Origin: Phycisphaerae bacterium
GTDB taxonomy: Bacteria > Planctomycetota > Phycisphaerae > JAJVII01
DNA length: 64,000 bases
Reading direction: 5' to 3'
NCBI GenBank assembly: GCA_022072085.1
Contig: JAJVII010000033.1
Coordinates: 1 to 64,000, forward strand
Shown here: positions 1 through 64,000 of the stretch, one piece after another
Layout of the letters: each line of letters begins with the position of its first letter
Position numbering within the stretch: position 1 is the first letter of the stretch
Made by a program: the position numbers and the translations under genes
The notes under the pieces: model-generated
Told to the model about the DNA's origin: nothing
What the model saw: the letters and a program-made list of their open reading frames with translations, nothing else
Database searches by the model: none

Positions 1-93
1 CTGCGGCGAACGCGTCGGTGGGTGGACCTGAAGATCATGGTCTTCTTCGCTCATCAGTCCTTCTCGCAGCAGCAGTTAGAGAACGCAGCGTGA
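1..93 (+). CDS. C-terminal end of an unidentified protein (partial)
   Basis: Frame 1 is open from the left edge to a TGA at 91-93 and gives about 30 residues ending in QQQLENAA. It is co-directional with the microcompartment genes that follow and is presumably the last codons of the preceding operon gene. The fragment is too short to assign to a family. The other + frames do not look more protein-like. I cannot exclude that it is non-coding. Confidence 0.35.
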   Translation: MRRTRRWVDLKIMVFFAHQSFSQQQLENAA

Positions 94-104
94 TTATGAA
101 AAAT

Positions 105-196
105 CCTGAGACACAGAGGCACAGAGAAGCAAATGTCCGGGTTCTCGATCTGAAGAACTGAATTTCTCCTCTCTGTGTCTCTGTGCCTCTGTGGTG
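105..196. repeat. Palindromic 'CACAGAGGCACAGAGA' repeat
   Basis: A 16-nt perfect inverted repeat has arms at 112-127 and 178-193, with further partial pairing outside. It lies in the gap before the first vertex-protein gene. The same purine-rich core (CACAGAG in tandem) recurs at 40753-40782 and 40837-40866, so this is a dispersed intergenic repeat family and not a one-off hairpin. Confidence 0.7.
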
Positions 197-215
197 ACCC
201 CAGACGGGAGACGCC

Positions 216-530
216 ATGTTCATCGCACGGGTTCGCGGCAACGTGGTCGCCACGCAGAAGGTGACCCAGATGACCGGCCGAAAGCTGCTCATCGTCGAAC
301 CGCTCCGCGTCAGCGAGGGCGCCGACGGGCTGGCGCCCACCGGCCGATCGTTCGTCGCGGTCGATTCCGTCGGCGCCGGCCAGGACGACCTGGTGCTCAT
401 CACGCAGGGCAGTTCGGCCCGCATGACCGAGGGCACCAACGACGCCCCGGTCGACTGTGTGGTCATCGGCGTGATCGACAGCGTCGGCGCCCTCGGCAAG
501 ACGGTCTACAGGAAGAGTGCTGAGTGCTGA
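216..530 (+). CDS. BMC vertex (pentamer) shell protein, EutN/CcmL family, copy 1
   Basis: 104 aa. EutN/CcmL proteins form pentamers that cap the vertices of bacterial microcompartment shells. Hallmarks are the N-terminal strand MFIARVRGNVVAT, the core GRKLLIVEPL, the segment DSVGAGQDDLVLI and the C-terminal DCVVIGVIDSV. The ATG follows a GGGAGA ribosome-binding site. The last codons (Ser-Ala-Glu-Cys-stop) fall in the tandem AGTGCTG repeat at 516-550, so the original C-terminus may have been replaced by repeat-encoded residues. It is the first of three vertex paralogues here; hexameric shell genes are not in view and should lie upstream. Confidence 0.93.
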   Translation: MFIARVRGNVVATQKVTQMTGRKLLIVEPLRVSEGADGLAPTGRSFVAVDSVGAGQDDLVLITQGSSARMTEGTNDAPVDCVVIGVIDSVGALGKTVYRKSAEC

Positions 531-550
531 GTGATGAGTGACGAGTGCTG
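516..550. repeat. Five tandem AGTGCTG-type heptamers
   Basis: Five consecutive heptamers AGTGCTG, AGTGCTG, AGTGATG, AGTGACG, AGTGCTG. The first two overlap the end and stop codon of the upstream vertex-protein gene; the rest fill the gap before the aldehyde dehydrogenase gene. Confidence 0.8.
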
Positions 551-585
551 AGGGGCGGGCAGGCGGTTCAATCGGGAGCTGAATC

Positions 586-2079
586 ATGTCGCAAGTTCAG
601 GTGGACGAATCCCTCGTGCGGAACCTGGTCGAGAAGGTGCTGCAGCACGTGCAGACGGGCTGGGGCGGACGCGTCGCGCCGACGCCCGGCGCGGGCGTGG
701 CTTCGCCGGTGTCTGCGGGCCCGCCGGTCCGCGGCGCGGTGCAAGCCGACAGCCGTTTCGGCCAGTTCACCGACGTCGACCAGGCCGTCGCCGCCGCCCG
801 TGTCGCACATCGGGCCCTGATGCAGCGGTCGCTGGCACAGCGAGCCGTCGCCTGCGACCTGATCCGAAACATCTGCACGGTGCAGGCCGACGAACTCGGC
901 CGAATGGAGTACGAGGAAACGAAGATCGGCCATCCGCCGCACAAGCCGGAGAAGCTTCGGCTGGTCTCGCGGATCGCCCAGGGCATCGAGGTGCTGCGCA
1001 GCGAGTGCTTCAGCGGCGACCACGGGCTGACCGTCGAGGAGCACGCCCCCTGGGGCGTCATCGGCGTCATCACGCCGGTCACCCACTCCCTGCCGACGCT
1101 GGCCAACAACGCGGTGAACATGATCGCCGGCGGCAACAGCCTGGTGGTCAACCCGCACCCGTCCGGCTGGCGGATCGCCGCCCACGGCGCCCGGCTGTTC
1201 AACCAGGCGATCTACGAGAAGCTCGGCATCGACAACCTGATCTGCGTGATCGGCAGCCCGACGCTGGAGTCGGCCCAGAAGATCTTCAAGCACCCCGGCG
1301 TGGACATCCTCTGCGTCACCGGCGGGCCCGGTGCGGTCGCGGCGGCCATGGCGTCGGGCAAGCGGGCCATCTGCGCCGGCCCGGGCAACCCGCCGGTGGT
1401 CGTGGACGCGTCAGCCGACATCGCCAACGCCGCCCGCTGCATCGTCGAGGGCGCCACCTTCGACAACAACCTGCTCTGCCTCAGCGAGAAGGAACTGTTC
1501 GTCGAGGCCGCGATCTTCGACAAGCTGATGGCCGCCCTGACTAACGCCGGCGCCTGCCGCCTGAGCCCCGATCAGATGGACAAGCTGGCGGCCGCCTGTA
1601 TCGACAAGGACGCCGCGACCGGCCATTACATCGCCCGCCGCCAGTTCGTCGGCGCCGAGCCGGCAGCCATCGCCCGCGAGATCGGCGTCGAAGTCCCGCC
1701 CGCCTGCCGGATGCTGTTCGGCCAGGTCGGCACGAACCTGCACCCCTTCGTGCAGGCCGAGCAGATGATGCCGGTCATGCCCGTGGTGAGCTGCCGCGGT
1801 TTCGACCAGTGCGTTGAGTTCGCGTTGCAGGCCGAGCACGGCTTCCGCCACACGGCCGTCATTCACAGCCGTCTGGTGGACCACATGACGCAGATGGGCA
1901 AGGCGATGGACACGACGCTTTACGTGAAGAACGGCCCGTCGCTCGCGGGCGACGCCGCCGGCGGCGAGGGCTACGGCAGCTACTCGATCGCCTGCGGCAC
2001 GGGCGAAGGCGTGACCACGCCGCTGACCTTCACCCGCACGCGACGCTGCACGATGGTGGACAACCTGAGAATCATCTGA
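586..2079 (+). CDS. CoA-acylating aldehyde dehydrogenase of the microcompartment (PduP/EutE-like)
   Basis: 497 aa. It oxidises an aldehyde to the acyl-CoA with NAD+ inside the shell. The catalytic cysteine is Cys298 in DNNLLCLSEKEL, matching the NNLPC-EKE signature of PduP/EutE. Residues 1-22 (SQVQVDESLVRNLVEKVLQ) form an amphipathic helix followed by a Gly/Pro/Ala-rich linker to about residue 55, the layout of an encapsulation peptide that docks cargo to the shell. Neighbouring vertex proteins and the aldolase place it in a PVM-type compartment for deoxysugar breakdown, where it would handle lactaldehyde or a similar aldehyde (inference from the family). Start: ATG with GGGAGC upstream. Confidence 0.93.
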   Translation: MSQVQVDESLVRNLVEKVLQHVQTGWGGRVAPTPGAGVASPVSAGPPVRGAVQADSRFGQFTDVDQAVAAARVAHRALMQRSLAQRAVACDLIRNICTVQADELGRMEYEETKIGHPPHKPEKLRLVSRIAQGIEVLRSECFSGDHGLTVEEHAPWGVIGVITPVTHSLPTLANNAVNMIAGGNSLVVNPHPSGWRIAAHGARLFNQAIYEKLGIDNLICVIGSPTLESAQKIFKHPGVDILCVTGGPGAVAAAMASGKRAICAGPGNPPVVVDASADIANAARCIVEGATFDNNLLCLSEKELFVEAAIFDKLMAALTNAGACRLSPDQMDKLAAACIDKDAATGHYIARRQFVGAEPAAIAREIGVEVPPACRMLFGQVGTNLHPFVQAEQMMPVMPVVSCRGFDQCVEFALQAEHGFRHTAVIHSRLVDHMTQMGKAMDTTLYVKNGPSLAGDAAGGEGYGSYSIACGTGEGVTTPLTFTRTRRCTMVDNLRII

Positions 2080-2080
2080 G

Positions 2081-2204
2081 TTCGGAATGCGGAGTGCCGG
2101 ATTCGGAGTGAAGAAAGGGCGGCCCTGACAGGAGATGCGGGGCGGATAGACGAACGCGGACAGGCCGGTCTCGATTCCGCGTTCCGAATTCCGCATTCCG
2201 CACT
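2081..2204. repeat. Imperfect inverted repeat of TTCGGAATGCGGA units
   Basis: The 131-nt gap between the dehydrogenase and the second vertex protein has TTCGGAATGCGGAGTGCCGG at 2081-2100 facing its imperfect complement at 2174-2204 (ATTCCGCGTTCCGAATTCC and following). It is a third, sequence-unrelated spacer repeat within the same operon. Confidence 0.65.
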
Positions 2205-2210
2205 TGAACC

Positions 2211-2471
2211 ATGCTGACCGCTGTCGTTGAAGGCAACGTGGTGACGACGATCAAGCACCGCTCGCTGCGCGGGTGGCGGCTGCTGATCGTTCAGCCGACC
2301 GGCAGTGACGGCGGCCCTGACGGAGACCCGCTGCTGGCGATCGATGGTCTGGGCGCGGGGCACGGGTCGCGCGTGGTCATCAGCAACGACGGGCGCGGCA
2401 CGCGGGAGATGGTCGGCGACAACAACTCCCCCGTTCGATGGGCGGTCATCGGGATCGTTGACGAGAGCTGA
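2211..2471 (+). CDS. BMC vertex (pentamer) shell protein, EutN/CcmL family, copy 2
   Basis: 86 aa, the shortest and most typical of the three vertex proteins. Core motifs are VVEGNVVTTIKHRSLRGWRL, LLIVQPT, DGLGAGHGSRVVI and the terminal VIGIVDES. The loop before the last strand (GDNNSPVRWAVIGIVD) is characteristic of the family. It lies 3 nt before the next gene, so the two are probably translationally coupled. Several vertex paralogues per locus is normal for PVM-type compartments. Confidence 0.93.
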   Translation: MLTAVVEGNVVTTIKHRSLRGWRLLIVQPTGSDGGPDGDPLLAIDGLGAGHGSRVVISNDGRGTREMVGDNNSPVRWAVIGIVDES

Positions 2472-2474
2472 GCC

Positions 2475-3332
2475 ATGGACGAAAGGCAACTGCGGGAACT
2501 GATCGAGCGGGCGGTGAGGGAAACCCTCGCCGCGGGCTGCGCCCCCTCTTCCGCGCCCCCTGAGACTCGCGGAAGCGGCGGAACGGGCAAGTCCGGTGCA
2601 GCATCCAGTGGCGGGCGGCAGAACGATGCCGACAAGTCGACCGATGCCCGGCGTCCGAAAGCTTCCGCTCGCGGCTCGGGGGAGAAGAAGAAGAGTTTCA
2701 TTACCGCCGACGATCTGCGGAAGCGGGTCGGGTTCCACGACGCGGGCCCGCGGGAGTTGGAGTTGGCCGACAACGAATTCCTGACCCCCGCAGCCCAGGA
2801 CGAAGCCCGGCGGCTGAACGTGACCGTCACGCGGCATCTGGCGACCGTCGCCCAGCCGCTGGAGCCGCAGCGCCGTCGCCGCGAACCGACGACGCAGCCG
2901 CCGTCGGCTGCGACGCCGCCGATCGGGCTGGTTGTCGATGCGGGGGACGCGAAGGTGCAGGCGGTACTGTCAGCATGGGCCCGCACGGCCAAGCCGGCCG
3001 ACTTCAACCGCTCAGCCTGCTGGATGCAGAACCTCGTCGGGCTCTGCCGGGCGGTGGCCGACGGGCAGGCCCGCGGCGGGGTGGCCCTGCTGCGGTCAGC
3101 CGGCGAGGCCCTGGTGCTGGCCAACAAGGTCCCGGGCGTGCGGGCGGTGGCGGCGCGGTCGGCGGAGGAACTGGCGAGCGCAGCCGGCCGATTCGCCCCC
3201 AACGTGCTGGTGCTGGCGCATCCGGCGCTGACGCTGCACGAAATCCGCGCCCTGCTGTCTGCCTTCGCGCCCGCCCAGGCCGGCGCTGACATCGGCCTGA
3301 TGGGGATGATCGGCCGACTGGAAGGGAAATAA
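2475..3332 (+). CDS. Microcompartment-associated protein with targeting helix and degenerate RpiB-like domain
   Basis: 285 aa. Residues 1-20 (MDERQLRELIERAVRETLAA) form an amphipathic helix typical of cargo targeting, then a Ser/Gly/Lys-rich linker to about 73. Residues 74-120 (ITADDLRKRVG to LTPAAQDEARRLNVTV) resemble short N-terminal domains in ethanolamine-utilisation proteins. Residues 149-285 resemble RpiB/LacA sugar-phosphate isomerases: ALVLANKVPGVRAVAARS and APNVLVLAHPAL line up with the family motifs SIAANKVPGIRA and NDANVLVLG. The catalytic CGTG loop is replaced by ALLRSAGE (residues 204-211), so isomerase activity by the known mechanism is unlikely. A structural or ligand-sensing role in the lumen is my inference. 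Confidence 0.75.
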   Translation: MDERQLRELIERAVRETLAAGCAPSSAPPETRGSGGTGKSGAASSGGRQNDADKSTDARRPKASARGSGEKKKSFITADDLRKRVGFHDAGPRELELADNEFLTPAAQDEARRLNVTVTRHLATVAQPLEPQRRRREPTTQPPSAATPPIGLVVDAGDAKVQAVLSAWARTAKPADFNRSACWMQNLVGLCRAVADGQARGGVALLRSAGEALVLANKVPGVRAVAARSAEELASAAGRFAPNVLVLAHPALTLHEIRALLSAFAPAQAGADIGLMGMIGRLEGK

Positions 3333-3336
3333 CCCC

Positions 3337-3645
3337 ATGCGTATCGCACGGGTGATTGGCAAGGTAACGCTCAACCGCAGGCTGCCGGACGTTGAGATCG
3401 GGCCGCTGCTGATCGTGCAGCCGGCCAACCGCGGCACGCTCGCGGGCGCCAACGACGGCAGCGACGAGAGCGTCGTCATGTTCGACCCGCTGGGCGCACG
3501 CGAGGGAATGCACGTGGGCCTGGTCGAGGGCCGCGAGGCGGCGATGCCCTTCTGGCCGCGGAAGGTCCCCTTCGACGCCTACTGCGGCTGCATCCTGGAC
3601 ACGGTGAACTTTCAGCCCGTCCTGCCCGTCACGGAGGTGGAGTGA
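3337..3645 (+). CDS. BMC vertex (pentamer) shell protein, EutN/CcmL family, copy 3
   Basis: 102 aa. The family core is present: MRIARVIGKVTLNRRLPDV, GPLLIVQPANR, FDPLGAREGMHVGLVEG and CGCILDTVNF. It carries a longer insertion (AAMPFWPRKVPFDAYCG) before the last strand than the other two copies and a short extra tail. It starts 4 nt after the RpiB-like gene and overlaps the aldolase gene by 4 nt (ATGA), which indicates one transcript. Confidence 0.92.
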   Translation: MRIARVIGKVTLNRRLPDVEIGPLLIVQPANRGTLAGANDGSDESVVMFDPLGAREGMHVGLVEGREAAMPFWPRKVPFDAYCGCILDTVNFQPVLPVTEVE

Positions 3646-4628
3646 TGGCCGGCGAATGGCAGCTCAAGCAGCAGATATGCGACGTCGGCCGCCGGATGTA
3701 CGAGCGAGGGTTCGTCGCGGCCAACGACGGCAATATCTCGGTGCGCATCGGGCCCAACCGCTTTCTCTGCACGCCGACCGGCGTGAGCAAGGGGACGCTC
3801 GTGCCGGGCGACATCGGCGTGGTGGACATCGAGGGCAACCAGATCGCCGGCAGCAAGCCGCGGACCAGCGAGATTCGCATGCACCTGGCGATCTACAAGG
3901 AGCGGACCGACATCAACGCCGTCTGCCACGCCCACCCGCCGCACGCAACGGCGTTCGCGGTCGCCGGCGTGGACATCCCCAACTGTATCCTTCCGGAGGT
4001 CGAGGTGTTCATCGGCCAAGTCCCCATCGCCCGCTACGAGACTCCGGGCACGTGGGACTTCGCCGAGACGATCCTGCCCTACGTCCGCAACAAGGCCAAC
4101 ACGATCCTGCTGGCCAACCACGGCGCGGTCTCCTGCGACCGGACGCTGGAGCAGGCCTACTTCCATCTCGAAACCGTGGACATGTATTGCCAGATCCTGC
4201 TGCTGAGCAAGCAGGTGGGCAGCATCAACCAGATTTCCGACGAGAAAGTCCGCGAACTGCTGGGGCTCAAGAAGCGTCTGGGCATCGCCGACCCGCGGCT
4301 GGACTGCATGGAGAGCGCCGAGCAGTGCAAGGTCTGCACGCTCTCGGGCAGCGACGAGTTCCTCAAGGGGTTCAGCCAGCGGGCGATCCCCCAGCACACT
4401 GCCGACGCCGACGGGCACGGGCGCGGCCGCGGCATCGCCGAGGCGCCGTCGCAGGCCGGCCAGCCCCAGCCGATCGCCGCCGCGCCCGCCGCAGCGTTCC
4501 CGGCGGTGGTGGCCGGTCGTGCCCTGGGATCCAGTTCGACGACCGCCCGGCAGCGTGAGATGAACGACCAGATCGAGCGGCTGGTGCAGCTCATCACCGA
4601 CCGCATCGTGGGGATGACCGGCAAGTGA
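3642..4628 (+). CDS. Class II aldolase (fuculose/rhamnulose-1-phosphate aldolase-like) of the microcompartment
   Basis: 328 aa. The N-terminal ~220 residues are a class II aldolase/adducin domain. Zinc ligands are His96 and His98 (CHAHPPHATA) and His160 (LLANHGAV); the acid/base residue is Glu77 in TSEIRMHLAIY; ANDGNIS is the phosphate-site motif. These enzymes split deoxysugar phosphates into DHAP and lactaldehyde. After an Ala/Pro/Gln-rich linker (about 255-300) the protein ends in an amphipathic helix, NDQIERLVQLITDRIVGM, that fits a C-terminal encapsulation peptide. The domain plus linker plus tail agrees with cargo aldolases of PVM compartments. Its exact sugar cannot be read from the sequence. 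Confidence 0.9.
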   Translation: MMAGEWQLKQQICDVGRRMYERGFVAANDGNISVRIGPNRFLCTPTGVSKGTLVPGDIGVVDIEGNQIAGSKPRTSEIRMHLAIYKERTDINAVCHAHPPHATAFAVAGVDIPNCILPEVEVFIGQVPIARYETPGTWDFAETILPYVRNKANTILLANHGAVSCDRTLEQAYFHLETVDMYCQILLLSKQVGSINQISDEKVRELLGLKKRLGIADPRLDCMESAEQCKVCTLSGSDEFLKGFSQRAIPQHTADADGHGRGRGIAEAPSQAGQPQPIAAAPAAAFPAVVAGRALGSSSTTARQREMNDQIERLVQLITDRIVGMTGK

Positions 4629-5839
4629 CGCAGGCCGACGACAGGACGACGCCGACGACGCCCCCCGCGCTCAACTTCAAGTCGCTGGACGCGAAGCTGG
4701 CCGACATCCACGCCAACCCCTCCACGAGCAGGGCGTTCATCCTGGCCGACGCCAAGGACGCCGACATGGCCTTCGGCATCGCCGCGCCCGGCCGAAGCCC
4801 CGAGCACGCCGACGGGCAGTTCCGCACGCTGGCAGAGTATCGCGACCACATCCGTGCCAACGTCGCCCAGGGCCGGTTCGACATCAGGCTCATGAGCGTC
4901 TCGACCAACGAGCTGCTGACGATCCGCGAGCGGATCTTCGACGGCTCCCCGGTCACGCCGGCGATCCGCGCCAACGACACGACCGACATCCACGTCGCGC
5001 GGGGGGCGAGCTACCCGCGGCAGCCGGCGCTGCCCTTTCGCACGGCGCTGCTGGACCATGCCCAGTGCGGCTGCCTCTGCCCCGACGACTCGCAGCGACA
5101 CCTGGGCGCCAACCTCGGGCTCTACAGCATCACCTTCAACAACGACGCCGGGCTCGACCGCGCGGCCCTGGAGGCCTACCGCGATTTCCGCGTCGAGGCC
5201 GAACGCAAGGGCTTCCGCCACTTTCTGGAGGTCTTCGACCCCAACGCCCCGCGTGTTCCCGTGCCGCCCGACCAGCTCGGCGGGTTCATCAACGACCTGA
5301 TCGCCCGTACGCTGGCCGGGGTCGCGTCGCCCGGCCGCCCGGTCTTCCTGAAGGTCGTTTACCACGGCCCGCGGCTGCTGGAGGAACTGGCGGCTTACGA
5401 CCCGCACCTGGTCGTCGGCGTGCTGGGCGGGTCGGCTGGCACGACCTACGACGCGTTCAAGCTGCTGGCTGAGGCCCGGGCCCACGGGGCGCGGGCCGCC
5501 CTGTTCGGACGCAAGATCAACAACGCCGAGCACCAGCTCAGTTTCATCCAGTTCCTGCGCTGGATCGCCGACGGCGAGGTATCAGCGGAGGAGGCCGTGC
5601 GGGCCTACCACGGCGTGCTGACCAGGCTGGGAATCCGTCCGCACCGCCCGCTGGCCGACGACCTCCAGCTCACCGACGCGAGCATGAGCTATGCCGGCGG
5701 CGATCCGTCCGCCGCCCGGCCAGCCAAGCCGTCGCCCGCTCCGCCAGCCGACCGACCCGCGTCGCCGGACTTCGCCGCGATGACGCCGCAGGAACGGCTG
5801 GCCTACCACCGCGACCGCCTGGACCGCATGTTCGGGTAG
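4625..5839 (+). CDS. Microcompartment-operon protein, TIM-barrel/class I aldolase-like (function unknown)
   Basis: 404 aa, GTG start overlapping the aldolase stop by 4 nt. Alternating hydrophobic strands and helices suggest a TIM barrel. RPVFLKVVYHGP (Lys243) sits where DhnA/LacD-type class I aldolases carry the Schiff-base lysine, followed by VVGVLGGSAGTTYDAF (phosphate-loop-like) and ALFGRKINNAEHQ, similar to the family's terminal GR-I-Q motif. A CGCLC cluster (Cys148/150/152) is unusual. After a Pro/Ala-rich linker (about 360-380) the last helix, MTPQERLAYHRDRLDRMFG, could be another targeting tail. A lyase or aldolase role is inference; it may be a known but unnamed PVM-operon family. Confidence 0.65.
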   Translation: MTQADDRTTPTTPPALNFKSLDAKLADIHANPSTSRAFILADAKDADMAFGIAAPGRSPEHADGQFRTLAEYRDHIRANVAQGRFDIRLMSVSTNELLTIRERIFDGSPVTPAIRANDTTDIHVARGASYPRQPALPFRTALLDHAQCGCLCPDDSQRHLGANLGLYSITFNNDAGLDRAALEAYRDFRVEAERKGFRHFLEVFDPNAPRVPVPPDQLGGFINDLIARTLAGVASPGRPVFLKVVYHGPRLLEELAAYDPHLVVGVLGGSAGTTYDAFKLLAEARAHGARAALFGRKINNAEHQLSFIQFLRWIADGEVSAEEAVRAYHGVLTRLGIRPHRPLADDLQLTDASMSYAGGDPSAARPAKPSPAPPADRPASPDFAAMTPQERLAYHRDRLDRMFG

Positions 5840-5910
5840 GCTGCACCGGCCGCAGCTCGCCCGCCGATGTTCGCTGGTTGCCCCCCTGACAGCGCAGTAG
5901 AATGGCCTGC

Positions 5911-6720
5911 ATGACACGAACACAGTTCGCCCTGCTGCTGGCTGCGCCGATGATGCTCGCCCTGCCGCGCATCGCCGCGGCGCAGGCGCCGACCAACGCC
6001 CTCTGCCCGGTGCAGACCGACCAGTCGGTCGATCCGCACATCTACCTCGACTACCAGGGCCGGCGGGTGTGGTTCTGCTGCCCGAACTGCCGGCACAAGT
6101 TCCAGGAGAACCCCCAGGCCTACCTGGCCAACCTGCCGCCGTTGGCCGTCGCGCCGACGACGCCGCAGCCGACATCGCAACCGGCGCCGCCCACGGCCCG
6201 TCGGCCGATGCCGTCGCCTGAGGCGTTCTGGGGCAAGCAGGCCCCCCCGCCGACGGTGGCCGCCCCGCCCAAGGGAGCAGCCAGGCTGTGGCAATACATC
6301 GGGCGGTTCCACCCGATCATGGTCCACTTCCCCGTCGCGCTGCTGGTTGTGGCTTTGCTGTCGGAGTTGCTGGGGGCGATGCGCGGCTCGCAGCTCTTCC
6401 TGGATGCGGCACGGGTAACCGTCGTCTTCGCCGCGTTCACCGCCGTCCTGGCCGCGCTGCTGGGCTGGTCGGCAGCCGAGTTCGGACACTACTCCGGCGC
6501 CCAGAACGAATTGCTCCTGACGCTGCACCGCTCGCTCGGGCTGGCGACGGCCGGGCTGGCGGTGATCGCCGCGGGGCTGTCGGAGGCGTCGCACCGCCCG
6601 CGGCTGGCCAAGCTGCGCGCGGGCTATCGCGTGGCCCTGGCGTTAGCCGGGCTGACGGTGCTGATGGCCGGTCTCTTCGGCGGATCGTTGGTCTTCGGAC
6701 CCGATCACTTCCGCTGGTGA
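5911..6720 (+). CDS. Exported YHS/TRASH-like domain fused to a DUF2231-like membrane domain
   Basis: 269 aa from ATG 5911 (ATG 5902 is an alternative but overlaps a TAGAAT box). An N-terminal signal segment ends near AAAQA. Residues ~30-70 (NALCPVQ...FCCPNCRHKFQENPQAYL) are a metal-binding YHS/TRASH-like zinc-ribbon. A Pro/Thr/Ala-rich linker follows, then a four-helix membrane domain (about 125-269) beginning LWQYIGRFHPIMVHFPVALL, the DUF2231 signature with its conserved His residues. YHS domains often occur in copper or heavy-metal handling, so metal sensing at the membrane is a plausible inference. It lies just downstream of the BMC operon but is probably transcribed separately. Confidence 0.75.
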   Translation: MTRTQFALLLAAPMMLALPRIAAAQAPTNALCPVQTDQSVDPHIYLDYQGRRVWFCCPNCRHKFQENPQAYLANLPPLAVAPTTPQPTSQPAPPTARRPMPSPEAFWGKQAPPPTVAAPPKGAARLWQYIGRFHPIMVHFPVALLVVALLSELLGAMRGSQLFLDAARVTVVFAAFTAVLAALLGWSAAEFGHYSGAQNELLLTLHRSLGLATAGLAVIAAGLSEASHRPRLAKLRAGYRVALALAGLTVLMAGLFGGSLVFGPDHFRW

Positions 6721-6739
6721 GTGCCACGCCCGGCAACGG

Positions 6740-7426
6740 TCAACCGCCGTGGGCCTCGACGGCGCCCAGCGCCTGCGGAAAGAGCACGCGGTTTTCCTTG
6801 TAGATGTGCAGCACCAGGTCGTCGTGCAGACGCGTTAGATGCTGCTCGACCTGGGCCGCCAGGTTCGCCTCCACGCCTGCCGACGCCAGCAACCCCTCGG
6901 CCCGCATCCGCTTGAAGCCGCGCAGCGCCTGCTTGGCCGCCTCGTGCTCGTGCTCCATCTGGGTGATCGGCCCATCGAGGTGACCGCAACCGACCGTGAT
7001 TCGGCCGGTGGCTTCAAGTTCGCGGATCATCGGGAAGAGGATCTGCTCCTCCTTGGCCAGGTGCATCTCAAGCTCGGCGCGGAGTTGCTCGTGCAGGTCG
7101 AGCATCGCTTCGACCTTCTCCGGCTCGCGAGCCGACGCAACCGCCCGGGCCAGCAGGTTGCTGCCGGCCGGCAGCCACTGGCGCAGCCGCGCGTGATGCG
7201 TCGCGAGGATGTCGTCGATCAGGTCGGCGGCGGACAGGCCCCAGGGCCCGGCGCCGGCCTGGGCGGCTGCCAGGGCCCCGCTCAACTCGCAGCCGCACAT
7301 GCCCAACTCCGCAGCCGCGTCGGCGACCGTCCGGCCGTCGGCCTTGAGTCCGTGGAACTCCAGCCCAGCCGCAACGCCAGGCCAGCGGCGGGCCAACTCA
7401 GCCAGCGTGAGCGATTTGACGTCCAT
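6740..7426 (-). CDS. Hemerythrin-domain di-iron protein (RIC/ScdA/YtfE-like), iron-sulfur cluster repair
   Basis: 228 aa. The ATG at 7426 follows GGGAGAA; in-frame sequence further upstream is non-coding in character. The N-terminal ~60 residues resemble the ScdA/DUF542 domain but lack its usual adjacent cysteines; instead there is MCGCEL. The C-terminal hemerythrin-like domain has the expected iron ligands: HHARLRQWL, LHEQLRAELEMHLAKEEQILFP, MEHEHEAAKQAL and LHDDLVLHIYKENRVLFP. Family members repair nitrosatively or oxidatively damaged Fe-S clusters. An FNR/DNR-type box lies upstream (7509-7522), and a Crp/Fnr regulator is the adjacent upstream gene on the same strand. Confidence 0.87.
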   Translation of the reverse strand: MDVKSLTLAELARRWPGVAAGLEFHGLKADGRTVADAAAELGMCGCELSGALAAAQAGAGPWGLSAADLIDDILATHHARLRQWLPAGSNLLARAVASAREPEKVEAMLDLHEQLRAELEMHLAKEEQILFPMIRELEATGRITVGCGHLDGPITQMEHEHEAAKQALRGFKRMRAEGLLASAGVEANLAAQVEQHLTRLHDDLVLHIYKENRVLFPQALGAVEAHGG

Positions 7427-7480
7427 AGCAGTTCTCCCATGTCGGATCCAGCGATCCGGGAACGTCCCCTGCACGCCTGT

Positions 7481-7522
7481 ATCATCGCAGGCCGCGGCAG
7501 CGGGGGCTGTGACGTGGATCAA
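7481..7522 (-). promoter_or_regulatory. FNR/DNR-type box (7509-7522) and -10 element (7481-7486) for the hemerythrin gene
   Basis: On the minus strand TTGATCCACGTCAC matches the TTGAT-N4-(A/G)TCAA consensus of FNR/DNR regulators at nine of ten positions. A GATGAT -10 at 7486-7481 would start transcription near 7474, which puts the box centre at -41.5, the class II activation position. The adjacent regulator has the matching ETISR recognition helix. Confidence 0.55.
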
Positions 7523-7719
7523 AACGCGCGGGGTCAGGCCAGGGGGAACTCCGGCTTGGCCTGGCCGGGTATCCGTCGTGGTCGTACTGCGTGAGCTGCG
7601 CGTCGGTCAGCGTGAACGAGCCCATGTCAGACGCCCCATGAGTGAGAATCCAGCCCCCAGACTTGAGGATTCATACGAACGCTCGGCCGGCGAAGTCAGA
7701 GAGAGAGGGAAGGCCGGCA

Positions 7720-8400
7720 CTAACTCTGGGCCAGCTCTTCAAGGCCTCGCGGATCCTTCAGGGCGATCTGGGACTTGGGTAGCTGGGTAATCAGGCCCAG
7801 CGTCTCGAGGTGGCCGAGCGTTCGGCTGATGGTTTCGCGGGTCAGGCCGAGGTGGGCGGCCAGTTCCTGGTGTTTCAGCGGCAGCGTCACCATCGTTTCC
7901 CGGCCGCGGCGCAGCGAGACGATGTACTTGGCGACGCGGCCGGCAGCGTCGCGCAGGACGATGCTCTCCATCAGGTCAACCATGCGCCGCAGCCACTGGC
8001 TCATACCGGCCAGCAGCTTGAGCGTGATCTGCGGGTGATCGACCAGCAGCTTGAGCGTCGGTCCCTTGGGCATGAAGGCCAGCTCGGCGTCCTCAACGAC
8101 CTCAGCCGACACGGGGAAATCGAACCCGCCGAAGACGGCCGCCTCGGCGAAGGTCTGGCCGGGCTCGGCCATGTGCAGGATGTGCTCCTTGCCCTCGGGA
8201 CTGACCTTCGCGAGTTTCACCTTGCCGGCGCCGACGACGTACATGCCGACGCATGGCGTGTCCTGCTCGAAGAGCCGTTGGCCTCGCGTCGCCCGGTCAA
8301 GTCGGCTGATCTCGGCGAGCGCGGCGATCTGGGCCGGGTCAAGCGACGCGAAGAGGCGACAGTTGCGCAGCACACGAACGACATCAGGCTCGTTATCCAT
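7720..8400 (-). CDS. Crp/Fnr-family transcriptional regulator (FNR/DNR-type specificity)
   Basis: 226 aa from the ATG at 8400. Residues ~10-125 are a cyclic-nucleotide-binding-type beta-roll (LFASLDPAQIAALAEIS, GMYVVGAGKVKLAKVSPEGKEHI), followed by the long dimerisation helix and a winged HTH. The recognition helix LGLTRETISRTLGHLE contains E-x-x-S-R, the FNR residues that read TTGAT half-sites. The N-terminal iron-sulfur cysteines of FNR are absent, so it is more likely a DNR/NnrR-type sensor of NO or redox state through another cofactor. It probably controls the hemerythrin gene immediately downstream, and possibly itself. Confidence 0.88.
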   Translation of the reverse strand: MDNEPDVVRVLRNCRLFASLDPAQIAALAEISRLDRATRGQRLFEQDTPCVGMYVVGAGKVKLAKVSPEGKEHILHMAEPGQTFAEAAVFGGFDFPVSAEVVEDAELAFMPKGPTLKLLVDHPQITLKLLAGMSQWLRRMVDLMESIVLRDAAGRVAKYIVSLRRGRETMVTLPLKHQELAAHLGLTRETISRTLGHLETLGLITQLPKSQIALKDPRGLEELAQS

Positions 8401-8473
8401 GCCGCAAGCATAGCCGATCACCAGAGCGCAGGCCACAAGGCAGCGAAAAGTCACAGGCCGGTCGGGCTGTTTT

Positions 8474-8501
8474 TTGCATCCCGCGCAAGGCATGCTATGA
8501 T
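8474..8501 (+). promoter_or_regulatory. Sigma-70-like promoter
   Basis: TTGCAT at 8474-8479, a 16-nt spacer and TATGAT at 8496-8501. It would start transcription near 8508, in front of the structured element that follows and divergent from the regulator gene. Confidence 0.5.
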
Positions 8502-8507
8502 TGAGTT

Positions 8508-8665
8508 AGCGGGCGCGACAGGCGCCCCGCCCTGACCCCGTGGCGTAGAGCGAGAGGGTCATCAACTACCACCCAGCCCAATCGAGGGCTTAAGACAGGG
8601 CCCAAATAACCGCCACGCCACGGGGCATCTTCATGTACCCCGCCTCACGCCGCTGTCCGCGGCAG
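8508..8665 (+). ncRNA. Candidate structured RNA (free ncRNA or 5' leader of the lipoprotein gene)
   Basis: No gene fits 8401-8728. A perfect 10-bp stem pairs CCCCGTGGCG (8536-8545) with CGCCACGGGG (8616-8625). Inside are GGGT/ACCC (8556-8559/8571-8574) and AGCCC/GGGCT (8575-8579/8586-8590, loop AATCGA). A 5' GC hairpin (about 8510-8530) and a 3' hairpin GCCGC/GCGGC (8649-8653/8659-8663) flank the core. I see no match to the conserved motifs of SRP RNA, 6S, tmRNA or the common riboswitches. Confidence 0.45.
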
Positions 8666-8728
8666 CAGTCATTTATTCACTGGAACCCCTCCCCCGGGCC
8701 GATAGAATGAATCATTGCTGACACTGCC

Positions 8729-9607
8729 ATGCGATACGCAAAGCCCCTTGTCATCCTGGCCCTGCTCGCGGCGGGGACGGCGGCCTTGATTGGCTGCGAT
8801 TTCACCCCCGTCAGCGGCAGCGCGATGCTCGTCCTGAGCGTGACCGAGACCTCGGCGGCCAAGCCCGTCCGCGTCACCGTCGCGCTGGACGGCAACACGC
8901 TGATCTCCGGCGACATCCAGCCCGGTCAGACGCAGCGGATCGTGCTGCTCGACCCGGCCGACCCGCAGTCGCAGCGCGTGGAGATCGGCGAGCACCGGCT
9001 CACCTACAAGCTCTACCGGGCGATGGGCGCCTCCGGCAACGCCGAGTTGTCGCTGGAATCCGACGAGCGGCCGGTGCTGCTGGCCAACACCGGCGGAGTG
9101 GCTGCGGGGTTCTGGCGGCAGGGGACGTTCCGCTTCGACCTGCGCGAAGGCAAACTGCGCCCCGCGACGGTCAAGCCCGAGGCCATGCCCCTGCTGGGCA
9201 AGGGGCAGATCGTCGAGAGCCGCACGCCGTCGGGCGTGCCGATCCTCAAGCCGCCCCCGGGCGTTTCAACATCATCGGGGACAGACGCGGACGGCGGCCC
9301 GCCAACCGCCGCCGAGCCCGGCCCGCTGCCGGTGGACTGGGGCCCGGCCCCGGGCGAGCAGCCGGCGACGACGCCGTCGGCCGCGCCGCCGCCGGCGCCG
9401 CTGGCGCTGCGGATGCCGATCCTCAAGGACATCGACCCGCCGGGGCATGGCCTGTTGCACCCGTCGTCGGACCAGCCGGACGTGGCGGCCATGCTGGCGC
9501 CTGAAATGCTGTTCGTGCCGGTCAGCCCCTCCGACCGACCGGTCGTGGAGACCCGGTCCAACCCCGACGACGCGGGCAAGCCCAAGATGAAACTGGTGCT
9601 GGAGTAG
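8729..9607 (+). CDS. Putative lipoprotein, Pro/Ala-rich, function unknown
   Basis: 292 aa. The N-terminus has a lipoprotein signal with lipobox LIGC (Cys at about 24). Residues ~30-140 look like a small beta-rich domain (AMLVLSVTETSAAKPVRVTV, EIGEHRLTYKLYRAMG). The rest is a Pro/Ala/Gly-rich low-complexity stretch, probably disordered in the periplasm. A TAGAAT -10-like box lies 21 nt upstream of the ATG, and a structured RNA precedes the gene by about 65 nt. I do not recognise the family. Confidence 0.7.
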   Translation: MRYAKPLVILALLAAGTAALIGCDFTPVSGSAMLVLSVTETSAAKPVRVTVALDGNTLISGDIQPGQTQRIVLLDPADPQSQRVEIGEHRLTYKLYRAMGASGNAELSLESDERPVLLANTGGVAAGFWRQGTFRFDLREGKLRPATVKPEAMPLLGKGQIVESRTPSGVPILKPPPGVSTSSGTDADGGPPTAAEPGPLPVDWGPAPGEQPATTPSAAPPPAPLALRMPILKDIDPPGHGLLHPSSDQPDVAAMLAPEMLFVPVSPSDRPVVETRSNPDDAGKPKMKLVLE

Positions 9608-9639
9608 CAACCGCGCGGGCGTCCGGCGGAATCTGGAAG

Positions 9640-9667
9640 TTGAATTTTCCGGCGCATGCGGTAGACT
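9640..9667 (+). promoter_or_regulatory. Promoter of tRNA-His
   Basis: TTGAAT at 9640-9645, a 16-nt spacer and TAGACT at 9662-9667. Transcription would begin around 9675, a few bases before the mature tRNA end. Confidence 0.5.
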
Positions 9668-9681
9668 ACACCGCTCACTGC

Positions 9682-9756
9682 GGTGAGTGTAGCTCAGCTG
9701 GTTAGAGCACCAGGTTGTGGTCCTGGGAGTCGGGGGTTCGAATCCCCTCACTCACC
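9682..9756 (+). tRNA. tRNA-His (GTG anticodon)
   Basis: A full cloverleaf is visible: acceptor GTGAGTG/CACTCAC (9683-9689/9749-9755), D-arm GCTC...GAGC, anticodon stem CCAGG/CCTGG around the loop TTGTGGT (anticodon GTG), and T-arm GGGGG-TTCGAAT-CCCCT. The G at 9682 opposite C9756 is the extra G-1:C73 pair specific to tRNA-His. CCA is not encoded. Confidence 0.96.
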
Positions 9757-9765
9757 CGTCGCGAT

Positions 9766-9795
9766 CGCCCGCCTGTCCGCAGGCGGGCGTTTTTT
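9766..9795 (+). terminator. Intrinsic terminator of tRNA-His
   Basis: A perfect 10-bp stem CGCCCGCCTG/CAGGCGGGCG with a TCCG loop is followed at once by six Ts. Confidence 0.92.
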
Positions 9796-9808
9796 GCGCG
9801 CCGCGCGA

Positions 9809-12460
9809 TCACTTGGCCGCCAGCCCGGCGGCCACCCGGGCAGCCAGTTCGAACAACTCGTCGTCGCGGTCCTGCCAGCCGCCGCTGTTGAAGGCAGTGA
9901 AGTAGCCTGACGCGATGGCCCCGTCGGCCTTGGCGGCAGCCTTGAGGGCGTGAACGCGGCGGTCCAGCAGGTCCTGGGCCCGGTCGGCCAGGTCGCCGCC
10001 GAGCTTGGCCCGCAGCGCCGGATCGCTCAGTGCCCGCTCGATCGTCGCCCGGGCCTCGACAAGCTGAAGCCCCTCGCGGAGCATCTCGGCCCGAACGGTC
10101 ATCGCCGCCCCGTCCGGCCCGGGCCAGAAGATGGCCGCGCTGGAGTTGTCCACCGTCAGCTGCGCCCAGTCGCTGGACGGGTAGAAGCCGAAGAGCGTCT
10201 GCGTCGCGCCGCGGGCGGTTCCGATCGGCCAGAAGTCCGCGCCGACTCGGCCGATGCCCTTCATGCCGGCGGTGACGACGGCCTCGCAGATGCTGCGATC
10301 GACCAGCGGCGCCGACCACGGCCGCATCGAGCCGATGCACTTGCTGCCCTCGCGCGGGAAGGTGACGTCGATCCACTTGCCGCCCTTCCAGCCGTAGAGC
10401 CGCCGGACCTCCGGGTCGGGCGCCTCGGCGCTGGGCCAGACGTTGGAGACGTAGCCGGCCGGCTGGCCGTAGAGGTCCGTCGAACGCGGGTGGGCCTGGA
10501 TCACCCACGGCAGGTCCGGGGCGATCTCCTTGAGCACCATCACTACGTCCCGCGTCGGACGCATGTCGCCGGCCATGCCGATCATCATCGACTTTTCCAT
10601 GCCGCGGTCGGCCAGCCGCTTGCGGATGCCCTCCAGCGCGGGCTTCCAGAACTCCTTGACCTCCGGATCGCTCCAGCGGGGGCCCTCTGCGTCGGTCAGC
10701 GCGCCGGTCGTGGCGTCCAGTTGCGTGTAGAGCATGCCGCTGGAGGCGTCGCGGACGGTCCTGGTGTCCAGGTACTGCTGGCCGGTGTAACGCTCCCAGA
10801 CGTAGCAGCAGACCATCGGGACCTTGCCCAGGCGCTTGACCGCGGTGTCGAGATACCTGTCCACGATGGAGAAGTCGCAGCGCCAGCCCTGCCCGTCGTG
10901 AATCCAGCGGACCATCGACTGGGCGTTGCCAAAGTGCGTCCGGCGCAGCAGCGGCAGGTAGATGTCCTTGCCGCCGACCTCGGCCATCCGCTCGAACGAC
11001 CGGTCGATCAGCTTCCAGTGCTCGGGCGACCACATCTCCACCTTGTATTGCCGGGCCAGCATGTCCGGCGACTGGATCAGCCCGACGTGCGTGACGTAGT
11101 CCTTCGGGTCGGCCAGCAGGTATTCGTGCACCTTCAGGCGGACCGGCACAGGCGTGGGCTCCAGGCCGTCGGCCTGCACCGTCAGCGTCGCCGCGTAGTC
11201 GCCGGCTGTGGCGTCGGCCGGCACACGGACCTGCACCCAGATCGGCTGGGTGGCGGCCTTGGCGCGCGGATCGACGGCCACCTCGGCCGGGACCGCGTCG
11301 GCCAGGCCGTCGAACCATGCTGGCGGCGGCTGGTAAGTGTTGTGCTGCGGACCGTCCGGGCGGAGGTAGAAGACCCGCCCAGCCAACGCCGGCAGCCCCG
11401 CCCCGTCGGCCGACTTGAATGCGTCAAGCTTCGCTGACAGGCCCGTGATCGCCTCGTCCGAGCTGACCACGACCAGGCCGTTGAAGACGCCGTTGCGGGC
11501 GCCGGCCATGCGGATTGGGCTGACCTTCTCCAGTGCGTCGGGCAAGTCGGTCACCGACAGCCGCAGAATCTTGGGATGGTTCCAGACGCGGATGCCCGGC
11601 GGCCGCGCGGTGTCCGGCTCGACGGTCGCACCGGGGTCGGCGGTGATTTCGGCGCGGACGATCTTCGCGTGCGGCCAGGGCGTCGGCGGGCCCTGGTAGT
11701 TCTGATCGCCGACCGGCCGCTCGAGCCGGATGTGGTTGAGCGGGGCGCGGTGCACCTCGATGGCGACGAGGTTGAGCCCCTTGCGCAGGGCCGTCCGCGG
11801 AATCTTCACCTCCAGCGTGCGGTGTCGGGCGGCATAGGGCTCGGGGAAGTTCTTCGCGTCGCCCTCGTTGAGCAGCTTGCCGTCGGGTCGAAGGTAGGCC
11901 TTGTCGGGATAGGGGTCGGCCGGCGTCTCGTAGTCCAGCCGGCCGTCCGGCAGGTTGGCCCGGCCGAGTTCCTTTCCGTTCACGTAGACCACCGCGCCGC
12001 CGTAGTAGTCGACGAAGATGCGGACCTGGCCGGCGCCTTCGGGATCGGTGACGACGAACCGTCCGCGGAGACAGACCAGGCTGATCTCGCCCGGGCTGCC
12101 GCGGCCCCACAGGTCGGTGTAGCCGCGCGTCCACGCGTTCATGCCGAACGGACCTTGCGTACGCGACCAGAGGTGATCGTCGAAGTCGACCGCGGTCCAG
12201 TCGGCCGGCGGGCGCGAGGACCGGACCATCGGCTTGGGCTTCTCCTCGCCCTTGCCGCCCTCGGCCAGCGGACCGATCTTGCCATCGGCGCCGAGAACCT
12301 CGATGGTCGAGTAGCCCATGAACATCCGCCAGGGGGTCGTCGTGTCGCGCAGCACGACGCGGGAGGCGTCGCCCGCCGGCTGCGGGGCCTCGTCAGCCAG
12401 CGCGAAGGCCGTCGTCGCCAGCAGGACAGTCAGCAGGATGAGGGAGGAATTCAGCTTCAC
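9809..12460 (-). CDS. Exported glycoside-hydrolase-like protein (GH123/DUF4091-type)
   Basis: 883 aa from a GTG at 12460 that has GAAAGG six bases upstream and is followed directly by a signal peptide (MKLNSSLILLTVLLATTAFA-LADE). An ATG at 12484 is possible but less well placed. The N-terminal ~270 residues resemble a carbohydrate-binding jelly-roll (FVDYYGGAVVYVNGKELGRA, KGLNLVAIEVHRAP). The C-terminal half has the DUF4091/GH123-like arrangement of a beta-sandwich linker (VPVRLKVHEYLL) followed by a catalytic-type barrel (WSPEHWKLIDRSFERMAEVG, FWPIGTARG). Such exported proteins are abundant in planctomycetes and are thought to act on complex glycans; the substrate is unknown. Confidence 0.7.
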   Translation of the reverse strand: MKLNSSLILLTVLLATTAFALADEAPQPAGDASRVVLRDTTTPWRMFMGYSTIEVLGADGKIGPLAEGGKGEEKPKPMVRSSRPPADWTAVDFDDHLWSRTQGPFGMNAWTRGYTDLWGRGSPGEISLVCLRGRFVVTDPEGAGQVRIFVDYYGGAVVYVNGKELGRANLPDGRLDYETPADPYPDKAYLRPDGKLLNEGDAKNFPEPYAARHRTLEVKIPRTALRKGLNLVAIEVHRAPLNHIRLERPVGDQNYQGPPTPWPHAKIVRAEITADPGATVEPDTARPPGIRVWNHPKILRLSVTDLPDALEKVSPIRMAGARNGVFNGLVVVSSDEAITGLSAKLDAFKSADGAGLPALAGRVFYLRPDGPQHNTYQPPPAWFDGLADAVPAEVAVDPRAKAATQPIWVQVRVPADATAGDYAATLTVQADGLEPTPVPVRLKVHEYLLADPKDYVTHVGLIQSPDMLARQYKVEMWSPEHWKLIDRSFERMAEVGGKDIYLPLLRRTHFGNAQSMVRWIHDGQGWRCDFSIVDRYLDTAVKRLGKVPMVCCYVWERYTGQQYLDTRTVRDASSGMLYTQLDATTGALTDAEGPRWSDPEVKEFWKPALEGIRKRLADRGMEKSMMIGMAGDMRPTRDVVMVLKEIAPDLPWVIQAHPRSTDLYGQPAGYVSNVWPSAEAPDPEVRRLYGWKGGKWIDVTFPREGSKCIGSMRPWSAPLVDRSICEAVVTAGMKGIGRVGADFWPIGTARGATQTLFGFYPSSDWAQLTVDNSSAAIFWPGPDGAAMTVRAEMLREGLQLVEARATIERALSDPALRAKLGGDLADRAQDLLDRRVHALKAAAKADGAIASGYFTAFNSGGWQDRDDELFELAARVAAGLAAK

Positions 12461-12550
12461 GATTTGCCTTTCGCGAATGACCACGTGCGAGCGGGCCGAT
12501 GCGGGTTAAACCCGTCCTGGCCGAGCGAGGTTGCAGGCTTTGGATGCGAA

Positions 12551-12889
12551 TCAGGCCCCGTCCATCTGGAGACCGGCCAGGGCAGTCGAGACGTTGGGGG
12601 CGAACTCGAAGATGCTGTCCAGCCCGGTGACCAGGAACACCGACCAGACCGTGTCGGGCAGCTCGCAGAGCCGCAGCCGCCTGCCGCTCTGCTCCTGCTG
12701 CTTGCGGACCACCAGCAGCCGGGCGATGTTGGAAGAGTTGAGGAACGTCACCGTCTTGAAGTCGATCAGCACGTCGCGTCGGCCGTTGCGGCGGAGGAAC
12801 TCCAGCAGCGAGTCCAATTCGTCGGTCATCTGCGGGTCGTCCGCCAGATCGACCACAAGGATGCGATCGGACCATTCCTGAATGCCCAT
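12551..12889 (-). CDS. STAS-domain protein (anti-sigma factor antagonist-like)
   Basis: 112 aa, a single STAS domain: DVLIDFKTVTFLNSSNIARL carries the conserved Asp and the Ser-Ser pair, one of which is phosphorylated by a partner kinase in SpoIIAA-type proteins. It follows the RNase HII-like gene by 24 nt on the same strand and is probably co-transcribed. No partner kinase or anti-sigma gene is in the window. Confidence 0.85.
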   Translation of the reverse strand: MGIQEWSDRILVVDLADDPQMTDELDSLLEFLRRNGRRDVLIDFKTVTFLNSSNIARLLVVRKQQEQSGRRLRLCELPDTVWSVFLVTGLDSIFEFAPNVSTALAGLQMDGA

Positions 12890-12913
12890 AGTCCTCGCCT
12901 CGCCGCCGGACCG

Positions 12914-13984
12914 CTACGCCCGACGCTGATACTGATCCGGTCCGATCCCCATGCCCCGGGCCGCCTCGGCCACCTCGCCGACAAAACGCATGCCGTCGGT
13001 GTAGTAGCCCGCAGTCGCTTTGAGCGGGCCGGGAACCTTCGCCTGCCAGAACGCGTTGAGCAGCCGCATGAACAGCTCGCGTGTATATTTGCAGTACATG
13101 CTCGCCAGTGCAACGGGCAACCAGTCGACGTCGGCCTTGGGCACGAAGCGGATTTCCATCGACCGCCCCGCCCCGCCCTCGCCCGGCGGGTCGCTCAGCA
13201 CGTAGGCCGATCGCTCCGGCGACTCGTCCAGCACCTTGATGTGCAGTTCATTCCAGTGGTCCTGGAGGATCTGCCGGTAGCTGTGCCGCCCGCCCTGCTT
13301 GTCGCAGACGACGGTCAGCCCCGCCCGGCCGAACCGGTCGAGCAGCCGCTGGATCAGCCTGGCCGTGCAGGAGAAGAGCATCCGGCTCTTGTTGCCCATC
13401 GCGTCGTAAAGCCGGTTGTAGCGGCCCTCGGGGATGACCTCCAGCCCGACGCCGAGGAACGTCACGCCGCACCGCCCCATCGCGACGCGCAGCCCATTGG
13501 CCCGCGTCGCGATGTCGGCTGCGTCGACCTCCACCGGCAACTGGAGCGTGCCGCGGGCGTCGTACCACGGATGCCCGGCCACGTGCTCGACCCACCCGGG
13601 CGACTGGCGGTCGAGGAACCGCGTGAACGCAATCGGCAGGCTGCCCGTGCTGCCCGCGCCGCCGCCTTCGCTGCCGCCCTCGACGCCATGCTGGGCCAGC
13701 AGCGTGCCCAGCACGCCGCGTTCCAGTTCGCCGATGCCCTTGGCCGTCGAGTAGAGTTTCTTGGAGTCGTTGATTGCCAGGCGGGCCTGACGCTTGGCCG
13801 GCTTTCGCGAGACGGCCGACCGCAGCCGGTCCCACAGGTCGGTCCCATCGCTGTCGTCGGGAATCGACCATGCCGACGCACCGATGACCAGCGGGCCCAG
13901 GAGCGGCCCGAAACCGGCCTCGTCGATGCCGGCGAACACGCGCCGGGCGGTTGTGGCGGGTGGACCGTCCATGGCAGCGGGCAT
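12914..13984 (-). CDS. Divergent, enlarged RNase HII-like nuclease
   Basis: 356 aa, far longer than typical RNase HII (about 200). The motif GIDEAGFGPLLGPLVIGA (residues ~19-36) matches the family's DEAGRGP signature; INDSKKLY corresponds to DSKKL; VVCDKQGGR and KADVDWLPVALASMYCKYTRE match the regions holding the third and fourth catalytic aspartates. All four acidic residues therefore seem present. About 100 residues are inserted between the SKKL motif and the third aspartate. The role, removing ribonucleotides from DNA or RNA:DNA hybrids, is inferred. A conventional RNase H is not in this window, so whether it is the main enzyme is unknown. Confidence 0.72.
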   Translation of the reverse strand: MPAAMDGPPATTARRVFAGIDEAGFGPLLGPLVIGASAWSIPDDSDGTDLWDRLRSAVSRKPAKRQARLAINDSKKLYSTAKGIGELERGVLGTLLAQHGVEGGSEGGGAGSTGSLPIAFTRFLDRQSPGWVEHVAGHPWYDARGTLQLPVEVDAADIATRANGLRVAMGRCGVTFLGVGLEVIPEGRYNRLYDAMGNKSRMLFSCTARLIQRLLDRFGRAGLTVVCDKQGGRHSYRQILQDHWNELHIKVLDESPERSAYVLSDPPGEGGAGRSMEIRFVPKADVDWLPVALASMYCKYTRELFMRLLNAFWQAKVPGPLKATAGYYTDGMRFVGEVAEAARGMGIGPDQYQRRA

Positions 13985-14022
13985 GATAGGTCCGCCTCGA
14001 CAGGGGTGTCAAGCCGCACGGC

Positions 14023-15363
14023 TCAACGGATGAACTGGCCGACCTCGACCAGGCGGCGGCGGAGGCGATCTGCGTCCACGCCGTGCACGTCAGGGCGGTC
14101 GGCGGCAGACGCCATGGCTGCCGCGATGCCCGCGCCCTCCCCCATCGCCAGGCAGCAGGGCATCACGCGGACCGAGCCCTGCACCGGCCGGTCGCAGGAA
14201 ATCGATCGCCCGGCCACCAGCACGTTGCTCAGGCCGCGCGGCGCCAGGCAGCGATAGGGAATGCCGTGCGACTCGCCCGGCCCGTAGTGCTCGAAGCGGT
14301 TGACGACGTGATCGGAGGTGCTCTTGGCGGCGGCCACCTCGGCCTTGGCGGTGTGGATGTCGATCCAGTAGTTGTTGCGGCAGACCTCGTCGGGGAACGT
14401 CCGCCGGGCGTGGTAGTCCTCCACCGTCAGGCAGTAGTCGCCGACGATGCGACGCGTCTCGCGGATGCCCAGCAGCGAGCCGGTGGAAACAAGGAACGCC
14501 TTGCCGAAGGCGGCCGGCCAGAACTCCGCCAACCCGTTGCGATAGGCCAGCGCGATCCGCCGACCCCTGGCCATCGCCGCCGACACCGACGCCGGATCGG
14601 TGTTGTCCACGTCCCAGAGATGGCCGGAGTTGAAGCCCATCGTCCCCGGGCCGGTGAAGTTGCGGCAGAAGTGCATGTCCGCGATCTCGCAATAGCGGCC
14701 CGAGGCGATGATCTTCCGCATGATCTCGTCGGCCGCGTTGCGCGGGACGGCGCGATAGGCCTCCTCGTCCACGTTGGCCAGCACGAAGCAGTGCGTCGCC
14801 GGCTGGAGTTCGCCGCTGCCCGGTTCGCCCTGGTGGAACTCAGCGCCGGCCCAGGCGGCCAGGTCGCCGTCGCCGGTGCAGTCGACGTAGACCTTCGCCT
14901 TCAGCGCCGACAGGCCGGCCTTGCTGGAGAGCACCAGCGCGCCGATCCGGCCTGGCCCGTCCATTTCGACGGCTGACACGAAGGTGAAGTAGCGGACGGC
15001 GGCGCCGAAGCCGGAGAGCAGGCCGTCGTAGACCCGCTTGAGCTGCTCGGGGTTGATCGCGACCCAGTCGAGCTTGTCGGCCGGCTCGTGCGGAACGGCC
15101 AGCCGGGCCTCGTTGAAAACGCGTTCGGCCAGCCCGCGGTAGACCAGATGCCCGGCCTTGTCGGAGAACGGGCACCACGCAGGCACCAGCCCGCCGGTTC
15201 CCATGCCGCCCAGCGCCCCGGTCGCCTCGATCAGCAGCACACGGGCCCCCTCGCGGGCGGCGGCGGCGGCGGCTGTGCAGCCCGCCGGCCCGCCGCCAAC
15301 GACGGCAACGTCCCACGAATCGTCCAGCTCGATCTCCCGCGCCGCCAGATTCCACTTGGCCAT
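14023..15363 (-). CDS. Exported-type FAD-dependent oxidoreductase (FAD_oxidored family)
   Basis: 446 aa from the ATG at 15363, preceded by GAGGAG. The Rossmann motif VAVVGGGPAGCTAAAAAARE (residues ~20-39) and EATGALGGMGTGG bind FAD; VYVDCTGDGDLAAWAGAEF and the C-terminal LVAGRSISCDRPVQGSVRV are conserved in the FAD_oxidored (FAD-dependent dehydrogenase) family found in many planctomycetes and Bacteroidetes. The physiological substrate is unknown; carbohydrate-degradation loci often contain it. No signal peptide is obvious from this start. Confidence 0.85.
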   Translation of the reverse strand: MAKWNLAAREIELDDSWDVAVVGGGPAGCTAAAAAAREGARVLLIEATGALGGMGTGGLVPAWCPFSDKAGHLVYRGLAERVFNEARLAVPHEPADKLDWVAINPEQLKRVYDGLLSGFGAAVRYFTFVSAVEMDGPGRIGALVLSSKAGLSALKAKVYVDCTGDGDLAAWAGAEFHQGEPGSGELQPATHCFVLANVDEEAYRAVPRNAADEIMRKIIASGRYCEIADMHFCRNFTGPGTMGFNSGHLWDVDNTDPASVSAAMARGRRIALAYRNGLAEFWPAAFGKAFLVSTGSLLGIRETRRIVGDYCLTVEDYHARRTFPDEVCRNNYWIDIHTAKAEVAAAKSTSDHVVNRFEHYGPGESHGIPYRCLAPRGLSNVLVAGRSISCDRPVQGSVRVMPCCLAMGEGAGIAAAMASAADRPDVHGVDADRLRRRLVEVGQFIR

Positions 15364-15473
15364 GGTTGGCTCCTCGATGCAGGTCTCGCCCGCCGGTGAG
15401 GCGGTATTTCGGCCATGATCGCGACTTGCCCGCGGGCTGGCAAGTCCGATCTTCCCAAGTCGCCGGGGCGTCG

Positions 15474-15503
15474 GTTGCGAACCGGCGGCGCGAGTGCTAT
15501 AAA
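15474..15503 (+). promoter_or_regulatory. Promoter of the MTA-phosphorylase gene
   Basis: TTGCGA at 15474-15479, an 18-nt spacer and TATAAA at 15498-15503, in the 197-nt divergent gap before the + strand gene at 15561. Confidence 0.45.
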
Positions 15504-15560
15504 CAGGTCGGTCGATCCGCGCAGTTCGACCTGACGAACCGACTCTCACCGGAAACGCGT

Positions 15561-16451
15561 ATGCCGACCAGACTGGCTGTGATCGGAGGGCGACGGACTC
15601 GCGACAGGCTGGGCAGTTGCGGCAAAGCCGTTGAACGCCTGGACCCGGTCGGGACGCCCTTCGGCCACAGCGAAACGATCTTCCGCTGCCAGGACGGCGG
15701 AGGCGAGGCCTTCCTCTTCCTCTGCCGCCACGGCCCGCAGGAGCGCGGCCAGAAACGGGTTCTGCCCTGGCAGATCAACTACCGCGCCAACCTCTACGCC
15801 CTGCGCGAACTGGGCGTCGAGGCAATCGTGAGCTGGTCGTCGGTCCACGCGGTCAGCCACAACTTCACCGTCGGCCAGCTCGTCGCCCCCGACGACCTGA
15901 TCGACGAGACACGGCAGCGAAACGCGAGCTTCTTCGAGGAGAAGGGCCTGGACATGCTGCGGCAGTGGCCGGTCTTCTGCCCGTCGCTGCGCGGGGCGAT
16001 CGTCGAGGTGTTGCGCGGGCGGCACATCGTCAACCAGCACCGCGCGACGCTGGTCTGCACCGAGGGCATCCGCATGCACACGCCCGCGGAGGTTCGCAAG
16101 TTCGCCAGCTTCGGCGGCGACCTGCTCGGCCACTGGCTGGCGCCCGAGGCGTTCCTGGCCCGCGAGCTGATGATGAGCTACGCCAGCCTCTGCTTCGTCG
16201 AGCAGTACGCCGAGACCGGCTCGCCGCACCGGCCGTTCGAGGCCGGCGGCCTGTTCGGCGAAAGCGACTCGCCGATGGTCGACCGCGTCACCGCCGCCGT
16301 CGGGGTCTTCTGCGAGATGATCTGCGAGCTGCTGGGACACCTCCGCCAGATCAAGGTCGGCGCCGACCCTCAGTGCGCGTTCACCGCCCCGATGCGGGCC
16401 GAGATCGCCCAGGGCCGCCTGCCGTCCGACTGGCGGCAATGGTTCGACTGA
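15561..16451 (+). CDS. Purine nucleoside/S-methyl-5'-thioadenosine phosphorylase family protein
   Basis: 296 aa from the ATG at 15561; in-frame sequence upstream contains the promoter. The MTAP/PNP signature is present but altered: FLCRHGPQERGQKRVLPWQ then INYRANLYALRELGVEAIVS corresponds to RHG-x-HxIxP-xxINYRAN. The substrate-binding FASFGGDLLGHWLAPEAFLA replaces the usual D-VGMT-PE-LARE, with LARELMMSYASLCFV following. MTAP family enzymes recycle methylthioadenosine or purine nucleosides using phosphate. The changes at the phosphate-site histidine suggest a subfamily with altered specificity. Confidence 0.8.
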   Translation: MPTRLAVIGGRRTRDRLGSCGKAVERLDPVGTPFGHSETIFRCQDGGGEAFLFLCRHGPQERGQKRVLPWQINYRANLYALRELGVEAIVSWSSVHAVSHNFTVGQLVAPDDLIDETRQRNASFFEEKGLDMLRQWPVFCPSLRGAIVEVLRGRHIVNQHRATLVCTEGIRMHTPAEVRKFASFGGDLLGHWLAPEAFLARELMMSYASLCFVEQYAETGSPHRPFEAGGLFGESDSPMVDRVTAAVGVFCEMICELLGHLRQIKVGADPQCAFTAPMRAEIAQGRLPSDWRQWFD

Positions 16452-16457
16452 CACGCC

Positions 16458-16910
16458 ATGCCCCCGCCCGACCCGCGACCGAGCGACCGTCCCCCGCGGC
16501 TGATGAGCCCGCGGCAGATGATCTCGCTGGCGGCCGGTTTCGGCCTGCTCATGGTTCTCGTCGCGTTCGGGTTCTGGCTTCTCCTGGGCAACGACGGTGC
16601 GGGCGGCGGGCGCCCGGACTCGTTCTGGATCCGCACGCAGCCGGCTGGGGCGACCGTCGGCCAGACGGTCGGGCTGTCGGCCCGCGTCATCGACGATGCG
16701 GGCAAGCCGGTGGCCGGCTACGCCCTTCAGTTTCGTTGGGAGGGGGAGGCCATCGGGTCGGAGGCCACCGACGGCGACGGATGGGCTCGGGTGCGGTTCG
16801 CCTTCCCCCGTCCCGGCGAGCAGATCGTGGACGTGATCCCCGACCCGGCGGAGCGGCGGGCCTTCCGCGTGCCACAGAACGGCGTCATCCGCGTCACGGT
16901 GGTCAAATGA
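16458..16910 (+). CDS. Single-pass membrane protein with an Ig-like domain
   Basis: 150 aa. A transmembrane helix spans residues ~20-43 (ISLAAGFGLLMVLVAFGFWL). The extracytoplasmic part (about 55-150) looks like a bacterial Ig-like fold (TQPAGATVGQTVGLSARVID, DDAGKPVAGYALQFRWEGE). It starts 6 nt after the phosphorylase stop, so they probably share a transcript. Role unknown. Confidence 0.65.
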   Translation: MPPPDPRPSDRPPRLMSPRQMISLAAGFGLLMVLVAFGFWLLLGNDGAGGGRPDSFWIRTQPAGATVGQTVGLSARVIDDAGKPVAGYALQFRWEGEAIGSEATDGDGWARVRFAFPRPGEQIVDVIPDPAERRAFRVPQNGVIRVTVVK

Positions 16911-16912
16911 AC

Positions 16913-16942
16913 AGGGACCACGCCCGGCAAGGGCGGGTCCCT
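16913..16942. terminator. Hairpin between convergent genes, probable bidirectional terminator
   Basis: AGGGACC...GGTCCCT with inner GCCC/GGGC pairs around GGCAA. It sits between the ends of two convergent genes but lacks a T-run, so termination is inferred from structure and position only. Confidence 0.45.
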
Positions 16943-16976
16943 GCGATGCCTGCGGTTCGCACCGGCCGGCGCGGGC

Positions 16977-17231
16977 TCAGCCGTGCTGGGCCTGGACGAC
17001 CTTGTGGATGAACTCGATCGCGTCGCCGACGTTCTTGACCGACAGCGCCTCGTCCTCGTCCATCTCGATGTCGAAGCCTTCCTCGTAAGCGGCCACGAGT
17101 TGGATCGACTGAATCGACTCGGCGCCCAGGTCACCGGTGAACGTGCTCCTGGGCGTGATCTTGGCCACGTCCACGTTGAGCACGTCGGCCGTGATTTCCT
17201 TGACCTTCTGTTCCACTTCCGCCTTGTTCAT
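16977..17231 (-). CDS. Acyl carrier protein
   Basis: 84 aa. The phosphopantetheine-attachment motif is DLGAESIQSIQLVAAYEE, where the Ser of AES is the expected attachment site (DSL in classical AcpP, so this is a variant). The rest is a four-helix ACP fold, VEQKVKEITADVLNVDVAKI to FIHKVVQAQ. It ends a minus-strand series nagB - nucleotidyltransferase - ACP. With ES in place of DS and no fatty-acid genes nearby, it may serve a specialised acyl or polyketide-like pathway rather than bulk fatty-acid synthesis. Confidence 0.88.
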   Translation of the reverse strand: MNKAEVEQKVKEITADVLNVDVAKITPRSTFTGDLGAESIQSIQLVAAYEEGFDIEMDEDEALSVKNVGDAIEFIHKVVQAQHG

Positions 17232-17307
17232 GTCCGCTCCTTGATCGGATGAGAATCGAGTACCTTCACGACAGTCCTGTCCGGCCGCAACCGCCGGGGC
17301 CGGACGC

Positions 17308-18567
17308 TCAGCGTCCCAGCAGTTTCCTGCGGTCCTTCTTGATGTAGTGCTTCCGCTCCTCGTCGGTCAGCGCGTAGATGTGCTCGTAGAGCCGCAGGTC
17401 GGCCTCGGTCCAGACCTTCTTGCGGCGGCCCATCGCGGTCACCGCGGTGTCGAACAGCGACTGCTTGCCGAACCCGCGGCTGATCGCGCCTTCGAGATAC
17501 CACGCGAACGGCGGGATGAATTTCGGCAGCGGCTTGCCGATGGCCATCAGCAGCGCAAACGTGCCCACGACGCTGCCGGTGTTCAGCAGCGTCCCGATGC
17601 TCGTCTTGACGTGGTCGCCGATGAAGCTGCCGACCTTCGTCGAGCCGCTGGCCACCAGCTTGCCCGTGACGTGAACGTCCACGCTGCCGTAGTCGTTCTT
17701 CAGGTCGCTGTTGGTCGTCAGCGCCCCCAGGTTCACCCACTCGCAGACGTACGCGTGGCCGAGGAACCCGTCGTGATACTTGTTGCTATAGCCGTGGATG
17801 ATCGACTCCTCGACCTCGCCGCCGACGCGGCAGACCGGGCCGAAGCTGCACCCTTCGCGAACCTTGGCGCCCAGCAGCGTGCACTTGGGCCCGACGTAGC
17901 AGGGCCCCTCGATCCGCGTGAACGGGTGCACCTCGCTGCCCGACTCGATCGTGATCGGCCCGTGCCGCGTGTCCAGCACGACGAACGGGTGGATGTCCAC
18001 GTCGGAATGGATCGCCAGGTTCTTGCGGTCGCCGAAGACGGCCACGTCCGGACGAAGCTCGCTCTCGACGAAGCTGCGGCCGGCGGCAGCAAAGTCCCTG
18101 CCGATCTGCTCGACGCTGGTCAGCATGACTTCCCACATCCAGTTGAAGCAAGTCGCGTCGCACTTGCCGCGGTCGGCGGGGGCGGCCGCCAGGATGTCGG
18201 CGAAGCTCCTGATCTTCCGCACGTCGGCGGTGGTCCGCCAGACGCTGACGGACTTCTGGCAGCCCATCGCGCCCGGGGCCTTGGGGGCCTTCCAGTCCTT
18301 GTCGGCCAGCAGTCGGCCGTTGACGAACAGCACCTCTTCGCCCGGCGCGATGCCCGACAGGTCGTTCACCTTGGCCCCGCCGGCGCGGGCGGAGAAGGTT
18401 TCGACCAGGTAGTCGCGGACGAGGTAGGCGTCGGCCTTTTGCCCCACCTGTCGCTCGACCTTGGCGGCCAGGCTCAACGCCCCGCAGCGCAGCTCGAAGA
18501 TCGGGCGCGGGTAGGTCAGCGGGTAGAAGTTCTCGAAGCAGTCGTCCTCGAAGATGACGAGTTTCAT
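17308..18567 (-). CDS. Sugar nucleotidyltransferase-like protein with left-handed beta-helix (GlmU-related)
   Basis: 419 aa. The N-terminus MKLVIFEDDCFENFYPLTYPRPIFELRCG is the short variant seen in putative sugar nucleotidyltransferases of Bacteroidetes and planctomycetes, quoted here only for residues 1-20 in substance: an ED-C-NFYPLT-PRP signature in place of the classical GxGTR loop. From about residue 190 hexapeptide-type repeats (IHSDVDIHPFVVLDT, IESGSEVHPFTRIEGPCYVG, NLGALTTNSDLKNDYG) form a left-handed beta-helix ending in an acyltransferase-like region. It lies directly after nagB, pointing to UDP-amino-sugar metabolism. Whether both domains are active is uncertain. Confidence 0.8.
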   Translation of the reverse strand: MKLVIFEDDCFENFYPLTYPRPIFELRCGALSLAAKVERQVGQKADAYLVRDYLVETFSARAGGAKVNDLSGIAPGEEVLFVNGRLLADKDWKAPKAPGAMGCQKSVSVWRTTADVRKIRSFADILAAAPADRGKCDATCFNWMWEVMLTSVEQIGRDFAAAGRSFVESELRPDVAVFGDRKNLAIHSDVDIHPFVVLDTRHGPITIESGSEVHPFTRIEGPCYVGPKCTLLGAKVREGCSFGPVCRVGGEVEESIIHGYSNKYHDGFLGHAYVCEWVNLGALTTNSDLKNDYGSVDVHVTGKLVASGSTKVGSFIGDHVKTSIGTLLNTGSVVGTFALLMAIGKPLPKFIPPFAWYLEGAISRGFGKQSLFDTAVTAMGRRKKVWTEADLRLYEHIYALTDEERKHYIKKDRRKLLGR

Positions 18568-18629
18568 GCTGGTTCAACCTTCCGCAGGACCGCGCCCGCC
18601 GAGGCGTCGGCCGATGGTGACAGTTCAGA

Positions 18630-19376
18630 TCAGGTCTCGTGATTGAGGGTCAGCTTGGCGGCGGCCGCCTCGTCGACGACATAGGTCGCCCAGCGGTGAA
18701 GTTGGAGCGCGCTGGCCGGGCAGAAGCTCGCGACCGGGCCCTCCAGCGACGCCTTGATCGCATCGGCCTTGCCGGCGCCGTTGGCCAGCAGGACCGCTTT
18801 GCGGGCTTTGAAGATCGTGCCGATGCCCATTGTGATGGCCAGCGTCGGAACGTCCTCCTTCCTGGCGAAGAAGCGGGCGTTGTCGCTGATGGTCCGCTCG
18901 GTGAGCGTCTTGATGCGGGTCAGCGAGCCCAGCGAACTGCCCGGCTCGTTGAAGCCGATGTGCCCGTTGGCGCCGATACCCAGCACCTGGTAATCGATGC
19001 CGCCAACGTCGTCGATCATCGCCTCGTACTGCTCGCAGAAGGCCTCAACGTCCTTGGCCATCCCGTCGGGCACGAAGGTGTTCTTCTTGTTGATGTTGAC
19101 GTGGTCGAACAACTGCGTGTTCATGAAGTAGCGGTAGGACTGGTCGTGGTCGCCGCTCAGCCCGACGTACTCGTCGAGGTTGAACGAGATGCATGTGGAG
19201 AAGTCCAGCCCCTCCGACTTGTGCAGCCGGATCAGCTCCTGGTAGAGCGGGATCGGCGTCGAGCCGGTCGCCAGGCCCAGCACGTAGGGTCCGCGCTTCT
19301 TCCGCATGTCCTCGGCGATCAGTGCCGCCGCCCGCTTGCCCATCTCCATCTTGTCTTTGACCACGATGACGCGCAC
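18630..19376 (-). CDS. nagB: Glucosamine-6-phosphate deaminase
   Basis: 248 aa from a GTG at 19376 with GAGGCAGG upstream. It converts glucosamine-6-P to fructose-6-P and ammonia. Signatures: LGLATGSTPIPLYQELI (phosphate loop), SFNLDEYVGL with the catalytic Asp, and GIGANGHIGFNEPGSSL with the active-site His. Length is typical (240-266). It leads a minus-strand run with the GlmU-like gene 62 nt downstream, so amino-sugar catabolism and nucleotide-sugar synthesis are linked here. Confidence 0.95.
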   Translation of the reverse strand: MRVIVVKDKMEMGKRAAALIAEDMRKKRGPYVLGLATGSTPIPLYQELIRLHKSEGLDFSTCISFNLDEYVGLSGDHDQSYRYFMNTQLFDHVNINKKNTFVPDGMAKDVEAFCEQYEAMIDDVGGIDYQVLGIGANGHIGFNEPGSSLGSLTRIKTLTERTISDNARFFARKEDVPTLAITMGIGTIFKARKAVLLANGAGKADAIKASLEGPVASFCPASALQLHRWATYVVDEAAAAKLTLNHET

Positions 19377-19688
19377 GATCCTGCCTCGCTTTCTTGCTGG
19401 TGCAACCGCACGGATGACAGTCCGGTCCGGCGTCGGTCCGGCCGGGCAGAATCGCCAATATACGCCCGCGCCGATCAATGTCAATGACCCGCAAACCGCC
19501 CTGCCCGTGTGCATTCTCACGCCGGGCCGGGCGTTGCCATACTCCCGCCCCAGCGCGAGAGAGGGGACCTGGGTCGCTGAAGTGACCAGGCCGGGGCATC
19601 CCTCCGTCCAGTCGGGATTGGCCTGTCATCGCCCGCCCGAATCCCCTAAAATGTCGAATAGGGTAACGTCCCGTCGACGGAGGCTCCC
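19377..19688. other. 312-nt intergenic region between divergent genes
   Basis: No gene or strong secondary structure seen. A TAAAAT box at 19647-19652 lies 37 nt before the + strand ATG and could be its -10 element. A good -35 partner at normal spacing is not visible. Confidence 0.4.
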
Positions 19689-21008
19689 ATGAAGAAACTC
19701 GTCCCTTGCCTGATGGCGGCCCTGCTGTTGCCGGCTGCCCCCTGCACCGCGGAGGAGGGAACGCCGACACTGACGACGTTCAAAGCACCCGCTGTCGCCG
19801 CCGCCGACAAGGCGACCGAGTTGGCCGCCGCCGAGGTCGGCAAGGACGCCACGCCAGGCCAGCCGCGACTGTTCGAGGAAGCCGAGGGCCTCGCGGTGGA
19901 CCGGTCGGACCCGGCGGACCCCAGGGTCGTCGCCTACGTCGGGCCCTGCTGGATTGTCCCGGTGCAGGCCCAGTCCGAGCCGGGCAAGCCCGCGCCCAAG
20001 GCCGTGATCATCGACCAGGGAACCGGCCGCGTGATCGCCCGGGCGCATGACGTGGTGAAGATGCCCTCGCCGCGGGTCTACTACGTTGACGAGTTCCAAC
20101 TGGCGGCCGGGTCGCTCAAGCCGGGCGATCTGGTCGGCGGCGCGAACATCTACTCCGGCGCCGGCGGCATGGCCGTCACGCTGGACCTGGGCAAGAGTCA
20201 GAAGGCGGTCATGACGATCGTGGCGTCCAACATGGGCCCGAACTTCGCCCGCGGTGCAAACGGCAGCAAGATCCGTTTCGGCGACGGCGCCGGCACGCTC
20301 GTGGAATACGCCTACGGCCAGGGCAAGCGTCTGATCGCCTTCAATGCCGAAAAGACGCTCATGGCCCAGTGCAATTCGCAGGTGGCCGCGACGACCATGG
20401 TCGACCGGTTCAAGGACGTGCTGGCGGGCCTGCGCGACCGGCCTGAGGAGACGCGCATCTGGCCGGCCGACGCCCGGCCCTGGCTGACCGGAGTGGACGG
20501 CTGGTCGCCGCCGCCGTACGGCGGGTCGGAGATCGGCCAATGGCACCCGACGGTGAAGTCCGCGGTGCAGGGGCAGTTCATGAACACGCAGGTGAACTCC
20601 CAGGTCTTCGTTGCCGCCAAAGTCATGCACCCCTACGAGCTGCCGGCAGCGGCGCTGGGCGACGGTCTCGACGACGGCAAGGTGCTTTCGACTTGGCCCG
20701 TGCGTCTGGGCGAGTGGGTCGGCGTCGAAAAGATGATCGAGTTCCAGACTACCCCGTCGGCCTACCCCGGGATGATCATCAACCGCGCCCAGGCGGGCAA
20801 GACCGTTGCAACCGAGGCCCGCGTGCTGGATCTCCGCCAGGACGTGCGGCGTCTGATGATCCGCTGCCAGGCGCCCAAGTCCGAGTTCGCCGCCCGCGAG
20901 AAGGATTTCGCGGAGGTTCTGTCGCACATGAATCTGCCGGCTGCCCCGATGGACCCGATCGTCGTCCCGCTGGATCCGGTGAAGTACCGCTCGACTCGGA
21001 AGCACTGA
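19689..21008 (+). CDS. Exported protein of unknown function
   Basis: 439 aa. ATG with GGAGGC upstream. A signal peptide (MKKLVPCLMAALLLPAAPCT-AEE) is followed by a soluble protein with no domain I recognise. Repeated references to aromatic and Gly/Pro turns (GWSPPPYGGSEIGQWHPT, LSTWPVRLGEWVGVEKMIEF) suggest a beta-rich fold. It lies 35 nt before the next + strand gene, which seems to have its own start signal. Confidence 0.7.
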   Translation: MKKLVPCLMAALLLPAAPCTAEEGTPTLTTFKAPAVAAADKATELAAAEVGKDATPGQPRLFEEAEGLAVDRSDPADPRVVAYVGPCWIVPVQAQSEPGKPAPKAVIIDQGTGRVIARAHDVVKMPSPRVYYVDEFQLAAGSLKPGDLVGGANIYSGAGGMAVTLDLGKSQKAVMTIVASNMGPNFARGANGSKIRFGDGAGTLVEYAYGQGKRLIAFNAEKTLMAQCNSQVAATTMVDRFKDVLAGLRDRPEETRIWPADARPWLTGVDGWSPPPYGGSEIGQWHPTVKSAVQGQFMNTQVNSQVFVAAKVMHPYELPAAALGDGLDDGKVLSTWPVRLGEWVGVEKMIEFQTTPSAYPGMIINRAQAGKTVATEARVLDLRQDVRRLMIRCQAPKSEFAAREKDFAEVLSHMNLPAAPMDPIVVPLDPVKYRSTRKH

Positions 21009-21043
21009 CCGCCGCCCGCGCCGCGGGTTGATACAATAGGGGC

Positions 21044-22192
21044 ATGACGCTCAACCTGACAGTCGCCCGGCCGGCTGAGACTTCCCGCCTCCCGCGATAC
21101 GTCGGCGAGGTGGTGTATCTGTTCGCCTACGACATCGCCTACGACATGCGGCGCGAGCCGGTGGCCAGCCTGCTGGGCGTGCCGTCGGCCGACTTCGCCG
21201 TCGATCGCCACAAGCGCGGCCCGCAGTCGGCAGGCTTCTACAGCCCGGCCATGGTCCGCCTGCCCTCGCGCCGCCAGATGGGACCGGCCGGCGAGGTTGA
21301 CGTTCACTACACGATCAAGCTGTTTCCGGTCGGCGCGCTGAGCATCGCGGTCCATGTCCCGTTCGCCGTCGAACATATCATCGAGCTGGTCGGCTACCAC
21401 GATCTGCAACTGGACGGCCAGCCGCTGCGGACCCTGGTGCGCGAACTGGCTGAGCAGGCCAAGGCCGACCTGGCCCCGATGCTCATCCGGCCGGTCGATC
21501 CGCTCCAGATCGGCGAAGCCTACACGGTCTTCTGCGTCCAGTCGCCGTGGACGGACGACGGGCAGCCGCCGTTCGACGCGATGGCCTGGCTGGCCGACCA
21601 CCGCCGCGACGTCGCCTCGCTGCTGACCGAGGAGGACGACCGCACGCAGCTCAGCGACCAGGAGGTGGCCGAGTCCACCAGCATCAGCCTGAGCTACTAC
21701 CACGGCGACCTGGCGGTCATGGACTGGGACGGGGCCCTGCTGATCGACCAGGCGGCCAACCTGCCCGAAGTGCTGCACGTGCTGGAGTTGGCCAACATGC
21801 AGTTGGCCGAGCTGGCCGCCTACGACCGCATCCTGGACGCCGCCCTGGAGCGGGCCTACCGCGACCTGGCCGGCCGACGGGCCCGCCGCCCGCGCGACAC
21901 CATCCGCGACCTGCGCGAGATGCGCGTCGACCTCGAACGCCTCAACGATGAGTTGAGCAACACGACCAAGTTTTTCGGCGACTGGCACCTGGCCCGCATC
22001 TACAGTTTCCTGGCGGCCCGATTCCACCTGGGCGACTGGCACGGCGTGATCGCCGACAAGCAGCGCACGCTGGACGCCCTCTACGGCATCCTCAGCCAGG
22101 AACGGCTCAACCGCTGGATGCTCGTGATGGAAGCAACTATCGTGGTTCTGTTTGTCATTGACCTGGTCGTCCTCATCATGGGACTGAAATGA
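21044..22192 (+). CDS. Tail-anchored membrane protein, possibly RMND1/DUF155-like
   Basis: 382 aa. The N-terminal part begins with a strand YVGEVVYLFAYDIAYDMR; the C-terminal third is helical (RDTIRDLREMRVDLERLNDE) and ends LNRWMLVMEATIVVLFVIDLVVLIM, a single transmembrane anchor preceded by a coiled-coil. DUF155/RMND1 proteins share this architecture, but I see no decisive motif. TACAAT lies 7 nt before the ATG, so the mRNA may be leaderless. It overlaps the aldo/keto reductase gene by 4 nt. Confidence 0.6.
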   Translation: MTLNLTVARPAETSRLPRYVGEVVYLFAYDIAYDMRREPVASLLGVPSADFAVDRHKRGPQSAGFYSPAMVRLPSRRQMGPAGEVDVHYTIKLFPVGALSIAVHVPFAVEHIIELVGYHDLQLDGQPLRTLVRELAEQAKADLAPMLIRPVDPLQIGEAYTVFCVQSPWTDDGQPPFDAMAWLADHRRDVASLLTEEDDRTQLSDQEVAESTSISLSYYHGDLAVMDWDGALLIDQAANLPEVLHVLELANMQLAELAAYDRILDAALERAYRDLAGRRARRPRDTIRDLREMRVDLERLNDELSNTTKFFGDWHLARIYSFLAARFHLGDWHGVIADKQRTLDALYGILSQERLNRWMLVMEATIVVLFVIDLVVLIMGLK

Positions 22193-23127
22193 GACTCATG
22201 GACAAGCCGCTCTTCCATCCGCGGCGGCCGCTCGGCCGGACCGGTTTTGTCGCCTCCCGCGTCGGCGTCGGCGACGTCGCCGACCGCAGCGTTCCACTGG
22301 AGCAGTGCGTCGCGACGGTCCGCCGCGGCATCGCCGCCGGGTGCAACGTCGTCGACACCGCCCCGATGTACGAGGAGGGCTACAGCGAGCGGATCGTCGG
22401 GGCGGCCGTCCGCAGCCAGCCGCGCGATTCGGTCTTCGTCATCGACAAGGTAGACCACCTCGATCGGCCGGCTGAGGGGCAGGTGCTCGAATCGCTCGAA
22501 CGCCTCGGCCTGGAATACACCGACCTGTTCGTCCTGCACGGGTGCAGCCGACTCGACGCCTGGCGGGCGGCGGCTGCCCCGGGCGGGCACATGCACCAGC
22601 TCGGCGACCTGATCGCCGCCGGCAGGACGCGCTTCCGCGGCATCTCCAGCCACAACCCCGATGTGCTGGCGGAGGCGATCCCCTCCGGCCTGTGCGACGT
22701 GGTGATGTTCCCGATCGGGCCCTTCGTCGATCGGCGATACGAGACCGAGATTCTTCCCCTGGCCCGTCGGCACGAGGTGGGGACGGTCTGCTTCAAGACC
22801 TTCGGCGCGGGCAAGCTGCTCAGCGACACGTCCGGCTACGGACGGCCGCCCAAGGCCGATCGGCCTCGCGGTAAACTCTCCAGCGGCGGCGTGGACGCGG
22901 CCGCCAACGGGCAGTTCCTCAAGCCAGCCGACTGCATCCGCTATACCCTGACGCTGGACCCCGACGTCGCGCTGCTGGGGCTGAGTTTTCCCAACGAGCA
23001 GGACGCCGCCTGGCCCGCAGCCACGGCGTTCACGCCGATGAGCCAATCCGAGTTGGCCGACCTGCGCCGTCACGCCGCACAGGTGATGGCCGGCCGCGAA
23101 CCGCACTGGTGGAACCCCGCCGTCTGA
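22189..23127 (+). CDS. Aldo/keto reductase family oxidoreductase
   Basis: 312 aa. Starts with ATG overlapping the previous stop (ATGA); ATG 22198 is an alternative. LGRTGFVASRVGVG, NVVDTAPMYEEGYSERIVG (the catalytic Asp and Tyr), FVIDKVDHL, YTDLFVLHGCS and FRGISSHNPDVL follow the AKR barrel order. The usual catalytic Lys is in VIDKVD and the His in LFVLHG. It probably reduces a carbonyl with NAD(P)H; substrate unknown. Confidence 0.87.
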   Translation: MRLMDKPLFHPRRPLGRTGFVASRVGVGDVADRSVPLEQCVATVRRGIAAGCNVVDTAPMYEEGYSERIVGAAVRSQPRDSVFVIDKVDHLDRPAEGQVLESLERLGLEYTDLFVLHGCSRLDAWRAAAAPGGHMHQLGDLIAAGRTRFRGISSHNPDVLAEAIPSGLCDVVMFPIGPFVDRRYETEILPLARRHEVGTVCFKTFGAGKLLSDTSGYGRPPKADRPRGKLSSGGVDAAANGQFLKPADCIRYTLTLDPDVALLGLSFPNEQDAAWPAATAFTPMSQSELADLRRHAAQVMAGREPHWWNPAV

Positions 23128-23218
23128 TGCCGCCTCGACGCCCGCCGGCGCGGTTTCCGCGTCGGTACAATCCCCTCGCGCGGCCGCGACACCCCCGCAC
23201 CGTTTCGCGGCCAAGGGG

Positions 23219-23305
23219 GTTCTGTTTGCGCCAGACGCACGCGGCCGGTTTTGCCATAGCCGGGATAGGGAAAGGTCGGCCGATTGCGTCTGGCGCAAGC
23301 AGAAC
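23219..23305. repeat. 29-nt near-perfect inverted repeat
   Basis: Arms at 23219-23247 and 23277-23305 pair at 26 of 29 positions around a 29-nt loop. The core is TTGCGCCAGACGCA. It lies between the aldo/keto reductase and the gyrA promoter and could be a terminator without a T-run or a protein-binding structure. Confidence 0.75.
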
Positions 23306-23400
23306 AGCCAATTTGTAACGCCTTATTTACCAACATCTTACGGATACAGCCTTCTGTGGGCCATCGCAGGCTGTCACAGGTTTTCACAGAGTTCTACGGC

Positions 23401-23429
23401 TTGTGAGCGGGGGTCGATTTTGCTACATT
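23401..23429 (+). promoter_or_regulatory. Promoter of gyrA
   Basis: TTGTGA at 23401-23406, a 17-nt spacer and TACATT at 23424-23429. The start site near 23436 rules out the GTG at 23403 as the translation start and supports the TTG at 23511. Confidence 0.6.
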
Positions 23430-23510
23430 ATCTGGATTAGGAACAGGCCCGTTCTCCGGGCCGTTGCGGCCCGATTCCCGGGCCCCGGACAGCGTGGAAA
23501 GGATGCCCTT

Positions 23511-26273
23511 TTGAGTCGATTCGATGCCAGCGAGCGGGTCGAGGAGCTTCTCATCGAAGAGGAGATGAAGAACTCCTATCTGACCTATTCGATGAGCGTG
23601 ATCATGAGCCGGGCCCTGCCGGACGTCCGCGACGGACTCAAGCCGTCGCAGCGGCGGATCCTGGTGGCGATGAACGACCTGAATCTCGGCCCGCGCTCCA
23701 AGCACCGCAAGTGCGCCAAGATCGTCGGCGACACCTCCGGCAACTATCACCCCCACGGCGACCAGGCGACCTATGGCACGCTGGTCCGCATGGCCCAGCA
23801 TTTCTCGATGCGCTACCCGCTGGTCGACCCGCAGGGCAACTTCGGGACCATCGACGGCGACCCGCCCGCCGCGATGCGATACACCGAGGCCCGGCTGGCG
23901 TCGCCGGCGATGGAACTGCTCGCTGACCTGCGGCTGGACACCGTCGACTTCGTCCCCAACTACGACGAGACGCGCAACGAACCGGTCGTGCTGCCCGGCA
24001 AGTTCCCCAACCTGCTGGTCAACGGCAGCCAGGGCATCGCGGTCGGCATGGCCACGAGCTGCCCGCCGCACAACCTGACCGAAGTCTGCAACGCCCTGAT
24101 TGCCCTGATCGAGAAGCCCGATCTGACGGTCAAGGACCTGCTCAAGATCATCCCCGGGCCGGATTTCCCGACCGGCGGATTCATCGCCGGGCGCAGCGGA
24201 ATCCTCAAGGGCTACTCGACCGGCCGCGGCATCATCACCAACCGCGCCCGCCTGCACACCGAGCAGGGCCGCGGCGGCAAGACATCCATCGTCGTCGATG
24301 AGATGCCGTACCAGATTCTCAAGCAGACGGTCATCGACCGGATCGTCGCCCTGGTCAAGGACGGCAAGCTCACCGACATCGCCGACGTGCGCGACGAGTC
24401 CGACCGCGAGAGCAACATCCGCCTGGTGATCGAGCTGAAGCGCGAGGGCGACGAGCAGGTCGTCATCAACCAGCTCTACAAGCACACGCCGCTCCAGAGC
24501 ACGTTCAGCATCATGAACATCGTGCTGGTGGACGGCCGCCCGATGACGCTGCCCCTCAAGGATCTGCTCCAGCTCTTCATCGAGCACCGTGTCGAGGTCA
24601 TCAGCCGGCGCACGCGGCATCTGCTGGCCAAAGCCCGCCAGCGTGCCCACATCCTCGAAGGCCTCATCCTCGCGGTCAGCGACATCGACGAGATCATCGA
24701 GCTGATCAAGACTTCGCCCGACGCCCCGACGGCCCGGCAGCGGCTGATGGACAAGCCGATTCGGCTGAAGGAACTGGCGACGCTCTCCAAGCTGCTGCCC
24801 GAGAAGTTCATCGCCACCCGCGGCGCCGACGACCAGTTCCTCACCGGTCCGCAGGCCGACGCAATCCTCATCATGCAGCTCCAGCGGCTGACCGGCCTGG
24901 AGATCGAGAAGCTCGCCAAGGAGTACAACGAGCTGGCCGAGGAGATCGCCGGCTACGAGCGCCTGCTCAGCGACGAGCGGAATATCCTGGACGTGGTCCG
25001 CGAGGACTGCTACGAGCTGCGCGAGAAGTACGGCGACGAACGCCGCACCCAGATCATCGACGACGTCGCCGACCTGGACGTCGAGGACCTGATCGCCGAG
25101 GAGCACGTGGTCGTCACGGTCAGCCGCGACGGCTACATCAAGCGGATGCCGCTGAACACCTACCGCCGCCAGGGCCGCGGCGGGCGGGGCATCCGCGGCA
25201 GCGCGACCAAGGAAGAGGACATCATCGAGCACCTGTTCACCGCGGTGACGCACGACTACCTGCTCGTGTTCACTAACATGGGCCAGCTCCACTGGATCAA
25301 GGTCTACGACATCCCGCAGATGTCGCGCACCAGCAAGGGCCGGGCCATCGTCAACCTGCTCAACCTGCGCAAGGACGAGACCGTCGCCGCGATCCTGCCG
25401 GTCCGCGAATTCGGCGAGGGCTTCGTCGTGATGGCCACCCGCAAGGGGATCATCAAGAAGACCGAGCTGGCCGCCTACAGCCGGCCCAAGCGCGGCGGCA
25501 TCATCGCGTGCAGCCTCAAGAGCGGCGACGACGAGGTCATCGGCGTCGCGCTGACCACGGGCAACGACGAGATCGTCCTGGGCACGCGCGGCGGCATGGC
25601 CGCCCGCTTCAAGGAAACCGACGTCCGCCCGATGGGACGCCACGCCGCCGGCGTCCGCGGCATCCGCCTCAAGAAGGACGACGCCGTCGTTGACATGGCC
25701 ATCGCCGACAAGACCGCCAGCCTGCTCACCGTCTGCCAGAGCGGCTACGGCAAGCGGACCGAATTTGAGGAGTATCGCCTCATCGGCCGAGGCGGCCAGG
25801 GCGTCATCAACATCAAGACTTCCGATCGCAACGGGCCGGTCATCGCCCTCAAGAGCGTCCGCGAGGAAGACGAGTTGATGCTGATCACGGCCAAGGGCAT
25901 CATCACCCGCATCGCCGTCAGCCCGGTCCGCAAGATCGGCCGCGGGACTCAGGGCGTCCGCCTCCAGCGGCTGGACGAGGGCGATACGGTCGTCGCGGTG
26001 ACGCGGATCATCCCCGAGCCGGGCAACGGCGACGGCGACGATCAGCGCCGGCTGGCCCTGGCCGGCAGCGGCGAAGAGGACCTGCCGGACGACGCGGCCG
26101 AGGCCGACGAGAGCGCTGACGAGGCCGCAGACGCGGAAGACGTGCAGGCCGACGATGCGATCCAGGACGAGCCCTCCGGCGACGACGACTCGGCTGAACA
26201 GACCGGCGACGCACCGGACGACGGTCCGCAGCCGTCCAGGTCGCGCCTGAGGAAGAAGCGGAAGCACCGCTGA
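23511..26273 (+). CDS. gyrA: DNA gyrase subunit A
   Basis: 920 aa from a TTG preceded by GGAAAGGA. The breakage-reunion domain has the active-site Tyr124 in [10 protein letters not shown] (E. coli Tyr122). The C-terminal domain has the GyrA box QGRGGRG ([12 protein letters not shown]), which separates it from ParC. Six blade repeats and a very acidic tail with a basic end (RLRKKRKHR) follow. In the quinolone region [15 protein letters not shown], the positions equal to E. coli Ser83 and Asp87 are Gln85 and Gly89. gyrB is not adjacent. Confidence 0.98.
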
Positions 26274-26307
26274 TCGAGTCGGACGACGGGACGACGAGAA
26301 TTCCACC

Positions 26308-26342
26308 GGGCCGGTCCCGGACAGTTCGGGATCGGCCCGTTT
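26308..26342 (+). terminator. Terminator after gyrA
   Basis: GGGCCGGTCCCG (26308-26319) pairs with CGGGATCGGCCC (26327-26338) with one G-T mismatch around a 7-nt loop, followed by GTTT. The T-run is short. Confidence 0.65.
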
Positions 26343-26431
26343 CGCGTCATCGCTTCGGTCGCGATGGCCGATGAAATGATTGGCCCGTCGCGTGCGCGGC
26401 GGCCGAAGACGAACGCCCGGACAGACGCCCC

Positions 26432-27973
26432 ATGGCCCGCATGACGAGCAGCCCGACGCCCACCTTCGAGCGGCGCGAAGCCAGCCGCAGCCACCTGCGC
26501 AGCATCCTGGTCGCCTGGCTGTTCGGCGCCGCGTGGGCGGCGCTGGTCAGCGGCGCGCCGATGATTCGCTTCAGCGAAGAGATGGGCCTGAAGAGCCATC
26601 CCTTCGCCTGGGGCCTGCTGGCGGCGATGCCCTACATCGCCACCGTCTTCCAGTTCCTGGGCAGCTACCTGGCCGAGCGAGGCCTCCGTCGCAAGGCCAC
26701 CTTCTTCATCGGCCTGCTGATCCAGCGTCTGACCTGGCTGGCGATCGCCGCCCTGCCCTGGCTGATCGCGCCGCGGAGCACGGCGGCCATCCTGTCGGTG
26801 CTGGGGCTGGTGGGGCTCCAGGCCGCCGGCGCCGCTTTCGGCACTCCGGCGTGGACGAGCTGGATGGCCAGCGTCATCCCGACGCGCGTCCGCGGGCGTT
26901 ACTTCGGCCTGCGCACCCAACTGGGCATGATGACGCTCATCCCCACGGCGCTGGTCGCCGGCGTACTGCTCAACAGCGTCCGCACCGGCATGCTGCGGTT
27001 GCCCTGGCCGCACGGGCTGACCCATTGGACCTGGTGGTCGCACCCCGTCCACTGGACGACGCTGGGCCTGTGCAGCGCGTTCTTCGCCATCGCCTCGATA
27101 CTCGGCGTACTGGACGTCCTCATGTTCTGGCGCGTGCCGGACCAGCGACGGTCGCCCGGCGACGGGCATCGCCCGCCGACGCTGCGGGAGATCTTCGGCC
27201 CGCCGCTGCGCAACGTCCAGTTCCGCCGCTTCCTGACGTATTACTTCACTTTCACGATCGCCGTGCCGGGTATCGGCTACTACGTCTGGCTGTACGTGCT
27301 CAACGGAATCGGCGTCGGCGACGTCTGGGCCCAGGCAATGTTCATGGGCGGCGGCGGGCTGGGCGCCATCGTCGCCTGCGGCATGTGGGGCAAGCTGATC
27401 GACCGCTTCGGCCGAAAGACCGTCTGGCGGATCGCCTATGTCCTGCCGATCGTGCTGCCGTTGCTCTATGGCGGGCTGAGCCCGAGGTGGTGGGCCCTGG
27501 GCTTCGCGGTGACGATCCTGGATGGGGCGTTCTGGAACGGCGTCGAGCAGACCAACTTCAACAACCTGCTGCACTTCTCCGGCGGGCAGAACGGCGCCGG
27601 CTCGTCCAGCTATCAGGCCATCTTCGCGCTCGCGCTGGCGCTGGCCGGCACGCTCAGCGGACTGCTGTTCGGGGGGATCGCCCGGCTGGTCGAGAACTGG
27701 CATGCCGACCTGGGCGGGCTGCACCTGACCTACTTCCACGCGATCTTCGCGGCCGCGGTCGTCATCCGCCTGCTGACCTACCTGTTCCTGCTGCCGCGCG
27801 TGCAGGACGACGGCGTTCAGCCGGTCCGGGCGGCGGTGCAATACATGCTCAGCGGCGCCTACAACCGCGTCTGGGGCATGCTTACTTTCCCCTGGCGGGT
27901 CATCAGCGCCGCCGGCGCCCGCCGACCCGGCGGACCCGACGCCGACCCACCCGACGCCGACCCGCAGGCGTAG
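26432..27973 (+). CDS. MFS transporter, tandem paralogue 1
   Basis: 513 aa, about 12 predicted transmembrane segments. It opens LRSILVAWLFGAAWAALVSG APMI-type (TM1) with SEEMGLK; RVRGRYFGLRTQLG is the cytoplasmic loop 2-3 region, and WTSWMAS precedes it. ATG 26432 or 26441 could start it. The next gene shares the same segments in the same order (RGRYFGLR-QLG, REIFGPPLRN--FRRFL, NGIDQ/NGVEQT-FN-LLHF), so the two are a duplication. Substrate unknown; no drug-pump motif C is obvious. Confidence 0.87.
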   Translation: MARMTSSPTPTFERREASRSHLRSILVAWLFGAAWAALVSGAPMIRFSEEMGLKSHPFAWGLLAAMPYIATVFQFLGSYLAERGLRRKATFFIGLLIQRLTWLAIAALPWLIAPRSTAAILSVLGLVGLQAAGAAFGTPAWTSWMASVIPTRVRGRYFGLRTQLGMMTLIPTALVAGVLLNSVRTGMLRLPWPHGLTHWTWWSHPVHWTTLGLCSAFFAIASILGVLDVLMFWRVPDQRRSPGDGHRPPTLREIFGPPLRNVQFRRFLTYYFTFTIAVPGIGYYVWLYVLNGIGVGDVWAQAMFMGGGGLGAIVACGMWGKLIDRFGRKTVWRIAYVLPIVLPLLYGGLSPRWWALGFAVTILDGAFWNGVEQTNFNNLLHFSGGQNGAGSSSYQAIFALALALAGTLSGLLFGGIARLVENWHADLGGLHLTYFHAIFAAAVVIRLLTYLFLLPRVQDDGVQPVRAAVQYMLSGAYNRVWGMLTFPWRVISAAGARRPGGPDADPPDADPQA

Positions 27974-28096
27974 GCTCTGTTCAGATTGTGTAAACGGCTC
28001 AGCGAGTCATTTTCCGATCGCCCCTTGCCCGAGCGGATCGCCGGGGCTATAAGTATCGGAATTTGAAGCCGACAGATCGCGCCGGCCGGTGATTCC

Positions 28097-29704
28097 ATGA
28101 CTCGCTCGACAGCCACCCCGACCCCCGACGACCCGCGGACCGCGACGCGGGCACATCTTCGCAGCGTGATGGTCGCGTGGATATTCGGCGCCGCCTGGAT
28201 GGCGCTGGTCACCGGCGCCCCGTTCATCCGCTTCAGCGAGGAGATGGGCCTCCGCGACGAGAGCCGCAGCTGGGTCTGGGGCATCCTGTCGGCGATCCCG
28301 TTTATCGGCACGCTTTTCCAGATGCTCGGCAGCTACTGGATCGAACGGTCCGGCCGCCGCAAGGCGCTCTTCGTCGTCGGCAACCTCATCCAGCGGTTCA
28401 CCTGGATGGGCGTCGCGGCGGTTCCCTGGCTGATGGTTCCCGGCACATGGGCCGCGGTGCTCAGCGTGATGGGCCTGGTGCTCCTTCACGCAACCAGCGG
28501 AGCGATGGCCGCCCCGGCCTGGACGAGCTGGATGGCCGACATCATCCCGCCGCGGCTGCGCGGCCGCTACTTCGGGCTGCGCAGCCAGCTCGGACTGTCG
28601 ATCATCATCCCCGTGTCGCTCGCGGCCGGCTGGCTGCTCCAGGCGTCGCGGACCGGCGTGCTGGCCGTCCCCGTCCCCGACTCGCTCACGCAGTGGCATC
28701 TGACCCGTTTCGCGTTCGGCCTGTCGACGCTGCACGTCTGCATGATCTTCTTCACGCTGGCCGCCCCGCTGGGGATGATCGACATCCTCTGCTTCCTGCG
28801 CGTGCCGGACGTGCCCAGCCGCGGCGAGGACGAACCGCCGCCGAGCTTGCGCGAGATTTTCGGCCCGCCGTTGCGCAATCGCGAGTTCCGCCGGTTCCTG
28901 CTGTTCTACGGCGTGTTGATCCTGGGCACGCCGGGCGCGGGCAACTACTTCTGGCTTTATGTGCTCAACGACGTCGCCGTCGGCGAGGCGTGGGCCCAGG
29001 CGATCTTCATGGTCACCCCGGCCATCGGTGCGATCCTCATGGCCGCCTTGTGGGGCCGTCTGCTCGACCGCTACGGCCGCAAGACCCTCTGGCGGATGAC
29101 CGTGCTGCTGCCCTGCTTCATCCCGATGACCTGGATCTTCGTGCGTCCCTCGTCCTGGCCCGTGGCCCTGATCCTCACCTTCGTCGGCGGCATCTGTTGG
29201 AACGGCATCGACCAGGCGACCTTCAACGGGCTGCTGCACTTCACGGGCACGCAGTCGCGATCCTCGAGCTACCAGGCGGTTTTCGCGCTGGTCGCATCGG
29301 TCGCCGGCTGCCTTTCGGGGCTGCTGTTCGCCGGCATCGCCAAGCTGACAGGGCCCTGGACGCTTGTGATCGCCGGGCACACGTTCCATCACGCCCGGTT
29401 CCACCTGGTCGTCGCGGGAGTCGCGTTCAACCGGTACCACGTCATCTTCATGGCGGCGGGGCTGCTTCGGCTGACCAGCTACCTGTTCATGCTGCCCGGC
29501 GTGCGGGACGACAGCCGCGAGCCCGTGCGCGTGGCTATGCGATACGTCTTCACCAACGTCTACAACACCATCTACACGCGGCTGAGTTTCCCCCTGCGGA
29601 TTTTCGGCGCGGCCATCCGCAAAGCGAGTTACTCCCCCGACGGCGACGCGGAGGACGACGCCGACTCGCCCGCGCCCCCGCGGACGCCGGACAGTAACGG
29701 CTAG
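28097..29704 (+). CDS. MFS transporter, tandem paralogue 2
   Basis: 535 aa, paralogue of the preceding transporter: LRSVMVAWIFGAAWMALVTG, RGRYFGLRSQLGLS, REIFGPPLRNREFRRFL, GRLLDRYGRKTLWRMTV (the MFS loop 8-9 motif). It has a longer extracytoplasmic segment before TM11 (HTFHHARFHLVVAGVAFNRY). It ends in a 4-nt overlap with the stop of the convergent gene at 29701. The spacing of 123 nt from copy 1 suggests separate transcription or a long internal leader. Confidence 0.87.
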   Translation: MTRSTATPTPDDPRTATRAHLRSVMVAWIFGAAWMALVTGAPFIRFSEEMGLRDESRSWVWGILSAIPFIGTLFQMLGSYWIERSGRRKALFVVGNLIQRFTWMGVAAVPWLMVPGTWAAVLSVMGLVLLHATSGAMAAPAWTSWMADIIPPRLRGRYFGLRSQLGLSIIIPVSLAAGWLLQASRTGVLAVPVPDSLTQWHLTRFAFGLSTLHVCMIFFTLAAPLGMIDILCFLRVPDVPSRGEDEPPPSLREIFGPPLRNREFRRFLLFYGVLILGTPGAGNYFWLYVLNDVAVGEAWAQAIFMVTPAIGAILMAALWGRLLDRYGRKTLWRMTVLLPCFIPMTWIFVRPSSWPVALILTFVGGICWNGIDQATFNGLLHFTGTQSRSSSYQAVFALVASVAGCLSGLLFAGIAKLTGPWTLVIAGHTFHHARFHLVVAGVAFNRYHVIFMAAGLLRLTSYLFMLPGVRDDSREPVRVAMRYVFTNVYNTIYTRLSFPLRIFGAAIRKASYSPDGDAEDDADSPAPPRTPDSNG

Positions 29705-31023
29705 AATTTCTCGACGAAGGTGGGTTCTTCCGCGGCGTGGCGGGCAGCCAGTCCGCGCCGCAGGCCCGGCAGCAGGAAGAAAGCGGCCGCCGCCGACAGG
29801 GCGATCAGCACCGTGCCCGTCAGGAACGGCAGACGCCCGGGCGTCATGCCCGCGTGCCGGCTCGAAATGCCGTACAGCCAGCCGAACAGCACCGGCCCGC
29901 CGATCCGCGCGATCGCCCCGACCGACTGGCCCAGCCCGAGGTTCTGCCCCTGCTCGTCGGCGCCGGAGAAGACGCTGATCAGCCCCGTGGCCGACGGGCT
30001 GAACAGCCCCTGCCCTACCGACATGGCTACGCTGCCGAGGATGAGCATCCAGACGCCGTAGCCCTCAGCCAGCACCAGGAACGAAACGGCGACCACGACC
30101 GACCCGGCGGCGATCAGGACCGGCTCGCCGAACCGCCGGGCCATTCGGCCGACCAGCCCGCCCTGCACCAGCACCATCACGATGCCGATGAGAACGAAGA
30201 AGAGGAACGTCGCGATGGTCTGGGCATGGTGGGGGTCGGGGTACGAGAGGAAGTTGATGCGGTCGCCGATCAGCGCGACGAAGAAGACCTCCATGCCGGC
30301 CCAGGCGAGCATGGCGACGAAGTAGATGGCCAGTATCCCGCCGAGGATCGGGTTGGCCAGCGCCGACAGCAGCCGCCGAACGTGCAGCAGGTCCGGGCCG
30401 ACGACCTCGGCGTGATGCGCCGCAGACCGGTCAATGGTCTCGGGCAGCATCCACCAGGCCATGACCAGCGACGCGACAGCCAGCACCGCCGCGCCGTACG
30501 CGGGCAGGCCCTCGAAGAGACTGCCGGCGACCGGCTGCCAGAACTTCAGGCTCAGCCCGGCCCCGAACGCCGGGCCGAGCACGAAGCCCAGCCCGAACGC
30601 CGCTCCCAGCAGGCCCATCGCGTGCGACCGCTGCTTGTGCGTGGTGATGTCGGCGGCGTAGGCCTGGGCCACCGAGATGTTGCCCCCGGTGATGCCGTCC
30701 AGCGTCCGGCTGACGAACAGCATCCAGATCGACCGCAACTGGTAGCCGACGCCGAGCATGATGAAACTGACGGCGGTGCCGACGATGCTCAGCAGCAGGA
30801 TCGGACGGCGCCCCACGCGGTCGCTGAGGCGGCCGAGGATCGGCGCCGCGATGACCTGGCCGACCGAGTAGCTGGCGAACAGCAGCCCGATCGACAGGTC
30901 CGTCATGCCCAGGCTCTTGCTCCAGTGCGGCAGCAACGGAATGATCAGCCCGAAGCCGATCAGGTTGACCAGGGTGACGAAGAAGAGCGTGGACAGGGAG
31001 GCCTTGCCGGCTGTGGGCTTCAC
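29701..31023 (-). CDS. MFS efflux-type transporter (TetA/MdtG-like)
   Basis: 440 aa, 12 predicted transmembrane helices. Motif A is clear at residues ~65-75 (GRLSDRVGRRPILL); VSRTLDGITGGNISVAQAYA is motif B/C-like, matching TetA and MdtG proton antiporters (FxGxxGA-xxV). It belongs to a different MFS branch from the two neighbours. The opposite orientation and overlapping stop argue it is transcribed alone, from the 160-nt divergent gap shared with the DUF2203 gene. Confidence 0.88.
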   Translation of the reverse strand: MKPTAGKASLSTLFFVTLVNLIGFGLIIPLLPHWSKSLGMTDLSIGLLFASYSVGQVIAAPILGRLSDRVGRRPILLLSIVGTAVSFIMLGVGYQLRSIWMLFVSRTLDGITGGNISVAQAYAADITTHKQRSHAMGLLGAAFGLGFVLGPAFGAGLSLKFWQPVAGSLFEGLPAYGAAVLAVASLVMAWWMLPETIDRSAAHHAEVVGPDLLHVRRLLSALANPILGGILAIYFVAMLAWAGMEVFFVALIGDRINFLSYPDPHHAQTIATFLFFVLIGIVMVLVQGGLVGRMARRFGEPVLIAAGSVVVAVSFLVLAEGYGVWMLILGSVAMSVGQGLFSPSATGLISVFSGADEQGQNLGLGQSVGAIARIGGPVLFGWLYGISSRHAGMTPGRLPFLTGTVLIALSAAAAFFLLPGLRRGLAARHAAEEPTFVEKF

Positions 31024-31090
31024 TCGAGACTCCCGCGTTCAGGGAACAGAATCAACTCGCCGATTATATCCATATACCGTTGCTTTTGCC

Positions 31091-31118
31091 TTGTGCAGCC
31101 CGGCACGCCTAGTATTGT
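31091..31118 (+). promoter_or_regulatory. Candidate promoter of the DUF2203 gene
   Basis: TTGTGC at 31091-31096, a 16-nt spacer and TATTGT at 31113-31118, about 66 nt before the ATG. Confidence 0.35.
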
Positions 31119-31183
31119 GCGGCGACCGGTCCCGCGGATCGGCGGACCGGCCGGTGAAGGCACGGGACGGAAACGGAGACGGC

Positions 31184-31630
31184 ATGAGCAATACATCGCA
31201 GACCAACGAACAAGCCATCCCCCGCGAGAAGCGTTTCTTCACGCTGGCCGAAGCCAACCGAGCCCTGCCGCTGGTCAGCCGGATCGTCGCGGACATCCAG
31301 CGCGCCTATCGCGACGCCAAGGCCGTCCGGGCCCGCGCCGAAAGCCACGTCGCCGAGAACCGCACCCAGGCCGCCCAGGAAGAAGAAGTCCGCCTCGACC
31401 GCGTCATGGACGAACTGAACCGCTACGTCGAAGAACTGGCCGAGGTCGGCGCCCAGCTCAAGGACTGGGACATGGGGCTGATCGACTTCCCCGCGATCCA
31501 CCAGGGCCGCGAGGTGCTGCTCTGCTGGCATCCGGGCGAGGCGGCCATCGCCTTCTGGCACGACGTCAACGCGGGCTTTGCCGGTCGCCAGGCGGCCGAC
31601 CTGCTGGACGATCGCGCCCGTGGCCGGTAG
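31184..31630 (+). CDS. DUF2203 family protein
   Basis: 148 aa from the ATG at 31184 (CGGAGA upstream). REKRFFTLAEANRALPLVSRI opens the DUF2203 domain; a helical hairpin follows (residues ~40-95) and then the conserved block LKDWDMGLIDFPAIHQGREV-LLCWHPGE, with the family's acidic and histidine residues. No function is established for the family. It is widespread in Planctomycetes, Deinococcus-Thermus and actinobacteria. Confidence 0.85.
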   Translation: MSNTSQTNEQAIPREKRFFTLAEANRALPLVSRIVADIQRAYRDAKAVRARAESHVAENRTQAAQEEEVRLDRVMDELNRYVEELAEVGAQLKDWDMGLIDFPAIHQGREVLLCWHPGEAAIAFWHDVNAGFAGRQAADLLDDRARGR

Positions 31631-31705
31631 GCCCAGCCGCGTCGCATTGACATGTCGCGGGGGTCGCAGAGAAACTGCAACTGCACCTGTCCCTTGCCAG
31701 GCGCA

Positions 31706-31803
31706 CCGGCGGGTCGTCTAATGGCCGAGTGGCTGCCGCTCGCCGCAAGCCGGCGTGCGGCTGGGCCATTCAACTCGCCGAGGCGGACGCACCCGCCGGG
31801 AGG
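31706..31803 (+). promoter_or_regulatory. Structured leader directly upstream of the lipoprotein gene (candidate cis-regulatory RNA)
   Basis: An outer stem CCGGCGGGT (31706-31714)/ACCCGCCGG (31791-31799) encloses a long hairpin: AATGGCC/GGCCATT (31720-31726/31764-31770), GCCGC/GCGGC (31735-31739/31757-31761) and CGCCG/CGGCG (31741-31745/31751-31755). The 3' arm abuts the ribosome-binding site GGGAGG (31798-31803), so folding could gate translation. Confidence 0.5.
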
Positions 31804-31808
31804 TCGCA

Positions 31809-34526
31809 ATGAGCCGATGCAGAGGGCTGGCCGGGCTGTGCGGGCTGATCCTCCTGACGCTGGGCGGCTGCCGGGCGGCGACGCTGGGACTGGGCGAAGT
31901 GTCGGCCCGGACCGGCGACGGCCTGGCGCTGCGGTTCGACGCGGGCGGGCGCGTCGTGGCTGTGGCGATGGACGAGGCGGAGCTGCCCGGCAACTTCGCC
32001 AGCCTGCTGCTGCCGGGCCCGCTGGCCCCGGGCGGGTTCTACCTGCGCGACGCCAACCAGCCGCTGCGTCAGGGCCTGCTGGGCCGGGCGACCCCGATCA
32101 ACGGCGGCGTGGGCCTCAGCGGCTCGCTGGGCGGGCTGAACTTCTCGGCGACCATCACACAACACGGGCCCTGCCTGCTGGTGGACGGCCGACTGACCCA
32201 TCCAGCCGGCACGCCGCGCGGCGTCACCGTCGGGCTGACGCTGCCGGTGAACGCTGCGGGCTGGCAGTTCGGCCAGTCGATCAGCCGCACCCGGACGATG
32301 AACGGCCCGGGGCCCTACGCCGAGTGGACCTGCGCCGACGCCGACTGGGACGGACGGCAGATCAACCGCGGCATGTTCACGCCGATCTTCAACGAGAAAG
32401 TCGGCCTGGCGATGGGCGCGGCCAGCGACCACCCCGAGATATTTCGCGTCAGCTACCTGCCCGGCGAGGGTCTGAGCATCGAAGCCGACCTGGGCCTCAG
32501 TCCGCTGCCGCAGAAGTTTCCCAACACGGCCACGTTCCGCTTCGTCATCTTCCGTTTCGACCCGCACGAGGGCTACCGCTCGGCGTTGGCCCGCTACTAC
32601 GAACTCTTCCCGCAGGACACGAAGGTCCGCGTGACTCGCTGGGGCAACTGGTACGCCGGGGCCTATCTGCGCGACGTGAAGGACGCCCACGCGAGAGACT
32701 ACGCCGTGGTCTTCGCCAGCCACGGGGCCCGCGATTTTGCAGCGTCGATAAAGGAGGGCGTCTACATCTTCGAGTATTCGCGCGGGCACTACAACGTCGT
32801 GCCGACCTGGTGCAAGCCGGGCGCGCCGGTGGACGAGATTCGCCGGGCGGTGCGGTTCTTCTGGACCGTCCAGTCGGGCGATTCGGCTGAGGGCTGGAAG
32901 CGCGAGCCCGCGCCGGCGACGCTGGCCCGCATGTTCGAGAACTGCTACACCACCGGGCCCGACGGGCAGATGCGGACCTGGACGATGGAAGGGCCTTACC
33001 GTTACCAGCCGCGCCTCTACCCCGACGGCTACTGGGCCGTGGGCGTGCCGATCGACCCCGACCCGGAACTGGCGGAGCCCAACCAGGCCCAGCGCGTGTT
33101 GAACTGGAACTTCGGCGTGCCGCTGACCGAGGCGGCGACCGGAACGATCCTGCCCAACCTGCCGGGCGACAAGCCCGACGCGCCGCCGCCGGGGCAGAAG
33201 CGGACCTTCCGCCTGGACGGCCACCATTTCGATTCGTGGACCGAGTTCGCCGGGCGGACGCTGGAGAACTACCGCCCCGAGCACCTGCGCGTCGTGGATT
33301 ACCCGCTGACGTTCAGCTACGCGACCGGGCAGCCGGTCCAGTATCACGCTTTCATGTGGCAGGAACTGGTCCGCCCGCTGGCCGAGTATCTGCACAGCCG
33401 CGACATGCTCCTGTTCGTCAACGCCCGGCCGTGGCGGCAGAGTGTCATGTTCGACCAGGCGCTGCTCGACGTATTTGGCGGCGCGGAACGGCCCGAACGC
33501 GACATCGACGCGATGGCCTTCATGCGGTCGCTGGTGGGCAACAAACCAATCAGCGGGACGGGCATCGGCCAGGACGATCTGGACCCGCGCCGCGATTACT
33601 CCCCGCGCGAGCTGGCGCAGTTCGAGCGGGATCTGAACATCCTGCTGCCCTACTGCTGGTTCCCGGGCGGGTTCGGCCCGCAGGAGCTGTGGCAGAAATA
33701 TTGCTTCCTGATGCAGGAGATGGCGGCGGCCGCCTGGCAGCCGATGACCCACGCAATCGTCGCCCACCCGGACCTGCTGGTGGAGCGGTACGGCGACGGC
33801 CGGGCCGGCGGCGGGAAGGTCTTCTACGCCGTCCACAACCGCAGCGAGCGGGCGGTAGTCTACGAAATGGCGATCGACTTGTCGCCGCTGGGCATGGCGC
33901 CCGGGCCGGTGTGCGCCACGGAGCGGCTGAGCGCCCGGCGGCCGGAGGCGTCGCTGGTCGGCCGGACGCTTGTTCTCCGCAGCCCGCTGGGGGCCAGGCG
34001 GACGGATGTCTTCGAGCTGTCGCGGCAGGGCTCGCCGGTCGCGCGCGACACGGAACTGAAGCTGGAGACCACGCCGACGGTGTCCGCAGTGACGCCCCTG
34101 CCGCCGCCCGACGCGGCCCGGTACGCGGGCCCGGCGCTGGAGGCGCTGCGACATCGCCTGGGCGACCTGCGCCCGGCCACGCTGGACAGGTTCATCGAGG
34201 CCTACGAGAAGGAGAAGCGCGAGCTGGGGCCGGCCGTCGCGTGGCACATCAGCCGGGAGCTGGCCGATCATCCGCAGTGGAAGAGTGACGCGGCCGCGCT
34301 GAACGCCGCCGCCGCCGATATCGCCAACTGGCTCGCGCCGCGGTTCGACGGGTTCTACGAGGCGGTCCTGCCGGGGCCGGCCATGACGCGTTTCGCCGTC
34401 GCGCGCGGCAGTTACGCGCAGCCGCAGGTCTGGCGGATGCAGGCGTCGGCCCGGCTGGTTGGGGACCGCGTCGAGGTGAGGCTGTGCGACCCGTTGATCG
34501 AGTCTGCGGCGGCTGGGGCTCAGTGA
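31809..34526 (+). CDS. Large lipoprotein, glycoside-hydrolase-like, family not identified
   Basis: 905 aa from the ATG at 31809, preceded by GGGAGG. A signal sequence ends in the lipobox LGGC (Cys at about 21). The N-terminal ~230 residues are beta-rich (DGLALRFDAGGRVVAVAMDE; PRGVTVGLTLPVN), like the beta-sandwich of many planctomycete glycosidases. The middle part (LDGHHFDSWTEFAGRTLENY, DYPLTFSYATGQPVQYHAFM, LLFVNARPWR) reads like a (beta/alpha)8 barrel, with the ending a beta-domain. The phrase layout suggests polysaccharide breakdown at the cell surface, but no catalytic pair can be named. Confidence 0.65.
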   Translation: MSRCRGLAGLCGLILLTLGGCRAATLGLGEVSARTGDGLALRFDAGGRVVAVAMDEAELPGNFASLLLPGPLAPGGFYLRDANQPLRQGLLGRATPINGGVGLSGSLGGLNFSATITQHGPCLLVDGRLTHPAGTPRGVTVGLTLPVNAAGWQFGQSISRTRTMNGPGPYAEWTCADADWDGRQINRGMFTPIFNEKVGLAMGAASDHPEIFRVSYLPGEGLSIEADLGLSPLPQKFPNTATFRFVIFRFDPHEGYRSALARYYELFPQDTKVRVTRWGNWYAGAYLRDVKDAHARDYAVVFASHGARDFAASIKEGVYIFEYSRGHYNVVPTWCKPGAPVDEIRRAVRFFWTVQSGDSAEGWKREPAPATLARMFENCYTTGPDGQMRTWTMEGPYRYQPRLYPDGYWAVGVPIDPDPELAEPNQAQRVLNWNFGVPLTEAATGTILPNLPGDKPDAPPPGQKRTFRLDGHHFDSWTEFAGRTLENYRPEHLRVVDYPLTFSYATGQPVQYHAFMWQELVRPLAEYLHSRDMLLFVNARPWRQSVMFDQALLDVFGGAERPERDIDAMAFMRSLVGNKPISGTGIGQDDLDPRRDYSPRELAQFERDLNILLPYCWFPGGFGPQELWQKYCFLMQEMAAAAWQPMTHAIVAHPDLLVERYGDGRAGGGKVFYAVHNRSERAVVYEMAIDLSPLGMAPGPVCATERLSARRPEASLVGRTLVLRSPLGARRTDVFELSRQGSPVARDTELKLETTPTVSAVTPLPPPDAARYAGPALEALRHRLGDLRPATLDRFIEAYEKEKRELGPAVAWHISRELADHPQWKSDAAALNAAAADIANWLAPRFDGFYEAVLPGPAMTRFAVARGSYAQPQVWRMQASARLVGDRVEVRLCDPLIESAAAGAQ

Positions 34527-35050
34527 AAGTCGACCAGGTGGAGCGTGTAGACCGCGGCGTCGCTGCCGTCGTGGAAGTGGCGGGCCTCGACAGAGGACAG
34601 CTCAAAGCCGAGCGATTCGTAGAACGCCCGCGTGCGGACGTAGCCGGGGTGGTCTTCGTGGGCGGCCAGCGTGCGGGCCTCGATCCGCGTGATGCCCTGC
34701 TCGTGCGGGGCCAGGGCATTGACCAGTTGCTGCACCAGCCGCCGCCCGACCCCCCTGCCCTGGTAGAAGGGCAGCACACCCATCCAGAGGATTTCCAGAA
34801 CCGGCGGGGCGACGTCGTAGATTGCAAAGCCGACGATCTGTCCGCCGTAGACCGCGACGATGCCGGGGCGGTCATCCACCGCGCGGCCGATGTACTTGAC
34901 GCCTCCCTCGTGAAAGTAATCGGGCAGCCTGCGGGCGACATAAGTCACCTCGTCGGCGTCCTGCGGCGTCATCACTCGAATGTCGATCGGCAGTTCGCTA
35001 CGGCTCAACGGCGTCGGTCCTGCGTTGGAACGGTCTACTTCGTGAACCAT
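34520..35050 (-). CDS. GNAT-family N-acetyltransferase
   Basis: 176 aa. The acetyl-CoA-binding motif is VLPFYQGRGVGRRLVQQLVN (Q/R-x-x-G-x-G/A); RTRAFYESLGFELSS is the C-terminal helix-strand typical of the family. It overlaps the convergent lipoprotein gene by 7 nt and the upstream membrane-protein gene by 16 nt, so it is probably last in the rex-type operon. Substrate unknown. Confidence 0.87.
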   Translation of the reverse strand: MVHEVDRSNAGPTPLSRSELPIDIRVMTPQDADEVTYVARRLPDYFHEGGVKYIGRAVDDRPGIVAVYGGQIVGFAIYDVAPPVLEILWMGVLPFYQGRGVGRRLVQQLVNALAPHEQGITRIEARTLAAHEDHPGYVRTRAFYESLGFELSSVEARHFHDGSDAAVYTLHLVDFH

Positions 35051-35439
35051 TCCAACTGATTATGGATGAACAGGACCGAACATACAAGAAGGACTCCCCA
35101 GGCGGCGACGTGGACGAACGGGGCGACGCGGCGCGGCAACGCCAGTCCGACCAGCAGCACCGGCAGCGCAAGCGCCATGACCATGACGGCCGTGTTGCAG
35201 AACTTGGTGCGGGCGACCTGTTGCGCCGGGGTCAGACCCGACGGGTCGAAGTGGAACTCGTTGACCACGGGGTAATACTTCAGCGCGTAGGCCCCATCCT
35301 TGTAGGTCGTGCAGAAGAGGTAGCCGGCGACAGCCAGGCCGAAATAGAGCACCCACGCGGTCAGCCAGCGGCTGCCCGTTTGTGGCACATCGGCGGCGGG
35401 GACGTCAGCAGCAACGGCGGGATTGGCGACGGCATCCAT
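35035..35439 (-). CDS. Small membrane protein downstream of Rex, unknown function (2)
   Basis: 134 aa from the ATG at 35439, which shares one base with the upstream stop (TAATG). Three predicted helices: WLTAWVLYFGLAVAGYLFCT, TAVMVMALALPVLLVGLALP and FVHVAAWGVLLVCSVLFIHN. It is translationally coupled to the next gene upstream, so the two probably form one complex. No family recognised. Confidence 0.65.
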   Translation of the reverse strand: MDAVANPAVAADVPAADVPQTGSRWLTAWVLYFGLAVAGYLFCTTYKDGAYALKYYPVVNEFHFDPSGLTPAQQVARTKFCNTAVMVMALALPVLLVGLALPRRVAPFVHVAAWGVLLVCSVLFIHNQLEWFTK

Positions 35440-35936
35440 TATTGCAGCCCTTTCACCATCGTCACCACGCCGCCGATCACGAAGGCGTAGTAGATGGCCA
35501 GCGTGAAGACCAGCGTCAGCAGGTAGACGCTCACCCGCTCCCAGCGGCGGAGCCTCGGCCAGCGATAGGCCGCCACCAGCAGCAGCGGCAGCATGAACAT
35601 GGCGACCGAGGCAAAGTCCTCCTTCCACTCGAACAGGCCTGTCGCCCATCCGTGTGCGGCGTCCAGGCCGGTCGGGTCGCCCTTCATCCGCACGGCCACG
35701 TTGTAGGCCGGGTAGATGAACACGCCGTAGAACCAGCTCAGCGTGACGGTGATGGCCGACCACCGGGCGTAGCGCCTCAGCTTCGGCAGGCGGAGTGGAC
35801 TGGGGAAGGACATCTCCCACCAGAGGTGGGTGACCGCGCCGAGGGCACAGGCCGCGATCAGCAGGTGCACCGAGAGCAGAATCTTGCCCCAGGGCGACTG
35901 GAAGAACAGAAAGGTCGCGAGCGGGTGAACCGTCAT
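35439..35936 (-). CDS. Small membrane protein downstream of Rex, unknown function (1)
   Basis: 165 aa from the ATG at 35936. About four transmembrane helices. The first (WGKILLSVHLLIAACALGAV then THLWW) contains His24 and His37, a spacing that could place both on one helix; a further segment is SWFYGVFIYPAYNVAVRM. Paired histidines in small membrane proteins sometimes ligate b-heme, which is only a possibility here. It lies about 130 nt downstream of rex in the same direction, so Rex control of an electron-transfer module is an attractive but unproven reading. Confidence 0.65.
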   Translation of the reverse strand: MTVHPLATFLFFQSPWGKILLSVHLLIAACALGAVTHLWWEMSFPSPLRLPKLRRYARWSAITVTLSWFYGVFIYPAYNVAVRMKGDPTGLDAAHGWATGLFEWKEDFASVAMFMLPLLLVAAYRWPRLRRWERVSVYLLTLVFTLAIYYAFVIGGVVTMVKGLQ

Positions 35937-36068
35937 GGCGTCTGGTCCTGTCCGGGTGTCAAACACGTTGCCGATCGGCCGCCACGCCCGCCCCGGGCCT
36001 CGATGCGGCGGGCCTCTTGAGTTGCTTACGCACGGAGCGCCCGATTGTGACGGGAATCCCGGGAGAGA

Positions 36069-36725
36069 TCAGAACTTCGGCGGGCTGCCCAGCAGCCGGA
36101 AGGCGAGTTGCTCAAGCTGGACGGCCAGGTCGACCGAGCTCTCGGTCACGTCGCTCGGCACGGCCAGGCTGACCGGGGCGAAATTCAGGATGCCCTGCAC
36201 GCCCGCATCGGTGCACTGCGTGGCCACCTCCTGGGCCATCTCGGCGGGCACGGCCAGGATCGCCAGGCGGATCCGTTTTGCGACGACCGTGCGAGCCAGG
36301 TCGCGGATGTGCTGGACCTTGATCGACTCCAGCTCGGGCAGAGCGCGACCGACCTTCGACTCGTCGGCGTCGAAGACCGCGACGATCTGAAAGCCCTTCT
36401 TGAGGAACCCCTTGTAGGCGGCAAGTGCGCGGCCGAGGTTGCCCAGGCCGATCAGGGCGACGTTCCACACGCGGTCGGTGCCAAGGATGCGGCGGAGTTG
36501 GCCGACGAGATCCTCGATCTGGTAACCGATGCCCGGCTGGCCGAACTGGCCGAAGTAGGCGAGATCCTTGCGGACCTGGGCGTCGGTGAGCCCCAGGGCC
36601 TCGCCCAGTTCGCGGGAGCTGATGGTCTTGGCGCTGCCGGAGCGGATGCGCTCCAGATGACGCAGGTAGAGCGAGAGCCGCTTGACCGCGGGTTCTGGGA
36701 TGCTCTCGGAACCTGTATCTTTCAT
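36069..36725 (-). CDS. rex: Redox-sensing transcriptional repressor Rex
   Basis: 218 aa. Rex senses the NADH/NAD+ ratio and represses respiration and fermentation genes when NAD+ is high. The N-terminal winged helix contains TISSRELGEALGLTDAQVRK and DLAYFGQFGQPGIGYQIEDL, the Rex DNA-binding signature (residues ~35-75). The Rossmann motif is VALIGLGNLGRALAAYKGF, followed by VFDADESKVG; the C-terminal dimer helix ends the protein. The ATG at 36725 is conserved in position. A complete Rex operator was not found by eye in this window. Confidence 0.95.
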   Translation of the reverse strand: MKDTGSESIPEPAVKRLSLYLRHLERIRSGSAKTISSRELGEALGLTDAQVRKDLAYFGQFGQPGIGYQIEDLVGQLRRILGTDRVWNVALIGLGNLGRALAAYKGFLKKGFQIVAVFDADESKVGRALPELESIKVQHIRDLARTVVAKRIRLAILAVPAEMAQEVATQCTDAGVQGILNFAPVSLAVPSDVTESSVDLAVQLEQLAFRLLGSPPKF

Positions 36726-36822
36726 CGCAGGCCAGCCTCGATTGCGAATCGCGACGAGAGAGGACGGGCAACACCCGCTGCCCGCAGCGGACCCGCCCGC
36801 AGACCGGTCCCCAATCGGACCT

Positions 36823-36850
36823 ATCGTAACCGGGATGACGGATGAATCAA
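36823..36850 (-). promoter_or_regulatory. Promoter of rex
   Basis: On the minus strand TTGATT (36850-36845), a 16-nt spacer and TACGAT (36828-36823). The start site near 36816 gives a leader of about 90 nt to the rex ATG. Confidence 0.45.
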
Positions 36851-36870
36851 TAGGACAAACGCCGGCAGGC

Positions 36871-37644
36871 CTACTTGCCCACGGGCACGCCCAGGGCCTC
36901 GATCATCTCCTCGGGCTCGACGTGCATACAGGTGAAGATCGGCGTGTCGCGCAGCGTGTAGCGGGAGCTTTCGCTGTGCCGAAGCTCCATGACCAGGTCG
37001 AGGAAATCGCCCGGCCGATCGGTCTCGAACCCCAGCATGAACTCCTGGTCGTCCAGGCCGAAGCTGTAGGTCGTGTTCAGCTTCACCGAGCGGTACTTCG
37101 TGCCGATCTCGATGTGCTCGTCCATGACGCCCTGGCGAGCCTGGCGGCTCATCTGGTACCAGTCACGCGTCTTGACGAAGGGGTAGACGAACAGATACTT
37201 CGACTTGCCCGGCACGACGCGCGTCCGCGACTCGATGTGGTCGGGGTCGATCTTGTCGATGTAGGTGGACCGCTTGGTCAGTGCAAGATAGCTGTGGGGC
37301 GTCGCCAGGTGTCGGCCCAGCAGCGTCCGCCGCATCGCCGTCTCCAGGCGGCGGATATCCTCCAGATCCTCGGTGATCCGCCAGAGCATCAGGTCGCAGT
37401 CCGGCCGAACGCCGACCGTGCTGTAGCAGACCAGGATCATGCCCCTGGGCCGGTCGCGCAGGCAGTCGAGGAACTCGCGGGCGGCCGACTGCTGCGCCTG
37501 CGCGTCGAGTTGGAGGAACGCCCGGTCGAGTTTGTAGAAGGCGAAGTTGACGTATTGCTGAACGGCCGGGGCCTCGGGCTGACCTGCGGGCCGAACGGCC
37601 GACGATGCAGCCGGCGCCGCGGCGGATGGGCCGGGATGGCTCAT
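36871..37644 (-). CDS. hemQ: Chlorite dismutase-like protein, HemQ (coproheme decarboxylase)
   Basis: 257 aa. The Cld/HemQ fold is recognised by YVNFAFYKLDRAFL, MILVCYSTVGVRPDCDLMLW, SYLALTKRSTYIDK and YLFVYPFVKTRDWYQMSRQA, the last carrying the Tyr that HemQ uses in coproheme decarboxylation (YPF motif). An Ala/Pro/Ser-rich N-terminal extension of about 28 residues precedes the domain. HemQ completes the coproporphyrin-dependent heme pathway. The gene starts about 80 nt from the next cluster and is the only heme gene here. Confidence 0.87.
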   Translation of the reverse strand: MSHPGPSAAAPAASSAVRPAGQPEAPAVQQYVNFAFYKLDRAFLQLDAQAQQSAAREFLDCLRDRPRGMILVCYSTVGVRPDCDLMLWRITEDLEDIRRLETAMRRTLLGRHLATPHSYLALTKRSTYIDKIDPDHIESRTRVVPGKSKYLFVYPFVKTRDWYQMSRQARQGVMDEHIEIGTKYRSVKLNTTYSFGLDDQEFMLGFETDRPGDFLDLVMELRHSESSRYTLRDTPIFTCMHVEPEEMIEALGVPVGK

Positions 37645-37725
37645 GGGTGCTGCTCCTCGGGAAAGCTGTGGGGCGTTGGCATTCGTGAGATTGTAGGCCC
37701 GGCCGGCCGCGATTTCCGCCGCAAC

Positions 37726-39519
37726 TTACGGCTCCTCGCGGGCCGCCTGCACCCGCTGCCACCACGCTTTGAACGCCGCCACGAGCCGCAATGGCACGAA
37801 CGCCCGGACCTCCAGGCTGCGCGGGCCGACGCCCAGCGAGAGCGTCACCGGCTGGCCGACCGTCGGGAAGGCCGGCAGGGCTGCGTTGTTCTGGGCGGCC
37901 AGGGCGTTGAGAACCACGTTGGCGATGCGGTCGATGGCCACATAGAGCACGGCGGCCGTTCCGGGAGCGACGTGGGCGGCTACCTTGGCGACCTCGGCGT
38001 TGTCGGCCAGGGAGGCCTTGTCGCGGACGGCCTTGACGGCCTGCTCCAGCGCCCCGGGCCCGCCGCCGGTCACCGAGACCAGACAGTTGCCGACCAGCGT
38101 CATGCGGACGACGACGTTCTCGCCCTCGCCCAGGCCCAGGATGATGTAGGGGGCAATGTCGGCTTTGAGGGCGGTCAGTCGCTTGCCGTCGATGGTCATC
38201 ACGTCCACAGCCAACTTGCCGCCGGCGACTTCCTGTTCAGCCTGCGACAGCCCGATCAGGTCGGGCGGGGCCTTCTGGTCCGGCGGGACCTGCGGCCGCG
38301 TGCGGGCGTTGGCCAGGGCGGCGACCGCCTTGACGTAGTCCCGTGCCGCCGCCAGCGCCTTGGGCCCGTCGGTCACCTGGGCGACCTTCACGATCGCCAC
38401 CGGCGTCGTGGGTCCGTCCTTGCCCATCGTCGGAATAATCGTCTGGGAGACGCGGTCGGTCAACCTCATCAGTTCGGACGCCGACCGGGCGATGTCGGCC
38501 ACCTGCTCGACGCTGCCGAGTTTCTCGCCGAGCGTGCGGCTTACGGCGTCGGTCAGCCGCTTGAGCATATCCGGCGAGTCCGCCGCCGGCGTCGCAGCCG
38601 AGACGAACCGCGTCGCCCCCAGCGCCAGCAGGTAGTTTTCCACCGGAACGGCCTGCACCAGGGCGGCCGCCTGCGAGGGTTTGATCGACGCGAACGCGGC
38701 GGCGGCCGTCGAGCCGGCCTTGGCGGTCAAAAGAGCGCGAAGCTCGACGCCCTCGTCGGCCAGCGCGAGGCCCACGTCCAGCGACTCGACGTCGCGGCCC
38801 CAGAGGTTCAGCATGTCAGCGACGGTCCGAACGGCTGCGTCGCCGCCCCCGCCGCCGCGAACCAGCTTGTCGATCTGTGGCCGCAGCACATCGAAGACCC
38901 TGGGCCCGTTCAGCCGAAGGACGACCTGGGTGTCCCTGAGCAGGCCGACCTCCTCAGCCGACAGCGCCTTGGCCAGCGGCGCAACCACCTCGCCAACCTG
39001 TTTCAGATCGGCTTCGGTGTCTGCGATGGCGGCATAGCGGCCCACCTGGCGCACGAAGAAGACCCTGTCGTTGCCGCGTTTGATCGTCTTGCCGTCGTCC
39101 GACAGGTTGTTCTTCTTGCCGAACGCGGCGTAGTCCGTGACTGGAAGCAGCATGACGCCGGTGGGCTTGGCGCCCTCCTGGGCCGCCAGCGTGATGACGA
39201 CGGCCGCGTCGCCGGCCGTGTCGAGCTGATCGAGCGACAGGCCCATCCCCATGCCCAGGATGACGGCCAGGTCGCTGGTCGGTGGAACCTTCCAGCCCTT
39301 GATGTCGATGAGCTTCTTGACCAACTGTGTCTGGGCGTCCAGGCGGTTAAACCGGTTGTTCAGCTCCCGCCAACTCGGCACGATGATGACCACATGGCTG
39401 TCGGCCGACACGCTGTTGAGCACGGCCGGCGCCTCGGCCCGCGCAGCCGGCAGGGCCTCGCCGGCGGAGAGAACCACGGCGGCGGCCATCGCTGCGAAGA
39501 CATGCACGCGTCGGATCAT
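37726..39519 (-). CDS. Exported protein of unknown function (DUF3352-like)
   Basis: 597 aa from the ATG at 39519 (GAAAGGA upstream). Signal peptide MIRRVHVFAAMAAAVVLSAG is followed by a repeat-like sequence of alpha/beta segments (SADSHVVIIVPSWRELNNRF, VILGMGMGLSLDQLDTAGDA, AVVITLAAQEG) that resembles DUF3352-type proteins, in which the pattern recurs in tandem. Large proteins of this kind are common in planctomycetes. I can assign no function. Confidence 0.65.
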   Translation of the reverse strand: MIRRVHVFAAMAAAVVLSAGEALPAARAEAPAVLNSVSADSHVVIIVPSWRELNNRFNRLDAQTQLVKKLIDIKGWKVPPTSDLAVILGMGMGLSLDQLDTAGDAAVVITLAAQEGAKPTGVMLLPVTDYAAFGKKNNLSDDGKTIKRGNDRVFFVRQVGRYAAIADTEADLKQVGEVVAPLAKALSAEEVGLLRDTQVVLRLNGPRVFDVLRPQIDKLVRGGGGGDAAVRTVADMLNLWGRDVESLDVGLALADEGVELRALLTAKAGSTAAAAFASIKPSQAAALVQAVPVENYLLALGATRFVSAATPAADSPDMLKRLTDAVSRTLGEKLGSVEQVADIARSASELMRLTDRVSQTIIPTMGKDGPTTPVAIVKVAQVTDGPKALAAARDYVKAVAALANARTRPQVPPDQKAPPDLIGLSQAEQEVAGGKLAVDVMTIDGKRLTALKADIAPYIILGLGEGENVVVRMTLVGNCLVSVTGGGPGALEQAVKAVRDKASLADNAEVAKVAAHVAPGTAAVLYVAIDRIANVVLNALAAQNNAALPAFPTVGQPVTLSLGVGPRSLEVRAFVPLRLVAAFKAWWQRVQAAREEP

Positions 39520-39619
39520 GGGGCGTCCTTTCAATGCCGGGCCGGGGCGGGAAGCCGTCTGTCTCTATTCTTGCAGCGCCGGATCGGCTGGTCCACGCCG
39601 GCCGCCGCATCCGGGCCGG

Positions 39620-40657
<1,038 letters not shown>

Positions 40658-40703
40658 GTGTCACTCCAATGTCAGCAAACGCAAGACGCGGCGGCACTTT
40701 CCC

Positions 40704-40924
40704 GACTCGCGCTCCCTTACTGTCGCGGCTATTGAGTCCTGTAAAAGAAATCTTCACCACAGAGAACACAGAGGGCACAGAGTCAGACGTATTGAAAGAT
40801 TCTGGATTTCGGTCATTTCTTGACGTTTCGGACCCCCTCTGTGATCTCGGTGTCCTCTGTGGTGAATGAAGATTCCTTTTGCAGGAGTCAATAAACGTTT
40901 AGCCGCGAGCGTCAGCGAGCGCGG
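40704..40924. repeat. 220-bp palindromic element (MITE-like), inside the opp operon
   Basis: The halves are inverted copies. TCACCACAGAGAACACAGAG and onward (40754-40782) faces CTCTGTGATCTCGGTGTCCTCTGTGGTGA-type sequence (40837-40866); further out ATTGAGTCCTGTAAAAGAAATC faces the complement of GATTCCTTTTGCAGGAGTCAAT, and the ends CGCGCTC...TCGCGGCTA/TAGCCGCGAGCG... also pair. About 85% arm identity. The CACAGAG core is shared with 105-196. Confidence 0.8.
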
Positions 40925-40948
40925 CCTGCCGCCACGTGGAGCGCCGCT

Positions 40949-42025
40949 TTAAGCGCACGAATCCGCCCTGCCCTGTTCCGCACCAGAGACAAAGCCCGCG
41001 ATCGCGGCGTTGGGCGTCGATTCGGGGGCGTCCACGAAACCGTCAACCTTCCAGCAGGCGACCCAGTGGCCGGGGCGCACCTCGCGCAGCTCGGCCTCGG
41101 TGTTGATGCAGCGTGAGTCGTCGCCGCAGCGGTGGCAGCGCGGGTGGAACTTGCACCCGCCGGGAAAGTGCAGCGGGTCGGGCACGTTGCCCGGGATGAC
41201 ATCCAGCCGCGTCTTCCGCTCGCCCAGCCGCGGAATGCTGGCGAAGAGCTTCTCAGTGTAGGGGTGCAGCGGGTTGCTGAACAGCTCGTTCACCTCGGCG
41301 AACTCGACGATCTTGCTGGCATACATGACCGCGACGCGGTCGGCGTTCTCGGCGACGACGCCCAGATCGTGGGTGATCAGCAGGATGCTCAGGCCCTTGG
41401 TCCGCTGAAGCTCCTTGAGCAGTTCGAGGATCTGGGCCTGGATGGTGACGTCCAGCGCGGTGGTCGGCTCGTCGGCGATCAGCAGCGCCGGATCGCAGGA
41501 GAGGGCCATCGCGATCATGGCCCGCTGCCGCATGCCGCCGGAGAGCTGGTGCGGATACTCGCGGACACGCTGCTCGGGGGCCGGGATGCCGACGGCGCGG
41601 AGCGACTCGACGGCCTTGTCCCAGGCGGCCTTGCCCTTGATGCCCTGGTGCAGTTCCACGGCCTCGACGATCTGCTCGCCGATAGTGTAGACCGGGTTGA
41701 GGCTGGTCATCGGCTCCTGGAAGATCATGGCGATCTCGTTGCCGCGGACGTGGCGCATCTGGCGGGCGTCCAGGTCGAGCAGATTGCGGTCGCGGAAGAG
41801 AACGCGTCCGGCCTCGATCCGCCCGGGCGGGCTGGGGACCAGCCGCAGGATGGAGAGCGCCGAGACGCTCTTGCCGCAGCCGCTTTCGCCGACCAGCGCG
41901 AGGGTCTCGCCGGGCAGGATGTTGTAGCTGACGCCGTCGACGGCCTTGGCGACCCCGTCCTCGGTGCGGAACCAGGTCCGCAACCCGTCGACGATCAGCA
42001 GGGGCGTGGCGGCGCTGGAACTCAT
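40949..42025 (-). CDS. oppD: Oligopeptide ABC transporter ATPase (OppD/DppD-like)
   Basis: 358 aa from the ATG at 42025 (GGAGGG upstream), overlapping the permease gene stop by 4 nt. Walker [16 protein letters not shown], signature [16 protein letters not shown], Walker [15 protein letters not shown], switch [11 protein letters not shown]. The C-terminal [13 protein letters not shown] cysteine motif and the typical OppD region follow. Together with OppF it probably drives both permease sets of this operon. Confidence 0.95.
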
Positions 42026-42930
42026 ATACCCTCCCCCCGCAGCTTGGGATCCAGGGCGTCGCGCAGGGCGTCGCCGAAGATGTGCAGGGCGTAACTGATG
42101 ATGAAGATCGCCACGGCCGCGGCGGTAAGCTGCTGCCAGTGGCCCTTGGCCAGTTCCTGGCCGCCGTCGCGGATCATCTTCCCCCAGCTCGGCACGTCGA
42201 CGACGCCCAGGCCCAGGTAGGTCAGGATGACCTCGGCGTGGATGTACCCGACGAAGCTGAGGCTGAAGGTGATGATGACCAGGTGAAAGACGTTGGGGAT
42301 GAGATACCTGAACAGGATGCGCGAATTGGACACGCCGATGGCCCGGGCGGCGACGATGTAGTCTCGGTCGCGGTGCTTGATGACCTCGCCGCGAATGAGG
42401 CGGCAGAGCCCGACCCAGCCGGTCAGCCCCAGCGCCAGGTAGACGGCGTTGATGCCGGTCAGCCGGAAGTGCCACCCGAACAGGTCAAACTGCTTGTCCT
42501 TGAGCACGAATGCAAAGGCCATCAGCAGCAGGATGCCCGGGATCGACGCGAGTGTCGAGTAGAGCCATGTGATCAGTTCGTCGATGATGCCGCCGAAAAA
42601 GCCGGCGACGGTTCCGAGCACCGTGCCGATGACGGCTGCCAGCAACGCCGCGACCGTCGCGACGGTCAGTGCGACGCGCGTTCCGTAGATGGTCTGGAAC
42701 AGGATGTCCTGGCCCTGGATGTCGGTTCCCAGCCAGTGCTGGAGACTGCACCCCTCGTTGTTCCGGGTGTAGTCGCCCTTGTCCCAGTCCGGGAAGCCCA
42801 CACCGGTGAAGGCCCAGATCGCCAGGCCGATGTAGAGGACGATGATGGCCAGGCAGAACATGGTCAGCCGCTGGCGTCGCATCCGTCGCCAGGCCTCGAC
42901 CCACTGGTTGGCACTTCGCTGCGAAGGCAT
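42022..42930 (-). CDS. oppC: Oligopeptide ABC permease (OppC-like), set 1
   Basis: 302 aa, six predicted helices. The N-terminal helix RQRLTMFCLAIIVLYIGLAI, then a loop with GTDIQGQDILFQTIYGTRVA typical of OppC/DppC, and the EAA motif near ARAIGVSNSRILFRYLIPNV (A-x-G-x-S-x-x-x-I). It lies 2 nt downstream of oppB and overlaps oppD by 4 nt. Confidence 0.93.
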   Translation of the reverse strand: MPSQRSANQWVEAWRRMRRQRLTMFCLAIIVLYIGLAIWAFTGVGFPDWDKGDYTRNNEGCSLQHWLGTDIQGQDILFQTIYGTRVALTVATVAALLAAVIGTVLGTVAGFFGGIIDELITWLYSTLASIPGILLLMAFAFVLKDKQFDLFGWHFRLTGINAVYLALGLTGWVGLCRLIRGEVIKHRDRDYIVAARAIGVSNSRILFRYLIPNVFHLVIITFSLSFVGYIHAEVILTYLGLGVVDVPSWGKMIRDGGQELAKGHWQQLTAAAVAIFIISYALHIFGDALRDALDPKLRGEGI

Positions 42931-42932
42931 CG

Positions 42933-43919
42933 TTACCTCAATGAAACGCGCGGATCGACCATGGCGTAACAGATGTCCGTGACGATCAGGGCGCTCAGGT
43001 AGATGAGCGAGCCCACGAACGTCATGGCGTTGAGGACCGGCCAGTCGGCCTGGTCCACGGCCTCGGCCATCATGGCGCCCAGGCCCGGAATGCCGAAATA
43101 CCGCTCCAGCAGCAGCGAACCCAGGAACAGGAACGGGATGATGACGACCACCTGCGTGATGATCGGGATCATGGCGTTCTTGAGGACGTGGCGGAACATG
43201 ACGGAGGTTTCGCCGACGCCCTTGGCGCGGGCAGTGCGGACGTAGTCGGCGTTGCTCTCGTCGAGCATGACCGTGCGGTAGAACCGCACCCCGCCGCCCA
43301 GGCCGGCGATGACGCCCAGCACGACGGGCAGCGCGACATAGCGGAGCACGCCGGGGCCGAAATGACTGGGATAGCCGCTGATGGGGAACCAGCCCAGCTT
43401 GTAGGCCAGGTAGTACTGCCCGAAAATGATGAACGCCAGGAAGGGGAAACTCATGCCCAGCAGCGAGAGCACGACGATCAGGCGGTCGAGAATGCGGCCG
43501 CGCTGAAACGCGCAGACCATGGCGATGGTGATCTCCAGGAACAGCGCGATGATGAACGAGGGAATCTGGATCGCCAGACTCGGGCCGGCACCGTTCTTGA
43601 CCATCGTGCTGATGTCCTGCTTGTACTGGGTCGACTGGCCGAAATTGAGCGTGAACGTGTCTTTGAAGTGGTTAAAGAGCTGATTGTCCGCGAATTCACG
43701 GTAGTCGCCCTTGTGCAGAGCCGAGAACTGCGGCCAGAGCGGTTTGTCGAATCCGAGCTGGTGGCGGAGTTCGTCCTTGTATTCTTTGGTGGCCAGCTTG
43801 CCGGCAATCCGGTCGGTCGGGTCGCCGCTGATGGCACGGAAGAGCAGGAACGTGATCAGGACGATCCCGATCAGAATGGGAATGACGTATAGCAGCCTGC
43901 GGATGATGTAGGCGGTCAT
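42933..43919 (-). CDS. oppB: Oligopeptide ABC permease (OppB-like), set 1
   Basis: 328 aa, TAYIIRRLLYVIPILIGIVL as first helix, six predicted helices and the EAA loop ARAKGVGETSVMFRHVLKNA. The N-terminal periplasmic loop (residues ~30-110) is longer than in E. coli OppB. Lies 6 nt after the binding-protein gene. The pair OppB/OppC forms the channel. Confidence 0.93.
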   Translation of the reverse strand: MTAYIIRRLLYVIPILIGIVLITFLLFRAISGDPTDRIAGKLATKEYKDELRHQLGFDKPLWPQFSALHKGDYREFADNQLFNHFKDTFTLNFGQSTQYKQDISTMVKNGAGPSLAIQIPSFIIALFLEITIAMVCAFQRGRILDRLIVVLSLLGMSFPFLAFIIFGQYYLAYKLGWFPISGYPSHFGPGVLRYVALPVVLGVIAGLGGGVRFYRTVMLDESNADYVRTARAKGVGETSVMFRHVLKNAMIPIITQVVVIIPFLFLGSLLLERYFGIPGLGAMMAEAVDQADWPVLNAMTFVGSLIYLSALIVTDICYAMVDPRVSLR

Positions 43920-43925
43920 CGGGCG

Positions 43926-45719
43926 TCACTCGCTCTCTTTCAGCCGCCGTTTCCGCAAGGCCATGTCAACCCGCTGATACTTGAGCGTTCCATTGGCGAA
44001 GTCATTCGGCTTGTAGTTCTTCAGCCAGTCGTAGTGGAGGATGAACGCCAGCCGATAGTGCGTGATCAGCCACGGGCAATCCTCTATGACGATATCCTCC
44101 ATCTTCTGATACAGCGGGATGCGATCATTCAGGCTGGGCAGCCCCTTGGCCTGCTCGTAGAGCCGATCGAACTCAGGATTGCTGTAGTTGGTCCCGTTGG
44201 GCCCGGGAGATCGGTTCTTGCTGTAGAACAGCAGCAGGAACGATTCGGCGTCGGGGTAATCGGCGACCCAGCCCAGACCGAACAACTGGTGGCTGCGTGT
44301 CTTCTGGGCCTCCTGGAATCGAGGCCAGGTCATGTAGTCCACCTCGACGTCCAGCCCGATCTGCTTCATCTGGATGCGGAAGAACTTGCCCATCTGCGTG
44401 ACCGTGGTGTCGGTCCCGCCCAACGCCAGGCGCATGGGCGGAATCGGGCCGCCCTGGATCTTCTCGGCCTCGGCCAGTTTCGCCTTGGCCAGGTCCAGGT
44501 CGAACGCAACATACGGATTGACCTTGTCCGTCCGATAGCCGGGGAACATCGAAGGGATGGGGCCCTTGGGGAGTTCGCCACGGCCGTTGAGGAAGGTGTC
44601 GATGTAGACCTGGCGATTGAACGCCAGGCTCATCGCCTGACGTAGCGGCTTGTTCGTGCCGATCACCGGGTCGTCCATGTTGAAGCCGTAGTAGTAGACC
44701 GACGGGTCCTTGAACTTGTTCAGGGAGATGCCTTTCCTGGCCAGGTCCGGGCTCAACTCGCGGTCGACGGTGATCGCCTGCGAGAAGTTGTCCTTGGGGA
44801 TGCCGGCCGAGTCGATGTTGCCCTTGAGGAAGTTCAGCCAGTAAGGCTGGTCCTCCTCGATGATGCTCCACTCGACCCGGTCGATGAAGGGGATGCGCTT
44901 GCCCGCATCGTCGAGGAAGCCGGCTTCCTTGTCGCCCGGCTCGCCCTCGGTGGGATAGTGCTCTCCGCGGAAGTTGGGGTTGCGGATCATCGAGAAGCTG
45001 CTCTTGCCGGCGTAGCCGCCCACCAGGATGTATGGCCCTGTGCCAACGGGATGGTTGGCGATCTCGCTGTCGTATCTCTCGACAACCTCCCGGGCCACCG
45101 CCGCCGTCGGCAGGTGGGCCAGCCAGTAGAGCAGGAAGTTGTGCGGTTTGGTCAGCTTGATCTGAAGCGTGTGACTGTCCAGCGCCTTGAGTCCTTCGAC
45201 CTCGCGGTCGTAGTCCACGTGGTTGTTGTTGGCGGTGTAGTCGCGGAACTCGTCCAGCCCGACGACGTAACCGGCGAACACCGCGGAGTAGTTCGTCGAA
45301 CGGTTATTCAGATCGGCCATCCGCTTCCACGAGTAGACGAAGTCCTGGGCCAGCAGCTCACGGCCCCTGCCCTCCCGGAAGGCCGGATCGTCGGCGAACC
45401 GTATCCCCTTGCGGATCGGGATGGTCCAGGTCATCTGGTCGTCGCTGATCGTGGGCATGTCGTCGGCCAGCAGGGGGATGACCTCGTAGGGCCGCTTGAG
45501 GTACGCATAGGTGTAGAGAGTTTCGAAGATCTGGCTGCCGACCGACGAACTGGTCGTGTCGCCGATGTCCTGGGGGTCCAGCCCGCGAATCTTGGAGCCC
45601 AGCGCGATGTGGCGGACCATTTCGCCCGCGTCATCGCCGCTCGAGGAGAGCATGGGAATGATGATGAACGCCGCCGCGAACAGGGCCGCCAGCACGCCGA
45701 TTCCGATCCATAGCTTCAT
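43926..45719 (-). CDS. oppA: Oligopeptide-binding protein (OppA/SBP_bac_5), set 1
   Basis: 597 aa with an N-terminal signal-anchor (LWIGIGVLAALFAAAFIIIP) instead of a cleaved lipoprotein signal. SBP_bac_5 features: LGSKIRGLDPQDIGDTTSS, ETLYTYAYLKRPYEVIPLLA, MTWTIPIRKGIRFADDP and GTGPYILVGGYAGKSSF. It captures peptides in the periplasm; length fits the family (about 540-600). The ligand is not deducible. It lies 27 nt downstream of the second OppC and starts the second half of the operon. Confidence 0.93.
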   Translation of the reverse strand: MKLWIGIGVLAALFAAAFIIIPMLSSSGDDAGEMVRHIALGSKIRGLDPQDIGDTTSSSVGSQIFETLYTYAYLKRPYEVIPLLADDMPTISDDQMTWTIPIRKGIRFADDPAFREGRGRELLAQDFVYSWKRMADLNNRSTNYSAVFAGYVVGLDEFRDYTANNNHVDYDREVEGLKALDSHTLQIKLTKPHNFLLYWLAHLPTAAVAREVVERYDSEIANHPVGTGPYILVGGYAGKSSFSMIRNPNFRGEHYPTEGEPGDKEAGFLDDAGKRIPFIDRVEWSIIEEDQPYWLNFLKGNIDSAGIPKDNFSQAITVDRELSPDLARKGISLNKFKDPSVYYYGFNMDDPVIGTNKPLRQAMSLAFNRQVYIDTFLNGRGELPKGPIPSMFPGYRTDKVNPYVAFDLDLAKAKLAEAEKIQGGPIPPMRLALGGTDTTVTQMGKFFRIQMKQIGLDVEVDYMTWPRFQEAQKTRSHQLFGLGWVADYPDAESFLLLFYSKNRSPGPNGTNYSNPEFDRLYEQAKGLPSLNDRIPLYQKMEDIVIEDCPWLITHYRLAFILHYDWLKNYKPNDFANGTLKYQRVDMALRKRRLKESE

Positions 45720-45746
45720 GGTCAGACTCCCGGTCCGGGATTCCGC

Positions 45747-46697
45747 TTATTTCCGCCGCTTCAATTGCGGGTCGAAGGCGTCCCGCAGGCCGTCGCCTAT
45801 CAGGTTCAGGCTCAACAGCGTCGCCGCCAGCATCAGGCAGGGGAAAAACACCAGCCACCAGCGACTGATTACCGGGTTCATTGCGGCCACGCCGTCGCTG
45901 GCCAAGGAACCCCAACTGGCCATGGGCGCCTGCACGCCGATCCCCAGGAAGCTCAGGAACGACTCCTGGAGAATCGCCTGGGGGATGATCAACGTCGCGT
46001 ATACGATAATCGGACCCAGCAGGTTTGGCAACAAGTGGACCCGGATGATCCGCCACGGACCGGCCCCGGCTGCCACCGCCGCCGCAACGTAGTCGTTGTT
46101 CTTCAGGCTGAGCACCTGCCCGCGCACGACCCGGGCCATCGTCAGCCAACTCACCGCCCCGATCGCCAGAAACAGCACGATGACGCTCGCGGTCCCCGTC
46201 GCCGGTTGATCCCTGCTGCCCAGAATCTCGGCCAACGGTGTCTCGAACGCCACCTTGATCAGGATCACCAGCAGGATGTACGGCAGGCCGTAGAGCACGT
46301 CCACAAAGCGCATCATCACGCCGTCGATTCGCCCGCCGAAGTAGCCGGCCACCGCGCCCCACGTCACGCCGATGGTCACCGAAATCAACGCCGCCATCAG
46401 CCCGACGGCCAGGCTCAGGCCCCCGCCGTAGAGCGTGCGGACCATCAGGTCGCGCCCCAGACGGTCCCTGCCGAAGAGGTGGCTCATGCTCGGCCGTTCC
46501 AGCACGTGGGCGAGATCCTGCCGGTCGTAACGCTTGTCGTGGCGGGCGTAGAGGAATCCCACCAGCGACGCCGACACCTCGATCGCCAGCAGGGCCATGC
46601 CCAGCCAGACCATCTTGCTCCGCCAGAAGCGGCGCATCGCCCGGCGGGCCGGCGAGTCGGATGTCCGGTCGATGCCGAGGGCGGCGGCGCGGCTCAT
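45747..46697 (-). CDS. oppC: Oligopeptide ABC permease (OppC-like), set 2
   Basis: 316 aa from the ATG at 46697, overlapping the set 2 oppB stop by 4 nt. Helices and loop GRDRLGRDLMVRTLYGGGLS (the DPP/OPP permease GTD-xGRD motif) and the EAA loop AAAVAAGAGPWRIIRVHLLP. Sequence clearly differs from set 1 OppC, so this is an old duplication or an independent acquisition. Confidence 0.93.
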   Translation of the reverse strand: MSRAAALGIDRTSDSPARRAMRRFWRSKMVWLGMALLAIEVSASLVGFLYARHDKRYDRQDLAHVLERPSMSHLFGRDRLGRDLMVRTLYGGGLSLAVGLMAALISVTIGVTWGAVAGYFGGRIDGVMMRFVDVLYGLPYILLVILIKVAFETPLAEILGSRDQPATGTASVIVLFLAIGAVSWLTMARVVRGQVLSLKNNDYVAAAVAAGAGPWRIIRVHLLPNLLGPIIVYATLIIPQAILQESFLSFLGIGVQAPMASWGSLASDGVAAMNPVISRWWLVFFPCLMLAATLLSLNLIGDGLRDAFDPQLKRRK

Positions 46698-47668
46698 GGC
46701 TGGCCCTCCAGGTGAATCCGTGGGTCCAGCCAGTGATACGCGAGGTCCACGATCAGGTTGGCCACGATCAGCAGCGTCGAGTAGATCAGCACCGTCCCGA
46801 GGATCAGGGCGTAGTCCTTGCTGGTGACCGAGTCCACGAACGCCCTGCCGATGCCGGGCACGTCGAATATCTGCTCGACGACGAAGCTGCCGGTCAGGAT
46901 GCTCGCGGTGGCCGGCCCCAGGAAGCTCATCACCGGCAGGAAGGCCTGCTTGAACGCGTGCTTGAGGACCACCTGGCTGCCGGGCAGCCCCTTGGCCCGG
47001 GCGGTGCGGATGTGATCCTGGCTGAGCACGTCCAGCATCCCTGCCCGCATCAGCCTGCCGATGTAGGCCGTGAACGGCAGGCTCAGCGCCACCCCCGGCA
47101 GCACGAGCTGGCTGGGCGAGCCCCATCCGCCGACGGGGAACAGCGGCCAGGCGAACGCGAACATCCACAGCAGCACGGCCCCGATGACGAACAGCGGCAG
47201 GCTGATGCCGATCAGGGCGTAGACCGTCACGAGGTAGTCGATCGGGCCGTGGCTGTAGACCCCGGCCAGGATCCCCAGCGTACAGCCGACCAGGACCGAC
47301 AGGCAGAGCGCGAACGCCCCCAGCAGCAGCGACCGCGGCAGGGCGTGGCCGATGATCTCGCTGACGGTCATGTCCTCGAACTGGCTGGACAGGCCCAAGT
47401 CGCCGTGGACGACGAGTCGGCTGAGGAAGCCCCAGTACATGCGGCCGTTGTCGGCCCACCGCTGGGCGAAGGTCTGGTCCTTCAGTTCCTCCGGGCTGCG
47501 GATGATCACGCCGTAGCGTTCGGCGATGAGCTTCTTGTTCTCCGCGGGCGTCTTGTCGCCGACGAACGGATTGCCCCCGTGCATGGAGATCAGCGCAAAC
47601 GTGACCGTGTAGATCACCAGCAGGATCAGCGGGAGTTGAATCAGTCTGCGAAGGATGTAGGCGGTCAC
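46694..47668 (-). CDS. oppB: Oligopeptide ABC permease (OppB-like), set 2
   Basis: 324 aa from a GTG at 47668 that overlaps the set 2 binding-protein stop. First helix YILRRLIQLPLILLVIYTVT, EAA loop ARAKGLPGSQVVLKHAFKQA. It is shorter than set 1 OppB in the first periplasmic loop. An ATG is absent; the GTGA overlap and GGGCAGGAA upstream fix the start. Confidence 0.92.
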   Translation of the reverse strand: MTAYILRRLIQLPLILLVIYTVTFALISMHGGNPFVGDKTPAENKKLIAERYGVIIRSPEELKDQTFAQRWADNGRMYWGFLSRLVVHGDLGLSSQFEDMTVSEIIGHALPRSLLLGAFALCLSVLVGCTLGILAGVYSHGPIDYLVTVYALIGISLPLFVIGAVLLWMFAFAWPLFPVGGWGSPSQLVLPGVALSLPFTAYIGRLMRAGMLDVLSQDHIRTARAKGLPGSQVVLKHAFKQAFLPVMSFLGPATASILTGSFVVEQIFDVPGIGRAFVDSVTSKDYALILGTVLIYSTLLIVANLIVDLAYHWLDPRIHLEGQP

Positions 47669-49383
47669 TTCCTGCCCACCCCCTTGAGCATGATCTGTTG
47701 CTTGGGGTTGTCCCAGATGCCCGTGATGTTCTCGCGATACAGCAGTTGGCCAACGTACTGGTAGACCGGGATCACCCCCACCTGCCCGTCCACGAGGATT
47801 TTCTCGGCCTGCTCCAGCATGGCGAAGCGTTTGGCCGGGTCGGTCTCGGCCGCCGCGTCGGCCAGCAGGCGGTCGTATTCCGGCACATCGAACTGGCCGT
47901 CGTTGTTGCCGTCGCCGGAGCGGAACATCTCGAGGAAGCCGTTGGGGTCGGAATAGTCGGTGAACCAGCCGCTGCGGGCGATCTCGAACTTGTGCTCGTC
48001 CATTCGCTGGCCCGCGACGGTGAGCACGAGCCCTTCCAGCCGCACGTCGATACCCAGTTCCTTTCGCCAGACGTTGCAGACGTACTGAGCGATCAGCTCG
48101 TGCTCCTTGGAGGTGTTGAACAGCAGGCTCATCGGGGGGAACCCCTTGCCGCCTGGATAGCCCGCCTCGGCCAGCAGCCGCCGGGCCGCTTCGGGGTCGA
48201 ACGCGGGCCCCTCCTGCGGCCGGTACTCGACGCGCCGGCCGGATGCATCGGTCGTGAACAGCCCCGGCGTGACGAACGACCGCTGGGCCCGCTGGCCGCC
48301 CGCGGTGATCTGCGTGACGATCCGCTCGCGATCGACGCAACTGGCCAGCGCCCGGCGGACGAGCACATTGTCCAACGGCGGCTGCTTGCAGTTGAGCCGA
48401 TAGTAGTAGGTCCCGTGCACGGGAAAGACGTGCAGGTCGGGCCGTTCGCCCTGGGCCTTGAGCCGCAGGAGTTCCTTGCTCACGTCCCCCGGCAGGGTGG
48501 TCAGCAGGTCGGCCCCGCCGGTCTGGTAGATGCAGAATTGCGTGCTGGGGTCCTCGGTCGCCCGCAGTTCGATTCGCTGGCTGGGCACGTGCTCGCGGTC
48601 CCAGTAGTGCGGGTTCCGCCTGAGAAGGAGTCGCCGGCGGAACTCCCATCGCTCCAGCATGAACGGCCCGTTGCTGACCAGGTTCGGCGGCTTGAGCCAA
48701 TCTGTCGCGTAGTACGGCGGCGCGTTGGAGGGGTGCTCCAGGAACGGCTGCATTGACCCGGCGTGCAGCGGCAGGAACGTCGCGAAGGCGACCAGTTCGG
48801 GGAAGTAGGCGACCGGCCTGGCCAGCGTAACTTCCAGCGTCCGGTCGTCGGGGCAGCGGATGGCGACCGTGGCCGCGTCGGGCTGCGGCGGCGGTGATGC
48901 AAACTTCGCCCGTTCGTCGGCTGTGCCCCAGCGGCCGGCCTGGTAGTCCTTCATGCGGGCGTAGTATTCCTCCGCCCCGTCGATCAGCGTCATGTAGGTG
49001 TAGTAGTCGCTTGCGTTGACGGGATCCAGCACGCGCAGCCAGGCAAAGCGGAAGTCGCCGGACACCACCGGGTCGCCGTTGGACCACCGCACGTCGGCCC
49101 GCAGATGAAAGGTGTAGGTTCGCCCGTCCGGCGAGATCTCGTACCGCTCAGCCACGCCGGGGATGACCGCCAGCGTCCGGGGGTCGGTCGTCAGCAGCCC
49201 TTCCCACAGTCCGTAGGCCGTGCGGATGTCGTGCATCCAACTCATGCGGGCGGGGTCGAGGTTCTTCACCGGCGCGCCGTTGAGCAGGACCACGTCGGCC
49301 CGCGGCTGCGCCGACGTCAGCGCCAGCACGCCGACCAGGGCCAGCACGACCAGCAGCGCGGTGATGACCAGAAACTTGTACAT
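47665..49383 (-). CDS. oppA: Oligopeptide-binding protein (OppA/SBP_bac_5), set 2
   Basis: 572 aa from the ATG at 49383; an in-frame TTG at 49398 is less likely. The N-terminus MYKFLVITALLVVLALVGVL is a signal-anchor. DIRTAYGLWEGLLTTDPRTL, AERYEISPDGRTYTFHLRAD and WSNGDPVVSGDFRFAWLRVL are SBP_bac_5 signatures; the protein is closer to E. coli OppA in these segments than set 1 is. It opens the operon, so its promoter should be in the 80 nt before 49466, where no clear box is seen. Confidence 0.93.
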   Translation of the reverse strand: MYKFLVITALLVVLALVGVLALTSAQPRADVVLLNGAPVKNLDPARMSWMHDIRTAYGLWEGLLTTDPRTLAVIPGVAERYEISPDGRTYTFHLRADVRWSNGDPVVSGDFRFAWLRVLDPVNASDYYTYMTLIDGAEEYYARMKDYQAGRWGTADERAKFASPPPQPDAATVAIRCPDDRTLEVTLARPVAYFPELVAFATFLPLHAGSMQPFLEHPSNAPPYYATDWLKPPNLVSNGPFMLERWEFRRRLLLRRNPHYWDREHVPSQRIELRATEDPSTQFCIYQTGGADLLTTLPGDVSKELLRLKAQGERPDLHVFPVHGTYYYRLNCKQPPLDNVLVRRALASCVDRERIVTQITAGGQRAQRSFVTPGLFTTDASGRRVEYRPQEGPAFDPEAARRLLAEAGYPGGKGFPPMSLLFNTSKEHELIAQYVCNVWRKELGIDVRLEGLVLTVAGQRMDEHKFEIARSGWFTDYSDPNGFLEMFRSGDGNNDGQFDVPEYDRLLADAAAETDPAKRFAMLEQAEKILVDGQVGVIPVYQYVGQLLYRENITGIWDNPKQQIMLKGVGRK

Positions 49384-49465
49384 GCGCTGATACCGCAAAT
49401 GGCCGCCCGCCCGGGGGTCAGCCGAAATCCTGTCGCGGGGCGCCGTGGCGGCGCGGGCGATGCGG

Positions 49466-50641
49466 CTAGTTTGGCTGGGAGGTGCTGTTGGCGCCGGAAG
49501 ACGCCGGCGGGGTCAACTCCTTGGCCGGTTCGCGCACGCCCAGGCTCTTGAGCACGAAGTCCGGCTCGCCCTTGGCGCCGACCAGTTGGTTGACGTCGAG
49601 TTGCAGGAACAGCCAGCGTCCCTCCGAGAGGTCCTCCCGGGTCTTGGCGTTCAGCTTCTGCAACCGGACCGCCGTCCGCTGATCGTTGGTCCCCAGCAGC
49701 AACTCGTCGGACGCCGCCAGCACGGCCTTGGCAGCCTGCGTGGCCACCTCAGCCAGGTCCTCCTGCTGCGACTCGGTCAGTTTTTCGGACTCGGCGTTGC
49801 CCAGCAGGGAGACAGCGTACTTGAGGAGTTGCCCGTCGAGTTCCAGCAGCCTGGCGCGGATGATCCCGTCCGTGCGGTAGTTCTTCATCCAGTCCGCGGC
49901 CACCGCGACGCCGTGGGCCTCGGCCCTGGCGCTGCTCAGCTTACGCTGGTCCAGCAGCGCGATCCGCGCCGCGAAGGCGTCCACGAACGCCTTATACAAC
50001 TCGAGCTGTCGGTCGGGCTGGTTCAGCCGCCTGGGGTCGTTCAGCCGCAGGGCGTCGTAGATGGCCTGGGCAACGTAGACGTTGTCTTCCTTGCCGGCCT
50101 GAGTGACCAGCGCCTTGAGCGGCTGGCTCCACTGCTTGGGCAGCCCGATCGCTGCCATGTCCGCCTGCGACGCCGCCAGGCCCTGGGCCGCGCAGTAGCG
50201 AATGGCCGGGTTGGCGTTGCTCACTCCGTCGGTCAGCACCGAGACCATGTGCAGGTGGCGGATGTTGGCCAGGATCAGCGCAACGTTCACGGCCGTCAGC
50301 GGATCCTTGCTGTCAAGGTATTTCCGCATGTCGTCGGCCAGGATCGGCACCACGTCGCGCCGCCGCTGGCCGCCCAGCTTGGCGTTCTGCGGACCGACGT
50401 TGTCGACGATCTCCTGGCGGGCGGTGGCCCGCTCGCTGGCCGAGATGTTGCCGCGCGTGTTGGCCAGCGTCTCAAGCCGGGTGTCGATCCAGGCCTTGAC
50501 CTTCACGTGTTCGTCGGGCGTCAGGCCGTCACTGCTGGTGAACAGGGGTGAGATGTTGACCGCCGTGTCGCCCTGTGCCGCCAGGGTCGCGGGAATGCTG
50601 AGCAGGGCCATCGCCAGCAGCAACACGTGGAGGTGCCTCAT
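49466..50641 (-). CDS. Exported HEAT-like repeat protein
   Basis: 391 aa. Signal peptide MRHLHVLLLAMALLSIPATL-AAQ. Mostly helical; pairs such as DPLTAVNVALILANIRHLHM, NPAIRYCAAQGLAASQADMA and EDNVYVAQAIYDALRLNDP read as HEAT-type repeats, a scaffold for protein contacts. Ends in a Ser/Asn/Gln-rich tail. No enzymatic motif seen. It may be in the opp operon leader direction but is separated by 82 nt. Confidence 0.65.
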   Translation of the reverse strand: MRHLHVLLLAMALLSIPATLAAQGDTAVNISPLFTSSDGLTPDEHVKVKAWIDTRLETLANTRGNISASERATARQEIVDNVGPQNAKLGGQRRRDVVPILADDMRKYLDSKDPLTAVNVALILANIRHLHMVSVLTDGVSNANPAIRYCAAQGLAASQADMAAIGLPKQWSQPLKALVTQAGKEDNVYVAQAIYDALRLNDPRRLNQPDRQLELYKAFVDAFAARIALLDQRKLSSARAEAHGVAVAADWMKNYRTDGIIRARLLELDGQLLKYAVSLLGNAESEKLTESQQEDLAEVATQAAKAVLAASDELLLGTNDQRTAVRLQKLNAKTREDLSEGRWLFLQLDVNQLVGAKGEPDFVLKSLGVREPAKELTPPASSGANSTSQPN

Positions 50642-50792
50642 CGACTGCTCCCAACATGCGACACGGAAATGTCGTCAGCGCGCTTAACAGCAGCATGGCA
50701 CACGGCTTGCCCGCCGCCGCACCGATCAAGTCGAAGTTAGCAGTGCCCCCCGGCGCTGTCAAGCCTCAATCCCGCGCCGCGCCGGCGGCCTA

Positions 50793-50820
50793 TTGCCATC
50801 ACCGCCGCAGCGGCCATAAT
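50793..50820 (+). promoter_or_regulatory. Promoter of the (alpha/alpha)-barrel enzyme gene
   Basis: TTGCCA at 50793-50798, a 16-nt spacer and CATAAT at 50815-50820, in the 253-nt divergent gap that otherwise shows nothing recognisable. Confidence 0.4.
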
Positions 50821-50894
50821 GCACCGCAGGCCCGCGGCGGCGTTGCGTACGCCGCAGCCGGGGCCTCGCACCCGCACCGAAGGAGCCGCCTCGC

Positions 50895-52097
50895 ATGGAC
50901 CGCAAGCTGATGCTCGAACGCGCCCGACTGGCCGCCCGCTGGGCCATCGCCAACCAGGCCCGCACCCGGCATTCCGCCGACCGCGGCCGCTACCTCCGCT
51001 CCTTCGACCGCGAGACCGGCGCCCAGCAGTTGGCCAGCAACTGGCTGCTGGGCGTTCAGATCAAGGCCCTGCTCGCCCTGCACGAGGCGACCGGGGACGA
51101 CGAGTGTCTGGCCAGTTGCCGCCTGGCAGCCGCCTATCTCAAGACGCTTCAGCAAATGGACGCCCGGCAGCCGGCCGCCTACGGCTACGTCGTCGAGGTC
51201 ACCCCGCAGGACTCCTCGGGCCACCCGCGCGACGCCCTGACCGCCGCGTGGGCGATGCTCCTGCTGCACCGCGCCGTCGGCGACGAGGAACTGCTCGACC
51301 GGGCGCTGCTGTTCGCCGAGTGGTTCGTCCGCTTCGGCATGGACAACGAATACCCCTACTGGACGGTCTGGATGGACCCGGCCAGGAAACCCCTGCGGCT
51401 TCGCGGCAGCTTTCATGGCGGATCGCCGGCGTTCTTCAGCGACCTGTTCGACCTGACCGGACAGGCCCGCTGGCTCGACGTTGCCCGCCGCATCGCAGAC
51501 TTCCACATGACCCGGCTGCTCAAGGCCGACGGCTCGCTGCGGATTGTCGTCATGCCGGACACCGACGAGGACATCACCGGAACCGCCAGACCGATCCCCG
51601 ACTACGCGCCCGATTTGGCCTGGGAGCACATGCACAAGTTCAACGACGACTTCACCGCCCTGGCGATGATGCGGCTGGGCGAACTGACCGGCGAGGCGAA
51701 GTACACCGAGGCCGGCCTGCGATTCAGCCGACACTTGCTGGCCAGCCAGCAGGCCGACGGCGGCTTCGGCGATCCGCAGGTGCCCAGCGCCTCGGGCGTC
51801 GGCGCCCTGACGCTGGCCCGGGCGGCCCAGGTCGACCCGGCCAACGCCGCCGCCTATGACGCCGGCGTCGAGAAGGCCGTCGCCCACATCCTGGGCCTCC
51901 AGGAAACCCGGAGCGACGATCCGCGGCTGCTTGGCGGGTTCTACGGCCAGTGCGACTCAGCCGACGGCGCCGACTGGCGGACGCAATACGGCCGCCGCAC
52001 GACCATCCACCTGCGAACGCACGCCTACAGCAGTAGCGCCCTGGCCATGCTTGCGGGCAGATGCAGGCGGACCTACTACAACGTCGCCTGCGGGTGA
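50895..52097 (+). CDS. (alpha/alpha)-barrel protein, glycoside-hydrolase/epimerase-like
   Basis: 400 aa, no signal peptide. Repeated helical hairpins (LGVQIKALLALHEATGDDE, TAAWAMLLLHRAVGDEELLD, FFSDLFDLTGQARWLDVARR, ALAMMRLGELTGEAKYTEAG) are typical of six-hairpin barrels such as AGE epimerases and GH88/GH105. Conserved Trp/His/Asp in the inner helices (YPYWTVWMDPAR, DLAWEHMHKFNDDFTA) fit a sugar-binding site. The enzyme type cannot be fixed. Confidence 0.7.
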   Translation: MDRKLMLERARLAARWAIANQARTRHSADRGRYLRSFDRETGAQQLASNWLLGVQIKALLALHEATGDDECLASCRLAAAYLKTLQQMDARQPAAYGYVVEVTPQDSSGHPRDALTAAWAMLLLHRAVGDEELLDRALLFAEWFVRFGMDNEYPYWTVWMDPARKPLRLRGSFHGGSPAFFSDLFDLTGQARWLDVARRIADFHMTRLLKADGSLRIVVMPDTDEDITGTARPIPDYAPDLAWEHMHKFNDDFTALAMMRLGELTGEAKYTEAGLRFSRHLLASQQADGGFGDPQVPSASGVGALTLARAAQVDPANAAAYDAGVEKAVAHILGLQETRSDDPRLLGGFYGQCDSADGADWRTQYGRRTTIHLRTHAYSSSALAMLAGRCRRTYYNVACG

Positions 52098-52110
52098 TGA
52101 GAGGGACGGC

Positions 52111-52491
52111 CTACGACCTGCGGGTCGCCAGCCACGACCAGAGGAACAGCAGCGCGAACAGCGCGTCGCAGACCGCGAAGGGTTTCCACATCGCCGGCAG
52201 CGGGCCAGCCGACCAGTGGTAGAAGACCACGCCGCAGTAGCTCAGTTTCAGCCCCACGCCCGCCAGCATCAGGTTGCGGTTGGCCTCGGGCCGCACCGCC
52301 ACCGCGAAGAACATCACCGCGAACACGACCAGCAGGGCCGCGGGGAACTGCACGTAGCCCCAGTGATTCGGCGGCGTGACGCCGAAACGGTCGAACAGCG
52401 CCGGCCCAGCCAGAAGAAACGCCGCCCCAAGCAGCCCGTCATACAGACCGGCTGCCAGCCAGAGCCATCGCACGAACGTGATTCGTTTCAT
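52111..52491 (-). CDS. Small four-helix membrane protein, unknown function
   Basis: 126 aa from the ATG at 52491, overlapping the radical SAM stop by 4 nt. Hydrophobic segments: WLWLAAGLYDGLLGAAFLLA, FPAALLVVFAVMFFAVAVRP, LMLAGVGLKLSYCGVVFYHW, FAVCDALFALLFLWSWLATR. Translationally coupled to the radical SAM gene, so it probably works with it. Not homologous by eye to the other membrane protein of the trio. Confidence 0.65.
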   Translation of the reverse strand: MKRITFVRWLWLAAGLYDGLLGAAFLLAGPALFDRFGVTPPNHWGYVQFPAALLVVFAVMFFAVAVRPEANRNLMLAGVGLKLSYCGVVFYHWSAGPLPAMWKPFAVCDALFALLFLWSWLATRRS

Positions 52492-53819
52492 GCCTGCATC
52501 TCCGGTTGAACGCGGGACGGCCTGAAGTACTTCCGCTCGAACGTCCTCCGCCGCCACTCGGTCTGCTCGCGGCTGTAGAGCCGCACGACCAGGTCGCGGA
52601 ACCGCGCCGCCAGTTCCTCCGCCGGCATGCCTTTCGGCTGGTAGGCCACATCGAACAGGGTGCACTTCTTCCACGGCCGCTCGTCCGGCAGTCGCCCCTC
52701 GTCCCGCAGCCGGGCATGCAGCGGCGTGCCCGGGAACGGCGTCTGGAGCGTCACCTGCACGTCGAACAACTCCAACTCGGCAGCGTAGTCGAACACCCGA
52801 TCGAATGTCTCGGGGCCCTGCCCGTCCAGGCCCAGGATGAAGCAGCCGTTCACCCGGATGCCGTGCGACTGAATGTTCCGCACCGCCTCATGATACCCCG
52901 GCACCCGTCTGCGCTTCCAGTCGCTGTGCAATTCCAGACCCGCCAGGTCGCTGGCACAGGGGCTCTCCAACCCGATCAGCACCTCGACACAGCCGGCGTC
53001 GGCCAGCAACTCGAGCAGTTTGTCGTCCTGCCCCACCGACACGTCCGTCTCGGTGAACCAGCGAATGCGCCGGTCGGCCAGCCGCGGCAGAAGCTCCTTC
53101 CAGTATCGCCGATCGACGAAGCTGTTGTCGTCGGCCAGCTCGATGAACGGCCGTCGCCACAACTCGCGGATGCGGTCGACCTCGGCCAGCACGCGGGCGG
53201 CCGGCTTCTGCCGGTACGTTTCCGACAGCAGCACCGAGCTGGCGCAGAACGTGCAGCGGAACGGACAGCCGCGCGACGTCTGCACGGTCAGTCGATTGTA
53301 GCGGCTGATGTCCAGCAACTCGTATGCGGGCATGGGACCGCTTGCCAGATCGAACGGCCGGCCGCCCGATCGGTAGAACGGCTTCAGCCGCCCGGCTTCC
53401 GCGTCGGCCAGCAGTTCCCACCAGACCGGTTCGCCGGCCCCGACGACCACGGCGTCGCAATGCGCCGACGCCTCATCCGGCTCAGCCGTCACGTGCAGTC
53501 CGCCGATCGCGACCGGCGTGCCGGTGGCGCAATAGCGGTCGGCCAGGGCGTAGGCCTCGTCGGCCTGGGCCGTGAAAGTCGAGATCGCCACCAGGTCGAA
53601 CGGCTCCAGTTGGCCGCTCAATTGCGTGACGTCCGGCACCTCGCGGTAAATGATCTCATGCTGCGGCGGCGTCATCCCCGCCAGCGTCAGCAGGCCCAGG
53701 CTCGGCAGCGAGGCGATCGCCTTGCTGCGTTCAACGAATCCCGGCAGCGTCAGGCCGACGCGCAGCAGTTCGGCGTCGCAGGCCCGGATGCCGCTCATGG
53801 CGATCAGTCCGATTCTCAT
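52488..53819 (-). CDS. B12-binding domain radical SAM protein
   Basis: 443 aa from the ATG at 53819. The N-terminal ~150 residues contain a cobalamin-binding-type Rossmann domain (LVAISTFTAQADEAYALADR, PVAIGGLHVTAEPDEASAHC), then the radical SAM domain with the iron-sulfur motif TSRGCPFRCTFCASSVL. ELADDNSFVDRRYWKELLPR and VEVLIGLESP continue the barrel, and the C-terminal tail ends KKCTLFDVAYQPKG. The class resembles HpnP/P-methylase-like or magnesium-protoporphyrin cyclase-like enzymes. It sits between two small membrane proteins in a coupled three-gene set, which suggests a lipid or membrane-anchored product. Confidence 0.87.
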   Translation of the reverse strand: MRIGLIAMSGIRACDAELLRVGLTLPGFVERSKAIASLPSLGLLTLAGMTPPQHEIIYREVPDVTQLSGQLEPFDLVAISTFTAQADEAYALADRYCATGTPVAIGGLHVTAEPDEASAHCDAVVVGAGEPVWWELLADAEAGRLKPFYRSGGRPFDLASGPMPAYELLDISRYNRLTVQTSRGCPFRCTFCASSVLLSETYRQKPAARVLAEVDRIRELWRRPFIELADDNSFVDRRYWKELLPRLADRRIRWFTETDVSVGQDDKLLELLADAGCVEVLIGLESPCASDLAGLELHSDWKRRRVPGYHEAVRNIQSHGIRVNGCFILGLDGQGPETFDRVFDYAAELELFDVQVTLQTPFPGTPLHARLRDEGRLPDERPWKKCTLFDVAYQPKGMPAEELAARFRDLVVRLYSREQTEWRRRTFERKYFRPSRVQPEMQA

Positions 53820-53835
53820 CGCGCCCTCCCCCGAG

Positions 53836-54222
53836 TCAGAAGCGTGCCAACAGCGGGACGACGAACGCCGCAACCCCTCCGACCAGCCCGATCACCGGGA
53901 TGAAGAACAGGTGCCGGAACGGTTCTCGCCACGCGGCCAGGAAGCAGTTGACCGGCATCGCCACGGCCCCGGCGATCAGCAGCACCGATGCCGCCGCCAG
54001 CCACCGGCCGCTCATGTGCAGTTGAATCGCCGTCAGCGCGAAGCCGAGGTTGAGAAGCCCCGTCCCCAGAAACGCGATGTGCCCCAGGCGCATCAGCCGG
54101 CGCCGCCAGCCGCCGTAGCCGCCCATCCATTGTTCGCGATGGAAGCCCAGTCCCAGCAACGCGCCGGTCAGCAGCCCAGTCAGCATCCAGCACCACGCGA
54201 ACTGGAGATTGGCATGCGCCAT
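53836..54222 (-). CDS. Small membrane protein upstream of the radical SAM gene
   Basis: 128 aa, ATG 54222 with GAGAGGGCGG upstream. Four predicted helices: FAWCWMLTGLLTGALLGLGF, LMRLGHIAFLGTGLLNLGFA, WLAAASVLLIAGAVAMPVNC and FFIPVIGLVGGVAAFVVPLL. It ends 17 nt before the radical SAM gene. Function unknown; the operon context is described there. Confidence 0.65.
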   Translation of the reverse strand: MAHANLQFAWCWMLTGLLTGALLGLGFHREQWMGGYGGWRRRLMRLGHIAFLGTGLLNLGFALTAIQLHMSGRWLAAASVLLIAGAVAMPVNCFLAAWREPFRHLFFIPVIGLVGGVAAFVVPLLARF

Positions 54223-54250
54223 GATCCGCCCTCTCGACCGCCCTCACTAT

Positions 54251-54278
54251 ATGTTAGCTTACGCTCACTATGGTGCAA
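54251..54278 (-). promoter_or_regulatory. Promoter and dyad of the radical SAM operon
   Basis: On the minus strand TTGCAC (54278-54273), a 16-nt spacer and TAACAT (54256-54251); start near 54244. The spacer contains an imperfect dyad GTGAGCGTAAGCTAAC and CTCACTAT occurs twice on the + strand (54243-54250, 54264-54271), a plausible operator. Confidence 0.4.
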
Positions 54279-54292
54279 GAGAGAAACTCCTC

Positions 54293-54670
54293 CTACATCG
54301 CCGCGAACAGGGCCGGCAGGACGCGGTTGAGCAGTTCCATCGCCCGCGTCAGCAGGTGGCCTTCAATTCGACCGGCCACGTAGTCCTCCACCAGCACCTG
54401 ATACTCCGCCGACCGCGTGAAGTCGCGGATCTGCTCGGGGTCCACCCGCAGCGGCGACGGCAGGGCGCTCATCGCCGGAAAGCGGTCGGCCAACCGCTGC
54501 CGCGCGGACCGCTCGATGTCGGCTGACTCGGCCGTTGCTTCCAGCGCCGCGGTGACGATCCGCGCCGTCGCCTTGCGGGCGAGTTGGACCATCTGGCCCG
54601 ACGCGGTTCCCGGGTCGGGCTGGGCAGCCGCCCGGTCGCTGTCACGATTGTTCGATTCGACCTGACTCAT
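54293..54670 (-). CDS. Small protein of unknown function
   Basis: 125 aa from the ATG at 54670, preceded by GAAGGGGAAC. The first 35 residues are polar and disordered (SNNRDSDRAAAQPDPG); the rest is helical (QMVQLARKATARIVTAALEA, FTRSAEYQVLVEDYVAGRIE, HLLTRAMELLNRVLPALF). No family recognised. It is the last gene of a short minus-strand run starting at 55917. Confidence 0.6.
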   Translation of the reverse strand: MSQVESNNRDSDRAAAQPDPGTASGQMVQLARKATARIVTAALEATAESADIERSARQRLADRFPAMSALPSPLRVDPEQIRDFTRSAEYQVLVEDYVAGRIEGHLLTRAMELLNRVLPALFAAM

Positions 54671-54738
54671 GGGTTCCCCTTCCGGAGTGTTTGGTGTGTG
54701 TCGGGTCTGACATGACGGGCTGGGCGACGAGGCCTCGC

Positions 54739-55266
54739 TCACGGCGCCGCCTTGGCGGCGGCCGACTGCGCCAGCAGGGCGTTGACCGCCAGTTCCCCCT
54801 GCCCAGCCAGCAACTGCTGCTGGAGCACGAGTCGGCGGACCATGTCGGCCATCTGACGCGACACCGCCAGGTCGCGATCGATGCGGGAGAACGCCTCCTC
54901 ATTGGCAGCCCGGCTGGCGTCGATCTCGGCCGACCGCTTGTCGTAGAGCGCCTTGGCTGCCAGCACGTCGTCGCGGCTCAGCGACGCCGCGGCGCCATCG
55001 CCGTCGCCGGGCAGTCGGCGAATGTCCGCCTCGAATGCCGCGTCCAGGGCGACCTGCTGCGCCGAGAGTTGCACGCGGGCTGCCTCGCGGATCGCAGTAT
55101 TCCCGGCTTGGGCGTCGGCCAGCGCGGTGTCAATGCCGGCCAGCAGCTTGAGGCTCGCCTCGGGCATCCGGCATCCGCCCACCAGGAGCGCCGCCGCCAG
55201 CATGCCGCCGACCTTCCACCACGCCGCGAAGCCGGCCCATCCGTCGATCTCCTGTCGCGTTACCAT
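54739..55266 (-). CDS. Small putative lipoprotein, mostly helical
   Basis: 175 aa from the ATG at 55266. An unusual N-terminus (MVTRQEIDGWAGFAAWWKVG) precedes a hydrophobic segment ending LLVGGCRMP, a lipobox with Cys about residue 32. The mature part is a long coiled helix (ALADAQAGNTAIREAARVQL, DKRSAEIDASRAANEEAFSR). It overlaps the HTH gene by 7 nt. No function can be assigned. Confidence 0.55.
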   Translation of the reverse strand: MVTRQEIDGWAGFAAWWKVGGMLAAALLVGGCRMPEASLKLLAGIDTALADAQAGNTAIREAARVQLSAQQVALDAAFEADIRRLPGDGDGAAASLSRDDVLAAKALYDKRSAEIDASRAANEEAFSRIDRDLAVSRQMADMVRRLVLQQQLLAGQGELAVNALLAQSAAAKAAP

Positions 55267-55613
55267 TCCGCTTCCTCCTCCGCCGTCGGCGGAATCATGT
55301 CGGTGATGGGGTCCTGACGCCTTCGGTCTGGCTGTCGCCGCGTGTCCTGAGTCGGCGGCGGCTCGGCCCACCGGCTGCAACGCTCGATGAACTCCTCGAC
55401 GTGGCGGCGAAGGAATGTCATTCGGGATCTGGGCCCGGGCCCGGACCGCAGACACCTCAGCCGACCCTTGCGGACGAGCAGCCGCAACGCCTCCCGCGGG
55501 GCCTTCGGGGCCCGCCGGGCCAGGCCGAGCAGTGCGATCACCTCGGCGGCAGAGAGAATCTCGCTCTGGGGTTCCCGCGGCTTCCAAGGGGATTCCGAAC
55601 GCGTTTCAGACAT
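55260..55613 (-). CDS. Small DNA-binding (HTH) protein
   Basis: 117 aa. ILSAAEVIALLGLARRAPKA then PREALRLLVRKGRLRCLRSG is like the helix-turn-helix of excisionase/MerR-type small regulators; MTFLRRHVEEFIERCS is the following helix. The C-terminal 35 residues are polar. It overlaps both neighbours by several bases. It could control the palindrome at the promoter upstream. Confidence 0.55.
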   Translation of the reverse strand: MSETRSESPWKPREPQSEILSAAEVIALLGLARRAPKAPREALRLLVRKGRLRCLRSGPGPRSRMTFLRRHVEEFIERCSRWAEPPPTQDTRRQPDRRRQDPITDMIPPTAEEEAEW

Positions 55614-55917
55614 GGTGCGCTCCCCTCCTCGCCGCCCGCCCGGCCGCCCGCGCCATCCAGTTCCGCTCCAGCCGCCGCACCGCCCGCGCGAGCGGCGTCC
55701 ACCGCCCGGTCCGTTCCCCCAGGTTCCAGGCCGCCGCGACGCAATCCCCCTCGGCCAGCAGCCCAGGCCGGTCGGCCGGCGACTTCAAGAGGTCGAACAT
55801 GCCTGGGCCCAACCGCGAGTGAATGCGCGTAAAGCACTCGCTCACAATGCCTTCCAAATCACGTGACAGACCGGACTTGGCGACTGGTCGGAACCGGTGA
55901 TTTGAGTTGCAGATCAT
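55606..55917 (-). CDS. Small hypothetical protein
   Basis: 103 aa from the ATG at 55917 (ATG 55944 is possible but has no ribosome-binding site and lies 10 nt from the predicted transcription start). Arg- and Ala-rich, with ILSRLGP-like helices: IVSECFTRIHSRLGPGMFDL, WTPLARAVRRLERNWMARAA. No family recognised; coding status rests on its position behind a strong promoter. Confidence 0.45.
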   Translation of the reverse strand: MICNSNHRFRPVAKSGLSRDLEGIVSECFTRIHSRLGPGMFDLLKSPADRPGLLAEGDCVAAAWNLGERTGRWTPLARAVRRLERNWMARAAGRAARRGAHHV

Positions 55918-55960
55918 GGATGGCCCCGTTAGGATACCAAACATAATACGAACACCAGAC

Positions 55961-55997
55961 AGTATATCATTCCAAATATTCTAGTCAAAAGATTTTG
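55961..55997 (-). promoter_or_regulatory. Near-consensus promoter with overlapping palindrome
   Basis: On the minus strand TTGACT (55988-55983), a 16-nt spacer and TATACT (55966-55961), the best sigma-70 match in the window. The palindrome CAAAAGATTTTG (55986-55997) overlaps the -35, as an operator would. The region is AT-rich, in strong contrast to its surroundings. Confidence 0.65.
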
Positions 55998-56209
55998 AAT
56001 ATGAAATATCCAGGCCGCGCAAGTCCCTGCCCTGGCCAACTCTTGCGTTCAACCACTCTTCGGAATAGCACCCGTGCCGGTCAGGCCTGGAGCGGCTCCC
56101 TGCCCTTCGGGGCGCAGCGCGACTCGATCGACGCAACTTGGCGGGTCGTCTGGACCAACAGTGTGGGGGCCGCGGAGCGGCGGGATGAACGATGCGGCCG
56201 GCGCGGCCG

Positions 56210-57145
56210 TCAGCGGATCAGGACGATCACCCAGATGGCCAGACCGACGACGGCCGTTACGCCGCCGACAACGCCCAGGATGTTCTTGGCCAGCGCAGGC
56301 ACCCCGCGGAACGGCCAATCGGCGAGCGTCATCGTCCGGATGGCCGCCGGCCTCCAGGCAAGCCCCCATCGCCGGGCTTTCCGCGGCGTGGACTCTCCCT
56401 CGGGCAGGTCCGCGGCATCGAGCAGCGACGCAACGTCCTCGTCAATATCCTGAGCGATCGGCGAAGTCTCGGCCGCGGCCTGGCAGACTGGCGCAGCCAC
56501 CGGCACGGGCGGACTCTCGCGAGTTGGCCGGGCGGCCTCCCTCGGCGGGGCCTCCTTCGGGGCGACCGACGCGGGCGTAGCGACCGCCTCGGACAAAGTC
56601 CGGTCGGCCTGTCGGTCTTCGACCCGACCAGCCGCCGCGGCAGACGATTCGAGTTCGGCTTCCAGGTCCGTTGGGAACTCGTCGGCCGGCGCGGGCGCCG
56701 GCTCGGCTGCGACTTGCTCGAACGAATGCGGCGAAGACGGCCGCCCGGCTTCGGCGGGCATCGCTGCGGGCGCAGCCGGCGTCGGATCGGCCAACGCAGG
56801 AATGCCCGCGGCCTCCTCGGCCATGATCCGCGAAACGTCCTCCTGGCTCAGGAAGTCGCCGTCGAGGTCGAATTCCGCCTCGTCCAGCGATTCCTGGATG
56901 GTCTCCTCGGCATGCCGAGCCAGTTCATCGTCGAGTTCGGCCAACTCGGTCTGCGCCGCCGCCTTGTCGGCCGTCGGCGTCCGGGCGGCCTCCAGCTCGC
57001 GAGTGACTTCCTGGCCGACCAGGTCGTCCAGTTCGGCGGACTCCAGGATTTCGTCGATGTCGCCGACGTCGTCATGGATCGCTTCGGCGCCGTCGCCCGG
57101 CTGAGGGCCTTTCGGATTGTCCCGCTGTTGGCGTGGCATGGCCAT
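56210..57145 (-). CDS. Acidic protein with C-terminal membrane anchor
   Basis: 311 aa from ATG 57145 (57139 also possible). The body is Glu/Asp/Ala-rich and likely disordered or coiled (DDVGDIDEILESAELDDLVG, TELAELDDELARHAEETIQE, EEAGIPALADPTPAAP). It ends in one transmembrane helix, ALAKNILGVVGGVTAVVGLA then IWVIVLIR. The 292-nt gap before it (55918-56209) holds the promoter noted separately and otherwise nothing I recognise. Function unknown. Confidence 0.6.
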   Translation of the reverse strand: MAMPRQQRDNPKGPQPGDGAEAIHDDVGDIDEILESAELDDLVGQEVTRELEAARTPTADKAAAQTELAELDDELARHAEETIQESLDEAEFDLDGDFLSQEDVSRIMAEEAAGIPALADPTPAAPAAMPAEAGRPSSPHSFEQVAAEPAPAPADEFPTDLEAELESSAAAAGRVEDRQADRTLSEAVATPASVAPKEAPPREAARPTRESPPVPVAAPVCQAAAETSPIAQDIDEDVASLLDAADLPEGESTPRKARRWGLAWRPAAIRTMTLADWPFRGVPALAKNILGVVGGVTAVVGLAIWVIVLIR

Positions 57146-57268
57146 TGGTTCCGTCTGGGTCTCAAGTAGAAGTATCGGCCTGTCGGGGCGGCCTGCTTGA
57201 CCTCGATGCGCCGGGCCGGCCGGGTTTTCGCTTGCCCCGCCTGACTCCGACGTGCAAGATGCACCGCC

Positions 57269-57733
57269 ATGAGCCCGCCGCCGACATCCAGCGATCTCGA
57301 AGCTTTCCTGCATCGCCTGTCGATCGTGACGGCGGTCATCGGCGTGCTGCTGCTCGGGAGCGGCGTAGTCCTCGCCTCGTACATCTATCGCCTGACCGGC
57401 AGCGACCCCGGCGGGCGCAGCCTGATCGAGTTCTACCTGCTGCTGTTCTCGCTGCCGGGCTTACTTCTGGCCGCCGCCAGCCGACCGATCTGGACCGGCC
57501 GGCGGCGGGGCCTGTGGGTCGGCCAGGTCGTCGGCGGGTTCCTGGTGACCGTCTACGGCATGATGGCCTACCATACGCTCCGGGCCAGGGACTTCCACGC
57601 CAACCCGCTGTCAACCCTGTGGCTGGGCCTGGCGGCGACGATGATCGTGCTGGTGGTCTACCTGATCCGCGGCGGATGGACAGCCAACCGCCTGCGGCGC
57701 ACGAACCGGCCGGGACGCTCGGCCAGGCGCTGA
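57269..57733 (+). CDS. Four-helix membrane protein, unknown function
   Basis: 154 aa. Helices: TAVIGVLLLGSGVVLASYIY, FYLLLFSLPGLLLAAASRPI, WVGQVVGGFLVTVYGMMAYH, LWLGLAATMIVLVVYLIRGG. Arg-rich C-terminus. It is followed 24 nt later by another small membrane gene on the same strand. Confidence 0.6.
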   Translation: MSPPPTSSDLEAFLHRLSIVTAVIGVLLLGSGVVLASYIYRLTGSDPGGRSLIEFYLLLFSLPGLLLAAASRPIWTGRRRGLWVGQVVGGFLVTVYGMMAYHTLRARDFHANPLSTLWLGLAATMIVLVVYLIRGGWTANRLRRTNRPGRSARR

Positions 57734-57757
57734 ACGACCGGCCCGCGGGACGCACAC

Positions 57758-58288
57758 GTGAGCAAGCCAAGTTACGATCCGCACGCCGCCGAAGCGGCCG
57801 CCAACCCCCGGGCCTTCGCCCAGGGCGTGGGGCGCGTCTGCCAGGTCTGGGGGGTTCTGCTGGTCATGGTCATGTGCTGCGCGTGGTCGGCGTCGTCGGA
57901 GATTCTCGAGCGAACGAAGCTGAACGAGCAGATCGTCACCGGCGCCGCCATCGTCGCCCCGCTGGCGCTGGGGTTCGGGTTCATGGCCGTCGGCGTCGGG
58001 CTCGTGGGGCATCGGATCAGCGCGGCCTGGGGGGCGATGGGCTTCGCCATCGTGCAACTCGGCATGTGGGTCGCGATCCTGGTCGCGCGGATCGTCGAGG
58101 CGCCGACGCCGATGGGCCTGGCCGTGGCGATCCTTTTCACGCTGCTCTCGCTGGCAATCCTGGCGCTGTCGATCGGCGCGGTGCGGAACCTGCGAGCCAA
58201 TCCGCCGCCGCCTGAGTTGTTCGAGATTCCCCCCGACTTCCAGGAGCCGCATTCCTACCTCGACCCCAAGCGGCCCGGCGACAAGTGA
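57758..58288 (+). CDS. Membrane protein, unknown function
   Basis: 176 aa, GTG start. Four predicted helices between residues ~25 and 145 (VWGVLLVMVMCCAWSASSEI, AIVAPLALGFGFMAVGVGLV, AWGAMGFAIVQLGMWVAILV, GLAVAILFTLLSLAILALSI) and a polar C-tail with ELFEIPPDFQEPHSYLDPK. Likely a pair with the preceding protein. Confidence 0.6.
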   Translation: MSKPSYDPHAAEAAANPRAFAQGVGRVCQVWGVLLVMVMCCAWSASSEILERTKLNEQIVTGAAIVAPLALGFGFMAVGVGLVGHRISAAWGAMGFAIVQLGMWVAILVARIVEAPTPMGLAVAILFTLLSLAILALSIGAVRNLRANPPPPELFEIPPDFQEPHSYLDPKRPGDK

Positions 58289-58297
58289 CCGCCGCCG

Positions 58298-60205
58298 TCA
58301 GAAGGGCGAGTACTCCACGTCGATCGACTTCTTCTCCTCCTCGCGTTTCTTCTGCTCCTGGCGGCGGTCGAACTGGGCCTTGTAGGATCCGGTCCGCATT
58401 CGGTCTTCGGTCTCCTGCCCGTCGACGCGGCCGGCTCGCACGACGATCGCGGATTCCCGCAGCAGCCTTTCGGTCGCCACGTTGACTTTGTAGCAGCGCG
58501 TCTGGCAGAGCCCGCAGCCGACGCACATCAGCGGGTCCACGACCGGCACGGGCAGCCCGGGGCGGTCCGGCTCGTTGGTCTCCGGGTCGATCCGCGTGTC
58601 GGGCGGGTGGCGCATCTCGATGCTGATCGCGTGGTAGCCGGCCGACTCGCACTCGTCGCGGCAGAGCGTGCTGACCGACTGCGTGCCGTCGGGGCTGGTG
58701 CGGCTGGTCGTGCAGGAATCAGAGCCGCACGCCGGCAGGCAGGTGGTCGCGTCCACGACCGCCAGGCCCATCCGCGCATAGCGCTTTTCCAGGATCGGAA
58801 GGGCCCGGATCGCGCCGGTCGGGCAGACCTGGCCGCAGTTGTTGCAGCTCGGCTCGCAGCCGGACCAGTCGGCGACGACGCGCGGCGTCCACAGGGAGTT
58901 GAGCCCGGCCTCCAGGCCCACCGGCTGAAGGACGTTGTTGGGGCAGGCCTTGAAACACTCGCCGCAGCGGATGCAGAGCTGGAGAAACTGCGCCTCCGGC
59001 ACGCTGCCCGGCGGGCGGACCAGCGGGGCGTGGGGCGAGCCGGTCAAGCCCGCGCGGACGCCCAGCACCACGGCAGCCGCGGCGGCCGTGCCGCCGAGGA
59101 AACCGCGGCGGCTCAACGCCACTTCGTGCGTCGGCGGATCGTTCTCGACCTTGAGGTCAGCAGCGTTCAGCCGACCGACGAACTTGATCGCGTGCGTCGG
59201 GCAGGCCCCGCCACAGGTCTGGCAGAAGGTGCAGTCGGCGGTCCGCGTCGTGTAGTCGTCCTTGATCGCGTCGAACGGGCAGACCTCGATGCATTTGTTG
59301 CAGTTGATGCAGCTCGACTCGACCTTGCGCTCTGTCGCACGGCCGAGGTTGAACACCGAGAACACGGCGCCGCTGGGGCAGACGTAGCGGCACCAAAATC
59401 GCGGCTTCATCAGCCCCATGCACAGGACGGCCGCGAACAGGGCGATGGAAACCCAGTGTCCCGCGTTGGGCGGCGGAACCTGATGCCAGCCGCGGGCCGT
59501 GCCCATCTGGAGCGGCGCGATGAGGAACTGAAGCCCGCGCGTCACCACCGGGATGGCCGCGACGAACCCGCTGACCAGCACGCCGAACATGGCCGCGATC
59601 ATCGTGCCGGCCAGGATGTAATACTTCAGGTGGACCCACCAGCCGTGGCCATTGACGCGGAACAGCTTCACACGCTTTCCGACGGCCCAGTCGAACAGGT
59701 CGATCAGCGTGCCCAGCGGGCAGATGTAGCCGCAGAATCCGCGCGGCCAGAAGACGCACAGGGCGAGCATCACGCCGGCGGCCGTCAGCGACCAGACCCA
59801 CGTACGGCCGGCGATGACCGTCGTGATCGACACGAGCGGATCGACCGCGAGGAATATCTCCGCGTCGACCTTCTCGCGGGCCGACCGCAACGCGTCATAG
59901 TGGCTCGGCCAGCCCTCGGTCTGCACGCTCGGCCGGGCCGCGTAGGGCCAGCAGACCCAGAAGAAGAGCACGAGGAACGCGACCAGGCAGGCCGCCTGGA
60001 CGAGCCGCCGCAGGGGCGAGTAGACCCAGGTCGCGCCGACAAAGCGAAGGGCGCGACGGAGCAGGCCGGGCTTGGCCTTCTCCATGTCCGAGTAGAGCGC
60101 CGCCGGCGAGATGACCTTGAGACTGCGCAGCACGGCGCCCGTCTTCGGCGGCGACTGGCCCTTGCGGGGCTTCCGCAGGGCCGGCAGGAAGAGATTGAAC
60201 CTCAC
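58298..60205 (-). CDS. NapH-NapG-like fused polyferredoxin (membrane electron carrier)
   Basis: 635 aa, GTG start with GGAGATAA upstream. The N-terminal half is NapH/YccM/NosR-type: about five helices and two CxxxCP motifs (GFCGYICPLGTLI; FWCRYVCPSGAV). Two ferredoxin motifs follow (CINCNKCIEVCP, CTFCQTCGGACP). Then an internal twin-arginine sequence, LSRRGFLGGTAAAAAVVLGV, opens a NapG/MauM-type segment with CIRCGECFKACP, CNNCGQVCP and CVGCGLCQTRC. NapH and NapG are normally separate proteins. It probably moves electrons from the quinol pool to an exported acceptor. It ends the apbE operon. Confidence 0.87.
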   Translation of the reverse strand: MRFNLFLPALRKPRKGQSPPKTGAVLRSLKVISPAALYSDMEKAKPGLLRRALRFVGATWVYSPLRRLVQAACLVAFLVLFFWVCWPYAARPSVQTEGWPSHYDALRSAREKVDAEIFLAVDPLVSITTVIAGRTWVWSLTAAGVMLALCVFWPRGFCGYICPLGTLIDLFDWAVGKRVKLFRVNGHGWWVHLKYYILAGTMIAAMFGVLVSGFVAAIPVVTRGLQFLIAPLQMGTARGWHQVPPPNAGHWVSIALFAAVLCMGLMKPRFWCRYVCPSGAVFSVFNLGRATERKVESSCINCNKCIEVCPFDAIKDDYTTRTADCTFCQTCGGACPTHAIKFVGRLNAADLKVENDPPTHEVALSRRGFLGGTAAAAAVVLGVRAGLTGSPHAPLVRPPGSVPEAQFLQLCIRCGECFKACPNNVLQPVGLEAGLNSLWTPRVVADWSGCEPSCNNCGQVCPTGAIRALPILEKRYARMGLAVVDATTCLPACGSDSCTTSRTSPDGTQSVSTLCRDECESAGYHAISIEMRHPPDTRIDPETNEPDRPGLPVPVVDPLMCVGCGLCQTRCYKVNVATERLLRESAIVVRAGRVDGQETEDRMRTGSYKAQFDRRQEQKKREEEKKSIDVEYSPF

Positions 60206-60265
60206 GAATTATCTCCGCACGCGGCGGGCCGGGCCGGCCGCGAATGAATGCCGTGCTCCGGAACG

Positions 60266-61333
60266 CTATTGCCCGTCGGGTTGCGTCGTCGCGGTGAGGA
60301 TGCCCAGCCGCCAGGGAATCTCGCCGTACTTCTTGCCCGCGCGATCCTTGTCGGAGACGCCCTGGAAGACCACCTGAAGGTGCGCCGGGTCCACGTCCAT
60401 TTGCTGGTCGAAGCCGGCGCGGATTAGCTCGATGTGGCTGATCGAGTCGGTCCATCGGCCGCCCGGCTGGGTCACGCTCTTCATTGAGGCGAATGCGTCG
60501 TCTCTGCCCGCAGCCAGCGGCGTCCACTTGCCGTCGAGGCGGTCGGCGAGGAAGGCCTTGTAGTACCGCCACCCGTGCCCGCCCTGGGCCTCGACGACAG
60601 TCATGTACTTCGCCATGCCGGCGAGGCAGTAGGTGTGACTGGCTTCGAAGATGTCGGCCTGGAGGGCCAGCGCCGGCACGGACCACTTGTGCGGGAAGTC
60701 AGCCAGCGCGGTCTGCGACCGCCACATCCGCCCGTCCAGCGAGGTGAAGAAGAGATACGCCCGGGCGTCGTCGCAGATGACCCAGAAGTCCAGGCCGACC
60801 TTGTCGGTGGGCGTCTTGGGACAGTCCAGCCGCTGGGGCGCGGACCAGCCCCGCCAGTCGGCGATGTCGCGATTGGTCGAGAACGCGGGCCCGTACTTTG
60901 TCGGCTGCCAGTCCTCGCCGGAGGCCTGGCAGATGAGATACCACGTTTTCTGCGGAGCGAAGTAGAAGACCTGCGGGGCGCACCAGTAGCCGTCGTAGCC
61001 GGGCAGCAGGTGACGCTCGGCCTTGGGGGCGTCCTTCCAGTCGGCGAAGGTGAAATACTCGATGGCGTGCGAGCGCTTGACGCCGCGGACCGAGGTGAAC
61101 AGGTGCCAGCGGCCGCCGTAGCGGACGATGCTGGGGTCCTTGACGGAGTAATGCCTGTCACCTGGCGGGTCCGCTGGCGCGACCAGCGGGCCGCTGGCCG
61201 TCCACTGGAAATGCCCCAGCGGCATGAGGACGGCCGGCACGTCGGCTGCGGGCTGGGTGGCCGGCGGCTCCACGGCGTTACCCCGCAAAGGTAAGGCCAG
61301 ACTCAGCAGCAGGACCGTCGATGGAAATCGCAT
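60266..61333 (-). CDS. Exported arabinofuranosidase-like glycosidase (GH62-like)
   Basis: 355 aa with a signal peptide (MRFPSTVLLLSLALPLRGNA). The five-bladed propeller signatures of GH62 are visible: YSVKDPSIVRYGGRWHLFTS, GYWCAPQVFYFAPQKTWYLI, LQADIFEASHTYCLAGMAKY and a late SHIELIRAGFDQQMDVDP. The Asp of KDPS and the Glu of FEAS are the expected catalytic residues. Such enzymes remove arabinose side chains from xylan. It sits in an electron-transfer operon, which is odd for this enzyme. Confidence 0.75.
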   Translation of the reverse strand: MRFPSTVLLLSLALPLRGNAVEPPATQPAADVPAVLMPLGHFQWTASGPLVAPADPPGDRHYSVKDPSIVRYGGRWHLFTSVRGVKRSHAIEYFTFADWKDAPKAERHLLPGYDGYWCAPQVFYFAPQKTWYLICQASGEDWQPTKYGPAFSTNRDIADWRGWSAPQRLDCPKTPTDKVGLDFWVICDDARAYLFFTSLDGRMWRSQTALADFPHKWSVPALALQADIFEASHTYCLAGMAKYMTVVEAQGGHGWRYYKAFLADRLDGKWTPLAAGRDDAFASMKSVTQPGGRWTDSISHIELIRAGFDQQMDVDPAHLQVVFQGVSDKDRAGKKYGEIPWRLGILTATTQPDGQ

Positions 61334-61366
61334 CAGCCAATCCCTCCGCCAGCCGGCGGTCGCACG

Positions 61367-62773
61367 TCAATTCCTCTTCGCCTCTGCCAGCGCCTTGGCC
61401 GTCGCGTTGATGATCGCGTCGCAGGTAATCGTCGCACCGGCCGTCGTGTCGATGCCGCGGACCGACTGCTTCTCCACGATCCGCTGGGTCGTATTGGCGA
61501 TCGACGCGTAGTACTGCTTCTCGTGGTGGTCGACGACCTTGACCGATTCGATGCGGCCGGCTTTGACGACGACCTCGATCTCCACCTCGCCGGCGTATCC
61601 GCGGTGGTGGTTGCGATAGGCGCCGTCGGGCACCTTGGACAGGTCGAAGTTGTCAAACAACCTGATGGCGTCGAGGTTGCCCTGCGCGCGGGCGTGGCTG
61701 CCGTTGATGCCGCCGGCCCGCTTGCCAATCGGCTTGACCGAGAGGACCTTGTTGTAGAAATCGACGGCCTGCGGGATGCGCCCCGCACCGCGACAGACGT
61801 CGCCCCCGATCACATAGGCATACGCCGCCGAGGCCGCCGCCACCTCATCGCCGGGGTTGCGGGAGTAATCGTCGGCCATCCGCTTGACCAGTTGCAGCGC
61901 CTTGTCCACGTCACCCATCGACGCCCACAGCTTGATCCCGCGCGTCGTGTAGAAGGGCGAGCGGTTCAGCAGATCCACCGCCATCTGCCGCGAGCCCAGC
62001 TTGAAGTAGCACTCGGCCAGTTGCTCGGTCTCACCGCCGTTGAGGGCGCCCAGCTCGCGCGTCTTCTGCCACCACCACGCCGCCCGGGCCCAGTCGCACA
62101 GCAGACGCTGATACATCCCGGCCACAGCGGCGGCCGACTGCCGCAGCTTGGCCGAGTCGTTCTTATTGGTCGCCACGACGTGATGCAGCAGTTTCACGCC
62201 CTCTTGCCAGCGGCTTTGGTTGGGGTTGATGATGTCCCAGATGTACTGGCTGATATACTTGCTCGCGTTCCAGCCCTGCGGCTTCTGCCAGGTCAGGTCC
62301 AACCCCTGCGGCACGACCAACTGGACGTCGTTCCACCAGGCCGGCGGGGTCTTGCCGGCCTTGTCGATCTCGGCCAGCACGTCGGCCTGCGTGCGGCCCC
62401 TGGTTCCCGTCGGCGGAGTCGTGGGCGTCACGGGCGGCTCGGGCTTGACCGGCGCCGGATCGTGCTTGGTGACCGGTTCATCGCCGCCGTCGCCCGGTTG
62501 CTCGGCCGGCTCATGGGCCGGCGGCTGGGGCGCCGGGGCGTCGCCGATGGTCAACTTCACGATGTGCTCGCGCGACAGCATCGTCTTGGACGTGACCCCG
62601 CCCCCGTAATCGACCATGAAAGTCACACGCGACTCGGTCTGGTCGATCACCTTGCCGTTGAGCACGCGGCCATCATCCATCTCCACGGTGTCAGCCAGCG
62701 CCGATGCCGTCAGCATCGCCAGGCAGGCCAGCGTCGGAAGAATCGCCCGTCGACAGAATCCGCGAATCGTCAT
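61367..62773 (-). CDS. Exported FMN-binding protein with TPR-like segment
   Basis: 468 aa. Signal peptide (AILPTLACLAMLTASALADT), a small domain VEMDDGRVLNGKVIDQTESR-type (residues ~25-75), a Pro/Thr linker, a helical TPR-like region (about 190-370) and a C-terminal FMN_bind domain. This ends GIDTTAGATITCDAIINATA; the Thr of GATIT is where ApbE attaches FMN. Covalent flavin carriers of NosR/RnfG type share this domain. apbE is the adjacent upstream gene with a 4-nt overlap, so flavinylation of this protein is well supported. Confidence 0.87.
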   Translation of the reverse strand: MTIRGFCRRAILPTLACLAMLTASALADTVEMDDGRVLNGKVIDQTESRVTFMVDYGGGVTSKTMLSREHIVKLTIGDAPAPQPPAHEPAEQPGDGGDEPVTKHDPAPVKPEPPVTPTTPPTGTRGRTQADVLAEIDKAGKTPPAWWNDVQLVVPQGLDLTWQKPQGWNASKYISQYIWDIINPNQSRWQEGVKLLHHVVATNKNDSAKLRQSAAAVAGMYQRLLCDWARAAWWWQKTRELGALNGGETEQLAECYFKLGSRQMAVDLLNRSPFYTTRGIKLWASMGDVDKALQLVKRMADDYSRNPGDEVAAASAAYAYVIGGDVCRGAGRIPQAVDFYNKVLSVKPIGKRAGGINGSHARAQGNLDAIRLFDNFDLSKVPDGAYRNHHRGYAGEVEIEVVVKAGRIESVKVVDHHEKQYYASIANTTQRIVEKQSVRGIDTTAGATITCDAIINATAKALAEAKRN

Positions 62774-63807
62774 GTGTTCGTCTCCCGTCCCTGCTCCGGC
62801 GTTTCGGGGAAACCGGCCGTCGTGATGACCCGTCCGTCCTTGAGCACGAGCATCGCGTCGCTGCGCGGCGTCTGCGCCACCAGCGTCAGCCCGCGCTGCA
62901 CGCCCAGCACGAAGACGGCCGTCGACATCGCATCGGCCTCGGTCGCGTCGGGGGTGACCACCGTCACGCTGGCCAGTTCCGTCGGTGAACGCCCCGTGGC
63001 CGGGTCAAAGATGTGGTTGTCGCGGAAGTCGGCCGAGAAGTGCGTCGCGTAGTCGCCGCTGGTCGCCAGCGCCCGGCCGTCCAGAGCCGCTGCCGCCATC
63101 GTCCGTGACGGGTCGCGCGGGTCAGGAATGCCCGCGACCCATGACCCGCCGCCCTTTCCGCCGATCGAACCGACCTCGCCGGTGTTCACCAGGGCATGTT
63201 CGATTCCCCGCCGCCGCAGGGCCGCAACGACGCGGTCGGCGGCGTAGCCCTGGGCAATGCCGTTGAGCGTGACGCCCATCCCCGCGTCGGCCAGCCGCAC
63301 GCGCCGCGGCGAAACCTCCAGCCGCTGCCAGTTCACCCGCGAGCGAACCGCATCGAGCCGAGCCGGCGCCGGCTCGCCCCCAGCCGCCGCCGCGCCGGCG
63401 AACAGGCTCCAGAGCGGGCCGACGGTGACGTCGAATGCCCCGCTACTACGGGCGCTCATCGCCTGGGCCCGGGCCAGCACGTCGGCCAGCATCGGGTGCG
63501 GGTCGCGCAGTTCGCCGTCGCGGTTGAGCCGGCAGAGTTGGCTGTCACCGTTGTAGAGCGTCATGACACGCTCGACGGTCTGCATCTCGTGGAACGCATC
63601 AGCCAGCGCCGCCTCGCCCGTCTGCCGTCGCGGGTGCAGCACGGTCATTGAGACCGTCGTGCCAAACGCGTAGCCGGATCGGCTGGCCTGTTGAAGGCCG
63701 GACGCAGGGGGCCGTCTGCCGATCAGCCATCCGCCCGCTGCCAGCGCGCCCGCCCCGGTGACGCCCGCTGTGATGCACAGGAAGCGCCGTCGCGAAAGTG
63801 AACTCAT
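62770..63807 (-). CDS. apbE: ApbE family FAD:protein FMN transferase
   Basis: 345 aa. Tat signal LSRRRFLCITAGVTGAGALA. FGTTVSMTVLHPRR, FDVTVGPLWSLFAG, GVTLNGIAQGYAADRVVAAL, ALVNTGEVGSIGG and EADAMSTAVFVLG are ApbE signatures; the last region binds Mg2+. It attaches FMN to Thr/Ser of exported proteins, here almost certainly the next gene. Start ATG 63807; operon order apbE, FMN-binding protein, GH62-like, NapH/G-like. Confidence 0.95.
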   Translation of the reverse strand: MSSLSRRRFLCITAGVTGAGALAAGGWLIGRRPPASGLQQASRSGYAFGTTVSMTVLHPRRQTGEAALADAFHEMQTVERVMTLYNGDSQLCRLNRDGELRDPHPMLADVLARAQAMSARSSGAFDVTVGPLWSLFAGAAAAGGEPAPARLDAVRSRVNWQRLEVSPRRVRLADAGMGVTLNGIAQGYAADRVVAALRRRGIEHALVNTGEVGSIGGKGGGSWVAGIPDPRDPSRTMAAAALDGRALATSGDYATHFSADFRDNHIFDPATGRSPTELASVTVVTPDATEADAMSTAVFVLGVQRGLTLVAQTPRSDAMLVLKDGRVITTAGFPETPEQGRETNT

Positions 63808-63967
63808 AGGGAAGCTCCAAAGGCTCGCAGGTTCCGGAATCCGTATATACTACCAGACTAGTAGGGGCAGCGACAAGATCGCAAATTCCGCGCTGCCCGG
63901 CGATTCGGACGGGAACCGATTTCCGTCCCCATACGTCTAACCCGGCGGAATTGAAGAGGAGTCTTCC

Positions 63968-64000
63968 ATGAAAGGTTTACGTACACGCGTCCTGTGCCTG
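63968..64000 (+). CDS. Start of a truncated gene (11 codons)
   Basis: ATG at 63968 behind a clear GAGGAG ribosome-binding site, reading MKGLRTRVLCL before the edge. A basic then hydrophobic start suggests a signal peptide. Divergent from apbE. Confidence 0.6.
   Translation, partial: MKGLRTRVLCL

Follow-up and report, generated by a model that had tools for sequence, protein, structure and literature searches.

A candidate structured small RNA with its own promoter, divergent from a Crp/Fnr-family gene in Phycisphaerae

Promoter and closing stem of the intergenic region

The intergenic region 8401–8728 of the window (the whole 64-kb stretch of DNA that was analysed) is bounded on one side by a minus-strand gene of the Crp/Fnr family, here termed crp, and on the other by a plus-strand gene for a predicted lipoprotein. 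The order is represented by two genomes, the window's own (G000) and that of Phycisphaerae bacterium STB_87 (G001), and the main features of the locus are listed below together with their state in the latter.

7720–8400, minus strand: Crp/Fnr-family regulator gene, divergent; a 61% identical orthologue adjoins the RNA in G001
8474–8501, plus strand: promoter, with TTGCAT at 8474–8479, a 16-nt spacer and TATGAT at 8496–8501; similar site in G001
8493–8501, plus strand: extended −10 element TGC-TATGAT, TGCTATGAT
8508–8640, plus strand: core of the proposed RNA, its start placed from the promoter; homologous to G001 from the promoter to TGTACC
8509–8530, plus strand: 5′ hairpin seen in folds of the window sequence; absent from G001 and window-specific
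8536–8546, plus strand: 5′ arm of stem P1, CCCCGUGGCGU; 11 of 11 pairs kept in G001, four with two-sided changes
8615–8625, plus strand: 3′ arm of stem P1, ACGCCACGGGG; the same 11 pairs and four two-sided changes
8626–8639, plus strand: U-rich 3′ flank, CAUCUUCAUGUACC; UUCUCUUUUGUACC in G001
8729–9607, plus strand: predicted lipoprotein gene, downstream and not a conserved partner

A promoter TTGCAT-16-TATGAT had been proposed in a sequence-only reading of this stretch, and it is present at that place, additionally with the extended −10 element and a similar promoter in G001. It is the sole sigma-70-like match in 7800–9400 (shuffles: mean 0.0, sd 0.2), and the pattern TGnTAWNAT occurs once in the whole window, at 8493–8501 of this promoter. 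The perfect 10-bp closing stem described by the same reading at 8536–8545/8616–8625 is also real and proves to be one base pair longer, P1 comprising 11 bp that are 100% complementary with the arms 68 nt apart. Among 300 dinucleotide-shuffled versions of the intergenic region, a single one contains a perfect inverted repeat of at least 11 bp. The whole transcript folds with a z-score of −2.3 to −2.5 (−2.3 for 8508–8672), while a z-score of −4.3 is obtained for 8533–8628, a sub-window picked after the stem was seen; compared with shuffles, the plus strand folds better than the minus strand. The U-rich flank following P1 is possibly a weak terminator tail, and no strong terminator is found in the window copy. 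We infer that the RNA is transcribed and that its transcription ends near P1, the 3′ end lying, with some uncertainty, at about 8626–8680. On the opposite side of the region, the minus strand carries TATGCT at 8407–8412 (TATGTT in G001). In either genome this hexamer precedes the start codon of crp by 6–7 nt, and the crp mRNA may be leaderless.

A homologue in STB_87 and covariation of P1

When the intergenic region is searched at nucleotide level against 61 genomes, only short chance matches appear outside the window, and the best of them (G043, E 0.004) appears to fall in coding sequence. The DNA divergent from the G001 crp orthologue nevertheless holds a clear homologue, which occupies the same place in the same order and orientation as in the window; a gene-anchored intergenic comparison can hence reveal a homologue that nucleotide search misses. 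The G001 promoter reads TTGCTC-17-TATAGT with TGC before the −10 element. Downstream of it the copy contains the stem CCTGCGGTGACG/CGTCACCGCGGG, the segment CATCAACTAC, which the window shares unchanged, and a U-rich flank; as in the window, this flank ends in TGTACC. It folds independently to low energy, with a z-score of −3.0.

Covariation of the closing stem in homologues, which the sequence-only reading had proposed as a check, is found between the two genomes. In alignment A3, which was chosen with the structure in view, all 11 pairs of P1 are kept, four of them changed on both sides (C-G/G-C, U-A/C-G, C-G/U-A and U-A/A-U), one altered from C-G to U-G and none broken. Random changes, as many per arm as observed, leave the 11 pairs intact in a fraction of 1.7e-4 of trials, and shifting the partners by 1–3 columns abolishes every two-sided change. 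The shuffle control for covariation, which is weak for two sequences, gives 26 of 500. Read from the complementary strand, the U-G pairs would become A-C mismatches; these changes therefore point to the plus strand as that of the RNA, which is also the strand of the promoter.

Inner domain and family membership

The domain enclosed by P1 displays the following elements, which can be arranged in two ways.

8556–8560, plus strand: 5′ strand of P2, GGGUC; pairs with 8599–8603 (fold A), or through 8556–8559 with GCCC at 8576–8579 (fold B)
8560–8569, plus strand: segment CAUCAACUAC, 10 nt, identical in both genomes
8575–8590, plus strand: hairpin P3, AGCCC (8575–8579) with GGGCU (8586–8590); 3 of 5 pairs kept on the alignment, similar hairpin in G001
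8599–8603, plus strand: 3′ strand of P2, GGCCC (fold A)

In fold A, GGGYC pairs with GGRCC around the short hairpin P3, with one G-A mismatch in G001, and this arrangement lies near the minimum-energy fold of the G001 copy. In fold B, GGGY pairs with GCCC and generates a hairpin with CAUCAACUAC in its loop. The two folds use common segments and are mutually exclusive, and both are possible in both genomes. The inner hairpins that the earlier reading had described are predicted in folds, with less certainty than the closing stem. The conserved segment is a candidate interaction site.

The window RNA region gives no match at gathering score, and none credible at E up to 10, to the 4227 families of Rfam 15; the G001 copy, searched at E up to 10, likewise has none that is credible. 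A match to a known Rfam family had been named as the result that would speak against a new RNA, and neither copy provides one. Resemblance to 6S RNA and to common riboswitches, which had been denied from the letters of the sequence, is equally missing among Rfam models at E up to 10. For 6S RNA (RF00013) in particular, the model has no match at the locus at E up to 10 and the 6S RNA of the genome lies elsewhere, over the cut-off, at G000:C5:39779–39962. The only Rfam match in the window is a tRNA gene at 9683–9756 on the plus strand. No reading frame is shared between the window and G001, in keeping with the absence of a coding signal noted earlier. The lack of an Rfam match and the covariation in the homologue together support the proposal of a new structured RNA with a promoter of its own, as far as can be judged at sequence level.

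A covariance model of the element (R1) detects a single copy per genome in G000 and G001 and no other credible copy in samples of 397 genomes of the class and 392 of the phylum (748 distinct, stricter filters). The other matches are weak, and the best of them, in G117 (E 5e-4, again 600 bp on), is a tandem repeat that resembles coding repeats and is devoid of P1. Applied to 32 crp loci, 31 of them from a scan of genome contigs, R1 yields a sole new match, L073, which is the G001 genome itself and was discarded as a third sequence. The upstream regions of more distant crp genes (L037–L048), inspected by reading, contain no such element. The conserved pattern finds no match in viral contigs and one match with 1 mismatch in the phylum. 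On the present data the family appears restricted to this order, and a diverged distant relative could be missed. Together the two copies make a credible case for a new RNA family, of a kind already known, whose function we only infer.

Free RNA or leader, and possible function

The region from about 8508 to about 8640 is probably the gene of a free small RNA, structured and roughly 120–165 nt long, with its own extended −10 promoter and divergent from the Crp/Fnr-family gene. The sequence-only reading had left the choice between a free RNA and a leader of the lipoprotein gene. The linkage of the RNA with crp is kept between the two genomes whereas the downstream gene is not, being a lipoprotein gene in G000 and a GNAT-like acetyltransferase gene (weak family match) in G001, and this favours the free RNA over the leader.

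A cis-acting leader or riboswitch, in which P1 and the U-rich flank would form a terminator and the inner domain would bind a ligand or protein to control the following gene, is rather unlikely. Such a role would suit the same-strand genes that begin downstream of P1, at a distance of about 100 nt in G000 and about 64 nt in G001, the CUUCUCUUUUG that follows P1 in G001 and the two alternative inner folds. Yet the genes that follow are unrelated to each other, the element matches no known riboswitch family, and the lipoprotein homologues G001:C571 and G000:C64, which have ordinary-looking ribosome-binding sites, are not preceded by the element; a lipoprotein search of the genome contigs gave no matches. 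The locus shares with the riboswitches and structured leaders of the Rfam cis-regulatory class a promoter, a structured domain, a possible terminator and a gene within about 100 nt, and differs from them in the lack of an Rfam match and in a downstream gene that changes between the two genomes. The same pair of inner folds could also be imagined in a bolder role, in which the RNA would be a switch whose conserved GGGY, by pairing with GGRCC or GCCC, exposes or hides CAUCAACUAC when a ligand or protein binds. In its partnership with the Crp/Fnr-family regulator it would need neither Hfq nor ProQ, and Phycisphaerae would then possess a regulator-RNA pair of a new kind; this reading is speculative and unlikely.

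It is more doubtful still that the conserved DNA is the divergent regulatory region of crp, with its promoters and operators, and that the RNA stem has no function of its own. The element does lie upstream of crp in both genomes and the promoter-proximal DNA is conserved too, but compensatory changes that include C-G to U-G, in arms 68 nt apart, are expected of an RNA and not of a DNA operator; moreover, comparison of G000 with G001 reveals no shared dyad operator, and over 100 bp lie between the crp start and the beginning of the element. That the product is a short open reading frame is very improbable, since the 25-codon ATG frame from 8633 in the window has TTG in place of its ATG in G001, where it runs into the GNAT frame, and, of the short GTG/TTG frames in G001, the GTG frame stops at its third codon in the window (GTG GCG TAG).

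The best reading of the locus is accordingly that of a putative lineage-restricted, trans-acting small RNA in a layout like that of GcvB and gcvA, where control by the neighbour and the targets are presumed. GcvA activates the divergently transcribed small RNA gene gcvB (PMC1557403). As with GcvB, the proposed small RNA is structured, has a promoter of its own and lies divergent from a transcription-factor gene, and the position beside crp is kept between genera (G000 and G001). In contrast, the window RNA has no sequence or Rfam relation to GcvB, its neighbour is a Crp/Fnr-family protein whose control of the RNA is putative, and GcvB belongs to organisms possessing Hfq, a protein not found in either G000 or G001. 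With 6S RNA the proposed molecule has in common a free, rod-like form, a similar size class and a closing stem, and it differs in that the locus has no 6S model match and G000 has a separate 6S RNA.

In the proposed mechanism P1 would enclose the core and probably contribute, together with the U-rich 3′ flank, to the end of transcription, while the inner domain would present the conserved and mostly single-stranded CAUCAACUAC. Through this segment the RNA would pair with other RNAs or bind a protein, and so act in trans. The neighbouring Crp/Fnr-family regulator would control the RNA as GcvA controls the divergent gcvB. Neither Hfq nor ProQ is recognised in G000 or G001, where controls were detected and G001 is 87% complete, so the small RNA would work without them. 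No operator for the regulator, in the form of an FNR- or CRP-like dyad shared by both genomes, was found. A search for targets by the exact 10-mer complement of CAUCAACUAC (30 of 42 sites inspected) found none; the sites fall in predicted frames and probably reflect the codons ATC AAC TAC read on the opposite strand, the backwards control being uninformative for a pattern that reads the same backwards.

Annotated regulatory RNAs are scarce beyond the well-studied phyla, and outside over-represented groups one to two small RNAs are known per genome on average (PMC9029176). The element would add a new family to the RNAs of Phycisphaerae, one whose promoter, structure and genomic partner are conserved and whose host genomes have no recognisable Hfq or ProQ.

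The surroundings of crp provide some further observations. On the same strand after crp lies a hemerythrin-domain gene (6743–7522, minus strand) that resembles iron-sulfur repair proteins (TIGR03652, below cut-off) and is absent from the corresponding place in G001; this neighbour hints that the regulator may respond to NO or to nitrosative or oxidative stress. In two other Planctomycetota (L037 and L039) a crp homologue is divergent from a gene whose product starts with M(F/Y)CNQCEQ and looks like a hybrid-cluster protein (hcp), which would again point to nitrosative stress. Two lipoprotein paralogues stand side by side at G000:C64:9507–10600 (L033/L034) with the ribosome-binding sites AAGGAG/AAGGA, unlike the lipoprotein gene at 8729, which has no ribosome-binding site. 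Near the stop codon of G001 crp, about 100 bp (L036, 2227–2325) recur inverted nearby with 79% identity, forming a large imperfect inverted repeat that is perhaps a terminator or a small mobile element.
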